This document shows, piece by piece, positions 1-46,428 of a stretch of 46,428 bases of DNA. The notes under the pieces were generated by a model, which saw only the letters and a program-made list of their open reading frames with translations, was not told the DNA's origin and did not search any database. The DNA is from Halorubrum yunnanense (GTDB taxonomy: Archaea; Halobacteriota; Halobacteria; Halobacteriales; Haloferacaceae), in NCBI RefSeq assembly GCF_026586675.1, contig NZ_JAODIX010000008.1, forward strand, positions 9,120 to 55,547, written 5' to 3'. Both the position numbers and the translations under genes were made by a program. Each line of letters opens with the position of its first letter. Within the stretch, counting starts at the first letter, position 1.

Positions 1-215
1 CCCCCCCCCACGAGGCTGGGGAGGTGTGAGGTGCGGCGCTGTCGGTGCGGGTGGGATTCAAAGGGGCAGCCGCGAGCGGTCACAGGCGACGCAAGCACTG
101 GAAGGAGCGAGCAACACGAGCGACTGAAGCGCGCAGCGAGCGTGTGACCGCCTCGCGGCTGGGGCTTTGCAGGCATTCACCGCCGTTCTGCCACCAGCAG
201 CTGCATATAATTGAG
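1..215 (-). repeat. Dispersed structured repeat, copy A (cut by window edge)
   Basis: Read on the minus strand, this copy has a TATA-like box (AATTATATG, 204-212), a GTG at 178-180, the conserved head CAAAGCCCCAG (159-169) and then sequence shared with the copies at 2342-2640, 22464-22820 and 45755-46098. It runs to the conserved CTCCCCAGCCTCG near position 10, where the window ends in a C run. The internal hairpin and tail seen in the other copies lie outside the window. No gene with haloarchaeal composition is seen in 1-273; the short frames here are arginine-rich. Confidence 0.8.
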
Positions 216-273
216 CGGCTGAGGCTGTAGAAGTGCACACCGTGGCAGTAATCGATTATAACCGATCGAGAGT

Positions 274-1185
274 CTATTCAACGACCGCGAGCGCGACCCC
301 CTCCACGTCCCGCACGCCGACCACCTGGTGGCGCCAGCCGTCGCCGGCGTCGACGCAGAGCGTGCCGCCCGCGGTGACGGCGACGGAGAGTCCCGGCCCG
401 TAGCCGAGCGCGACCGCGTCCTCATCGACCGGGAGGTCGGCCACCCGCCACGTCTCGTCGTCCCACGCGTCGGTCCCTCCCGCGGTCTCTTCGGCCCCGT
501 GAACTCGGATCTCCCCGCCGACGACCGCCATCGCGTGGCCGTCGCCGTCGGCCGCGACCGCCTCGGCGACTCCCTCCAGTGCCGTCATCCAGCCGTTGCC
601 GAGCCAGTAGAGCCCGGACCCGGTCGCCGCGAGGGGCATCCCCGAGCCGGCGACGTCGCGGGCGTCGTCGAGGCCCACCGCGGCAAGCGCGGGATCGGAG
701 CCCGTGCCGTCGCCCCCGGAGACCTGATACACGCCGTCGCCGGCGGCGACGAGGGGACCGTCGATCGCGCGCGGGTCCGAGACGGTTCCCGCGTGAGCCG
801 ACGTCGACACCGACCCCTCGCCGTCGACCGCGATTCGGTCAATCCCGCCGTCCTCGCCCGCGACGAGGAAGGCGTCGTCGTGGACGCCCACGGCGACGAG
901 AGGGTCGGAGGCAACGGGCTCGAACTCGGGGGTGTCGCCGACAGCGGCGACGCGCAGCCCCTCACCGGTCGCGACCCCGACGAGGTCCGCCCTCGCCTCG
1001 GAGGGGAGCACGGCGACGTCGCGGGCCGGCTCGCGGGCGACCATGTCGAACGCGCCGACCTTGTCGGCCGACAGCGCCACCCGGACGACGCCGCCTTCGG
1101 TGGCGACGTAGGCGTCGGTGCGGCCCGCCGTCCCGGCGTACACGCGCTTCTCCTCGATCGAGATGTCGTCCTCCGCGGGTGCCAT
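274..1185 (-). CDS. HVO_0234-type beta-propeller protein
   Basis: A 303-residue acidic protein built from repeated short beta-strand motifs of the kind GLxVAAVGD, PLVAVGVHDD, FLVAGEDGG and GPLVAAGDGVYQVSG, spaced about 40-50 residues. This fits a soluble beta-propeller. No signal peptide or membrane segment is visible. Similar proteins are widespread in haloarchaea and are named after Haloferax HVO_0234; their function is not known to me. The gene is divergent from the gate-domain membrane protein at 1298, with about 110 bp between the starts, so the two may share a regulatory region. The start is the ATG at 1183-1185, giving MAPAEDD. Repeat copy A lies directly downstream. Confidence 0.75.
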   Translation of the reverse strand: MAPAEDDISIEEKRVYAGTAGRTDAYVATEGGVVRVALSADKVGAFDMVAREPARDVAVLPSEARADLVGVATGEGLRVAAVGDTPEFEPVASDPLVAVGVHDDAFLVAGEDGGIDRIAVDGEGSVSTSAHAGTVSDPRAIDGPLVAAGDGVYQVSGGDGTGSDPALAAVGLDDARDVAGSGMPLAATGSGLYWLGNGWMTALEGVAEAVAADGDGHAMAVVGGEIRVHGAEETAGGTDAWDDETWRVADLPVDEDAVALGYGPGLSVAVTAGGTLCVDAGDGWRHQVVGVRDVEGVALAVVE

Positions 1186-1297
1186 CGGCCGGGGGTTCGG
1201 GCGGGGGTCTCATAAGCCCCGCGAGCGGTCGCGCCGAGATCGACCGCCGCCCGCCGATTTCGACGCGCATTAGGTCGGCGACCGCGTAGCGCCGGCC

Positions 1298-2281
1298 GTG
1301 CAATCGGTCGCCGCCGAGGTCGTCGCCCTGCTCGTCGAGGTCGCCCCGCGGCTCGCCCGCATCGCGGCGTTCATCGCGGTCGGCGTCTTCGCCGCCAACG
1401 TCGCGGTCGCGTTCGGGCTGATCCGGTACGTCGCCGGGCTGGCGGGGTGGCTCACCCGGCCCGCGAACCTCCCCGACGAGGTGGGCACCGCGATTCTCAC
1501 GACGGCGGCGTCGACGACCGCGGGCTACGCCACGCTCGCCGAGTACCGCGAGTCGGGGCTGCTCGATGACCGGGCGACGCTCGTCGCGGTGACAATCAAC
1601 ACGTTCTTCGGCTTCGTCCAGCACGTGTTCACGTTCTACATCCCCGTGTTGATCCCGATCTTGGGCGTCGAGAGGGGGGTCGTCTACGTCTCCGCGCGCG
1701 CCGGGATCGCGCTGGCGATCACGGTCACGGGCGTCCTCGCCGGCGGCGTCCTGCTCTCCGAGCGCAACGTGGACCGGTCGGCGCTCTCCGAGGTCGACGC
1801 GAGCGGTCCCGACGTAGACGAGCGCACGAGCCGCGAGCGCGTCCGAGAGGCCGCCGAGAAGTCGTGGGGCACCCTCCGCCGGATCGTCCCGCGGCTCGCG
1901 GTCGTGTACACGCTCGTGATCGGGCTCGTCAACAACGTCGACGTGGAGGCCCTGACGAGCGTCGCCGAGCCGATCACCGGCGTCTTAGGGCTCCCCGGCG
2001 CCGCGGTTCCCGTGATCGCCGTCTACACCCTCGACACGACCGCCGGCGCCGTCACCCTCGCCGGCGCCGACCCGGGCGTGTTCACCACCCGGACCGCGGT
2101 CGCGAGCCTGCTCATCGGCGGCATCCTCTCGTTCGCCGTCTCCACGTTCCGACGCTCGATCCCCTTCCAGTACGGGATCTGGGGCGCCGAGTTCGGGACG
2201 AGGGTGATCGTCGTCAACACCGCGCTGAAGCTCGTCTTCATCTCGGCGGCGGTCGCGCTGCTGCTCGCGCCGGTGTGGTGA
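1298..2281 (+). CDS. Nucleoside-recognition (Gate) domain membrane protein
   Basis: A 327-residue integral membrane protein with about eight hydrophobic segments. It contains the gate-domain hallmarks of conserved glycine, serine and threonine inside helices (LTTAASTTAGYATLAEYRE near residues 65-85, and TINTFFGFVQHVFTFYIPVL near 95-115). The family includes nucleoside-transporter-like and spore-maturation-like proteins; the transported substrate cannot be told from sequence. A charged cytoplasmic loop (about residues 155-185) separates two halves, each with a gate-like helix bundle. The start is a GTG; no ATG fits the hydrophobic N-terminus better. It is divergently arranged with the propeller gene at 274-1185. 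Confidence 0.75.
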   Translation: MQSVAAEVVALLVEVAPRLARIAAFIAVGVFAANVAVAFGLIRYVAGLAGWLTRPANLPDEVGTAILTTAASTTAGYATLAEYRESGLLDDRATLVAVTINTFFGFVQHVFTFYIPVLIPILGVERGVVYVSARAGIALAITVTGVLAGGVLLSERNVDRSALSEVDASGPDVDERTSRERVREAAEKSWGTLRRIVPRLAVVYTLVIGLVNNVDVEALTSVAEPITGVLGLPGAAVPVIAVYTLDTTAGAVTLAGADPGVFTTRTAVASLLIGGILSFAVSTFRRSIPFQYGIWGAEFGTRVIVVNTALKLVFISAAVALLLAPVW

Positions 2282-2341
2282 GGCGGGGGTCGGTGGAGTG
2301 ACACGGTCATCGCCGCAACGGCCGATCGCGGCTCTGAGAAA

Positions 2342-2640
2342 CGAGTTATAAATCGAAACGCGGTCGGCGCGCGCCTCTGAGCCCCCAACGGGCGCGAAGA
2401 GCGCGTGCGAGGCAGCCCGCGGCGGCGTTTATAAACGCCGCCGCGGCGAGGCTGGGGAGGCGTGAGGCGCTGTGCGGTGCCGTGCGGGTGGGACTCAAAG
2501 AGGCAGTCGCGAGGGCGAAGCACGGCGTAGTAAGCACCGCAGCGAAGGAGCGGTAGCGACTGAGCGAGGAGCGAAACAAGCCGCGCGAGTCCTCGCGGCT
2601 GGGGCGTTGGAGGTGTTTTCAGTCGATTCCCAGTCAGCGA
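2342..2640 (-). repeat. Dispersed structured repeat, copy B
   Basis: Read on the minus strand, the head CAACGCCCCAG lies at 2599-2609, followed by sequence shared with the other copies down to CTCCCCAGCCTCG (about 2447-2460). The internal hairpin is the perfect palindrome at 2417-2446. The terminal hairpin is 2367-2374 paired with 2401-2408, and an AT-rich TTATAAAT follows at 2345-2352. The module with the GGGACC/GGTCCC and GCCGGCGC hairpins, present in copies C and D, is missing here. No TATA-like box is seen at the usual distance before the head, so this copy may lack a promoter. Confidence 0.8.
2417..2446. repeat. Perfect 30-bp palindrome centred on TTTATAAA
   Basis: Positions 2417-2446 are identical to their reverse complement: an 11-bp GC-only arm on each side of a central TTTATAAA. 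It occupies the site of the variable hairpin in repeat copy B. The centre resembles an archaeal TATA box readable in both directions, and the arms would form a very stable hairpin in RNA or a cruciform in DNA. Confidence 0.9.
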
Positions 2641-2721
2641 CGTGGAAACGACGGCCAACTGGCAACAACCGACCGGTCACTGGGTGAAATATCCCGCTCG
2701 AAACGACTGCGACCTCTCGAC

Positions 2722-5800
<3,079 letters not shown>

Positions 5801-5903
5801 ATCCGCCCCTCGACTCCCACGCGGGTGAGGGTTCCCTCGAACGTGTTCGGCCCTCGGCTCCCGGCGGGCGCACACTCGACTTCTCGCCGCGCGACGCCGG
5901 CGT

Positions 5904-6110
5904 ATGGAGTCCGCCCGCTTCCCGTTCGTCTCCCCCGACGCGGCGCTGATCACCGGCCTGGCCTGACGAGTCTACCGCGAGGGCCACGAGGTGAAGTACC
6001 ACATCGAGGCCGAAAGCGATCGGGAGATCGGCGACGGGTTCGTTCCCGAGACCGACGACTGGCGCGCTCGCTCCCGCCGCCGGTCGGGTCACCGAGGAAC
6101 CGTGCGGTGA
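5904..6110 (+). pseudogene. Remnant of a purD-like (ATP-grasp) gene with in-frame TGA
   Basis: From the ATG at 5904 the frame reads MESARFPFVSPDAALITGLA, then TGA (5964-5966). It continues in the same frame with RVYREGHEVKYHIEAE and DREIGDGFVPETDDW before losing similarity and stopping near 6110. This matches, from memory, the N-terminus of a haloarchaeal phosphoribosylamine-glycine ligase-like ATP-grasp protein, which has Trp where TGA stands (LAWQVHxEGHDVKYYI). A TGG-to-TGA change plus loss of the remaining roughly 370 codons explains it. It is followed directly by the promoter of the aMBF1 gene. Confidence 0.55.
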
Positions 6111-6187
6111 GCGACGCCGGTTCTCGCTTTCCGACGGACGGACGACCCTCCACGACTTTTTAACCGTCCGGGTCCACCACTCGCGGT

Positions 6188-6757
6188 ATGGCGAAGTACT
6201 CGACGGGCGGTGGCGGCGGCGGCGACGACGGCGACGCCTGCGAGCTCTGCGGGCGCGAGACCACGAAGCTCCAGCGGGCGACGGTCGCCGGCGCGAAGCT
6301 GCTCGTGTGTTCCGACTGCCGGCCGCACGACGACGCCGGCAACGCGCCCGAAAGCGGGGACCGTTCGGGGTCCGGCGGGAGCCGCGGCGGGAGTTCCGGG
6401 GAGAGCCCGGGCGGCGCCAGCGCCGAGTCGAGCGGTCCGGAGAGCCGGAAGAAGGAGCTCGCCCGGAAGCAGGCGAAGATGTACGACTCCGCGACCGGCG
6501 ACTCCAAGCACTGGGAGGAGGACGGGACGAGCTACGAGTCCGACCGGCTCCCGTACCTCGTCTCCGGCTACGGCGACGACGTGGCGGCGGCCCGGCAGGC
6601 GGCCGGCCTCACCGTCGAGGAGGTCGCCGAGGAGCTCGATGTCGACGAGGACGACCTGTTCGCGGTCGAGGACGGGCGGGCCGCGACGGCCGGCGTCGGC
6701 GGCTCGGTCGTCCGCGCCCTCGAAGAGCGGTTCGGCGTCGAGATCGTCGACGAGTGA
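6188..6757 (+). CDS. Multiprotein bridging factor aMBF1
   Basis: A 189-residue transcription co-factor of the archaeal MBF1 type. The N-terminus has a zinc ribbon (CELCGRE at residues 19-25 and CSDC near 41-44). A long Gly/Ser/Glu-rich linker follows (about 50-85), then a C-terminal Cro-like helix-turn-helix (YGDDVAAARQAAGLTVEEVA, about 122-180). MBF1 bridges basal factors and regulators in eukaryotes; archaeal versions bind ribosomes or promoters. A TATA-like CTTTTTAAC (about 6157-6165) lies 25-28 nt before the ATG, so the mRNA is probably leaderless. The HD-domain gene follows after 11 bp and is probably co-transcribed. Confidence 0.85.
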   Translation: MAKYSTGGGGGGDDGDACELCGRETTKLQRATVAGAKLLVCSDCRPHDDAGNAPESGDRSGSGGSRGGSSGESPGGASAESSGPESRKKELARKQAKMYDSATGDSKHWEEDGTSYESDRLPYLVSGYGDDVAAARQAAGLTVEEVAEELDVDEDDLFAVEDGRAATAGVGGSVVRALEERFGVEIVDE

Positions 6758-6768
6758 CGCGTGCGACG

Positions 6769-8001
6769 ATGAAGGCGATCAAGGACAGCGTCCACGGCCA
6801 CGTCCGGCTCGGCGACGTCGCCGCCGAGCTGATCGACACGCCCGCCTTCCAGCGGCTGCGCCACATCAAACAGCTGTCCACCGTCCGGCTGGTGTACCCC
6901 TCCGCGAACCACACCCGCTTCGAGCACAGCCTCGGCGTCTACCACCTCGCGCGGAGCGCGGTCGAGGGGTTCGACCTCGACGCCGACACCGCCGCCCACG
7001 TCCGGGCGGCGGCGCTCCTCCACGACGCCGGCCACGGTCCCTACGGCCACCAGACCGAGGGGATCATCCGGCGCGCGACGGGCCGCGACCACGACGACGT
7101 CGCGTGGCTCCTGACCGACGCCGACCGCGAGGTGTGCCAGGTCCTCGAGCGCAACGGGCTCGACCCCGAACGGGTCGCCTCGCTGATCGCGGGCGAGGGT
7201 GGACTCGGGGCCCTGGTCTCGGGCGAGCTCGACGTCGACCGGATGGACTACCTCGTGCGCGACGCCCACCACACGGGCGTCCCGTACGGCACGGTCGACA
7301 CCGGGCGGCTCGTCAACGCGCTCCGGCTCGCGGGCGGCGGGAGCGCGGGCGGCGAGGCGAGCGGCTCCGGCTCGGTCGACCCCGAGCGTGCGGAGCTCGT
7401 ACTCGCCGAGGGGAACGTCCCGACGGCGGAGAGCCTGCTCGTCGCGCGCTCGCTGATGAACGCGGTCGTCTACCGCCACCACGTCTCGCGGGTCGCCGGC
7501 GCGATGCTGGAGCGCGCCTGCGAGCGCTACCTCGACCGGACCGGCACCGACCCGGGGGCGTTCCGCCGGATGGCCGACCACGACCTCCTCGTCGAGCTCC
7601 GCGAGACCGTCCCCGAGCTCGGCCGACGCATCGAGCGCCGCGACCTCTACAAGCGGGCGGTGTGGGTCGGGCTGGCCGACGTGCCAGCCGGGACGGTCGA
7701 CGCGGGCCACGCGGAGGAGGTCGCCGCCGAGCGCGAGATCGCCGACGCCGTCGGGCTGGACCGCGAGGCGGTCGTCGTCGACGTGCCCTCCCGACCCGGG
7801 CTGAAGGAATCGGGCTCGACCGTCGTCGTCGACGGCGTGCCGCAGCGCTTGGAGGACGCGTCGGAGCTCGTCGGGGGGTTGCGGAGCGCCGAGCGCTGCC
7901 GCTGGACGCTCGGCGTCTACTGTCCGGCCGAACACGTCGACGCAGTCGGCGACGCCGCGCGTGACGTGCTCGGACTCCGCGGCGTCGGCGCGCGGGCCTG
8001 A
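6769..8001 (+). CDS. HD-domain phosphohydrolase, paralogue 1
   Basis: 410 residues of the COG1078-type HD superfamily, relatives of which include dNTP triphosphohydrolases and SAMHD1. The metal/phosphate residues are the His of NHTRFEHSLGVYHL (about 44-57), the HD of LLHDAGHGPYGHQ (about 83-95) and the later Asp in GELDVDRMDYLVRD (about 151-164). The substrate is unknown. The start at MKAIKDSVHGHV matches the second copy at 8514, which begins MITVKDTVHDHI. It follows the aMBF1 gene by 11 bp and its stop faces the stop of the minus-strand UspA gene 4 bp away. Confidence 0.85.
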   Translation: MKAIKDSVHGHVRLGDVAAELIDTPAFQRLRHIKQLSTVRLVYPSANHTRFEHSLGVYHLARSAVEGFDLDADTAAHVRAAALLHDAGHGPYGHQTEGIIRRATGRDHDDVAWLLTDADREVCQVLERNGLDPERVASLIAGEGGLGALVSGELDVDRMDYLVRDAHHTGVPYGTVDTGRLVNALRLAGGGSAGGEASGSGSVDPERAELVLAEGNVPTAESLLVARSLMNAVVYRHHVSRVAGAMLERACERYLDRTGTDPGAFRRMADHDLLVELRETVPELGRRIERRDLYKRAVWVGLADVPAGTVDAGHAEEVAAEREIADAVGLDREAVVVDVPSRPGLKESGSTVVVDGVPQRLEDASELVGGLRSAERCRWTLGVYCPAEHVDAVGDAARDVLGLRGVGARA

Positions 8002-8005
8002 CGGG

Positions 8006-8410
8006 TCAGTCGTTCTGTGGCGCCGGCACCGCGAACACCGGACGGTCGCTCCCGAGGACGACGTCCTGCGTCACGCTCCCGAACATGGCTTTCCCGGTCG
8101 GGCTGCGCTTGCGGCCGGAGACGCAGATGGCGTTCGCGTCGACGTCGGCGGCGGCCGCGAGCAGCTCGCCAGCCGGGTCCCCGCTCGCCTCGCGGTGGAC
8201 GCAGGTGACCCCGGCCGCCTCGAGCGTCTCCCGAGCGCGCCGAACGGCCGACAGCTGGTGGACCGAGGCGCCCTCCGGGTTCTCCCGGAACACGTGGCAC
8301 AGGTGCGCCTTCATGTCGTCGGCCGCGTGCGGGAGGTCGGCCACGGCCTCCGCCTGCTCGACCGCGCGTCGGTCCGCCTCGTCGTCGATCCCGATGAGTA
8401 CTTCGTACAT
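8006..8410 (-). CDS. Universal stress protein (UspA family)
   Basis: A 134-residue single Usp domain. It starts MYEVLIGIDDE and ends with the nucleotide-binding motif region GRKRSPTGKAMFGSVTQDVV followed by RPVFAVP, typical of ATP-binding haloarchaeal Usp proteins. The frame is open to 8626, but the family begins at MYEVLIG, so 8410 is chosen. It lies on the opposite strand between two HD-domain paralogues. A TATA-like TTTATATGCC is present on the minus strand around 8432-8441. Confidence 0.85.
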   Translation of the reverse strand: MYEVLIGIDDEADRRAVEQAEAVADLPHAADDMKAHLCHVFRENPEGASVHQLSAVRRARETLEAAGVTCVHREASGDPAGELLAAAADVDANAICVSGRKRSPTGKAMFGSVTQDVVLGSDRPVFAVPAPQND

Positions 8411-8483
8411 GTGCTTACGTTCGCGGACGAGGCATATAAACGATGGCGTGGGTTCCCGCGCGTCGCCACCGGCCCTCCCACTC

Positions 8484-8490
8484 CTTTTAT
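8484..8490 (+). promoter_or_regulatory. TATA-like box of HD paralogue 2
   Basis: CTTTTAT about 25 nt before the ATG at 8514, the spacing expected for a leaderless haloarchaeal mRNA. It supports the chosen start over upstream candidates. Confidence 0.45.
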
Positions 8491-8513
8491 CAGACGCAGA
8501 CGAACCGGCCTGC

Positions 8514-9776
8514 ATGATCACGGTCAAGGACACCGTCCACGACCACATCGAGATCGACGGTGTCGCCGCGGCGCTGATCGACACCCCCGCAGTGCAGCGC
8601 CTCCGCCACGTGAAACAGCTCGGCACGGTCCAGCTCGTCTACCCCTCCGCAAACCACACCCGCTTCGAACACAGCCTCGGCGTCTACCACCTCGCCAGCC
8701 GCGCGCTCGACGGCCTCGGTATCGGGGGGAAGCGGGCCGAGCGGATCGAGGCGGCGGCGATGCTCCACGACGTTGGACACGGCCCGTTCAGCCACAACCT
8801 GGAGTCGCTCACCCACCGCCGCACCGGGAAGTACCACGACGACGTCGGCGAACTCCTCGCGACCGGGGCGGTCGGCGAGGTCCTCCGGGACCACGACCTC
8901 GACCCGTCCCGGATCGCCGACATCGTCGCCGGCGAGGGACGGTACGCCGGGCTCGTCTCGGGCGAGCTCGACGTCGACCGCATGGACTACCTCGTGCGCG
9001 ACGCTTACCACACCGGCGTCCCGTACGGCACCGTCGACACCGAGCGGTTCGTCCGGGAGCTGACGTTCGTCGAGCGGGACCGGGAGGCGGGGGAGGGCGG
9101 CCCGGACCGCGACGGCCCCGAGCTGGTCCTCGACGAGGGAAACGTCCAGACCGCGGAGAGCCTCCTGCTCGCGCGCGCGCTGATGAACCCGGTCGTCTAC
9201 ACCCACCACGTCGCGCGCATCTCGAAGGCGATGCTGCGACGGGCCGCGAGCGAGCTGCTCGACGCGACCGCGACGACGGCCGCCGAGCTCAGGCGCATGG
9301 ACGACCACGACTTCCTCGCCGCGATCCGCGACTGCGGGGCGACCGCCGAGCTCTCCCGGCGCTACGACGATCGAGACCTCTACAAGCTGGCGGTGTGGGC
9401 CGAGTACGACGACGTGCCCGAGCGCGTCCACGAGGCGGACCACGCGACCGAGACCGACTTGGAGCGCGAGATCGCGCAAGAGGCGGGCGTCGCCCGCGGA
9501 CACGTTGTCCTCGACGTGCCGCCGGAGCCGTCCATGCGCGAGTCGACCGCCCGCGTGACGGTCAGCGGTGAGGTCCGCCGGCTGGAGCGCCAGTCTCCAC
9601 TGGTCTCCGCGCTCCGGACCGCACAGCGCAACCAGTGGCGCCTCGGCGTGTACGCCCCCGAGCCGGCCACCGACCGCGTCGGTCGCGCGGCCGCGGACGT
9701 GCTCGGGCTCGACCCAGACGGGCTCGTGACCGAGGTCCGCGGCGCGATACCGACGACGCTCGACGAGTTCGAGTAG
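8514..9776 (+). CDS. HD-domain phosphohydrolase, paralogue 2
   Basis: 420 residues, co-linear with the protein encoded at 6769-8001 over nearly its whole length. Shared motifs include SANHTRFEHSLGVYHLA, MLHDVGHGPFSHN, SGELDVDRMDYLVRDA and EGNVQTAESLLLARALMNPV. All HD residues are intact. A likely gene duplication placed the two copies around a Usp gene; the second copy has its own leaderless-type promoter. The differences cluster in the region after the conserved RMDYLVRD block, which may mean different substrates. Substrate is unknown, but nucleotide hydrolysis is the family expectation. Confidence 0.85.
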   Translation: MITVKDTVHDHIEIDGVAAALIDTPAVQRLRHVKQLGTVQLVYPSANHTRFEHSLGVYHLASRALDGLGIGGKRAERIEAAAMLHDVGHGPFSHNLESLTHRRTGKYHDDVGELLATGAVGEVLRDHDLDPSRIADIVAGEGRYAGLVSGELDVDRMDYLVRDAYHTGVPYGTVDTERFVRELTFVERDREAGEGGPDRDGPELVLDEGNVQTAESLLLARALMNPVVYTHHVARISKAMLRRAASELLDATATTAAELRRMDDHDFLAAIRDCGATAELSRRYDDRDLYKLAVWAEYDDVPERVHEADHATETDLEREIAQEAGVARGHVVLDVPPEPSMRESTARVTVSGEVRRLERQSPLVSALRTAQRNQWRLGVYAPEPATDRVGRAAADVLGLDPDGLVTEVRGAIPTTLDEFE

Positions 9777-9843
9777 GCGGACGGGACGCCCTCTCACCGG
9801 TCCGTTCCGTGACGTTTTAAGCCCGGGCTGGCGACCGTTGAGT

Positions 9844-10938
9844 ATGCATCTGGAGGGGACGGTACTCGTCGGCGAGGCGTTCGAGCCCGTCGAGGGGCGG
9901 GTGGTCGTCGACGACGGCGAGATCGTCCGGATCGAAGAGGCGTCGGTCGAGAGCGACGACGTGATCCTCCCGGCGTTCGTCAACGCCCACACCCACATCG
10001 GCGACTCCATTGCGAAGGAAGCCGGCGAGGGGCTCTCGCTCGACGAGCTCGTCGCGCCGCCGGACGGGCTCAAACACCGGCTGCTCCGGTCGGCGAGCCA
10101 CGAGGAGAAGGTGGCGGCCATGGCGCGGACGCTCCGGTACATGGAGTCGACCGGGACGAGCACGTTCCTGGAGTTCCGCGAGGGCGGCCGCGACGGCGTG
10201 GCCGCCCTCCGGGACGCGGTCGCCGGGGAGGGCGTCGACTTCGGCGAGCGCGCGATCGAGCCGGTCGTGCTCGGCCGCGACGACCCCGGCGTGCTCTCGG
10301 TCGCCGACGGCTACGGCGCCTCGGGCGCCCGGGACGGGGACTTCGACGCCGTGCGGGCGGACGCCCGCGACGCTGGGAAGCTGTTCGGGATCCACGCCGG
10401 CGAGCGCGACGCCGACGACATCAACCCCGCGATGGACTTGGACCCGGAGTTCCTCGTTCACATGGTCCACGCCGAGGGCATCCACCTCGACCGCCTCGAG
10501 GACCGGGGCACGCCGGTCGTCGTCTGCCCCCGCTCGAACCTCGTGACGAAGGTCGGCGTCCCGCCGATCCGGGACATCGCGGAGCGCACGACCGTCGCGC
10601 TCGGCACCGACAACGTCATGCTCGACTCCCCGTCGATGTTCCGCGAGATGGAGTTCGCCGCGAAGCTGGCCGACCTCCCCGCCCGCGACGTGCTCCGGAT
10701 GGCAACCGTCAACGGCGCCGAGATCGCGGGGCTGAACCGGGGCATCGTCGAGCCGGGCGCCGACGCCGACCTGCTCGTACTCGACGGCGACTCCGACAAC
10801 CTCGCCGGCGCGCGCGACCTCGTCCGCGCGATCGTCCGCCGGGCGGGCGCCGCCGACGTCTCGCGGGTCGTGATCGGCGGCGACGAGGTCGGCGGCGACG
10901 AGGTCGGCGGCGACGGAGTCGACGCGTCGGGGGACTGA
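9844..10938 (+). CDS. Amidohydrolase family protein
   Basis: A 364-residue metal-dependent hydrolase of the TIM-barrel amidohydrolase superfamily, nearest to cytosine/adenosine deaminase-like enzymes. The HxH metal motif is in NAHTHIGDS (about 46-54). Later ligands are the His of FGIHAGERD and VHMVHAEGIHL and the Asp of ALGTDNVML (about 255-263). The N- and C-terminal small beta domain is present (GRVVVDDGEIVRI; DADLLVLDGDSDNL). The C-terminus carries a GGDEV repeat, probably by slippage. The start ATG at 9844 follows a TATA-like GTTTTAAG (9814-9821) by about 26 nt. The true substrate cannot be read from sequence. Confidence 0.8.
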   Translation: MHLEGTVLVGEAFEPVEGRVVVDDGEIVRIEEASVESDDVILPAFVNAHTHIGDSIAKEAGEGLSLDELVAPPDGLKHRLLRSASHEEKVAAMARTLRYMESTGTSTFLEFREGGRDGVAALRDAVAGEGVDFGERAIEPVVLGRDDPGVLSVADGYGASGARDGDFDAVRADARDAGKLFGIHAGERDADDINPAMDLDPEFLVHMVHAEGIHLDRLEDRGTPVVVCPRSNLVTKVGVPPIRDIAERTTVALGTDNVMLDSPSMFREMEFAAKLADLPARDVLRMATVNGAEIAGLNRGIVEPGADADLLVLDGDSDNLAGARDLVRAIVRRAGAADVSRVVIGGDEVGGDEVGGDGVDASGD

Positions 10939-10965
10939 AGCCGGTCGCGTCCGTACCGATCGCCG

Positions 10966-11421
10966 ATGGCAACGTTCTCGCTCCTGGCCGGCCTCGCGCT
11001 CGGGCCGGTCGTCGGACTGCTCGCGACGCTCGCGATGGACCGCGTGATGCCCCGGCTCCCGGAGGGAGCGACGGCTCCCGATGTCGCCGCGGGCGTACTC
11101 ACCGACACGCGGGTCGACGACGCCCCCGAGCGGCTGGCGACGCGGGTCCACTACGTCGCCGGCGGCGGGTCCGGGCTCCTCTTCGTCGGGCTCGTCTCCG
11201 CGGTCCAGATCGGCCTCGGCGCCGGCGTCTCGCTCGCGATCGCCGTCGCCTCGCCCGTCATGTTCGCGCTGATGGTCGGCTTCTTCGCGCTCGTTCCGCT
11301 CCCGCGCGCACAGGGGCTCCCCCGGCAGCGCCTCTCGCCGATCCGGCGCGACTGGGCGGTCTCGGCCGCGGCGTACGTCGTCGTCGCCGCGGTCCTCGTC
11401 GCGGTCGCGGGCGGCGTTTGA
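10966..11421 (+). CDS. Haloarchaeal four-helix membrane protein
   Basis: 151 residues with about four hydrophobic segments: FSLLAGLALGPVVGLLATLA at the N-terminus, two near 65-105, and the C-terminal helix after IRRDWAVSAAAY. It has no motif I recognise. It lies 27 bp after the amidohydrolase stop on the same strand, so co-transcription is plausible. Membrane proteins of this layout are common in haloarchaea and remain uncharacterised. Confidence 0.65.
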   Translation: MATFSLLAGLALGPVVGLLATLAMDRVMPRLPEGATAPDVAAGVLTDTRVDDAPERLATRVHYVAGGGSGLLFVGLVSAVQIGLGAGVSLAIAVASPVMFALMVGFFALVPLPRAQGLPRQRLSPIRRDWAVSAAAYVVVAAVLVAVAGGV

Positions 11422-11491
11422 CCGCGGCCGAGATCCGGTCCCACGCAACGGGAGAGAAACGGTTTAGTCGCTGGCACCTGCCGGATCGCTC

Positions 11492-12178
11492 ATGCACGCC
11501 ATCACTCGATCCGGCTGGATCGAGGTCATCTCGGGGTCGATGTTCTCGGGCAAGACCGAGGAGCTGTTGCGCCGCCTCCGCCGCTCCGAGATCGCGGGGC
11601 AGTCCGTCGCCGTGTACAAACCCGCGGTCGACGACCGCTACGGCGAGGAGACAATCGGCAGCCACACGGGCCGTCAGTGGGAGGCGTCCGTCGTCGACAA
11701 CGAGGGCGACGGGCCCCTGGACGTCCTCGACGACGAGCCGTTCCCGGAGGTCGTCGCGATCGACGAGGCGAACTTCTTTTCGGACGCGCTCGTCGAGGTC
11801 TGTAACGCGCTCGCCGACGCCGGGACCCGCGTGATCGTCTCCGGCACCGACCAGACGTTCCGGGGCGAGCCGTTCGACCCGCTCCCGCAGCTCATGGCGA
11901 CCGCCGAGTACGTCGACAAGCTCCAGGCGATCTGCTCGCAGTGCGGCGAGCCGGCCTCGCGGAACCAGCGGCTCATCGAGGGCGAGCCGGCCCACGAGGA
12001 CGATCCGACGATCCTCGTCGGCGCCGAGGAGTCGTACGAGGCCCGGTGTCGCGACTGTCACGTCCTCCGGACCGGCGAGCGCCCGGACGGCGGCCGGCGG
12101 TACTTGCCCGACGAGGAGTCGGGATCCGAGGACTCGATCGACGGCGCCGAGGAACCGATCGACGCGAGCGACGACTGA
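11492..12178 (+). CDS. tdk: Thymidine kinase
   Basis: A type II thymidine kinase of 228 residues that phosphorylates thymidine with ATP in the salvage pathway. The P-loop is [17 protein letters not shown] (residues about 15-31). The Walker B and catalytic Glu is DEANFF (about 91-96). The zinc lasso Cys pairs are CSQCGEP (about 150) and CRDCH (about 188). The C-terminal tail is acidic ([16 protein letters not shown]). TATA-like GGTTTAG (about 11461-11467) lies 25-30 nt upstream of the ATG, so the mRNA is probably leaderless. The 3' end of the gene is duplicated just downstream. Confidence 0.92.
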
Positions 12179-12220
12179 GAGGATAGACGCGAGCGACGGC
12201 TGAAGGATAGACGCGAACGG
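12161..12220 (+). repeat. Tandem 25-bp duplication of the tdk 3' end
   Basis: The last codons and stop of tdk (12161-12185) are repeated almost exactly at 12186-12209 and in part at 12210-12220. The shared word is GACGCGAGCGACG followed by ACTGA or GCTGA and AGGATA. It is a local slippage product that copied the stop codon. Confidence 0.8.
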
Positions 12221-12251
12221 GAACGGTCGCGGGCGCCGACGCTTTTCGGAG

Positions 12252-12512
12252 CTACTCGCCCGTCCGGTCGTCGAGCGCTCTCGGCGGCTCCTCGGCGTCG
12301 GGCTCGGCCGTCGCGGCGCGGTACAGCCCGCCGAGCGAGACGACCGCGAGGACGGCGCCCTCCGTCCGGGCCGCGACGTAGGTCCACTCGCGAGGCTCCA
12401 CGTCGGCCGCGTCCCGGTACGCGATGCGGGTCCACGCCCGCACGATCGGGCGCGGGGCGAGCGTCTGGACCACTCCGACGAGGCCGACTGCCAACAGCAG
12501 GGCTGCTCTCAT
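12252..12512 (-). CDS. Small haloarchaeal membrane protein
   Basis: 86 residues from the ATG at 12510-12512: an N-terminal hydrophobic helix (MRAALLLAVGLVGVVQTLAP), a short soluble part (IVRAWTRIAYRD) and a second hydrophobic segment (GAVLAVVSLGGLYRAA), then an acidic tail. Its layout is that of a two-helix hypothetical protein with no motif I recognise. It is convergent with tdk. An upstream ATG at 12537-12539 is possible but adds nine polar residues not expected before a membrane helix. Confidence 0.6.
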   Translation of the reverse strand: MRAALLLAVGLVGVVQTLAPRPIVRAWTRIAYRDAADVEPREWTYVAARTEGAVLAVVSLGGLYRAATAEPDAEEPPRALDDRTGE

Positions 12513-12591
12513 ACCGGCCCCTTCGCCGGACGAGTTCAAAAACGATGCGGGGGGGACGTCGGTGTTCAGAGCGAGCCGCCGCGCCGGCGAC

Positions 12592-13125
12592 TCACACCGG
12601 TTCGGCGGCCGCGAGGAACCGCCGACAGGTCGCGGCGGCCCACTCCCGAACCGGGGGCGCGTCCGACCACAGCACCGCGGCGAGCCCCCGCTCGTCGAAC
12701 AGCCCGACGATCGCGCGCTCGCCGACGAGGAGCACGCCCATCGGGGAATCGCCGCCGTGGCGGGACGCCTCGACGCCGTGCGCGTCGAGCACCGACCGGA
12801 TCGCGGCGCCGGCGGGACCGTCGAATCGGTCGCCGGCGCTCCCGGTGAAGACGAGTCGCGCCTCCCCGCTGACCCCGTCCGCGACCCCCCGGGCGAGCGA
12901 CGGGTCGATCCGCGGGATCACGCCGACGACCGAGTCGCCGCCGTCGGACCGTTCGACGAGCGCGGAGAGCCGCGCGGCGGGCCCGGGATCGCCGCCGCGC
13001 TCGACGACGGTGACCGGGGTCTCCGGGCCGCCGAGGTCGCCGCCGACAGCCGACTCCACGAGCGCGCGGAGCGAGGCTCCGGGTCCGTCACCGCTCGCCG
13101 GTCGGGAGCCGTCGTCACTCATCAT
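12592..13125 (-). CDS. FilR1-like sensor domain protein without HTH
   Basis: 177 residues. The C-terminal part (GVLLVGERAIVGLFDERG, then SDAPPVREWAAATCRRF) resembles the FilR1 or TrmB-like effector domain at the end of haloarchaeal winged-helix regulators. The usual N-terminal DNA-binding domain is absent. The start overlaps the end of the methyltransferase gene by 8-11 nt (tandem ATGs at 13122 and 13125), so the two are translationally coupled. It may sense a ligand linked to the methyltransferase or be a truncated regulator. The family assignment is by pattern only. Confidence 0.5.
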   Translation of the reverse strand: MMSDDGSRPASGDGPGASLRALVESAVGGDLGGPETPVTVVERGGDPGPAARLSALVERSDGGDSVVGVIPRIDPSLARGVADGVSGEARLVFTGSAGDRFDGPAGAAIRSVLDAHGVEASRHGGDSPMGVLLVGERAIVGLFDERGLAAVLWSDAPPVREWAAATCRRFLAAAEPV

Positions 13126-13738
13126 CCTCGTCCTCCCGCGGCCGCGCCGGGTACGACTGCCGGCCGCCGGTCGACCGTCGGGCGAGCAGGCGAGCCGTCG
13201 CCCGTCGCCGGTCGTCCGGGCGCTCCTGGGTCGTCTCGTCGTAGTACAGCACCGTCAGGCCGAGCCCCGCCCGCAGGAGCTCGTTGGCCGCGAACCGGTA
13301 CCGGTCGCCGCTCGGCCCGGACGGCGTCGGCGACGCGGACCGGAGGTGGCCCTCGACGAAGAGGTAACCGCCGGGGGCGAGAGCCTCGGAGAGATCGGCA
13401 AAGCGGTCGAGGGTGTGGAAGAAGCTCATCGTTATCAGCTCGTACGCCTCGCTCGGGAAGCCGTACGTGGAGATGTCGCCGCAGATCGGTTCGATCCGAT
13501 CGGTGATCCCGCGCTCTCCGGCGCGCTCCCGGATGATTCTCAGTCCTTCTCGGGAGGTGTCGAGGGCGTCGACCGCGTAGCCGGCCTGGGCGAGGAACAC
13601 CGCGTTCCGGCCGGTGCCCGCGGCGACATCAAGCGCGCGCCCGTCGGGGACCGAGGGCTCGTACGAGCGCAGCACGGCCGACGGCTCCGGCTCCCGCGGG
13701 TACTCGCCCGACGCGAACCGCTCGTCCCACTCGGTCAT
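13115..13738 (-). CDS. Class I SAM-dependent methyltransferase
   Basis: A 207-residue Rossmann-fold methyltransferase resembling the TehB/UbiE type. It starts MTEWDERFASGEYPREPEP, typical of the thiopurine/TehB-like subgroup. Motif I is ALDVAAGTGRNAVFLAQAG (about 35-53), the acidic loop is VDALDTSREGL and the post-I region is ICGDISTY. The substrate is unknown. The C-terminus is basic then acidic (PREDEDDE). It is divergent from the cinA-like gene at 13798, with 59 bp between starts, and forms an overlapping pair with the downstream gene at 12592-13125. Confidence 0.8.
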   Translation of the reverse strand: MTEWDERFASGEYPREPEPSAVLRSYEPSVPDGRALDVAAGTGRNAVFLAQAGYAVDALDTSREGLRIIRERAGERGITDRIEPICGDISTYGFPSEAYELITMSFFHTLDRFADLSEALAPGGYLFVEGHLRSASPTPSGPSGDRYRFAANELLRAGLGLTVLYYDETTQERPDDRRRATARLLARRSTGGRQSYPARPREDEDDE

Positions 13739-13797
13739 GGGCGCGCTTGCGTCCGGCCGAGCGTAAACCCCACGGGCGTGGGGGTCGCAGGGCGGGC

Positions 13798-14352
13798 ATG
13801 GACGAGACGGAGTCGACCGCGGCGGCCCTCGGCGAGCTGCTGACCGACCGCGAGGAGTCGCTCGCGGTCGCGGAGTCGCTGACCGGCGGGCTGGTGGGGT
13901 CGCGCGTGACGGACGTGCCCGGCGCGAGCGCCTACTTCGATCGGGGGTTCGTCACCTACGCGTACGACGCGAAACGGGAGCTGCTCGGCGTCTCCCGGGA
14001 GTCGCTCGACGCCGAGGGGGCGGTGAGCGCGACCGTCGCCGAGGAAATGGCCGCCGGCGCGCGGGACCGCGCGGACGCGACGTGGGCGGTCGCCACCACC
14101 GGGATCGCCGGCCCGGGCGGCGGCACTGCTGAGAAGCCCGTGGGCCTCGTGTACGTCGCGGTCGCGCACGCCGCGCCGTGGGGGACCGAGGCGTCGTTCG
14201 TCCGGAGCGAGCGCGTCGTCCTTGACGGGAACCGGAACGCCGTGAAACGCGGCGCGGTCGACGCCGCGCTCGACGCCTTGGTCCGGGCGATCCGCGAGGT
14301 CGACGCCGAGGGGTCAGCGGGCGAGCCGGACGGGTCGCCGCCGTCCGAGTAA
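13798..14352 (+). CDS. CinA-type nicotinamide-nucleotide amidohydrolase
   Basis: A 184-residue CinA C-terminal domain protein (PncC type). It deamidates nicotinamide mononucleotide to nicotinate mononucleotide in NAD salvage. Family motifs are LAVAESLTGGLVGSRVTDVPG (about 22-42, with the catalytic Ser in AESLTGG), FVTYAYDAKRELLGV (about 50-64) and ATTGIAGPGGGTAEKPVGLVY (about 100-120). The acidic tail is non-conserved. It stands alone, without the CinA N-terminal MoaB-like domain, as is common in archaea. It is divergent from the methyltransferase gene. Confidence 0.85.
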   Translation: MDETESTAAALGELLTDREESLAVAESLTGGLVGSRVTDVPGASAYFDRGFVTYAYDAKRELLGVSRESLDAEGAVSATVAEEMAAGARDRADATWAVATTGIAGPGGGTAEKPVGLVYVAVAHAAPWGTEASFVRSERVVLDGNRNAVKRGAVDAALDALVRAIREVDAEGSAGEPDGSPPSE

Positions 14353-14397
14353 TTCGGGTGTGCGAGCGTTTATCACCGTGTCCCGTGTACGTCCGCC

Positions 14398-14817
14398 ATG
14401 GTCGAACGCGTACTGGTGGCGATGGACGGCTCAGAGCTCTCTAAGCGGGCGCTGCGCTACGCTCTCGACGCGCATCGAGACGCCGACGTGACGGTGTTAC
14501 ACGTCGTCGGCGAGCCCTCCGGGATGATGGGGGCGGCGACGGGTATCGCGCTCGCTGACGACAGCGAGGAGCGGGTCCGGGAGCTCTCCGAGGACGTGTT
14601 CGAACAGGCGGGAGAGATCGCCTCGGAGCACGGGGTCGCCGTCGGCGTGGAGTCCGAGGTCGGGTCACCTGCCAGCCGGATCGTAGAGCGCGCCGAGGAG
14701 TTCGACGTGGTCGTGATCGGGACGCACAGCGGGTCGCTCGCCGACCGGCTCCTCGTCGGCAACGTGGCGAAGTCGGTGTTTCAGAATTCGCCGGTGCCCG
14801 TGACGGTCGTGCGGTAA
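14398..14817 (+). CDS. Universal stress protein (UspA family)
   Basis: A 139-residue Usp domain: MVERVLVAMDGSELSKRALR at the N-terminus, VTVLHVVGEP, and a C-terminal nucleotide-loop region VVIGTHSGSLADRLLVGNVA ending PVPVTVV. The glycine spacing differs slightly from the classic G-x2-G-x9-G motif, so ATP binding is likely but not certain. TATA-like GTTTATC (about 14368-14374) lies 25-28 nt before the ATG, indicating a leaderless mRNA. It is unrelated in detail to the other Usp at 8006-8410, which belongs to a different subgroup. Confidence 0.85.
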   Translation: MVERVLVAMDGSELSKRALRYALDAHRDADVTVLHVVGEPSGMMGAATGIALADDSEERVRELSEDVFEQAGEIASEHGVAVGVESEVGSPASRIVERAEEFDVVVIGTHSGSLADRLLVGNVAKSVFQNSPVPVTVVR

Positions 14818-14841
14818 GCCGGGGGCTCCCGGTCCGCGCCG

Positions 14842-15048
14842 TCAGCCGTCGATGTACGCGTGACCGACGACCGCGACGATCAGCGCCGCGACCACGATCC
14901 ACGCGAACGGCTCGACGGCGAGGAGGCGGAGCGGCCGGGCTACCGACTCGTCAAGCCCAAATAACGCCCCGGTGGCGAAGACGATCGCGAGGGCTAGGGC
15001 GGTGACGACCCCGGCGACGCCGAGGAGAGCGGTGTCCGTCCGGTCCAT
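14842..15048 (-). CDS. Small two-helix membrane protein
   Basis: 68 residues from the ATG at 15046-15048: MDRTDTALLGVAGVVTALAL, then a second hydrophobic stretch FAWIVVAALIVAVVGHAY. This gives two transmembrane helices with a short loop. No family is recognised. The upstream open frame passes through the IS200/IS605 remnant and is not native, so the internal ATG is chosen. It is convergent with the UspA gene at 14398. Confidence 0.6.
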   Translation of the reverse strand: MDRTDTALLGVAGVVTALALAIVFATGALFGLDESVARPLRLLAVEPFAWIVVAALIVAVVGHAYIDG

Positions 15049-15126
15049 ACTGCGGATCGGAGCGGGACGAACATAAACGGATCCCGACGGGATCTGCGTC
15101 GGTCTCGGAGGAGAGCGCGAAGCCAG

Positions 15127-15469
15127 GTTGACATCCTCTCCGCCCTGATGGGCGAAGATCCCCACGGCACCGTACCGCTGGGTTGGGCGCTCTTCTGTGG
15201 GAGAGTGTTGATGCAGTCGCGGCCGGTTGAGCGAGTGTCGTGACCATTGTTCTGGGAGTCTCTGCAACAGGATCTCATCTCGTCCCGTTCAACAACAAAT
15301 CGCAACACAGCGGCCCATCAACAATGTGCTACAGAAGAGCGATACGGAAATCCAAACCTAACTAACCGTCGAAGGGTCACGCGAAAGCGTTCTTGAACCC
15401 CGAGGAAACACGGAACCTCAAACTCCACTTTGTGGAATCTTCGCCCTTTAGCGCGGGGAGGATGTCAAC
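15127..15469. mobile_element. IS200/IS605-type end remnants in inverted pair
   Basis: Two 35-nt sequences, 15127-15161 (minus) and 15435-15469 (plus), are inverted copies that match at about 30 positions. Each has the form GAATCTTCGCCC, a short loop, GCGGGGAGGATGTCAAC. This is the right-end hairpin that follows tnpB in haloarchaeal IS200/IS605 (IS1341-type) elements. The roughly 270 bp between them hold no intact transposase. Short frames running into each end may be decayed tnpB tails. Either two elements inserted head-on and decayed, or this is a MITE-like derivative. Confidence 0.65.
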
Positions 15470-15604
15470 GAACACGACGTGGAACACGAACCCGAACACG
15501 GCTACTGCTACCGTCGTGCGTCGTGGGAGGCCTGCGACCGTTGCTACCTGCCAACAACAGAGTGCAAATACCCCGATGAGAACGTATCGACGCGACCAAC
15601 GTGA
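15470..15604 (+). pseudogene. Cysteine-rich reading-frame fragment
   Basis: Directly after the IS end, one frame reads NEHDVEHEPEHGYCYRR, then WEACDRCYLPTTECKYPDE, and stops at 15602-15604. Four Cys, including a CxxC, suggest the tail of a small zinc-binding protein or a fragment of a gene broken by the insertion. A GTG at 15479 could start a 41-residue peptide. No family is recognised. Confidence 0.25.
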
Positions 15605-15653
15605 GGTCTCAGCGGTCGTGTTTCACCCCTGTCGAACTCGTCATAAATGACGC

Positions 15654-16904
15654 TCAGTCGTCGAGCGCGACGATGCGGCCGTCCGCGGTGACGACGAGCA
15701 CCTCGTCGGTCCCGTCGCCGGTCACGTCGGCGAACAGCGGTCCCGCGTACACCACGGCGGTGCCCACGTCCCCGCGGGCGATCGCCTCGCCGCTGGGGTT
15801 CAGTGCGAGCACCTCGCCCTCCCGATTCACCGCGACGGGGCCGGGACCGACGGCCGCGCTGACGGTGCCGACGCCCGGCGCGTTCACCCGGGTGTCGCCC
15901 CCGTACTGCTGTTTCCAAATAACCTCCCCGCTGGGGAGGTCGACGGCCCAGACGCTGCGCACGCCGCCGACGTGGACCCGGCCACGGTCCGTCTCGCCAA
16001 CGGAGAGTGGGAGGTCTTGGAGCCCGATCTCGTACCTGCTGGAGCCGTCGGCGGCGTCAAGCGCCTCGAGGTTCCCGTTCGTTCCGCCGAGCGCGATGAC
16101 GGGACCGTCCTCCGTGTCGGCCGCGTTCCAATTCAGCGGCGTGACCGACGGCGTCACCGTCCAGCGGACGTCGCCGTTCGCGTCGAGCAGGCGCACCGTG
16201 GCCGCCTCGTCGCCGACGGTCGAGACCGCGACCCCGCGGGCGTCGTCCGCCGGGCCGTCGGACTCGTCACCCTCGGGGGCGACGATCAGCGGCCGTCGGT
16301 CGACCGGCTCGTCGAGGGTCGTCTCGAACACCGTCTCCCCGCCGCCGTCCACGGCGAGGACGCGACCGTCGGCCGTGGCCGCCGCGACCTCGGCGCTCCC
16401 GTCGCCGGTGAGGTCGCCGATCGCGGGGCGGAATCCGCCCGATCCGCCGAGTTCGGCGGTGAAGCGCGTCGCGCCGTCCGCCGCGTCGAGGACGATGAGC
16501 GACCCGGACTCGGTCGTGAACGCGACGACCTCCTCGCCGTCGAGCGTCCCGGCGGCGAGGGCGCTCACGTCGGGCGGATCGTCGCCCGTCGCGTCGCCGT
16601 CGCCCCCGCCGGCCCCGTCGACGGACGAGGGCGGGGCGCGCCACTCGACGTCCCCGCCGACCGCGGTCGCGCGGACGACGCGCTCGCCGTCCTCGACGGT
16701 CGACTGGAGGACGAGCGAGTCGCCGTCCATCGTGGCGACGACCGCGCCGCTCCCGTCGTCGCCCGCGACGGGCGCCGTCTCCCACACGATCTCTGAGTCG
16801 GTCGCGGCGTCGTCGACACCGACGAACGCGAAGAGGGCGACGCCGACGCCGGTCGCGCCGCCGGCGAGGAGGATCAGGCTCGCGAACAGAACGCGGCGGT
16901 CCAT
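15654..16904 (-). CDS. PQQ-like beta-propeller repeat protein, membrane-anchored
   Basis: 416 residues. The N-terminal hydrophobic segment (MDRRVLFASLILLAGGATGV) is a signal peptide or anchor. It is followed by a propeller made of PQQ/FG-GAP-like blades: SLIVLDAADGATRFTAELGG, GDLTGDGSAEVAAATADGRV, RLLDANGDVRWTV, VWAVDLPSGEVIWKQ and FADVTGDGTDEVLVVTADGR. The DxTGDGxxE words are calcium-binding FG-GAP features. It probably works outside the membrane in binding or scaffolding. The upstream ATG (16937) is rejected because MDRRVLF gives a clean signal sequence. It follows the carbonic anhydrase gene on the same strand, about 80 bp apart. Confidence 0.75.
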   Translation of the reverse strand: MDRRVLFASLILLAGGATGVGVALFAFVGVDDAATDSEIVWETAPVAGDDGSGAVVATMDGDSLVLQSTVEDGERVVRATAVGGDVEWRAPPSSVDGAGGGDGDATGDDPPDVSALAAGTLDGEEVVAFTTESGSLIVLDAADGATRFTAELGGSGGFRPAIGDLTGDGSAEVAAATADGRVLAVDGGGETVFETTLDEPVDRRPLIVAPEGDESDGPADDARGVAVSTVGDEAATVRLLDANGDVRWTVTPSVTPLNWNAADTEDGPVIALGGTNGNLEALDAADGSSRYEIGLQDLPLSVGETDRGRVHVGGVRSVWAVDLPSGEVIWKQQYGGDTRVNAPGVGTVSAAVGPGPVAVNREGEVLALNPSGEAIARGDVGTAVVYAGPLFADVTGDGTDEVLVVTADGRIVALDD

Positions 16905-16987
16905 TAGTGACCGGTTCGGGCGTCGCGGGCATACCACTGTCGGATGCGGGTGGCGGGGGCACGGCGAACGGCCGGAGAGCGCGCCGG

Positions 16988-17683
16988 CTACAGCAGGGTG
17001 GCGACGCTGTCGGCGTGGGTCTCGCCGACGAGCTCTCGGAGTGCGTCCGGGTCGCGCTCGCCGTTCGCGTTGACGAGGTAGACGGCGCCGTCGCGCTCGC
17101 CGTACGCGCCGTGGAAGTCGTACACGAAGCCGTACACGTCGGCGTCGGCCGCGGTCTCGGTCTCGCGGGCGACCGCCACCTGCTCGTGGACGTTGTACTC
17201 GACGAGGCGGTTGTGGAGGCTCGCATCGGCGCCGTCGGCTTCCCCGCCTCCGCCGATCGCCGCGAGGCCGGCCTCGACGGTCGGGGCGAGCTCCTCGACG
17301 TCCGCCCGGACGCCGGGGTCGTCAGGGACGGCGTCGTCGCGGACCGCGGCGAGGGCGGCGCCGACGGCCCCGCAACCGGTGTGCCCGACGACCGCGAGGA
17401 CGCCCGTTCCGGTGTGTGCCAGGGGGTAGGCGACGCTACCGGAGAGCACGCGCTCGCCGTCGACGACGCTGCTCACGCGGTTTCCGATGTTTCCCGCGGT
17501 GAAGAGGAATCCCGGCCGGTCGACCGCCCACATCCCCTCCTGCGAGACGCGCGAGTCCGAACAGCAGACGGAGACGACGGGCGGCCGCTGGCCGTCGCGC
17601 CGGGCGGCGAGGTCGGCCGCGGCGGCGGAGTCGACGTGGTCGTCGTTCCCGTCGAGGAGGTCGGCGAGGAGGTCGCGGGTCAT
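16988..17683 (-). CDS. Beta-class carbonic anhydrase
   Basis: A 231-residue enzyme that hydrates carbon dioxide. The first zinc ligand and dyad are in SVCCSDSRVSQEGMW (about 37-51, CxDSR). The second pair is GHTGCGAVGAAL (H-x2-C, about 98-109). The length and the mid-protein acidic insert (about 120-150) fit haloarchaeal beta carbonic anhydrases. It is cytoplasmic; no signal peptide is seen. The start MTRDLLADLLDGNDDHV is typical. It shares its strand with the propeller gene downstream and the small membrane protein upstream. Confidence 0.9.
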   Translation of the reverse strand: MTRDLLADLLDGNDDHVDSAAAADLAARRDGQRPPVVSVCCSDSRVSQEGMWAVDRPGFLFTAGNIGNRVSSVVDGERVLSGSVAYPLAHTGTGVLAVVGHTGCGAVGAALAAVRDDAVPDDPGVRADVEELAPTVEAGLAAIGGGGEADGADASLHNRLVEYNVHEQVAVARETETAADADVYGFVYDFHGAYGERDGAVYLVNANGERDPDALRELVGETHADSVATLL

Positions 17684-17710
17684 ACGCTGATGATCGGTCG
17701 TACGGCCAGT

Positions 17711-17845
17711 TTAGACCGCGATCCCGGTGATCTGGATCAGAAATCCGAGGACGAACACGGCGAGCAGCGCGATCGTCGCGACCACGACGGCCGGCGCGAG
17801 GGCCTCCTCGTTCTGGTCGAGGACGATGCTTTCCATGTCTTGCAT
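17711..17845 (-). CDS. Single-helix small membrane protein
   Basis: 44 residues: an acidic N-terminus (MQDMESIVLDQNEEALAP) then one transmembrane helix (VVVATIALLAVFVLGFLI). It lies 27 bp upstream of the carbonic anhydrase start on the same strand, so co-transcription is likely. The reading frame is open much further upstream through the opposing kinase gene, but that part is a shadow. A second ATG at 17836 is an alternative start. The function is unknown. Confidence 0.55.
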   Translation of the reverse strand: MQDMESIVLDQNEEALAPAVVVATIALLAVFVLGFLIQITGIAV

Positions 17846-18019
17846 ACGAGTCGCGTCGTCGCCGCGGGGTTTGAACGCTTCGCTCGCCTCCGAGACCCGA
17901 GACGCCCCCGAGGTCGGACCCGCCGGACGCTGAAGGGAACTTTCTTCTACTTCTCGGCGGACCGTACAGGTAGATGAGCAACGGAGGGCGACGACTCGCC
18001 GGACCGGACGGAGGCGCCG

Positions 18020-18715
18020 ATGTCGAACCGTGACGCGGCCGACGGCGCTGGGCTCGCGGGAGCGGACTCCGGGACCACGGCATCCGCGGGTCCGGTCACC
18101 GATCACGACGCTGACCCGGCCGCGGCGACCGACGCGGAGGGGCCCGAGGCCGAGGCGGGCGCCCTTGCGGTCGTCTGCGGGCTCCCCGGAGTCGGCAAGA
18201 CGACGGTCGCCGAGCGCGTGGCGGCCCATCTCGACGGGGAGATCCTTCGCACGGACGTGATCCGCAAGGAGCTGTTCGGCGATCCCGAGTACACGGACGC
18301 GGAGACCGAGGCGGTGTACGCGGAGCTGATCGACCGGGCCCGCGAGCGCGTCGTCGACGGCGACGCCGTCGTCCTCGACGCGACGTTTGCCGACGCCCGC
18401 TTCCGCGCCGACGTCCGAGAGACGGGCGAGCGGGCGGCCGCCTCGTTCGACCTCGTGGAGGTCGAGTGCGACGAGGCGGTCGTCGAGCGACGCATCGAGC
18501 GCCGCGACGGGATCAGCGACGCCGACTTCGAGGTCCACCTCCACTTCAGGGACGTCTTCGACCGGATCGAGACCGACCACGCCGTCGTCGACAACTCGGG
18601 GGACGAGGCGGCGACGCTCGCGCAGGTCGACGCGGCGTTCGACGACTCGGTCGATGAGGCGTCTGACGGTGCGGTCGGTGAGGCGTCCGACGGTGCGGTC
18701 GACCGCGACGGGTGA
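18020..18715 (+). CDS. P-loop kinase (AAA/zeta-toxin-like)
   Basis: 231 residues. An Ala/Asp/Glu-rich N-terminal stretch (1-48) precedes a P-loop kinase domain: [18 protein letters not shown] (about 51-68), then [16 protein letters not shown] (about 78-93), [18 protein letters not shown] (about 113-130) and [15 protein letters not shown] (about 155-170). This layout fits the COG0645 kinase family, related to gluconate kinase and zeta-type enzymes. The C-terminal tail has a repeat ([16 protein letters not shown]), a slippage sign. It phosphorylates an unknown small molecule. No antitoxin is adjacent, so a toxin role is unlikely. It is followed by aIF1A, separately promoted. Confidence 0.7.
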
Positions 18716-18821
18716 GCGGCGGGCGGCAGGCCCGCCCGTCTCGGTGCGTGCTATTGATCCGCACGACAATCGCGCACACGCGTCTCCCATCACTTATACC
18801 CACGAACGCACTACGATGTGT

Positions 18822-19106
18822 ATGAGCGAAGAATCCGGGCGTCGGAACCTCCGAATGCCCTCGGACGACGAAGTGTTCGCCGTGGTGACGGAGCATCTCG
18901 GCGGGAACCACGTCCGCCTGCGCTGCGTCGACGGCGAGACGCGACTGGGCCGGATCCCCGGCCGCATGAAGTACCGCACCTGGATCAGCGAGGGCGACGT
19001 CGTGCTCGCCGAACCGTGGGACTGGCAGGACGAGAAGGCGAACGTCGAGTGGCGCTACGACGACGACGACGCGGACCAGCTCCGGCGCGAAGGACACATT
19101 CAGTAG
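18822..19106 (+). CDS. eif1A: Translation initiation factor aIF1A
   Basis: 94 residues with an OB-fold. Family motifs: [40 protein letters not shown] (about 28-47), [20 protein letters not shown] (about 48-67) and the acidic end. aIF1A helps the 30S subunit bind mRNA and initiator tRNA. The ATG at 18822 gives [12 protein letters not shown], the family start; an ATG at 18816 (MCMSEE) is in frame but less typical. TATA-like CTTATACC (18793-18800) sits 25-28 nt upstream of 18822, as in a leaderless mRNA. A single copy is seen here; many haloarchaea carry two. Confidence 0.92.
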
Positions 19107-19240
19107 TCGCTTCCGGGCGTCCGTCGACCGTCTCAGAGTAACTCACCGCGTAGCGACGGGTCTCGCCCGGTGTGCTCGCCGCGCTCCGTTCCCGCTCGCG
19201 GTGATGTTCGCGTCGGCGGCAGCCTCCTCGACGGATCGAA

Positions 19241-19849
19241 TCAGGCGAACAGCAGAACGATCACGGCCGCGAACGCCAGCTCGCCGCCGACGAGGAAGAC
19301 GGCGACCAGCCAGTAGCGGTAGGTCCAGATCCACTCGACGGTCCGGTTCCATCGGGCCGCGAGCGGGCCCTCTTCGGTGGCGTCCTCGCTCTCGTTGCGC
19401 CCCCTCACGTACGTCTCGTCGAGCCGCCACCCCTCGTCGGGGTCGTACGTCGCGGGGATCCGCGTCCCGACCAGCTCGTCCACGTCGAGCGGCGAGACGC
19501 CGGCGGCGTCGAGGAACGCGAGGAACGCCTCGGACTCCGCGAGAGACCCGTTCCGGGGCGCCGGGAAGCGCTCGACGTGGGTCGTCCCGCCGTGCGGCGG
19601 GCGAAGCTCGACGGCGACGCGGCGCCCCGTCGACCGCAGCGCGGTCACGACGAGGACGCTCTCCTCGTCGTTGAGGTACGCCTCTCGGAGGCGACGCTGG
19701 ACCTCGCCGTCGACGGCCCCCGTTGCGCCGGAGGTCTCGTCGGGCGTCCTCGCCGCCTCGGGGGGCTCGTCGATCGCTTCCGTCAGCTCGCCGCCGTCGC
19801 CGGGTGGCGGCCCGGTCCCGTGCCCGTCGTCGGAGGGGTCGTCGGGCAT
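19241..19849 (-). CDS. Haloarchaeal hypothetical protein with C-terminal membrane anchor
   Basis: 202 residues: an acidic, low-complexity N-terminus (1-45), a mixed alpha/beta middle (LREAYLNDEESVLVVTALRS; FPAPRNGSLAESEAFLAFLD) and one or two C-terminal helices (YWLVAVFLVGGELAFAAVIV). The middle lacks recognised catalytic motifs. The layout is a soluble domain tethered to the membrane. It is convergent with aIF1A and divergent from the regulator at 19979. Confidence 0.55.
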   Translation of the reverse strand: MPDDPSDDGHGTGPPPGDGGELTEAIDEPPEAARTPDETSGATGAVDGEVQRRLREAYLNDEESVLVVTALRSTGRRVAVELRPPHGGTTHVERFPAPRNGSLAESEAFLAFLDAAGVSPLDVDELVGTRIPATYDPDEGWRLDETYVRGRNESEDATEEGPLAARWNRTVEWIWTYRYWLVAVFLVGGELAFAAVIVLLFA

Positions 19850-19978
19850 TCGACCGGCGGTTGGCGACGCGCGCTGATAAGCCCGTGGCAGCCGCGAGGG
19901 CGAGGCTCGACCGGACCTCGGGGCCCACCGACCGTCTCGTCCCGGAAACCGTTTGAACCTCGGCGGCTACCCTCGGGT

Positions 19979-20665
19979 ATGCGCGAGGTGACCCTTCGGA
20001 TCCGTCACCGCGGCGGGCCGGAGTCAGAGGTGAGCGCCCGCCACCCGGAGGTGACGCTGCGGTCGGTCTCGTCAATGACCGGGCGGGGAAGCGAGCGGAA
20101 GCGGATCGTGGAGCTCCGCGGACCGACCGCGGAGGTCGAGTCGTTCGTCGAGGAGTTCCGCGCGGCCGACGACGTCGTGGCGGCGGAGCCGCTCTCGCCG
20201 GTCACCGGCAACCACGCCTACGTGGCGGTGGTGATCGACAGCGACGGCTGGGAGGGGATCCGCGAGCGGCTCTCGGAGCTGGGGATCCACTACCGGACCG
20301 GGACGACCATCGCCGGCGGGATCGAGCGCTGGACGGTGTACATCGAGGCCGACGACGACCTCTCGGCGGTGATCCGCGAGCTGGAGCGCGGCGGCAACGA
20401 CGTCGAGCTCGCGCGCAACGTCGAGCTGTCGTCGATCGATCGACCCCCGGGGCTGCCGGCGTCGGGTATCCTCGACGGCCTCACGTCGAGACAGCGGGAG
20501 GTGCTCGCCACGGCGATCGCGGTCGGCTACTACGACCACGGGGGCGGCGTGGGCGTCGAGGACGTCGCGGACGAGCTCGGGCTCGGGTCGACGACGGTGT
20601 GGGAGCACCTCTCGCGGGCGGAGTCGACGGTGATGAACGCCCTCTTCGATCGGTTCGAGGGGTAG
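19979..20665 (+). CDS. Bat-type HTH-10 transcriptional regulator
   Basis: 228 residues. The N-terminal half carries a small sensory domain (LRIRHRGGPESEVSARHPE; VELRGPTAEVESFVEEFRAA). The C-terminal half is the HTH_10 domain of bacterio-opsin activator relatives: LTSRQREVLATAIAVGYYD (about 164-182) and VEDVADELGLGSTTVWEHLS (about 190-209). It binds DNA through the C-terminal helix pair; target genes are unknown. TATA-like CGTTTGAAC (about 19950-19958) lies 20-30 nt before the ATG. The MBL-fold gene follows after about 60 bp. Confidence 0.8.
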   Translation: MREVTLRIRHRGGPESEVSARHPEVTLRSVSSMTGRGSERKRIVELRGPTAEVESFVEEFRAADDVVAAEPLSPVTGNHAYVAVVIDSDGWEGIRERLSELGIHYRTGTTIAGGIERWTVYIEADDDLSAVIRELERGGNDVELARNVELSSIDRPPGLPASGILDGLTSRQREVLATAIAVGYYDHGGGVGVEDVADELGLGSTTVWEHLSRAESTVMNALFDRFEG

Positions 20666-20700
20666 CGGTGCCCGTCGAGAGGCCGCGGCGCAACTCACAA

Positions 20701-20723
20701 CCCCTCCTCCGTCGAAGGAGGGG
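20701..20723 (+). promoter_or_regulatory. Hairpin covering the ribosome-binding site of the MBL-fold gene
   Basis: CCCCTCCT (20701-20708) and AGGAGGGG (20716-20723) form a perfect 8-bp stem with a 7-nt loop. The right arm is the Shine-Dalgarno itself, 1 nt before the ATG at 20725. In the RNA the stem would hide the ribosome site, so it may limit translation; it could also belong to a small mobile-element end. Confidence 0.5.
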
Positions 20724-20724
20724 C

Positions 20725-21459
20725 ATGCCCGCGACCCTCGACACCGGCGTCACGCTCGTCCGCAACGCGACCCTTCTCGCGACTGTCGGCGAGACGACCT
20801 TCCTCGTCGACCCGCTGTTCGCGCCGCGGGGCGCGTTGCCGCCGATCGACGACACGCCGAACGACCGAGCGAACCCCCTCGTTCCGATGCCCGACGTCGA
20901 CCTGTCGCACGACGCCGTGATCGTCACCCACCGACATCCCGACCACTTCGACGACGCGGCGAAGGCAGAACTCGAATCGGACGTCCCGCTGTTCTGCCAA
21001 CCCGCCGAGACGGGGGCGTTCGCCGACGAGGGGTTCACCGACGTGCGCCCCGTCGAGGACGCCGGGTCGTTCGCGGGGGTCACCCTCCACCGGACCCCCG
21101 GCCGTCACGGGCACGGCGAGCTGGCCGAAAAGATGGGCCCGGTCTCCGGCTTCGTCCTCGAGGGCGACGAGACGCTGTACCTCGCCGGCGACACGGTCTG
21201 GTACGAGCCGGTCGCGGAGACGCTGGACCGGTTCGACCCCGACACCGTCGTGCTCAACGGCGGCGCGGCGCGATTCAATCAGGGGGAGCCGATCACGATG
21301 GGGGTCGACGACGTCGCCGCCGTGCGCGAGGCCACCGACGCCGCGGTCGCCGTAGTCCACATGGAGGCGATCAACCACTGCCTGCTGTCGCGGGAGGAAC
21401 TCCGGTCGGAGACCGAGGGTGTTCTCGTTCCCGAGGACGGCGAGGAAATCGAGTTTTAA
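20725..21459 (+). CDS. MBL-fold metallo-hydrolase
   Basis: 244 residues of the metallo-beta-lactamase fold, UlaG-like subgroup. Metal motifs: VTHRHPDHFDDAAK (HxHxDH variant, H-R-H-P-D-H, about 71-84), His in TPGRHGHGE (about 125-133), Asp in LYLAGDTVWYEP (about 152-163) and His in VVHMEAINHC (about 211-220). It is a likely zinc hydrolase, substrate unknown. The frame is open from 20599, but MPATLDTGVTLVRNATLL is the natural start and has AGGAGGGG immediately before it. It sits between the Bat-type regulator and tRNA-His. Confidence 0.85.
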   Translation: MPATLDTGVTLVRNATLLATVGETTFLVDPLFAPRGALPPIDDTPNDRANPLVPMPDVDLSHDAVIVTHRHPDHFDDAAKAELESDVPLFCQPAETGAFADEGFTDVRPVEDAGSFAGVTLHRTPGRHGHGELAEKMGPVSGFVLEGDETLYLAGDTVWYEPVAETLDRFDPDTVVLNGGAARFNQGEPITMGVDDVAAVREATDAAVAVVHMEAINHCLLSREELRSETEGVLVPEDGEEIEF

Positions 21460-21495
21460 GCGCGTAGCTATCGAAAGAGCGGCGTTCCACAGGAG

Positions 21496-21569
21496 GTCCG
21501 GGTGCGAGAATCGAACCCGCGTCTCAGCCTCCACAAGGCTGAAGGATAGTCCACTACCCTAACCCGGAC
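21496..21569 (-). tRNA. trnH: tRNA-His (GTG)
   Basis: The minus-strand cloverleaf is complete, with no intron. The anticodon loop TTGTGGA (anticodon GTG) sits on a stem from CAGCC/GGCTG. The T-arm holds GGGTTCGATTC. The extra G at 21569 pairs with C73 at 21496, the G-1:C73 identity pair of histidine tRNAs encoded in the gene. CCA is not encoded. Confidence 0.92.
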
Positions 21570-21738
21570 ACGCGTCGATATCTATCCCGCTTTGATAAAT
21601 AACCGTTACGACTCCCGGACGGGCGTGTGACGCGGTGCCGTCCGGAAATTGGCCGCGCTCAGTCCCGTTCGGCCGGCGTCCCGGCATCGTCAACGACCAC
21701 GCCGCTTTTACTGCCGGCCGCCGTAGCCCGCGGCAACC

Positions 21739-22194
21739 GTGGCGTTCACCGATAAGATCTACGTGAAGAACCACCGGCAGCTCGCCTCCCAGCTGGAGAC
21801 GAACATTCCGAAGGGCGCGTTCGCCGGCGCCACCCTCGACATGCTGTTCACCGGCGACGGGCTCTCGAAGCTTGACTCCACGACTCAAGACCGGATTCTG
21901 GACTTCGCCGAGGATTTCCTCGACTGCGACTGTCAGGCGAACCCCTACTGCGGCTGTCCCGAGGAGAAGTTCATGCGGTACGTGTTGGAGCTCCGCGCCG
22001 AGGGGCTCGGCCCGCAGGCGATCGTGGACGTGATGACTGACGACTACATGGTGTACGCGTACACCGGCGACGTGCTCTCGTTCCTCGACGACTCGGTGCG
22101 GAACCTGGAGGCCGTCGAGACCCTCGCGGACGTCGAGGGCGACGAGGAGATGTCCGATCGAGCGCGGCGAGCGAAGCGCGAGTTATCGGGATAA
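21739..22194 (+). CDS. DUF5814-type haloarchaeal protein
   Basis: 151 residues. It begins VAFTDKIYVKNHRQLASQLE, and has FLDCDCQANPYCGCPEEKF (about 54-72), a five-Cys cluster suited to metal binding. VMTDDYMVYAYTGDVLSFLD (about 97-116) and an acidic, helical C-terminus follow. I recognise it as the conserved haloarchaeal DUF5814 family; its function is unknown to me. The start is a GTG, supported by a TATA-like CTTTTACTG (about 21703-21711) 25-30 nt upstream. The tandem repeat region follows after about 100 bp. Confidence 0.75.
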   Translation: MAFTDKIYVKNHRQLASQLETNIPKGAFAGATLDMLFTGDGLSKLDSTTQDRILDFAEDFLDCDCQANPYCGCPEEKFMRYVLELRAEGLGPQAIVDVMTDDYMVYAYTGDVLSFLDDSVRNLEAVETLADVEGDEEMSDRARRAKRELSG

Positions 22195-22292
22195 GACGCG
22201 TATCGGTACCGCGGTTCTGTTGATGTCGTCGGTGGTTTATAACCCGTTACCGGCGACTGCGCGACGGACGGCTACGGAATCCCAGTTGTCCA

Positions 22293-22520
22293 CATATAAC
22301 TGAATGATTGTGGATCGGTGGAGAACGCTCACAAAGCCCCAGTCGCTTGTTTATAACTGAATGACTGTGGATCGGTGGAGAACGCTCACAAAGCCCCAGT
22401 CGCTTGTTTATAACTGAATGACTGTGGATCGGTGGAGAACGCTCACAAAGCCCCAGCCGCTCGTTTATAACTGAATGACTGTGGATCGGTGGAGAACGCT
22501 CACAAAGCCCCAGCCGCGAG
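22293..22520 (+). repeat. 57-bp tandem repeat: four copies of the dispersed-repeat head
   Basis: Four head-to-tail units start at 22293, 22350, 22407 and 22464, each 57 bp. Each unit holds a TATA-like TTTATAAC (TATATAAC-like in the first), GATCGGTGGAGAACGCTCAC and AAAGCCCCAG. The last unit runs straight into repeat copy C. Units 2-4 differ only at a few positions near their ends. There are no unique spacers, so this is not CRISPR. The region 22195-22900 holds no gene with haloarchaeal coding character. Confidence 0.95.
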
Positions 22521-22820
22521 GACTCGCGCGACTCGCTGCGCGCTTCAGTCGCTCACTCCGTTCGCTCCTTCCAGTGCTTGCGTCGTCGTGCTTCGCCCTC
22601 GCGACTGCCCCTTTGAGTCCCACCCAACCGCACAGCACCGCGCCTCACGCCTCCCCAGCCTCGTCGGCCGCCCTCCGCGTCGCTTCGAGCGGCCGACTCC
22701 AGCGAGGGACCGAAGGTCCCTCTGGCAGCCGGCGCGACGCGCCGGCGACCTCGCGCGTGCTGCTCGCGGCCGGCAGGCCGCTCGCAGGCACGCGCCACCG
22801 CGATTATTTATAAATATCGG
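22464..22820 (+). repeat. Dispersed structured repeat, copy C
   Basis: Head CAAAGCCCCAG at 22502-22512, then the shared body to CTCCCCAGCCTCG (22651-22663). Internal hairpin: TCGGCCGC (22664-22671) with GCGGCCGA (22689-22696). Then GGGACC/GGTCCC (22706-22720) and GCCGGCGCG/CGCGCCGGC (22728-22746). Terminal hairpin: GCGCGTGC (22753-22760) with GCACGCGC (22788-22795), containing GCGGCC/GGCCGC (22766-22781). The copy ends at TTTATAAA (22807-22814). A TATA-like TTTATAAC (22464-22471) precedes the head. Confidence 0.85.
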
Positions 22821-22900
22821 AGCCGGTTTCCAGCCGATCGTCTTCCCGGCCGCGTAGAGCCTCCGAACGGTCTAAGTGCGCTCGCGCCTGAACTCGGGTA

Positions 22901-23800
22901 ATGAGTCTTCGGCCCGCGTGGCTGACCTTCAGGCGATACGCGGCGGCGACGACGGGGATGACGCTGACGCTGTTCGCGATCGGCGTCTACACCGCGGCGA
23001 CCGGCTCCGGGCTGGCGTGCGAGGCCCAGTGGCCGCTCTGCTCCGACCAGCTCATCCCCGCGATGACGATCAACCCCGACTTCATCGAGTGGTTCCACCG
23101 CGCGTGGGCGATGGTCACCGGCTTCCTCATCATCGGGACCGCGGGCTGGACGTGGCTCGGGAGCTTCGACCGGCGGACCCGACTCGCGGCGACGCTCGCG
23201 GTCGTCATCCTCCCGCTGCAGATCACCGTCGGCGCGATCACCGTCACGGTCGGCGGGCTCGTCCCCGGCGGCTACGCCGTCTCGACGCACGCGGCCCACC
23301 TCGTCGTCGCGCTGACCATCTTCACGCTGCTGGGGCTGGCGACCGTCTGGGGCGGCGGGGGCGGCCGGGGATCGGCGCGGCTCCTCCGAGTCGCGGCGAC
23401 CGTCGGCGTCGCCGGGATCGCCGCCAGCGCGGTCTTCTCGCGGGCGGTCCCGTTCGTCACGTACTCGCCGGGCGCGCAGGCCGGCTTCTACGCCGCCGGG
23501 CTCGCGGGCCACCTCGGGCTCGTCGCGACGGTCGCGTTCGCCACCGAAGCGGTCCGGTCGGGCTACCCCGGCGTGAGCGCCTCAGCGGCCGGCACGGTCC
23601 GCTTCCTCGCCGCGGGCGCGATGGCCGCGCTCGTCGCGACGCTCCTGCTGGGCCGGGATCTGGTGTTGTACACCCCGGGTTGGGAGCGGCTCAACCTCGC
23701 CGCGCTGAGTGTCGCCGTCGCGCTCGCTGCGGCCGCGGCGTGGGTCGCGCGCGACGGCGACGACGCTGGAGCCGCGACGGAGCCGATCGGCGGCGACTGA
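22901..23800 (+). CDS. ctaA: Heme A synthase (CtaA/COX15)
   Basis: A 299-residue membrane enzyme that oxidises heme O to heme A for aa3-type terminal oxidases. It shows about eight transmembrane helices. Conserved His are in EWFHRAWAMVTG (about 63-74) and VSTHAAHLVVA (about 127-137). The outer-loop Cys pair GLACEAQWPLCSDQL (about 37-51) resembles the redox-active pair of bacterial CtaA. The length fits the family. TATA-like TCTAAGT (22872-22878) lies 25-29 nt upstream of the ATG, so a leaderless mRNA is likely. No other cytochrome oxidase gene is in the window. Confidence 0.88.
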   Translation: MSLRPAWLTFRRYAAATTGMTLTLFAIGVYTAATGSGLACEAQWPLCSDQLIPAMTINPDFIEWFHRAWAMVTGFLIIGTAGWTWLGSFDRRTRLAATLAVVILPLQITVGAITVTVGGLVPGGYAVSTHAAHLVVALTIFTLLGLATVWGGGGGRGSARLLRVAATVGVAGIAASAVFSRAVPFVTYSPGAQAGFYAAGLAGHLGLVATVAFATEAVRSGYPGVSASAAGTVRFLAAGAMAALVATLLLGRDLVLYTPGWERLNLAALSVAVALAAAAAWVARDGDDAGAATEPIGGD

Positions 23801-23802
23801 GC

Positions 23803-23838
23803 GCCTCCGGGGCCGAGCGCTCCCGGAGGCCGTTTTTT
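23803..23838 (+). terminator. Hairpin plus T-run terminator after ctaA
   Basis: GCCTCCGGG (23803-23811) pairs perfectly with CCCGGAGGC (23822-23830), with a 10-nt loop, and is followed by TTTTTT at 23833-23838. This is the clearest intrinsic-type terminator in the window. Confidence 0.65.
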
Positions 23839-23947
23839 CCGATCTCCCGGACCGACCGAGCGCTGTTCGAGAGACGCCGATCGGCGACGGGACCGACGCT
23901 CCGCCCGCGGAGGAAAGGTTAAAATCGCTTCCCGTTCTCTCACCGGT

Positions 23948-24751
23948 ATGTCATATCGCACGGAGACCGACGTGAGTCGTCGAACGTATCTGAAGTTGAC
24001 CGGCGGCGCCGGCGCCGTCGGACTGACCGGCGTCGCCGGCTGCCTCGGCGACGGCGGAGACGGCACGACGATCACCCCGGGTACCGCGCCGGGGTTCCCC
24101 CCGTTCGAGATGCAGGAGGACGGGGAGCTGATCGGCTTCGACATCGAGCTGCTCGAGGCCGTCGTCGGCGAGACCGAGTACGAACTCGGCGAGTGGGCGA
24201 CCTTCGAGTTCGACTCGCTCATCCCGGCGCTCACTCAGAACGAGGAGATCGACGTGATCGCGGCCGCGATGACGATCACCGAGGAGCGCCAGGAGACGAT
24301 CGCCTTCTCCGACCCGTACTGGGAGTCCGACCAGGCGATCCTCGTGCGCGGGGGCGGCGACTTCCAGCCGTCGGGCTGGGAGGACTTCGAGGGCGTCAGC
24401 GTGGGCGCGCAGTCGGGAACGACCGGCGCCGACCAGGTCCAGTCGAACCTCGTCGAACCCGGCATCGTCGCCGAGGACGACTCCAGGACGTACGGGAGCT
24501 ACGTCCTCGCGGTCGAGGACCTCGAGAACGGCAACATCGACGCCGTCGTCGTCGACAACCCGGTCGCCGAGACGTTCGCGGCCAACCGCGACGTGACGAT
24601 CGCGTTCGTCGAGGAGACCGGTGAGGAGTTCGGATTCGGTCTCCGGCAGGGCGAGTCCGACTTCCAGTCGGCGCTGAACGACGGCCTCGCGACCGTCCGC
24701 GACGACGGGGCGTACGAGGAGATAACCAACACCTGGTTCGGGCAGGAGTAG
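23948..24751 (+). CDS. Polar amino-acid ABC transporter, substrate-binding lipoprotein
   Basis: 267 residues of the SBP_bac_3 family. A twin-arginine signal (SRRTYLKLTGGAGAVGLTG) and a lipobox (GVAGC, Cys about 31) mean Tat export with lipid anchoring. The core has TAPGFPPFEMQEDGELIGFD (about 45-64), IDVIAAAMTITEERQETIAF (about 98-117) and a ligand-domain motif SVGAQSGTTGADQ (about 153-165). The ligand is probably a polar amino acid; its identity is not readable. TATA-like GGTTAAAAT (about 23916-23924) lies 25-30 nt upstream. It heads a four-gene operon. Confidence 0.88.
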   Translation: MSYRTETDVSRRTYLKLTGGAGAVGLTGVAGCLGDGGDGTTITPGTAPGFPPFEMQEDGELIGFDIELLEAVVGETEYELGEWATFEFDSLIPALTQNEEIDVIAAAMTITEERQETIAFSDPYWESDQAILVRGGGDFQPSGWEDFEGVSVGAQSGTTGADQVQSNLVEPGIVAEDDSRTYGSYVLAVEDLENGNIDAVVVDNPVAETFAANRDVTIAFVEETGEEFGFGLRQGESDFQSALNDGLATVRDDGAYEEITNTWFGQE

Positions 24752-24752
24752 G

Positions 24753-25538
24753 ATGTCGGTCGCGGGGACGCTCGCGCTCGCGGCGGCCGAGAGCCTCGGC
24801 GCCGTAGCGAGCGAGTCAGCCGTCGGGGCCGCCCCCGCGTTCATCGGCGAGGCCGCCGACTGGGAGTTCGTCTTCAGGAACGCGGACTACCTCGGGGTCG
24901 GCGCCCTGTTGACGATCGGGCTCACGGTCGCGTCGATCCTCCTCGGCTTCCTCGTCGGCTTCCCGGCCGGCGCGGTCGAGGTGTACGGCGACGGCTCCCT
25001 CAAGCGGGCGGTCAGCGTCGCGGGGGTCGTCCTCCGCGGGACCCCCATCGTCGTGATCCTCATCGTGATGTACTTCGTCGTCGGGGTCCCGCAGATCAAC
25101 CTCGGGGTCGCCTCGGTCTCCTCGGCGGTCACTGCCGGGATACTCGGCCTCGGCCTCCGCAGCGCCGCCTACCAGTCGCAGATCTTCCGGGCGGCGCTGT
25201 CGAGCGTCGACGCCGGCCAGCTGGAGGCCGGCCGCTCGATCGGGCTCTCGCGGTTCGAGGCGGTCCGACACGTCGTGGTCCCGCAGGCCCTGCGCCGGTC
25301 GCTCCCGGGATTCCAAAACGAGTTCACCATCGTGTTGAAGGACACGAGCATCGTCTTCGCGATCGGCCTCGCCGAGCTGTTGACCCGCGGGTACGACCTG
25401 TTCTCGGAACAGACGACCGCGGTGCTCGAAGTGATCCTCTTCATCAGTGCAATCTACTTCGTCCTCACGTTCACGACGAACCGCGCGCTCGACCGCCTCG
25501 GCGACCGCTACGCGATCCCGGAGGGGGAGTCGGCGTGA
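24753..25538 (+). CDS. Polar amino-acid ABC transporter, permease 1
   Basis: A 261-residue HisM/GlnP-type permease. It has about five membrane helices and the EAA loop LEAGRSIGLSRFEAVRHVVV (about 152-171) that contacts the ATPase. The N-terminal segment (about 1-40) contains an extra hydrophobic stretch before the first core helix (YLGVGALLTIGLTVASILLG). The ATG lies 1 nt after the stop of the binding protein. The ATPase gene overlaps its 3' end by 4 nt (GTGA). The family matches the second permease at 26281, from which it differs in sequence. Confidence 0.86.
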   Translation: MSVAGTLALAAAESLGAVASESAVGAAPAFIGEAADWEFVFRNADYLGVGALLTIGLTVASILLGFLVGFPAGAVEVYGDGSLKRAVSVAGVVLRGTPIVVILIVMYFVVGVPQINLGVASVSSAVTAGILGLGLRSAAYQSQIFRAALSSVDAGQLEAGRSIGLSRFEAVRHVVVPQALRRSLPGFQNEFTIVLKDTSIVFAIGLAELLTRGYDLFSEQTTAVLEVILFISAIYFVLTFTTNRALDRLGDRYAIPEGESA

Positions 25539-26281
25539 GCGATGACGACTTCCTCCGGGTGGCCGACGTCTCGAAGTGGTACGGCGACGAGCAGGTGCTC
25601 GAGGACGTCTCCTTCGAGATGGACCGCGGCGACGTCACCGTCCTGATCGGCCCGTCCGGCTCCGGCAAGTCGACGATGCTGCGCTGCGTCAACCGGCTCG
25701 CCGAGGCACAGGAGGGGTCGATCCTGCTCGACGGGGAGGAGGTGCTCTCGCCCGACCTCGACGTCGACGACCTCCGCCGGGAGGTCGGCATGGTGTTCCA
25801 GGGGTTCAACCTGTTCGCGCACCTGAGCGCACGCGGCAACGTCGCGCTCGGCCCCCGCCGGGTCCTCGGCCTCTCCGACGCCGACGCCGGGGAGCGGGCG
25901 GAGGAACAGCTCGACCGTGTCGGGCTCGCCGACCAGCTCGACTCCTACCCCGCGGAGCTGTCGGGGGGTCAGAAACAGCGGGTCGGCATCGCCCGCGCGC
26001 TGGCGATGGAGCCGAAGCTGATGCTGTTCGACGAGCCGACGAGCGCGCTGGACCCGGAGCTCATCGGCGAGGTGCTGGAGGTGATGCACGGGCTCGTCGA
26101 CGAGGGGATGACGATGCTCGTCGTCACCCACGAGATGAGCTTCGCCCGCGAGGTGGCCGACGAGGTCGTGTTCCTCGACGAGGGGCGCGTCGTCGAGCGG
26201 GGACCGCCGGACCAGCTGTTCGAACGACCGGACGAGGAGCGGACCGGCCGCTTCCTCGAGCGGATCGCGAGTCACGACTGA
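25535..26281 (+). CDS. Polar amino-acid ABC transporter, ATP-binding protein
   Basis: 248 residues of the GlnQ/HisP type. Walker A is GPSGSGKSTMLRCVN (about 36-50). The Q-loop is VFQGFNLF (about 87-94). The signature is LSGGQKQRVGIARALAM (about 144-160). Walker B is LMLFDEPTSALDPE (about 167-180), and the switch His is in VVTHEMSFARE. It is cytoplasmic and pairs with both flanking permeases. The start is a GTG overlapping the upstream stop, and its own stop overlaps the next ATG by 1 nt, so the genes are translationally coupled. Confidence 0.92.
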   Translation: MSDDDFLRVADVSKWYGDEQVLEDVSFEMDRGDVTVLIGPSGSGKSTMLRCVNRLAEAQEGSILLDGEEVLSPDLDVDDLRREVGMVFQGFNLFAHLSARGNVALGPRRVLGLSDADAGERAEEQLDRVGLADQLDSYPAELSGGQKQRVGIARALAMEPKLMLFDEPTSALDPELIGEVLEVMHGLVDEGMTMLVVTHEMSFAREVADEVVFLDEGRVVERGPPDQLFERPDEERTGRFLERIASHD

Positions 26282-27207
26282 TGGCGAGCGCGACGAGACC
26301 CACGACGGTCCGGGAACGCGTGGCGGAGTCCGACCGGTCGGTCGGCCGGCTCCTCCTCGTCGCCGCCGGCGCGCTGTTCTGGGGCTGGCTCGTCGTCAGC
26401 TGGGTTAACCGGTGGGTCGGCGGCGTCCTCGTGCCGGTCGGCCAGCCGCTCGTCCCGCCCGGAGCCGTCGAGGCGACCCTCGCCGGCGTTCCCGGGCTCG
26501 CTGCGTACGCGGCCGACGCCGCGTTCGTGGTCGAGCTCACGCCCGAGTTCGCGCGGGGGACGTGGCTCACCGTCGTGATCACTGCGGTGAGCCTCGGCCT
26601 CGGCTTCGTCATCGCCGTCCCGTTGGCGGTGACGCGGGTGTACGGCCGGGTTTCGGCGTGGGTCTCGCTCGCGTACACGGAGCTGTTGCGCGGCACGCCC
26701 CTCCTGGCGCAGCTGTTCGTGCTCTACTACGGGCTCAACCTCGCGAGCTACGTCCCCGGCGCGCTCTCCGGCGTCTTCGCGCGCAACGTCGTGTGGGTGG
26801 CGATCCTGGGGTTCACGCTCAACGGCGCCGCCTATCAGGCGGAGTACATCCGCGGCGCGTTAGAGAGCGTCGAGGAGGGGCAGATCACCGCCGGCCGCGC
26901 GATCGGTCTCTCGAAGCTGGAGACGATCTACTACGTCGTGCTCCCGCAGGGGCTCCGGTACGCGATCCCGTCGTGGACCAACGAGTTCGTCTACCTCATC
27001 AAGTACTCGTCGCTGGCGGCCTTCATTACGGTGCCTGAGCTGTACTACCGGGCCGACCAGATCGCCTCCGAGACGTTCCGGTACACGCTCATCTTCGTTC
27101 TCACCGGCGTGATGTACCTCGCCCTGGTCCTCACCGCCTCGAAGGTGATGGCGCGCGTCGAGGGCGCGGTCGCGATCCCCGGGCTGGGCGCTGAGCGAGG
27201 GGAGTGA
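26281..27207 (+). CDS. Polar amino-acid ABC transporter, permease 2
   Basis: A 308-residue permease with an extended N-terminus. The first hydrophobic segment (LLLVAAGALFWGWLVVSWVN, about 24-43) and a periplasmic part precede the core helices. The EAA loop is ITAGRAIGLSKLETIYYVVL (about 202-221). LLRGTPLLAQLFVLYYGLN (about 138-156) is the conserved HisM/QM domain start. The longer N-terminus distinguishes it from permease 1 and may reflect its role as the partner of a heterodimeric pore. It is the last gene of the operon; the minus-strand dehydrogenase gene ends 6 bp beyond. Confidence 0.86.
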   Translation: MASATRPTTVRERVAESDRSVGRLLLVAAGALFWGWLVVSWVNRWVGGVLVPVGQPLVPPGAVEATLAGVPGLAAYAADAAFVVELTPEFARGTWLTVVITAVSLGLGFVIAVPLAVTRVYGRVSAWVSLAYTELLRGTPLLAQLFVLYYGLNLASYVPGALSGVFARNVVWVAILGFTLNGAAYQAEYIRGALESVEEGQITAGRAIGLSKLETIYYVVLPQGLRYAIPSWTNEFVYLIKYSSLAAFITVPELYYRADQIASETFRYTLIFVLTGVMYLALVLTASKVMARVEGAVAIPGLGAERGE

Positions 27208-27213
27208 GCGGCG

Positions 27214-28305
27214 TCATCTCGCGAACTCCGTGACGACCTCGACGCCGTGCACCTCGTACTCGCCGAGCGCGGCGAGGCGGTCGGAGACGTCCGAGAGACT
27301 GACCTCGTCGCTCACGAGCGCGCCGGGGTCGACGTCGGTCGCCTCGACGAGCGCGAACAGGTCGTCGTAGCTCGTCGGCGGCATCCCGCGCGAGCCGAGG
27401 AACGACACCTCCCAGCGGGTCATCCAGTCGGTCGGGAGCGACACCTCGCCGCGCTCGGTCTCGGTGGTCAGCCCAACCTGGACGTGGCTCCCGCGGGGTC
27501 GCACGGAGCGGACCGAGTTCCGGCAGGTCTCGGCGATACCCAGCGCGTCGACGGAGACGTCGGCGCCGCCGTCCGTGAGGTCTCTGACGCGGTCGGGGAC
27601 CCCGCTCTCGTCCCCGCCGCCGTCGGACTCGATTTCGGCCGGGTTCACGAGCTCGTCGGCGCCGATGTCGCCCGCGAGCGAGAGCGCGGCGTCGTCGACG
27701 TCGACGGCGAGGACCCGGGCGCCGAGCGCGTCGCCGAGCTGTATCGCGGAGAGCCCGACGCCGCCGCAGCCGTGGACCGCGAGCCACTCGCCCCCGCTCA
27801 GGCCCGCCCGCTCGGCGAGCGCGTGGTAGGCGGTCATGTACCGACAGCCGAGCGCGGCCGCCGCGGTCGCCTCGAGCCACGAGGGGCGCTCGACGAGGTT
27901 GTAGTCGGCGGCCGGGACCGCCACCCGCTCCGCGAAGGCGCCGGGGGCGTCCGGCTCGAAGCCCAGCGCGCGTCCATCGGCGCAGACGTTGCCGGCGCCC
28001 CGCCGGCAGTACGGGCAGACGCCGTCGCCGAGCGAGAAGGGGACGACGACCCGGTCGCCGGGCGCGAACCGGTCGACGGACCGGCCGACGGCGACCACCT
28101 CGCCCGCGGGCTCGTGGCCGAGTACCTGCCCGCGCGGGACGCGGTCGTCGGCCCACTCGCCGTGCCCCATCCAGGCGTGCCAGTCGCTCCGGCAGACGCC
28201 GCAGGCCGCCACGCGGACCACGGCCTCGTCCGGTCCGGGCTCGGGGGCGGGGACGTCGCGGACCGCCAGCGGCTCGCCGTACTCGCGAAGGATCGCCGCG
28301 CGCAT
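27214..28305 (-). CDS. Zinc-dependent alcohol dehydrogenase
   Basis: A 363-residue medium-chain dehydrogenase. Catalytic zinc ligands are Cys of AACGVCRSDWHAW (about 31-43) and His/Glu of LGHEPAG. A Cys set GDGVCPYCRRGAGNVC (about 89-104) resembles the structural zinc lobe but shows three Cys. The NAD(P) motif is VHGCGGVGLSAIQLG (about 163-177). An internal acidic insert (IESDGGGDESGVPD, about 225-240) is a halophilic addition. The ATG at 28305 gives MRAAILREYGEPL, the family start. The oxidised alcohol is unknown. It is divergent from the histidine kinase gene. Confidence 0.82.
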   Translation of the reverse strand: MRAAILREYGEPLAVRDVPAPEPGPDEAVVRVAACGVCRSDWHAWMGHGEWADDRVPRGQVLGHEPAGEVVAVGRSVDRFAPGDRVVVPFSLGDGVCPYCRRGAGNVCADGRALGFEPDAPGAFAERVAVPAADYNLVERPSWLEATAAAALGCRYMTAYHALAERAGLSGGEWLAVHGCGGVGLSAIQLGDALGARVLAVDVDDAALSLAGDIGADELVNPAEIESDGGGDESGVPDRVRDLTDGGADVSVDALGIAETCRNSVRSVRPRGSHVQVGLTTETERGEVSLPTDWMTRWEVSFLGSRGMPPTSYDDLFALVEATDVDPGALVSDEVSLSDVSDRLAALGEYEVHGVEVVTEFAR

Positions 28306-28569
28306 GCCCGGGGAGACGGAGCGGAGCGGGGTAAAACCCTCCCGAACCGGGACCGGACCGGACCGATCGGGGTCGGAGCCCTGGCGTCCGACTCGCATTC
28401 CATTCTTGATAAAACGAGCCACAGCGTGGAAACGCAGACTCGGCGTTCGACTCGAGACGCCCTCTTCGGCCTCCCAACGTTAATTTCGCGGAGAGACGGG
28501 TTTGATATCGAAAGTCAGACAACTGATAGTTAAATAAGGTTTAATATCCTACAATACTCCGGTAGAAAC

Positions 28570-29694
28570 GTGACTTCCCCGACAGCGCGTCGACCCGGTA
28601 TCGCCTATCGGCGGCCCGACGCCGACCCGAGTCGGCTCGTCGTCGAGGCCGCCGGCGATCCGCGGTTGGACGTCGACGCCCTCCCCCGAACCGACTGGTT
28701 GGAGTCGACGGTCGAGGCCGACCGCGAGCGCCTCCGATCGGCCCTCGACGGCGGAGCCGTCGACGTCACCTACCGCCTCGCGATCGGCGACGACGAGAGT
28801 CCCACGTGGGTCCGGGAGTACGGGCGCCCGGACGGGAGCGGCGACGTCGTCGGCTACCTCCTCCCGGCGAGCGAACGGACCGAGCGCCGCCGTCTGGAGC
28901 GCCAGCGCGAGCGCTCGGAGGAGTTCGCCAGCGTCGTCTCGCACGACCTGCGGAACCCGCTCTCGGTCGCCGTCGGCAACGTGGAACTGGCGAAGGAGCT
29001 CGACGGCGAGGCGGCCGACGAGCGGCTCGATCGCGCCCACGACGCGTTGGACCGGATGGACGACCTCATTTCCGACCTCCTGGCGCTCGCCCGCAAGGGG
29101 CGGTTCGTCGAGGAGACCGCGACGGTCGACCTGCGCTCCGTCGTCGACGCGGCGTGGCGCACGGCGGGGACCGCTCCCGACGTCGCGCTCGTCGTCGAGG
29201 ACCCGCTCCCGGCGGTCGAATGCGACCGCAGCCGCCTGCAGGAGGCGTTTGAGAACCTCTTTCGAAACGCCGTCGAACACGGAGCGCCGGACGGCTGCTC
29301 GCCGAGCGACGTGTCCAAGGAGGCCGAAACGGACGCCGCTGGCGACGGTACCGGGGGCGACGGCGCGTCGACGAACGCGTCGCTTCGAGTCTCTGTCGGT
29401 TCGCTCCCGGGCGGGTTCTACGTCGCCGACGACGGGGTCGGAATCGATCCGTCGGAGCGGGAGTCGGTGTTCGAGCCGGGACAGACGACCGCGGAGGACG
29501 GCACCGGATTCGGACTGGCGATCGTCGAGCGCATCGTCGAGGCCCACGGCTGGTCGGTGTCGGCCACGGAGAGCCGGGCTGGCGGCGCGCGGTTCGAGTT
29601 CGACGGGGTCGACGTCGTCGAGGGCGAGCCGACGGGGGCAGACGAGCGAAGCGTCGCGACCGAGTCCGGCGGCTCACCGCCGTCGACGGAGTAG
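28570..29694 (+). CDS. Sensor histidine kinase
   Basis: 374 residues, no transmembrane helix. The N-terminal region (about 1-115) looks like a degenerate PAS domain (DVTYRLAIGDDESPTWVREY). The H-box is SVVSHDLRNPLSVAVGN (about 119-135), with His the phosphorylation site. The N-box is ENLFRNAVEHGAPD (about 230-243), G1 is YVADDGVGIDP and G2 is DGTGFGLAIVERIVEAHG. A low-complexity linker (about 245-275) is inserted before the ATPase lobe. The protein is soluble and no response regulator gene is adjacent. The start is a GTG, with TATA-like GTTTAATATC (about 28540-28549) 22-28 nt upstream. Confidence 0.9.
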   Translation: MTSPTARRPGIAYRRPDADPSRLVVEAAGDPRLDVDALPRTDWLESTVEADRERLRSALDGGAVDVTYRLAIGDDESPTWVREYGRPDGSGDVVGYLLPASERTERRRLERQRERSEEFASVVSHDLRNPLSVAVGNVELAKELDGEAADERLDRAHDALDRMDDLISDLLALARKGRFVEETATVDLRSVVDAAWRTAGTAPDVALVVEDPLPAVECDRSRLQEAFENLFRNAVEHGAPDGCSPSDVSKEAETDAAGDGTGGDGASTNASLRVSVGSLPGGFYVADDGVGIDPSERESVFEPGQTTAEDGTGFGLAIVERIVEAHGWSVSATESRAGGARFEFDGVDVVEGEPTGADERSVATESGGSPPSTE

Positions 29695-29719
29695 CGGCGG
29701 GGGTCACGGCGGCGCGCGT

Positions 29720-31222
29720 TCAGACGAAATCGCTCAGCCCGGCCTGCCCGTCGTCCTCGCTGTCTCCGTCGTCCGCGTCACCGGTGTCGCCGGCGTCGTT
29801 CGCCGTCTCCGCGGGGTCTCCCACGGGATCCGAGCCGCCGTCAGCGCCCGCATCGCCAGTCCCCTCTGCGCCGGCGCCCGGTCCCTCTGCCGCCCGCGCG
29901 CCGCCAGCGAACGCGCCCTCGGCGTGGTCCTCCATGCGCTCCTCTCGGAGCGCCTGCGCGTCCTCGACGATCGACGCGACCTTGTTTGTGGACTCTCCGG
30001 AGCCGGTGACGAAGGCCACGCCGGCCTCGTCGAGGTCGTAGGCGGCCGCCATCGCGACCGTCAGCTCGCGGGGCTTGCAGTGGTGGGTGACGGTCTCCAG
30101 GAACGGGAGCACCTCGCGGCGCGCGGTCGCGACGCTGCAGCCGCTTCTGGCCGCAATCTGTCCGACCACCTCGTCGGCGGTCGCGTCCGAAGACGACCAG
30201 AACTGCGGCCGGCCGTAGCGCGTCCACCCGCCCTTCTCCCCGTCGCGGGCGGCGGCGACCCCGGCGGCCGCGTTGTCGGTCGCGTAGCGCCAGTAGGTGT
30301 AGTTCTGCGTGGCGCGCACGCGGCCCAGCCAGACGTCGGCGTTGGCGAGGAAGTCGTAGGCGCGCACGGCCTCCATCGGCTCGTACACGTCGAGGACGTT
30401 GTTCTCGATCCACCTCGTGAGGTCGTCGGGGGTCTCGTCGACTGCGTACGCCGACTGCAGCGCCTCCTCCGCCGATTCCTCTTTCAAGACCGCGTCGAGG
30501 AACGGGAACAGCCCGAGCGCCTTGTCGCGGTCGCCGGTGACCACGTCCTCGACCGCGATCGAGTCGCGCCCCTCCGTGGCCGCCTGCAGGTCGTTGATCG
30601 CGCCGCGGAGATCGCCGCGGTTGCGCTCGGCGATCCGTTCGAGCGCGTCCGACTCGAATTCGATGTGTTCCTTCCGGCAGATGTCCCGCAGCACCGGGAC
30701 GATGGACCGCGCGGAGACGTCGCGGAACTCGATCTCCTGGGTTGCGTTCCGGAGCCCGCGCGCCATGTCGTAGTAGTCGTTGGCGATCAAGACGATCGGC
30801 TGGCCCGACTCCTTGACCAGCTCCGTGATCGCCGAGGCGCCCCCGCGGTCGTAGTTGCCGTGGATGTTGTCGGCCTCGTCCAAGACCACGAGCTGGCGGG
30901 AGGCCGTGTCGCCGCCGGTCGCCCCGCCGCCGGCCGCGCTCCCGCCGAGGGTGGCGTTGCGGGCGGCCCGCCCCGCGAAGCGCTCGATGACGTCGGCGGT
31001 GCGCTGGTCGGAGGCGTTCAGCTCGACCGTCTCCCACTCCATGTCGTTCGCGAGCGCGTGGGCCGCGCTCGTCTTCCCGACGCCCGGGCTCCCGTGGAGG
31101 ACGACGGCCTCGCGGTGGTCGTCCCACGAGCGCGCCCAGTCCGCGAACGCGTCGCGGGCCTTGTCGTTGCCGCGGACCTCCGAGAGGGTACTCGGGCGAT
31201 ACTTCTCCGTCCAGTCGGCCAT
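29720..31222 (-). CDS. rfcL: Replication factor C large subunit
   Basis: The 500-residue large subunit of the clamp loader that opens PCNA at primer ends. Walker A is GSPGVGKTSAAHALAND (about 44-60). Walker B is LVVLDEADNIHGNYD (about 112-126). The Sensor 1 region is IVLIANDYYDMARG (about 148-161). The C-terminal collar precedes a long acidic, low-complexity tail (about 435-490). It ends QAGLSDFV, a PIP-box-like motif (Q-x2-L-x2-F-V) for PCNA binding, right at the C-terminus. The start at MADWTEKYRPSTLSEV is typical. The small subunit gene is not in the window. Confidence 0.94.
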   Translation of the reverse strand: MADWTEKYRPSTLSEVRGNDKARDAFADWARSWDDHREAVVLHGSPGVGKTSAAHALANDMEWETVELNASDQRTADVIERFAGRAARNATLGGSAAGGGATGGDTASRQLVVLDEADNIHGNYDRGGASAITELVKESGQPIVLIANDYYDMARGLRNATQEIEFRDVSARSIVPVLRDICRKEHIEFESDALERIAERNRGDLRGAINDLQAATEGRDSIAVEDVVTGDRDKALGLFPFLDAVLKEESAEEALQSAYAVDETPDDLTRWIENNVLDVYEPMEAVRAYDFLANADVWLGRVRATQNYTYWRYATDNAAAGVAAARDGEKGGWTRYGRPQFWSSSDATADEVVGQIAARSGCSVATARREVLPFLETVTHHCKPRELTVAMAAAYDLDEAGVAFVTGSGESTNKVASIVEDAQALREERMEDHAEGAFAGGARAAEGPGAGAEGTGDAGADGGSDPVGDPAETANDAGDTGDADDGDSEDDGQAGLSDFV

Positions 31223-31264
31223 TACCGGAGCAAAGAGCGAGTCGCGTTTAGTGGTTCCGGAGCG

Positions 31265-31486
31265 TCACTCGTCGAGCGCCGCACTTCTCGCTTCCCCTCG
31301 AAGTTCGTCGGCGCTCTTCGCGACATCCGCGAACTCGTCTCTGAGCGCGTCAAGCGGATCGTCGGCAAGCGGAATCAGTTTGATTCCGTGGCGAAGTCCG
31401 ACGATGCGGTAGCGATCGCCGTATCGGTCCCGAAGGTCCTTCGCAAGCGTGAGACGACCACGTTCGTCGACCGGTTTCTCGGACAT
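31265..31486 (-). CDS. AbrB/SpoVT-like small protein
   Basis: 73 residues with an N-terminal swapped-hairpin motif (PVDERGRLTLAKDLRDRYGD) like AbrB or VapB antitoxins, then an acidic helical tail (PLDALRDEFADVAKSADELR). Proteins like this usually bind their own operator and a PIN-type toxin partner, but no PIN gene is adjacent. It may be orphan or a chromosomal regulator. A TATA-like CATATAAATACC lies only about 12 nt before the ATG, too close for a normal start, so the true promoter or start may differ. Confidence 0.6.
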   Translation of the reverse strand: MSEKPVDERGRLTLAKDLRDRYGDRYRIVGLRHGIKLIPLADDPLDALRDEFADVAKSADELRGEARSAALDE

Positions 31487-31574
31487 ATCCGGGTATTTAT
31501 ATGGTGCCGAGATGCGTTTTTCGTGATACAGAGTCCGCTAACGCTCTCCAGCGCGGTGCTCGGTGAAAATTGAG

Positions 31575-31645
31575 TGGGACCGCTGAGAGTCGAACTCAGG
31601 TCATACGGACCCCATCCGCATAGGATACCACTACCCCACGGTCCC
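31575..31645 (-). tRNA. trnP: tRNA-Pro (GGG)
   Basis: The minus-strand cloverleaf has acceptor GGGACCG/CGGTCCC, anticodon stem TGCGG/CCGTA and loop ATGGGGT, giving anticodon GGG. The T-arm holds GAGTTCGACTC. The discriminator is A; CCA is not encoded. A TATA-like TTAATTA (about 31675-31681) lies upstream on the minus strand. There is no intron. Confidence 0.92.
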
Positions 31646-31783
31646 CGTCTGCACGCGAAAAAATGAGAGTGCGGTAATTAAGCACTTCGTTTCACTCGTC
31701 GTCGTCCTCGCGCGGAACCACCAGATCGCTGCCGACGGGGACGGTCGGCTCGTGCTCGTTACACCGGATCGGCGCGGACGATC

Positions 31784-32770
31784 TTATAAAAGAACGCGTT
31801 CCAGCGAGACGACGACGCCCGACTCGGCGTCGGGGTCGCCCACGAGCCGACCGAGACAGACCGCGACGCCGTCGGAGGTGTGGCAGGCGACGAGCGACGG
31901 GTCGTCGTCGGTCCCCACCGGCTCCGCGCCCGACTCCGCCTCGATGACTCCGGGCGCGTACACCGGCGCGCCGGTGGCGACGTTGCGCGCGGCCGAGGGA
32001 GCGATTGTGACCGACGGGAGGTGCACCAGCGCCTCCTCGGCCGGTCGGACGACCTCGCGAAGCAGCGACTCGTCGCCCTCGCGCGCCCACGCGAGGCCGT
32101 CGACGAGGTCCTGTAGCGCGCGGAGGTCGCCGTCGTCGAAGGGGTCGGTGGCGGTCCGGCGGAGATGGCCCATGTGGGCGCCCACGCCGGTCGCGAGGCC
32201 GATGTCGTGACACAGCTTTCGGACGTATGTCCCCGACTCACACCGGATCCGGAAGAGCGCCTGCCGGTCCCGAACCTCCAACACGTCAAGCCTGTGGATC
32301 GTCCGTGTCCGGAGCCGACGGGTCACGGCGCTCTTCCGCGGCGGCTTCTGGTAGATCTCCGCCTCGAACTCGCCGGCGACCTCGCGGAAGTCGCCCGGGG
32401 CCGGGCCGTGAAGCTCCAGCACCGAGACGTACTCCTTGCTCCCTTCGAGGAACACCTGCGCCGCCCGGGTCGCGTCGCCGGTGAGGGTCGGCAGACAGCC
32501 GGTGACCTTCGGGTCGAGGGTCCCGGCATGGGCGACGCCGTCGATCGGCTCGCCCTCGGGGTCGAGCGCGTCGAGGGCCTCGTTGATCGCGTCGCGCACC
32601 CACGCGGAGAGCTGGTGCGAGGAGGGGCCGGCGGGCTTGTCGACGTTGACGACGCCGAACCGGAGCAGCTCGGGGACGGAGCGCTCGCCGGGCGGGGCCC
32701 GGAGGGGGTCGCCGGCGGAACCGGCGGAGGCAGTAGCGGGGTCGTCGGCGTCGTCGGCTGTGTCGGTCAT
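31784..32770 (-). CDS. truB: H/ACA RNP pseudouridine synthase Cbf5 (TruB family)
   Basis: A 328-residue RNA-guided pseudouridine synthase, the catalytic subunit of box H/ACA RNPs in archaea. The catalytic Asp is in AHAGTLDPKVTGCLPTL (about 83-99). Other motifs are VVNVDKPAGPSSHQLSAWVR, EAEIYQKPPRKSAVTRRLR (about 155-173) and ESGTYVRKLCHDIGLATGVG (about 203-222). The C-terminal PUA domain begins near residue 260 (LPSVTIAPSAARNVATGAPV). An acidic N-terminus (1-30) is halophilic. It lies 25 bp downstream of cmk on the same strand, a typical haloarchaeal neighbour pair. Confidence 0.92.
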   Translation of the reverse strand: MTDTADDADDPATASAGSAGDPLRAPPGERSVPELLRFGVVNVDKPAGPSSHQLSAWVRDAINEALDALDPEGEPIDGVAHAGTLDPKVTGCLPTLTGDATRAAQVFLEGSKEYVSVLELHGPAPGDFREVAGEFEAEIYQKPPRKSAVTRRLRTRTIHRLDVLEVRDRQALFRIRCESGTYVRKLCHDIGLATGVGAHMGHLRRTATDPFDDGDLRALQDLVDGLAWAREGDESLLREVVRPAEEALVHLPSVTIAPSAARNVATGAPVYAPGVIEAESGAEPVGTDDDPSLVACHTSDGVAVCLGRLVGDPDAESGVVVSLERVLL

Positions 32771-32795
32771 CTTGGAGTAGCGTCTCGTCGCGAAC

Positions 32796-33374
32796 TCAGA
32801 AGTCGTAGCTCACGCCCTCGATGGGCGTCTTCCCCTCGTCGTCGTCGGGGTCGTGCGCGTCGACGGTGGCGACGAGCACGTCGAGGAAGCGCTCGGGCCC
32901 CCAGCGGGCAGTGTTGTACGCGGCGTCGTAGATGGACAGATCGTCGATGTCGATGTCGTAGAGCTCGCGGTACCGCTTGCGCTCGGAGTCCTCGCGCCGC
33001 TCCGTCTCGGCCCGCGCGCGGTCGACGGGCTTGGCCTCGCGCTCGGCGATCCGCTCGGCGCGGACCGCGATCGGGGCGTCGAACCAGAACCGGAAGTCGG
33101 CGTGATCGGCCGCGAGCCACCCGGCGAGCCGCGACTCCAGGACCAGCTCGTCGCGCGTCGCGGCGATCTCGCGGAGGCGGCCGTCGAGCTTGTGATCGAA
33201 CCGGGGGTCCTCCTCGGCGAACTCGTTGAACTCGACCGGCGTCATGTCGCGTTCGGCCGCCATCTCGCGGAAGATGTCGCCGCCGGAGACGTGCTCCACG
33301 CCGAGGCGTTCGGCGAGTCCCGCGGCGTTCGTGCTCTTCCCGCTACCCGGCGGGCCGGAGACGGTGATCAACAT
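32796..33374 (-). CDS. cmk: Cytidylate kinase
   Basis: A 192-residue archaeal CMP kinase that makes CDP. Its P-loop is [20 protein letters not shown] (residues 1-20). [17 protein letters not shown] (about 31-47) is the family NMP-binding segment. [20 protein letters not shown] (about 79-98) follows, and the LID Arg cluster is in [20 protein letters not shown] (about 104-123). The start ATG at 33374 directly precedes the P-loop; the longer open frame upstream is a shadow. It is immediately upstream of cbf5 on the same strand. Confidence 0.9.
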
Positions 33375-33469
33375 ATCGCTACTGCGCGGCTGTCGTTCAA
33401 AACGGTTGTCGTTCGTCCGTCGCGGGTGACTCGCTCTCGCCGTCGCTCCCGCGGGGACGGCACCTCCCG

Positions 33470-33781
33470 CTACGGGTCCCGCGTCGCCGCGGTCATCGAC
33501 CAGACGGCGACGAGGCCGAGCAGGACGGCGGGGACGAACGGGAGCGCGAGGTACGTGGCGAAGAACGGCAGCCCGAACCAGCCCGCGGCGTACGGGTAGA
33601 GGTAGATGATCCCGGGGATGACGAGGACGCACGTGAACAGCACGGCCGTCAGCGCCCACCCCTTCCGGCCGAAGCCGTCGGCGGTCGGCGCTTCGCTCGC
33701 CGACGTCTCGCCGTCGTGTCCGTCCGGGACGTGGACGTAGCCGCCGTCCGCGCTTCCGTCCGCGTCGGTCTCAGAGCTCAC
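33470..33781 (-). CDS. Two-helix haloarchaeal membrane protein
   Basis: 103 residues: a soluble acidic N-terminus (about 1-40), then two hydrophobic segments ([40 protein letters not shown]). The start is a GTG at 33779-33781 that overlaps the end of the dehydrogenase gene by 11 nt, so the pair is translationally coupled. No motif is recognised. Confidence 0.65.
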
Positions 33782-34811
33782 TATCCGGTTTAACCACTAC
33801 CTTGCCAAAGCCCTCACGATTCTCGATCATCTCGTGGGCGCGCGCGGCCTCGCTCATCGGAAGGGTGTCGCGAACGCGCGGCTCGAAGGTGCCGTCCCAG
33901 ACGAAGTCGAGGACGTCGTCGACTTCCCCGGGCGTCGCCATCGTCGAGCCGATGACCGACAGCTGGTTCCAGAAGATGCGGTTGAGCCCCGCGTCCGGGT
34001 TCGGTCCGGTGGTGGCGCCGCAGGTGACGAGCCGACCGCCCTTCGCCAGCGACTTCAGGGAGTTCGGGTAGGTCGCCTCGCCGACGTGGTCGACGACGAC
34101 GTCGACGCCGCGGCGGCCGGTGAGCTCCGAGACCTCCTCGGCGAAGTCGTTCGTCTCGTAGTCGATGACGTGGTCGGCGCCGCACTCCTCGGCGTGCGAG
34201 AGCTTCTCCTCGGTGGAGGCGGTCGCGAACACCTCACAGCCCGCGTGGTCGGCGATCTGGACCGCCGCGTGACCGACGCCGCCCGAGGCGCCGAGCACGA
34301 GCACCGACTCGCCCGCCTCGATGTCGGCGCGGGTCTGGAGCATCCGCCACGCGGTCTGGAAGACGAGCGAGGCCGAGCCCGCGACCTCCCAGTCGACGCC
34401 CGACGGGACCGGCACGAGGTTCTCGGCGGGGACGGCGGCGCGCTCGGCGTGGACGCCGCGGACGTGTTCGCCGATGATGTGGAACGAGGGGCACAGCGAC
34501 TCCCCGCCGTGGCGGCAGAACTCGCACTCGCCGCAGGAGACGCCGGCGCTCACGGCGACGCGGTCGCCGGGCTCGAAGCGGGACACCCCTTCGCCGACGG
34601 CCTCGACGACGCCGGCCGCGTCGCTGCCGGGGATGTGCGGCATCCCGAGGTCGATTCCGGGCATCCCGCGACGCGTCCAGATGTCGAGGTGGTTCAGCGC
34701 GCCCGCCTTGACGTCGACGAGGACCTCGCCGCGGTCGGGCTCGGGGTCCGGGAACTCGCCGTACTCGATCACGTCGCGGTCGCCGTGGGAGTCGAACTGG
34801 ACGGCCTTCAT
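33771..34811 (-). CDS. Zinc-type quinone oxidoreductase/alcohol dehydrogenase
   Basis: A 346-residue medium-chain dehydrogenase. It starts MKAVQFDSHGDRDVIEYGEF and has the structural zinc Cys set SCGECEFCRHGGESLC (about 94-109, spacing C-x2-C-x2-C-x7-C) and catalytic-lobe residues HIPGSDAAGVVE. The NAD(P) motif is VLVLGASGGVGHAAVQIADH (about 171-190). This is the archaeal family that includes glucose- and crotonyl-type reductases, with unknown substrate here. The upstream ATG (34832) gives a non-family N-terminus and is rejected. The downstream membrane-protein gene overlaps its stop. Confidence 0.85.
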   Translation of the reverse strand: MKAVQFDSHGDRDVIEYGEFPDPEPDRGEVLVDVKAGALNHLDIWTRRGMPGIDLGMPHIPGSDAAGVVEAVGEGVSRFEPGDRVAVSAGVSCGECEFCRHGGESLCPSFHIIGEHVRGVHAERAAVPAENLVPVPSGVDWEVAGSASLVFQTAWRMLQTRADIEAGESVLVLGASGGVGHAAVQIADHAGCEVFATASTEEKLSHAEECGADHVIDYETNDFAEEVSELTGRRGVDVVVDHVGEATYPNSLKSLAKGGRLVTCGATTGPNPDAGLNRIFWNQLSVIGSTMATPGEVDDVLDFVWDGTFEPRVRDTLPMSEAARAHEMIENREGFGKVVVKPDSEL

Positions 34812-34969
34812 GGATCTGCTCACCCGCGGCACCCACTAAACAGTACGCCAAACGGAACCGCCTCGCGCGAGCCGCCGCTCCCCGCGAGGATTCGCGCCCC
34901 TCCGTGTTAACCACTCTCGGCCGTGCGAACCGGCCGCATCCGTCTCGGCCCTTTCGTGATGTTTAAGTA

Positions 34970-34980
34970 CCGAAAGCGGG
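34970..34980 (+). promoter_or_regulatory. TATA-like box of the tRNA-Ser/ribosomal operon
   Basis: ATGTTTAAGTA lies about 70 nt before tRNA-Ser. It is the best box in the 235-bp gap 34812-35047, which otherwise holds nothing gene-like. Transcription probably starts near 35000 and reads through tRNA-Ser into S13. Confidence 0.4.
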
Positions 34981-35047
34981 ACCGTACTGATGCACGAACT
35001 GCAGGGGCGTCGGGTCCCGAGTCCACGAGGGCGATGATACAACGCGG

Positions 35048-35133
35048 GTTGCGGTAGCCAAGCCTGGCCCAAGGCGCAGGGTTGCTAACTCTGTGGCGTC
35101 ACTGCCTCCGGGGTTCGAATCCCCGCCGCAACG
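35048..35133 (+). tRNA. trnS: tRNA-Ser (GCT)
   Basis: Class II tRNA with acceptor GTTGCGG/CCGCAAC, anticodon stem CAGGG/CTCTG and loop TTGCTAA (anticodon GCT). The long variable arm (TGGCGTCACTGCCT region) supports serine. T-arm GGGGTTCGAATCCCC. The discriminator is G, the serine identity base. It lies 57 bp before S13, the classic haloarchaeal position. Confidence 0.93.
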
Positions 35134-35190
35134 CTCGAACGGACCGAGTACCGCCGGATTCGCGCCGGTAGGCCTCACCACAACCAACAC

Positions 35191-35715
35191 ATGAGCACGG
35201 AAGAATCACAGGACGACTCACCGGAGGAGGAGGAAGACCTCCAGTACTTCGTCCGGATCGGGGGCGCTGACCTCGACGGGACGAAGACGGTCGAGCGAAG
35301 CCTGTCCGAACTCGACGGCATCGGCACGCGCACGGCGCGGCTGGTCGCCGAGAAGGCCGACGTGGACCGAAACGCCACGTTCGGGCTCCTCGACGAGGGC
35401 GACATCGACGCGGTGGTCGACATCGCGGAGAACCTCGAAGACCACGTCCCGTCGTGGATGACGAACAGACAGAACGACTTCTACTCCGGAGAGACGACGC
35501 ACCTCGTCGGCACCGACGTCAGCGAGAAGCGCCGGCACGACATCAACCGGATGAAGGTCATCAAATCGTACAAGGGCGTTCGCCACAAGCGCGGCCAGAA
35601 GGTACGCGGCCAGCGCACGAAGTCCACGGGGCGGTCCGAGGGCACCATCGGCGTCAACGTCGAGGAGATCCGCGAGGAGATGGCCGAAGAAGAAGCGGAG
35701 GGTGACGACGAATGA
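35191..35715 (+). CDS. rps13: 30S ribosomal protein S13
   Basis: The 174-residue archaeal uS13, part of the 30S head contacting the 50S subunit. It opens with an acidic extension ([20 protein letters not shown]), then [20 protein letters not shown] and [20 protein letters not shown] (about 49-68, helix-hairpin-helix). The C-terminus includes [20 protein letters not shown] (about 128-147), the universal rRNA-binding end. It starts the ribosomal operon; the S4 start overlaps its stop by 4 nt (ATGA). Confidence 0.95.
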
Positions 35716-36239
35716 GCACCGGCAAAAACACCAAAGGCTACGAGACGCCGAACCACCCGTATCAGGGCGAGCGCATCGCCGAGGAGTCCGACCTCCTCTC
35801 GCGGTACGGCCTGAAGAACAAAGAGGAGTTCTGGCGCGCCCAGTCCGAGCTGCGCAGCATGCGACGCGAGGCGCGTCGCCTGCTCGGCGAGGCCCAGGGC
35901 GACGTCGACGCCGCCCAAGAGGCCGGCGCGGAGTTCGTCGCACGGCTCCGCCGCATCGGCATCCTCGGCGACAACGACGACATCTCCGCGGTCCTCTCGC
36001 TGGACGTGACCGACCTGCTCGAGCGCCGCCTCCAGACGGTCGCCTACCGGCAGGGGTTCGCGTCCTCGACCCAGCAGGCCCGACAGTTCATCGTCCACGG
36101 CCACATCACCGTCGACGGCGCCCGCGTCACGCGCCCCTCGGTGAAGGTCGACGTGGACGACGAGGGCGTCATCGCCTTCGACGAGACGAGCCCGCTCGCG
36201 GACGATCTCCACCCCGAGCGCGCGGAGTCACAGGAGTAA
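35712..36239 (+). CDS. rps4: 30S ribosomal protein S4
   Basis: The 175-residue uS4 assembly protein. It begins [19 protein letters not shown], has [20 protein letters not shown] (about 24-43), and its S4 RNA-binding domain is [20 protein letters not shown] (about 106-125) followed by [18 protein letters not shown]. The C-terminus is acidic. The start overlaps S13's stop by 4 nt, and S11 follows after 6 bp. Confidence 0.95.
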
Positions 36240-36245
36240 GCATAC

Positions 36246-36635
36246 ATGAGTGAATCCGAGGACGGAAAGTGGGGCATCGCCCACGTCTACGCGTCGTTCA
36301 ACAACACGCTCATCACGGTCACCGACGAGACAGGCGCCGAGACGATCGCCAAGTCGTCCGGCGGCACCGTGGTGAAGCAGAACCGCGACGAGGCGTCGCC
36401 GTACGCCGCCATGCAGATGGCGGAGGTCGTCGCCGAACGCGTCAAGGACGCCGGCCTGGAGGGCGTGCACGTTCGCGTGCGCGGCCCCGGCGGCAACCTG
36501 AACAAGTCCACCGGTCCCGGTGCGCAGGCGACGATCCGCGCGCTCTCGCGTGCGGGCGTCGAGATCGGCCGGATCGAGGACGTCACGCCCATCCCGCACG
36601 ACGGGACGAAGGCGCCGAAGAACAAACGAGTCTGA
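36246..36635 (+). CDS. rps11: 30S ribosomal protein S11
   Basis: The 129-residue uS11, part of the 30S platform. Motifs: [20 protein letters not shown] (about 9-28), [20 protein letters not shown] (about 38-57), [20 protein letters not shown] (about 76-95) and the basic end [15 protein letters not shown]. It lies 6 bp after S4 and 1 bp before rpoD, in the invariant archaeal order S13-S4-S11-rpoD. Confidence 0.95.
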
Positions 36636-36636
36636 C

Positions 36637-37389
36637 ATGACGGAAGACGACTTCGACGTCCAGTACGTCGAACGGGACGAACGAAGCGCGCGGGTGCTGA
36701 TCCGCGGGCTCACGCCGGCGTTCGCCAACGGCATCCGCCGCGCGATGATCGCCGACGTCCCGACGTTCTCGATCGACACCGCCCGGTTCGTCGAGAACTC
36801 CTCCGTCATGTTCGACGAGATGATCGGCCTCCGACTGGGGCTGGTGCCCCTGAAGACGCCGCTCGACGACTTCGAGGTCGGCGACGAGGTCACCCTCGCG
36901 CTCGACGTCGAGGGACCGGCGACGGCGTACTCCGGCGACATCGAGTGCGCTGACCCGCTCGTCGAGGTCGCCGACGATAACGTGCCGATCATCGAGCTGA
37001 AGGAGGGACAGCGGCTGGAGTTCGAGGCGGACGCGGTGCTGAACACCGGCAAGGAGCACGCCAAACACCAGGGCGGCGTCTCGGTCGGCTACCGCCACCT
37101 CCAGCGCGCCTCGGTCGAGGGCGACCGCGGGGAGTTCGACGACGACGAGCCGCGGATCCTCCGCGGCGTCATCGAGGCGCCCGACGGGTCGATAGAGCTC
37201 ACCGACGAGTTCGACAACGACCTCTCGGAGCGGTTCCCCGGGAAGGAGGTCGCGGTCGAGGACGTCCCCGGCGCGTTCGTCTTCCACATCGAGACGGACG
37301 GGTCGTTCAGCGTCGAGGAACTGCTGCTCCGCGCGATCGACTCCATCGAGGAGCGCGCGGACGAACTACAGACGAAAGTCGCGGTCTAA
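36637..37389 (+). CDS. rpoD: DNA-directed RNA polymerase subunit D
   Basis: 250 residues, the archaeal alpha/Rpb3 homologue that nucleates RNA polymerase assembly with subunit L. The N-terminal [20 protein letters not shown] (about 22-41) is the dimerization motif, and [18 protein letters not shown] (about 62-79) is diagnostic. No ferredoxin-like Cys cluster is seen: the domain 3 region lacks the Cys set present in Sulfolobus, which is normal for haloarchaea. The C-terminal helix ([20 protein letters not shown]) is intact. It is followed by tRNA-Leu after about 107 bp. Confidence 0.95.
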
Positions 37390-37401
37390 CGTAATGACGG
37401 A

Positions 37402-37472
37402 CCTTCAAACCGCACGCTCGGCGCTCGCCCCTGCACGGAGTCGCGACGCCGGGACCGAAAGTGGTTTGAAGG
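37402..37472. repeat. 10-bp inverted repeat between rpoD and tRNA-Leu
   Basis: CCTTCAAACC (37402-37411) and GGTTTGAAGG (37463-37472) are perfect inverted copies separated by 51 nt. The right arm overlaps the probable TATA-like box (TTTGAA) of tRNA-Leu, about 25-30 nt before its start. It could be a regulator site or a long-range stem in the operon RNA. Confidence 0.6.
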
Positions 37473-37496
37473 GAGCCGAGTTACGCAGGAGTGCAC

Positions 37497-37581
37497 GCAG
37501 GGATAGCCAAGTCAGGCCAACGGCGCAGCGTTCAGGGCGCTGTCCTGTAGAGGTCCGCAGGTTCAAATCCTGCTCCCTGCA
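37497..37581 (+). tRNA. trnL: tRNA-Leu (CAG)
   Basis: Class II tRNA with acceptor GCAGGGA/TCCCTGC, anticodon stem CAGCG/CGCTG and loop TTCAGGG, so the anticodon is CAG. Long variable arm (TGTCCTGTAGAGGTCC region). T-arm GCAGGTTCAAATCCTGC. The discriminator is A, the leucine identity base. No intron. It is embedded in the ribosomal operon, 40 bp before L18e. Confidence 0.93.
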
Positions 37582-37620
37582 CTCCGTTTTCACGAACTCT
37601 CCGATTCAGGAGGGACAGCT

Positions 37621-37974
37621 ATGAGTAGCAAGACGAATCCGAAACTACAGAACCTCATCGCCGATCTGAAGTCGGTCTCGCGCGATTCCGGTGCCAACGT
37701 GTGGCAGGATATCGCCGACCGACTGGAGAAGCCACGGCGCACGCACGCTGAGGTCAACCTGGGCCGCATCGAACGGTACGCTCAGGAAGACGAGACGGTC
37801 GTCGTCCCCGGCAAGGTGCTGGGCAGCGGTGTGCTCGAAAAGAACGTCACCGTCGCCGCGGTCGACTTCTCGGGAACGGCCCGCACGAAGATCGACCAGG
37901 CCGGCGAAGCGGTGTCGCTAGAACAGTTCGTCGAACAGAACCCCGAAGGGACCAACGTCCGGGTGATTCGATGA
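37621..37974 (+). CDS. rpl18e: 50S ribosomal protein L18e
   Basis: 117 residues, the archaeal/eukaryotic L18e (eL18). Motifs: [40 protein letters not shown] (about 28-47) and [20 protein letters not shown] (about 60-79). The C-terminus (EGTNVRVIR) ends in the family way. An SD-like GGAGGG lies 7 nt upstream of the ATG. Its stop overlaps the L13 start by 4 nt. Confidence 0.94.
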
Positions 37975-38420
37975 GCATCGCGAAGATCGACGCGGACGTC
38001 GTCGTCGACGCCCGCGACTGCATCCTCGGTCGCGTCTCGTCGAAGGTCGCACAGCGCGTCCTCGACGGCGAGACGGTCGCCGTCGTCAACGCCGAGCACG
38101 CGGTCATCACCGGCAACGAGGAGGCGACGATGGAGACGTACCACACCCGCGCGGAGATCGGCTCCGACAGCGGACCGTACTACCCCAAGCGCCCCGACCG
38201 GATCTTCAAGCGTGCCATCCGCGGCATGCTGCCGTACAAGACGGAGGACGGCCGCGAGGCGTTCTCGAACGTCCGCGTCTACGTGGGCAACCCCTACGAG
38301 CGCGACGAGGATGCCGAGAGCGTCGTCCTCGACGGCACCTCGCTCGACCGCCTCTCGAACATCAAATTCACGACGCTCGGAGAGATCTCCGAGTCTCTGG
38401 GAGCCAACGTCACATGGTAA
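37971..38420 (+). CDS. rpl13: 50S ribosomal protein L13
   Basis: 149 residues, archaeal uL13. Motifs: [20 protein letters not shown] (about 10-29), [20 protein letters not shown] and [20 protein letters not shown] (about 73-92). The archaeal form has the short C-terminal end seen here ([14 protein letters not shown]). It overlaps L18e by 4 nt and S9 by 7 nt, so all three are translationally coupled. Confidence 0.94.
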
Positions 38421-38812
38421 CTAACACCTCAGGCAAGAAGAAGACGGCCGTCGCCCGCGCCACGGTGCGCGAGGGCGAGGGTCGCGTTCGCATCAACTCC
38501 CAGCCAGTCGAGCTGGTCGAACCGGAGCAGGCGCGACTCAAGATGCTTGAGCCGTTCCGCATCGCGGGCGACGAGCTCCGCGACGGCGTCGACATCGACA
38601 TCAACGTCGAGGGCGGCGGCTTCAGCGGCCAGGCCGACGCGACGCGGACCGCCATCGCGCGCGGTCTCGTCCAGCACCTCGGCGACGCCGAGCTGCGCGA
38701 CGCGTACATGAGCTTCGACCGCACGCTGCTGGTCAACGACGTGCGCCAGTCCGAACCCAAGAAGTGGGGCGGACCCGGCGCGCGTGCCCGTTACCAGAAG
38801 TCCTACCGCTGA
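38414..38812 (+). CDS. rps9: 30S ribosomal protein S9
   Basis: 132 residues, uS9. Motifs: [20 protein letters not shown] (about 3-22), [20 protein letters not shown] (about 65-84, the GQ glycine-rich loop) and the basic C-terminal tail [14 protein letters not shown] that reaches the P-site tRNA. The start lies 7 nt inside L13. rpoN follows after 12 bp. Confidence 0.95.
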
Positions 38813-38824
38813 GGTGATCCAGTC

Positions 38825-39019
38825 ATGATGATCCCCGTCCGGTGTTTCACGTGCGGTAACGTCATCGGTGAACACTGGGAGGAGTTCAAGGAGCGCGCCC
38901 GCGAGGGAGACGAGGACCCCGGTGAGGTGCTCGACGAACTCGGGGTCGACCGGCACTGCTGCCGCCGGATGATGGTCAGCCATCGCGACCTCGTCGACGT
39001 CGTCTCGCCGTACCAGTAA
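38825..39019 (+). CDS. rpoN: DNA-directed RNA polymerase subunit N
   Basis: 64 residues, the Rpb10 homologue. It has the CX2CG zinc motif [20 protein letters not shown] and the CCRRMM second pair (about 44-49) typical of subunit N. The second zinc pair is adjacent CC, as in the family. It stands in the conserved S9-rpoN-rpoK order. Two ATGs in tandem (38825 and 38828) are possible starts. Confidence 0.94.
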
Positions 39020-39021
39020 CA

Positions 39022-39201
39022 ATGTCAGGACAGCGATACAATCGATACGAGAAGGCACGCATCCTCGGCGCCCGAGCGCTGCAGGTGTCGTACGGAGCGC
39101 CCGTGCTGATCGACACGGACCAGACGGAGCCCATCCTCGTCGCCGCCGAGGAGTACGACGCGGGCGCGCTCCCGTTCACGGTCCGGAGGGAGTCCAACTG
39201 A
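39022..39201 (+). CDS. rpoK: DNA-directed RNA polymerase subunit K
   Basis: 59 residues, the Rpb6/omega homologue that stabilises RNA polymerase. It reads [20 protein letters not shown] then [20 protein letters not shown], matching the family core ([18 protein letters not shown]). It begins 2 nt after the rpoN stop and overlaps the enolase ATG by 1 nt. The short length is normal for archaeal K. Confidence 0.93.
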
Positions 39202-40403
39202 TGACCCGAATCACCAGGGTCTCGCTGCGCCGGGTGCTCGACTCGCGGGGGAACCCGACCGTCGAGGCCGACGTGCTCACCGAGTCCGGCGGCTTCGGCC
39301 GCGGGGCGGCGCCCAGCGGGGCGTCCACCGGCGAGTATGAGGCGATCGAACTGCCCGCCAGCGAGTCGATCGCGAAGGCCCGCGAACACGCGGTGCCTCG
39401 GCTCGAAGGGCAGTACGCCGGCGATCAGCGCGCCGTCGACGCCGCGCTCCGCGCGGCCGACGGCACGGACGACTTCTCGAACATCGGCGCCAACAGCGCC
39501 GTCGCCATCTCGATGGCGGCCGCCAAGGCCGCCGCCGACGTGCTCGGGGCCCCGTTGTACCAGCACCTCGGCGGCGCGTTCCGCGGCGAGAACTTCCCGA
39601 TCCCGCTCGGCAACGTCGTCGGCGGCGGGGAGCACGCCAAGGAGGCGACCCACATCCAGGAGTTTCTCTCGGCGCCCGTGGGCGCGCCCAGCGTCTCGGA
39701 GGCCGTCTTCGCGAACGCCGCGGTCCACGCGGCGGTCGCGGACGTGCTCGACGAGCGGGGCGTGCCGGCCGCGAAGGGCGACGAGGGCGCGTGGGCGCCA
39801 CCCATCTCGGACGCCGAGGCGTTCGAGGTCGTCGAAGAGGCGGTCGCCCGCGTCGAGGACGACGTGGGCTTCGAGATCCGCTTCGGGCTCGACATGGCCG
39901 CCGCGGAGCTGTACGACGACGACCGAGAGGCGTACGTCTACGGCGACGAGACCAAGTCGGCCGGCGAGCAGATCGAGTACGTCGCCGGCCTCGTCGACGA
40001 GTACGACCTCGCGTACGTCGAGGACCCGCTCGACGAGAACGATTACGCGGCGTTCGCGGAGCTGACCGACCGGGTCGGCGACCGGACGCTGATCTGCGGC
40101 GACGACCTGTTCGTCACCAACGTCGAGCGGCTCCGGGAGGGAATCGAGACCGACGCGGCAAACAGCATCCTGATCAAGCCGAACCAGATCGGGACGCTGT
40201 CGGACGCGTTCGACGCGGTCGAACTCGCCGCCCGCAACGGGTACGAGACGATCATCTCCCACCGTTCGGGCGAGACCGAGGACACCACGATCGCACACCT
40301 CGCCGTGGCGACCGACGCCGGGTTCATCAAGACCGGCACGGTCGGCGGCGAGCGCACCGCCAAGCTGAACGAACTGGTCCGCATCGCGGACGACGCGGTA
40401 TGA
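39201..40403 (+). CDS. eno: Enolase
   Basis: The 400-residue phosphopyruvate hydratase of lower glycolysis. Motifs: [28 protein letters not shown] (about 39-50), the substrate and magnesium residues in [12 protein letters not shown] (about 274-285) and CGDDLFVTN, catalytic Lys in [14 protein letters not shown] (about 325-338) and the [19 protein letters not shown] signature (about 353-371). Its place between rpoK and S2 is the usual archaeal order. The 3' end is followed by S2 after 16 bp. Confidence 0.95.
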
Positions 40404-40419
40404 CGGGCCCACACCACGC

Positions 40420-41244
40420 ATGAGCGAAGACAACGACGCGGTCGAACTCGACGACGACGCGGAGACCGAGGCGGTCGACGCGGCGGTCGAGGAGGAGGCC
40501 GACACGACCGAGGAACCGACCGCCGACGCGGCTGCCGACGGGGCGTCCGCCGACGCCGAAACTGAGGCATCCGCCGACGCCGAACCCGCCGAGGGCGACG
40601 ACGCCACGGAAGCGGACGAGGAGGAGGCCTCCCCGTTCGACGACGACGTCATGCCCGACGACGACGTCGACCTGCTGATCCCCGTCGAGGACTACCTCTC
40701 CGCCGGTGTCCACATCGGGACTCAGCAGAAGACGAAGGACATGGAGCGGTTCATCCACCGCGTCCGCGACGACGGCCTGTACGTGCTCGACGTGAGCACG
40801 ACGGACCAGCGGATCCGCACCGCCGCGGACTTCCTCTCGAACTACAACCCCGAGCAGATCCTCGTCACGTCCTCGCGGCAGTACGGCCGGTTCCCGGCCG
40901 AGAAGTTCGCGGACGCCATCGGCGCCCGCGCCCGCACGGGACGCTTCATTCCCGGGACGCTGACGAACCCCGACTACGCCGGCTACATCGAGCCGGACGT
41001 CGTCGTGGTGACCGACCCGATCGGCGACGCGCAAGCCGTCAAGGAGGCCATCACCGTCGGCATCCCGGTGATCGCGATGTGCGACTCCAATAACCAGCTG
41101 TCGAACGTCGACCTGGTCATCCCCACCAACAACAAGGGTCGACGCGCGCTGTCGGTCGTCTACTGGCTGCTCGCTAACGAGACGCTCGACCGCCGCGGCG
41201 CCGACACCGTCTTCGCCCTCGACGACTTCGAGGACGAGCTGTAG
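40420..41244 (+). CDS. rps2: 30S ribosomal protein S2
   Basis: 274 residues, uS2. The first 80 or so residues are a very acidic extension ([20 protein letters not shown] onward, rich in Asp/Glu/Ala), far longer than the 10-20 residues of many archaeal S2 proteins. The ribosomal core starts at [20 protein letters not shown] (about 85-104). Core motifs are [20 protein letters not shown] and [20 protein letters not shown]. Such acidic tails are seen in haloarchaea and may help solubility. It is the last gene of the operon; nothing gene-like is seen in 41245-41391. Confidence 0.94.
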
Positions 41245-41391
41245 CCGACCTTCGACGTCGAGTTCGACTTTTCGGACGCTTCGGTCCCGCAGAGCCGCCG
41301 CTCTTCTCGTTGCTGTCGCGGTATCGAACCGCGTGGACGGGGCAACCCGAGAACGTCGCCGCGATCCGGGAGCGAGCCCGCTCTGTGACCT

Positions 41392-41742
41392 TCAGATGAT
41401 ATCCGGCGTGTACGGGTACGCGTACACTTGGCCGTCGTTGGCTCTCACCGTGGCGATCAGTACCAACACGACGTCTATCACGCCGATGAGCGGGAGCAGC
41501 AGGATTCCGATGAAGACGAAGCTGAGGAGTCCGGCGACGACAAGCGCGACGAAGACGACGATCTGGAAGTTGAGCGAGTTCTTGGCGTTCCGTCTGGCCA
41601 GTTCGTCGTCGTCGTCCGCGAGCACGAGGAACAGCAGCGGCCCCAGGAACGAGGCGACCAGCGCCGACGCGTGCGCGAGGGCGGCGAGAGTCGTGTCTCC
41701 GGCGACCGCTTCTCTGTCACCCGCGTCTGTTTGGGAGGACAT
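41392..41742 (-). CDS. DUF4870-type membrane protein
   Basis: 116 residues with three hydrophobic segments (LAALAHASALVASFLGPLLF; VVFVALVVAGLLSFVFIGIL; VIDVVLVLIATVRANDG). It has the family words NAKNSLNFQ and the C-terminal YPYTPDII. DUF4870 proteins are small inner-membrane proteins of unknown function, common in halophiles. TATA-like ATTTATTTATT on the minus strand (about 41764-41774) lies 22-30 nt before the ATG. Confidence 0.8.
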   Translation of the reverse strand: MSSQTDAGDREAVAGDTTLAALAHASALVASFLGPLLFLVLADDDDELARRNAKNSLNFQIVVFVALVVAGLLSFVFIGILLLPLIGVIDVVLVLIATVRANDGQVYAYPYTPDII

Positions 41743-41812
41743 ATCATGAACGTCTCAGACTGAATAAATAAATATTGGGTCGCTTGTCCCGCCCGTCCCG
41801 CTCCGCCGGGGC

Positions 41813-42358
41813 TCAGCTCTCGTCGGCTACATTATGGGTCCAGCGCGACTCGATCTCGCGGTTCGCCAAGACGACGCGGTCGCCGGCGTCCGTGTCGATC
41901 CGGGTCTTCCGGAGCTCGATCGCGGCGACCGTCCCGGTCACGCCCTTCGCCTCGACCCGGTAGCCCGGGTTGAAGTCGGGGTCGCGCAGGAGGTAGACGC
42001 CCGCCACGGTGCCCTCGATCATCTCGGAGAGCGCGTACGAGACCCCCAGTGCGATGAAGCCGACGGCGGTGCCGAGGCTCGCCGCGATGTCGCCCATGCC
42101 GAGGACCTTCAAGAACGTCAGCGCGACCCCGAACCACAGGAAGATCGCCGTGAGCGTGACGATGAGGTCGCCGACGAGCTCGCGGTCGCCGACGTACACC
42201 CGCCCGACCGAGGTCCGGACGAGCGAGAGGACGATCCGGACCGTCACGGACGCCAGCGCGAGGAAGACCAGCCCCGAGAGCAGTCGCGGTATCGCGGCCG
42301 CCACGCCGTCGACGAAGTTATCGATCGACCGCGCGAGCAGCGACGGTATCTGCGTCAT
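41813..42358 (-). CDS. MscS-type mechanosensitive channel
   Basis: A 181-residue small MscS family channel. It has an N-terminal amphipathic helix and about three membrane segments (SGLVFLALASVTVRIVLSLV; LIVTLTAIFLWFGVALTFLK). The pore-lining glycine/alanine-rich helix AASLGTAVGFIALGVSYALS (about 93-112) and the start of the beta domain (GVYLLRDPDFNPGYRVEAKG) follow. It releases solutes on hypo-osmotic shock. It is shorter than typical MscS, lacking the large cytoplasmic cage, as seen in some archaeal forms. It is divergent from mvk. Confidence 0.82.
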   Translation of the reverse strand: MTQIPSLLARSIDNFVDGVAAAIPRLLSGLVFLALASVTVRIVLSLVRTSVGRVYVGDRELVGDLIVTLTAIFLWFGVALTFLKVLGMGDIAASLGTAVGFIALGVSYALSEMIEGTVAGVYLLRDPDFNPGYRVEAKGVTGTVAAIELRKTRIDTDAGDRVVLANREIESRWTHNVADES

Positions 42359-42479
42359 GCCCCACGCGAGGCGGGGCGGCGAAGAAAAAGCAGGGGATCG
42401 AGAGACCGCCGCGGCCGCGCGAGTCGCGGGGGGCTCGACAAGCGCAACGCCTGTAAGCCCACGGAGAGAGTTGGTTCGT

Positions 42480-43496
42480 ATGACCGTCTGTGAGGCGCCG
42501 GGGAAGGTGTACCTCTTCGGCGAACACGCCGTCGTCTACGGTGAGCCGGCCGTGCCGGCGGCGATCGAGCGTCGCGCCGCGGTGACCGCCGAGCCGCGGG
42601 CGGACGACCACGTCCGCGTCGAGGCCGAGGACCTCTCGCTCGACGGGTTCACCGTGGAGTACTCCGGCGGCACCGACGACCGTCCCGACGTCGACGTGCC
42701 GACGCCGCTGGTCGAGGCCGCGATGGGGTACGTCGACGCCGCGGTGCGGCAGGCCCGGGACGCGGCCGACGCGCCGGACGCCGGCTTCGACATCACCGTC
42801 GAGAGCGACATCCCACTGGGGGCCGGGCTCGGCTCGTCCGCGGCCGTCGTCGTCGCGGGGATCGACGCGGCGACGCGGGCGCTCGGAGCGCCGCTCGACC
42901 GCCGCGAGCTTGCCGACCGCGCGTACCGCGCCGAACACGACGTGCAGGAGGGGCAGGCCTCCCGCGCCGACACGTTCTGCTCGACCATGGGCGGCGCGGT
43001 CCGCGTCGAGGGCGACGACTGCGAGCCGGTTGCGGCGCCGAACCTCCCGTTCGTTGTCGGCTTCGACGGCGGTGCTGGCGACACCGGCAAGCTCGTGGCC
43101 GGGGTCGGGGAGCTCCGCGAGGAGTACGGGTTCGCGGCCGACACCATCGAGTCGGTCGGCGACGTCGTCCGAACCGGCGAGGCGCTGCTGGCCGACGCCG
43201 TTCCAGAGGGGGAGCCCTCGCCGGAACTGCTCGCGGAGCTCGGCGAGCTAATGGACTTCAACCACGGGCTGCTCGCCGCGCTCGGGGTCTCGGCGCGCTC
43301 GCTCGATTCGATGGTGTGGGCGGCTCGGGACGCGGGCGCGCACGGGGCGAAGCTCACCGGGGCCGGCGGCGGCGGCTGTATCGTCGCGCTCGACGCGAGC
43401 GACGCGACCGAGACCGCGCTCTCGTTCACCCAGGGCTGCGAGGAGGCGTTCCGCGCCGAGCTGGCGACGGAGGGCGTCCGGGTGGTGGAGCCGTGA
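42480..43496 (+). CDS. mvk: Mevalonate kinase
   Basis: 338 residues, GHMP kinase superfamily. It makes phosphomevalonate for archaeal lipid synthesis. Motif 1 is APGKVYLFGEHAVVYGEPAV (about 6-25). Motif 2 (phosphate loop) is IPLGAGLGSSAAVVVAG (about 114-130). The catalytic region is DVQEGQASRADTFCSTMGGA (about 156-175). Motif 3 is LTGAGGGGCIVAL (about 293-305). All look intact. The IPK gene overlaps its stop by 4 nt (GTGA). Confidence 0.95.
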   Translation: MTVCEAPGKVYLFGEHAVVYGEPAVPAAIERRAAVTAEPRADDHVRVEAEDLSLDGFTVEYSGGTDDRPDVDVPTPLVEAAMGYVDAAVRQARDAADAPDAGFDITVESDIPLGAGLGSSAAVVVAGIDAATRALGAPLDRRELADRAYRAEHDVQEGQASRADTFCSTMGGAVRVEGDDCEPVAAPNLPFVVGFDGGAGDTGKLVAGVGELREEYGFAADTIESVGDVVRTGEALLADAVPEGEPSPELLAELGELMDFNHGLLAALGVSARSLDSMVWAARDAGAHGAKLTGAGGGGCIVALDASDATETALSFTQGCEEAFRAELATEGVRVVEP

Positions 43497-44287
43497 CGGG
43501 CGACGGCGCGTCCCGCGACGCCGACGACGCCACGCCCCCCGTCGTCCTCAAGCTCGGCGGGAGCCTGATCACGGAGAAGGACCGGCCCGAGACGCTTGAC
43601 GACGACGCCCTCCCGGCCGCCTGCGACGCGATCGCCGACGCCCTCGCCGACGGGGCGGTCGAGCGCCTGGTCGTCGTCCACGGCGGCGGGAGCTTCGGCC
43701 ACCACCACGCGAGCGAGCACGGCGTGTCGACGACCGCGGGGACTCGCGATCCGGCGGCCGTGATGGACGTCCACGGCGCGATGACGGCGCTGAACCGGGC
43801 GGTCCTGGACCGACTCCACGAACGCGACGTACCCGCGGTGCCCGTCCACCCGCTGTCGCTGTCGGCCCGTCCGGCGGGGGCCGACGGCGACCTCGACCTG
43901 CCGCTCTCCTCGACGGCGACGCTGCTCGGCGAGGGGTTCGTCCCGGTGTTCCACGGCGACGGCGTCGCGACCGCGGGCGAGGGAGTCACCGTCGTCTCCG
44001 GCGACGAGCTCGTTGCCGAGCTCGCGGCGGGGCTGGGGGCTCGTCGAGTCGGCGTCTGCTCGACCGTACCCGGCGTCCTCGACGCCGACGGCGCGGTGAT
44101 CCCCGGGATCGACTCGTTCGACGCGGTCGCCGACGCGCTCGGCGCGAGCGACGCGACCGACGTCTCGGGCGGGATGGCGGGGAAGGTGCGGGAGCTCCTG
44201 GCGCTCGACGCGCCGGCGCACGTGTTCGGCGCCGCGGGGCTCGCGCCGTTCCTGCGCGGCGAGGCCGCCGGCACGCGGATCGACTGA
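43493..44287 (+). CDS. Isopentenyl phosphate kinase
   Basis: 264 residues of the amino-acid-kinase fold. It phosphorylates isopentenyl phosphate to IPP, the last step of the archaeal modified mevalonate pathway. Motifs: VVLKLGGSLITEKDRPE (about 17-33), VVHGGGSFGHHHASEHGV (about 60-77, holding the family His), FVPVFHGDGVATAGEGVTVV and SGGMAGKVRELLAL (about 222-235). The acidic N-terminus is a halophilic extension. It starts at GTG, translationally coupled to mvk. TATA-like sequence for the next gene begins after its stop. Confidence 0.92.
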   Translation: MTGDGASRDADDATPPVVLKLGGSLITEKDRPETLDDDALPAACDAIADALADGAVERLVVVHGGGSFGHHHASEHGVSTTAGTRDPAAVMDVHGAMTALNRAVLDRLHERDVPAVPVHPLSLSARPAGADGDLDLPLSSTATLLGEGFVPVFHGDGVATAGEGVTVVSGDELVAELAAGLGARRVGVCSTVPGVLDADGAVIPGIDSFDAVADALGASDATDVSGGMAGKVRELLALDAPAHVFGAAGLAPFLRGEAAGTRID

Positions 44288-44332
44288 TCGGCTGACAGAA
44301 CCCTTATTCGCCCCACCGCCCTCCGTCCGGGC

Positions 44333-45385
44333 ATGAACGAAGCGGACGTGCGGGAGCGGCTCGCCGACGTGCAGGACCCCGACCTCGGGGGCGACATCGT
44401 CTCGCTCGGTCTCGTGAACGACGTCGCCGTCGAGGGGGAAGGCGGCGCCGGCGGGACGGTCACCGTGTCGCTCGCGCTCGGCGCCCCCTTCTCGCCGCAC
44501 GAGTCGGAAATCGCGGCCGACGTCCGGGCGGCGCTCGCGGACACGGACTTCGACGTGGAGCTGTCGGCGTCGATCCCGGACGAGCTGGACGCGGACGAGC
44601 AGGTGTTACCGGGCGTCAAGAACGTGATCGCGGTCGCCTCCGGGAAGGGCGGGGTCGGGAAGTCGACGATGGCCGTCAACGTCGCGGCCGGGCTCTCGGA
44701 GCTCGGCGCGCGCGTCGGCCTCTTCGACGCCGACGTGTACGGGCCGAACGTCCCGCGGATGGTGTCGGCCGAGGAGCACCCGCAGACGGACGGCGAGACG
44801 ATCGTCCCGCCCGAGCGCTTCGGCGTGAAACTGATGAGCATGGACTTCCTCACCGGGGAGGACGACCCCGTCATCTGGCGCGGGCCGATGGTCCACAAGA
44901 TCATCACCCAGCTCGTCGAGGACGTGGAGTGGGGCGAGCTCGACTACCTCGTCATGGACCTGCCGCCGGGGACCGGCGACACCCAGCTCACGATCCTCCA
45001 GACCCTCCCGCTGACGGGCGCCGTGATCGTCACGACGCCCCAGGAGGTCGCGCTCGACGACGCGGTGAAGGGCCTCCGGATGTTCGGCAAACACGACACG
45101 AACGTGCTCGGGATCGCCGAGAACATGGCGGGGTTCCGGTGTCCGGACTGCGGCGGCTTCCACGAGATATTCGGCTCCGGCGGGGGGAAGGCGCTGGCAC
45201 AGGACCACGAGCTCCCGTTCCTGGGCGGTGTCCCGCTTGACCCCGCGGTTCGGACCGGCGGGGACGACGGCGAGCCGGTGGTCTTAGCGGAGGGCGAGAC
45301 GGCGGACGCGTTCCGGGTGATCGTGGAGAACGTCGCGAACAACGCCGGCGTGGTGCGCCGCCGCGGGGCGAGCGAGGAGCGATGA
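44333..45385 (+). CDS. apbC: Mrp/ApbC-type iron-sulfur carrier ATPase
   Basis: 350 residues. The N-terminal MIP18 (DUF59) domain is VRERLADVQDPDLGGDIVSL (about 5-24). The deviant Walker A is ASGKGGVGKSTMAVNVAAGL (about 101-120). Switch motifs are LFDADVYGPNVPRM and LVMDLPPGTGDTQLTIL (about 205-221). The C-terminal zinc or cluster Cys pair is RCPDCGGFHEIFG (about 267-279). It carries Fe-S clusters to apo-proteins. TATA-like CCTTATTCG (about 44304-44312) lies 21-29 nt upstream of the ATG, so the mRNA is leaderless. The small protein at 45382 overlaps its stop by 4 nt. Confidence 0.92.
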   Translation: MNEADVRERLADVQDPDLGGDIVSLGLVNDVAVEGEGGAGGTVTVSLALGAPFSPHESEIAADVRAALADTDFDVELSASIPDELDADEQVLPGVKNVIAVASGKGGVGKSTMAVNVAAGLSELGARVGLFDADVYGPNVPRMVSAEEHPQTDGETIVPPERFGVKLMSMDFLTGEDDPVIWRGPMVHKIITQLVEDVEWGELDYLVMDLPPGTGDTQLTILQTLPLTGAVIVTTPQEVALDDAVKGLRMFGKHDTNVLGIAENMAGFRCPDCGGFHEIFGSGGGKALAQDHELPFLGGVPLDPAVRTGGDDGEPVVLAEGETADAFRVIVENVANNAGVVRRRGASEER

Positions 45386-45708
45386 GCGGGGAGGGTGGCG
45401 GTGAGGGTGGAGAGGAAGGTGAAAGCGAGCCCGACGCCCTCGACGCCGCCGGCGTCGACCCGGTCGTCCCCGAGTCGGCCGCAGATGCGGCGGCCGGGGA
45501 GTTCGCCGACGACGACGAGGTCCGGGCGTTCCTCCGCGAGGTGGCTGGAGACGTGCGCGGCGACAGCTCCGAGAGCAAGCAGCTCTCCGCGATCCTCTAC
45601 CGCGTGTCGGATTTATACGACCCCAACGAGCAGACGTCCCCCGAAGAGATCTACCTGAACGTCCGACACATCATGCGGATCAACGCGCAGGGCGGGATCG
45701 AGCGATAG
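45382..45708 (+). CDS. Small conserved haloarchaeal protein
   Basis: 108 residues. A Gly/Glu/Ala-rich N-terminus (1-40) precedes a conserved core (EVRAFLREVAGDVRGDSSES and ILYRVSDLYDPNEQTSPEEI, then NVRHIMRINAQGG). The core looks like a helical protein without catalytic motifs. Its ATG overlaps the ApbC stop by 4 nt (ATGA), so it is probably co-translated with the Fe-S carrier and may work with it; that is inference. Confidence 0.7.
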   Translation: MSGEGGGEGGEEGESEPDALDAAGVDPVVPESAADAAAGEFADDDEVRAFLREVAGDVRGDSSESKQLSAILYRVSDLYDPNEQTSPEEIYLNVRHIMRINAQGGIER

Positions 45709-45754
45709 GACGGGGTTGGTGGTTAGGTGGCAGGCCGAGAGGGTTCGTCGATCG

Positions 45755-46098
45755 CTTTTAAATGGATGCTACGGGCGCTGCGGTGAAGACCTCCAAAGCC
45801 CCAGCCGCGAGGACTCGCGCGACTCGCTGCGCGCTTCAGTCGTTCGCTACGCTCACTCCCTCCAGTGCTTACGTCGTCGTGCTTCGTCCTCGCGGCTGCC
45901 CCTTTGAATCCCGCCCCGCACGGCACCGCACCTCACGCCTCCCCAGCCTCGCGGTTCGCGCTCTCCGAGCGCTCACCGCGTCCAGCGAGGGACCTCCGGT
46001 CCCTCTGGCAGCCGGCGCGTAGCGCCGGCGACCTCGCGCGTGCTCCTCACCCCCTTCGGGCGGTCGGAGGCACGCGCCACCGCAGTTCGTTCATAAAC
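45755..46098 (+). repeat. Dispersed structured repeat, copy D
   Basis: TATA-like CTTTTAAAT (45755-45763), GTG at 45783-45785, head CAAAGCCCCAG (45794-45804), then the shared body to CCAGCCTCG (45943-45951). Internal hairpin: CGGT/ACCG (45952-45955 with 45975-45978) plus GCGCT/AGCGC (45958-45962 with 45968-45972). Then GGGACC/GGTCCC (45989-46003), GCCGGCGC/GCGCCGGC (46011-46029) and the terminal stem GCGCGTGC/GCACGCGC (46036-46077). It ends near TTCATAAAC. No gene-like frame is seen from 45709 to the window end. Confidence 0.85.
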
Positions 46099-46280
46099 AA
46101 TCCACTCCGATTTCGGCGTCACAGAGGAACAAGGAGGGAACCCACGGCTTCATACTGATTAGGTCTAACGACGTGCTGATCCGTACCTCTGATGAGAGCT
46201 GCTGAACCGACGCTTCTTGACACCGTCCCTGAAACTATTTGCAGTAACCAATATCAGTCGTGGGTTACGGAGAATCAAGG

Positions 46281-46320
46281 AGAAAGCCCCGTGCTTTAGC
46301 GCGGGGATGAATCCGACAGT
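46281..46320 (+). mobile_element. Orphan IS200/IS605-type right end
   Basis: CCCCGTGC-TTTA-GCGCGGGG (46287-46306) is the right-end hairpin of an IS200/IS605 (IS1341-type) element, followed by ATGAATCC. The 180 bp before it hold no readable tnpB; the surrounding DNA (46100-46428) is AT-richer than the chromosome average and looks decayed. Only the end remains in the window. Confidence 0.6.
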
Positions 46321-46428
46321 ATTCTACATCAACCACGACCACCGCCCCGGTCGGATGTTTTAACTAATCGTACGTGTTTACCCTGAGAAGGATTTCGGCA
46401 CTCTCTCGTAGGTTGCCCCTGACCTAAC

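Follow-up and report, generated by a model that had tools for sequence, protein, structure and literature searches.

The analysis of the 57-bp tandem repeats present at positions 22286–22513 of the window (the whole 46,428-nt stretch of Halorubrum yunnanense DNA that was analysed) suggests that they form a variable-number array of the 3′-border module of a structured, intergenic element dispersed throughout the haloarchaea. The array grew by local duplication, and the module would have a role at the element's border; we assign this interpretation a probability of about 0.7. The module lies 3′ of a fold adopted by the minus strand, and so would not act as a promoter into the element. Units are added separately in each copy by tandem duplication, through slippage or unequal exchange, at a fixed length of 57 bp, and the oldest and most weathered unit is the outermost. 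The source genome is a Halorubrum-type draft of 3.17 Mb in 116 contigs.

Tandem Repeats Finder placed the array at 22295–22517, with 3.9 copies of period 57 and 98% matches; its score of 418 made it the strongest array in the window by a wide margin. When unit limits were set by cutting at the ...AAAGCCCCAG boundary, head-to-tail units spanning 22286–22513 were obtained, so the tandem array proposed in the sequence-only reading is real. The spacing was 57 bp throughout, and a repeat search also detected a degraded fifth copy upstream, placing the first copy at 22238–22346 (71%). The earlier count of four 57-bp units was therefore correct as far as it went, but overlooked a weathered fifth unit at 22229–22285. 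Similarly, a TATA-like box had been assigned to each unit; TTTATAAC is indeed found at 22350, 22407 and 22464, but the sequence at 22293 is CATATAAC. A chance origin of the array is excluded by its period and by the dozens of copies in the same genome that have units at 57-bp spacing. As had been noticed, only the last unit (22457–22513) continues into the body of the element, and the unit boundary falls where the core begins; read on the minus strand, the last 11 nt of this unit (22503–22513) make up the 3′ side of the fold's basal helix. The locus is organised as follows:

21739–22194, plus strand: flanking gene of the DUF5814 family (Pfam PF19131, E 2e-62; synteny), which is conserved and anchors the orthologous site on its left.
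22229–22285, no strand: degenerate fifth unit, the oldest, with the TTTATAAC box and the ...TCCCAG end still in the 57-bp register.
22286–22342, no strand: array unit 1, with AT box CATATAAC at 22293–22300; 86% identity to unit 2.
22343–22399, no strand: array unit 2, with AT box TTTATAAC at 22350–22357; 100% identity to unit 3.
22400–22456, no strand: array unit 3, with the AT box at 22407–22414; 96% identity to unit 4.
22457–22513, no strand: array unit 4, which leads directly into the element.
22503–22624, minus strand: core hairpin (RNAalifold; class-wide alignment; match to covariance model R1, 137.3 bits).
22625–22801, minus strand: second domain of the element, with several GC hairpins; the 5′ part of the folded strand.
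22804–22816, no strand: right-end AT box TTATTTATAAATA; most copies have a comparable box no more than about 20 nt from their right end.
22901–23800, plus strand: COX15/CtaA-like flanking gene (Pfam PF02628, E 2e-11; synteny), the conserved right anchor.

A coding repeat was discarded, since 29 of 99 distinct units contained a stop in the best frame and stops were not excluded in any frame. A CRISPR array was also rejected, as the units abut without spacers.

The body of the element aligned to dozens of other sites in the genome (at least 66 pieces, with 40 scored of 254 candidates). A covariance model built on the core hairpin (R1), whose E-values are rough, recognised about 115 copies of the element here and 137 in a complete, single-contig relative. 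The element was detected in 51 of 52 Halorubrum genomes and in 183 of the 242 Halobacteria genomes sampled, belonging to 60 of 74 genera; copy numbers from the large genome searches are to be read as 'at least'. In a phylum-wide sample searched with R1, the positive genomes (30 of 30) all came from one order, and no match was found in any sampled genome outside it. Most relatives carry a simpler form of the element. Outside Halorubrum, core hairpins often occurred as BIME-like inverted pairs 25–30 bp apart (L254, L252, L268, L273, L270 and L269; about 1350–1810); several such pairs were seen in non-Halorubrum genomes, whereas Halorubrum copies are not usually arranged in this way. Portions of the body, from AAAGCCCCAG onward, are present on plasmids of other haloarchaeal genera, while phage records and a pattern scan of viral contigs did not reveal the element. 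Rfam contained no matching family at the gathering score or at relaxed thresholds up to E 10; the sole relaxed matches were two sub-threshold CRISPR-repeat hits, located elsewhere in the element than the units. No description of the element was found in the open-access literature searched.

Nearly all of 39 copies checked were intergenic. Crude gene calls showed a mild excess of copies between convergent gene 3′ ends (15 of 37) and no fixed orientation relative to the neighbouring genes; copies occur in either orientation, and this speaks against any fixed role as a driver of adjacent genes. Regular spacing of copies around the chromosome was considered and rejected, as the distribution did not differ from random (CV 1.03 versus 0.99). 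The window itself holds three further core-hairpin copies, at 45794–45915 (minus strand), 2487–2609 (plus strand) and 50–169 (plus strand), each with one recognised array unit of varying quality.

The core fold was deduced by RNAalifold from an alignment of 58 copies, 49 of them from this genome (alignment A1), which gave 32 pairs, 22 of them with compensatory double changes. A second alignment, of 102 class-wide matches (A2), had been fitted to the model, which makes A1 the fairer of the two. In A2, 98.4% of the cells pair, 29 of the 32 pairs show double changes, and covariation was 0.586, compared with 0.174 ± 0.007 in shuffled alignments (0 of 500) and no more than 0.082 with the partner slid. 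The basal helix (CAAAG....AGCCG / CGGCT....CTTTG) contains a 4 × 4 internal loop that is C-rich on the plus strand and G-rich on the minus strand. Above it there is a covarying stem, followed by a rod in which 2-bp helices alternate with tandem G·A pairs.

Three independent signs assign the conserved fold to the minus strand. Read on this strand, G·U pairs exceeded C·A pairs by 57 to 8 in A1 and by 89 to 17 in A2; the minus strand was the more stable one in 57 of 58 single copies; and two internal loops were GA/GA in 54 of 58 copies, positions that would be T·C on the plus strand. The array is thus located 3′ of the folded strand and is not its promoter-proximal head. The sequence-only reading had described the repeats as a promoter plus the head of the element, a description that is not supported for a body folded in this way, while its broader proposal, the tandem amplification of a module bordering a dispersed element, is supported. 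The fold could act as RNA, as we infer, or as single-stranded DNA, in which G·T and tandem G·A also pair.

The minus strand of the whole element folds at −195.3 kcal/mol (z −4.6). The second domain (22625–22801) contains a conserved GGCTGGGGAGG-GTG on the minus strand, and its right boundary, CGCGCCACCGC, is common to most copies. The AT box that follows (22804–22816) is a candidate promoter of the minus-strand fold. At the right end of copies (for example L303, L003 and L027), a second AT box (ATTTAAATA) was often seen about 33 bp past the TTTATAA box. On the folded strand of Halorubrum copies, GGAGGTG-like runs in the 3′ flank of the core hairpin and in the second domain resemble Shine-Dalgarno sequences.

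Array units were counted with a weight matrix seeded on units with an exact AAAGCCCCAG, which favours that block. Among 55 distinct copies in this genome, five had no unit, 15 had one, 18 had two, eight had three, eight had four and one had five; units were therefore present in 50 copies, 35 of which had two or more. Junctions between units measured exactly 57 bp in 60 of 62 cases. The identity between adjacent units fell into two groups, 0.93–1.00 (14 pairs) and 0.51–0.77 (21 pairs), while the proximal units of different copies shared a mean identity of 0.67, with a maximum of 0.91. Near-identical units are found only within a copy, so they were made there after the copy had reached its place; this comparison indicates that arrays grow by local tandem duplication. 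The most decayed unit was usually the outermost. An array of six units, five of them identical, was found in the complete relative, bringing the overall range to 0–6 units per copy. The same arrays were present in other Halorubrum species, some with 54- or 51-bp units and a weaker AT box, so that neither the length nor the box is absolute. Complete genome G043 provides both kinds: at L319 and L336, arrays of 54-bp and 51-bp units whose AT box is weaker occupy this same border. No array units were seen in the outgroup copies inspected, and the arrays appear to be a Halorubrum feature.

Old units were matched block by block against the proximal unit of their own copy (21–23 unit pairs). Retention was 0.76 ± 0.06 for the AT box and 0.82 ± 0.04 for the AAAGCCCCAG / CAAAGCCCCAG block, compared with 0.41–0.70 for the other blocks. 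In old units, the TATA-like box noted in the sequence-only reading is thus retained better than the blocks next to it (0.76 versus 0.41–0.50). The better retention of these blocks suggests constraint, and the slower decay of the AT box and AAAGCCCCAG indicates that the units are probably not purely neutral.

The interval between the DUF5814 gene and ctaA is conserved in named Halorubrum species, which allowed the same locus to be compared. The present genome has four units at this site; Halorubrum sp. Boch-26, Hrr. lipolyticum and sp. Hd13 have two, and Hrr. saccharovorum, sp. CSM-61, Hrr. salsamenti, sp. CBA1125, Hrr. halophilum and Hrr. xinjiangense have one. A single weak unit was found in Hrr. 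amylolyticum and none was recognised in sp. SD626R. In Hrr. salinum, Hrr. laminariae, Hrr. ezzemoulense and others, the interval is only 69–142 bp long and lacks the element. Array length, which the earlier reading had proposed to compare, therefore differs at one locus (four, two or one units, or empty) and between copies. At the hisD locus of the present genome, an element with three identical units lies right after a stop codon. Genomes G009 and G003 have an empty site there, with GGAGTGA joined directly to GTCGGAACG, the ends of the insert not being sharp enough to define a target-site duplication, and genome G036 has the element with units. In genome G045 (L299), the units and the second domain are kept while the core hairpin is cleanly gone between CAAAGCCCCA and CCCCGCAC. 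In these comparisons, the element comes and goes between species and its array length changes. The possibility that the TATA boxes are a target-site duplication was rejected because empty orthologous sites lack the box; dating an insertion by the flank of copy L013 was abandoned, as this flank is itself repetitive.

Four other explanations for the units were weighed. Purely neutral slippage, with units that have no role and duplicate because CCAGCCGC recurs at the junction, is a possible though less probable account; recent duplications are indeed local to each copy and the unit number varies freely from 0 to 6, but the spacing is exactly 57 bp even between units with 51–77% identity, and decay is slower in the AT box and AAAGCCCCAG. 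The units might instead be terminal iterons, i.e. transposase or replication-protein sites, of a mobile hairpin ssDNA element of the REP/IS200-IS605 style. The high copy number, the intergenic location, the empty sites in relatives, the mismatched hairpin and the close inverted pairs in other genera are consistent with this, but no terminal inverted repeat was identified, arrays are absent from the copies inspected outside Halorubrum, and no two copies share more than 0.91 identity in their proximal units, which argues against a recent burst; we consider this explanation unlikely.

The two remaining explanations see the AT boxes as promoter signals. The idea that each unit is a plus-strand promoter directing transcription into the element, with stacked start sites, finds some backing in the TATA-like box of each unit, which is better kept in old units than the adjacent blocks, and in the 56–58 bp intergenic repeats of halovirus HF2, which are working promoters in haloarchaea (PMC8707807). 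It is nevertheless rather improbable: the conserved fold is on the opposite strand, so the transcript would be its antisense, and the boxes of the 54- and 51-bp units are weak. In addition, the haloarchaeal promoter consensus includes a CGAAA BRE and a −10 WW (PMC4983044), and inspection of the units by eye against this consensus revealed neither of them at the right distance, in either direction. A home-made promoter matrix derived from the genome's own genes had just 23 sites and was discarded as too poor. Outward promoters or enhancers acting from the minus strand on the left gene seem improbable; TTATAA is the same on both strands, and the similar right-end box could drive the minus-strand fold, but in 25 of 38 copies examined, that of the window included, the 3′ end of the left gene faces the array, leaving nothing there to drive.

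REP sequences, the repetitive extragenic palindromes of bacteria, are short hairpins (about 20–40 nt) with a conserved GTAG-type tetranucleotide. The element resembles REP/BIME sequences in having more than 100 extragenic copies (115 in this genome, 137 in the complete relative), in forming imperfect palindromic hairpins and, to some extent, in the close inverted pairs of other genera. It differs from them in its far longer hairpin, its rod of tandem G·A pairs and its arrays of border modules; the core is about 105–125 nt long and no GTAG-type tetranucleotide was seen in it, so it is not a short REP. Another parallel is BrickBuilt, a MITE of Porphyromonas gingivalis with an internal minisatellite, which is likewise dispersed, intergenic and non-coding, with a head-to-tail repeat and promoter-capable ends (PMC4596501). 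BrickBuilt is bacterial and has a 23-bp unit and terminal inverted repeats (PMC4596501), whereas the element described here has a 57-bp unit at one border, a strongly covarying fold and 115 or more copies. A repeat search of positions 22000–22900 found no MITE-type terminal inverted repeats, only internal inverted pairs. The PATEs and SMRs of Haloquadratum walsbyi are also short, transposase-free, dispersed haloarchaeal repeats; in the parts of that report consulted, PATEs are linked to IS605-type ends with short palindromes near their termini, and none is described with tandem unit arrays or with the fold of the present element (PMC3119063). The class I repeats of HF2, a Halorubrum virus, are similar to the units in length (56–58 bp), intergenic location and AT box; they are dispersed single promoters with a BRE and mapped starts (PMC8707807) and, unlike the units, are not in tandem and lack a hairpin element.

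The interpretation of the array as a 3′-border module relies on the content of the units. Besides its AT box, each one supplies a further CGGCTGGGGCTTTG, which on the minus strand is the 3′ side of the element's basal helix. A unit opens on this strand with CTGGGGCTTTG, preceded by CGG, and thus repeats that side of the helix in full; its AT box follows about 40 nt further on. The array would most likely be the 3′ border of the element, the extra units providing spare closing strands and AT boxes; as to the function we infer for the module, these boxes may serve in transcription end, TBP binding or protein binding. A more speculative possibility, which we put forward tentatively, is that the body represents a family of structured non-coding RNAs, unrecognised until now and found across the haloarchaea, that would be produced from some 100 or more loci per Halorubrum genome. 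The array would then be a 3′ module that can be tuned, each unit offering an alternative strand to close the basal helix (CGGCUGGGGCUUUG) together with an AT-rich end signal.

A fold that is kept by compensatory changes in about 100 diverged copies per genome, is found in most haloarchaeal genera and has no Rfam entry points to a common and unstudied RNA or ssDNA element. The border arrays, which vary in length from copy to copy, would provide a handle on the transcription, ends and spread of the copies, and are candidate markers for strain typing.
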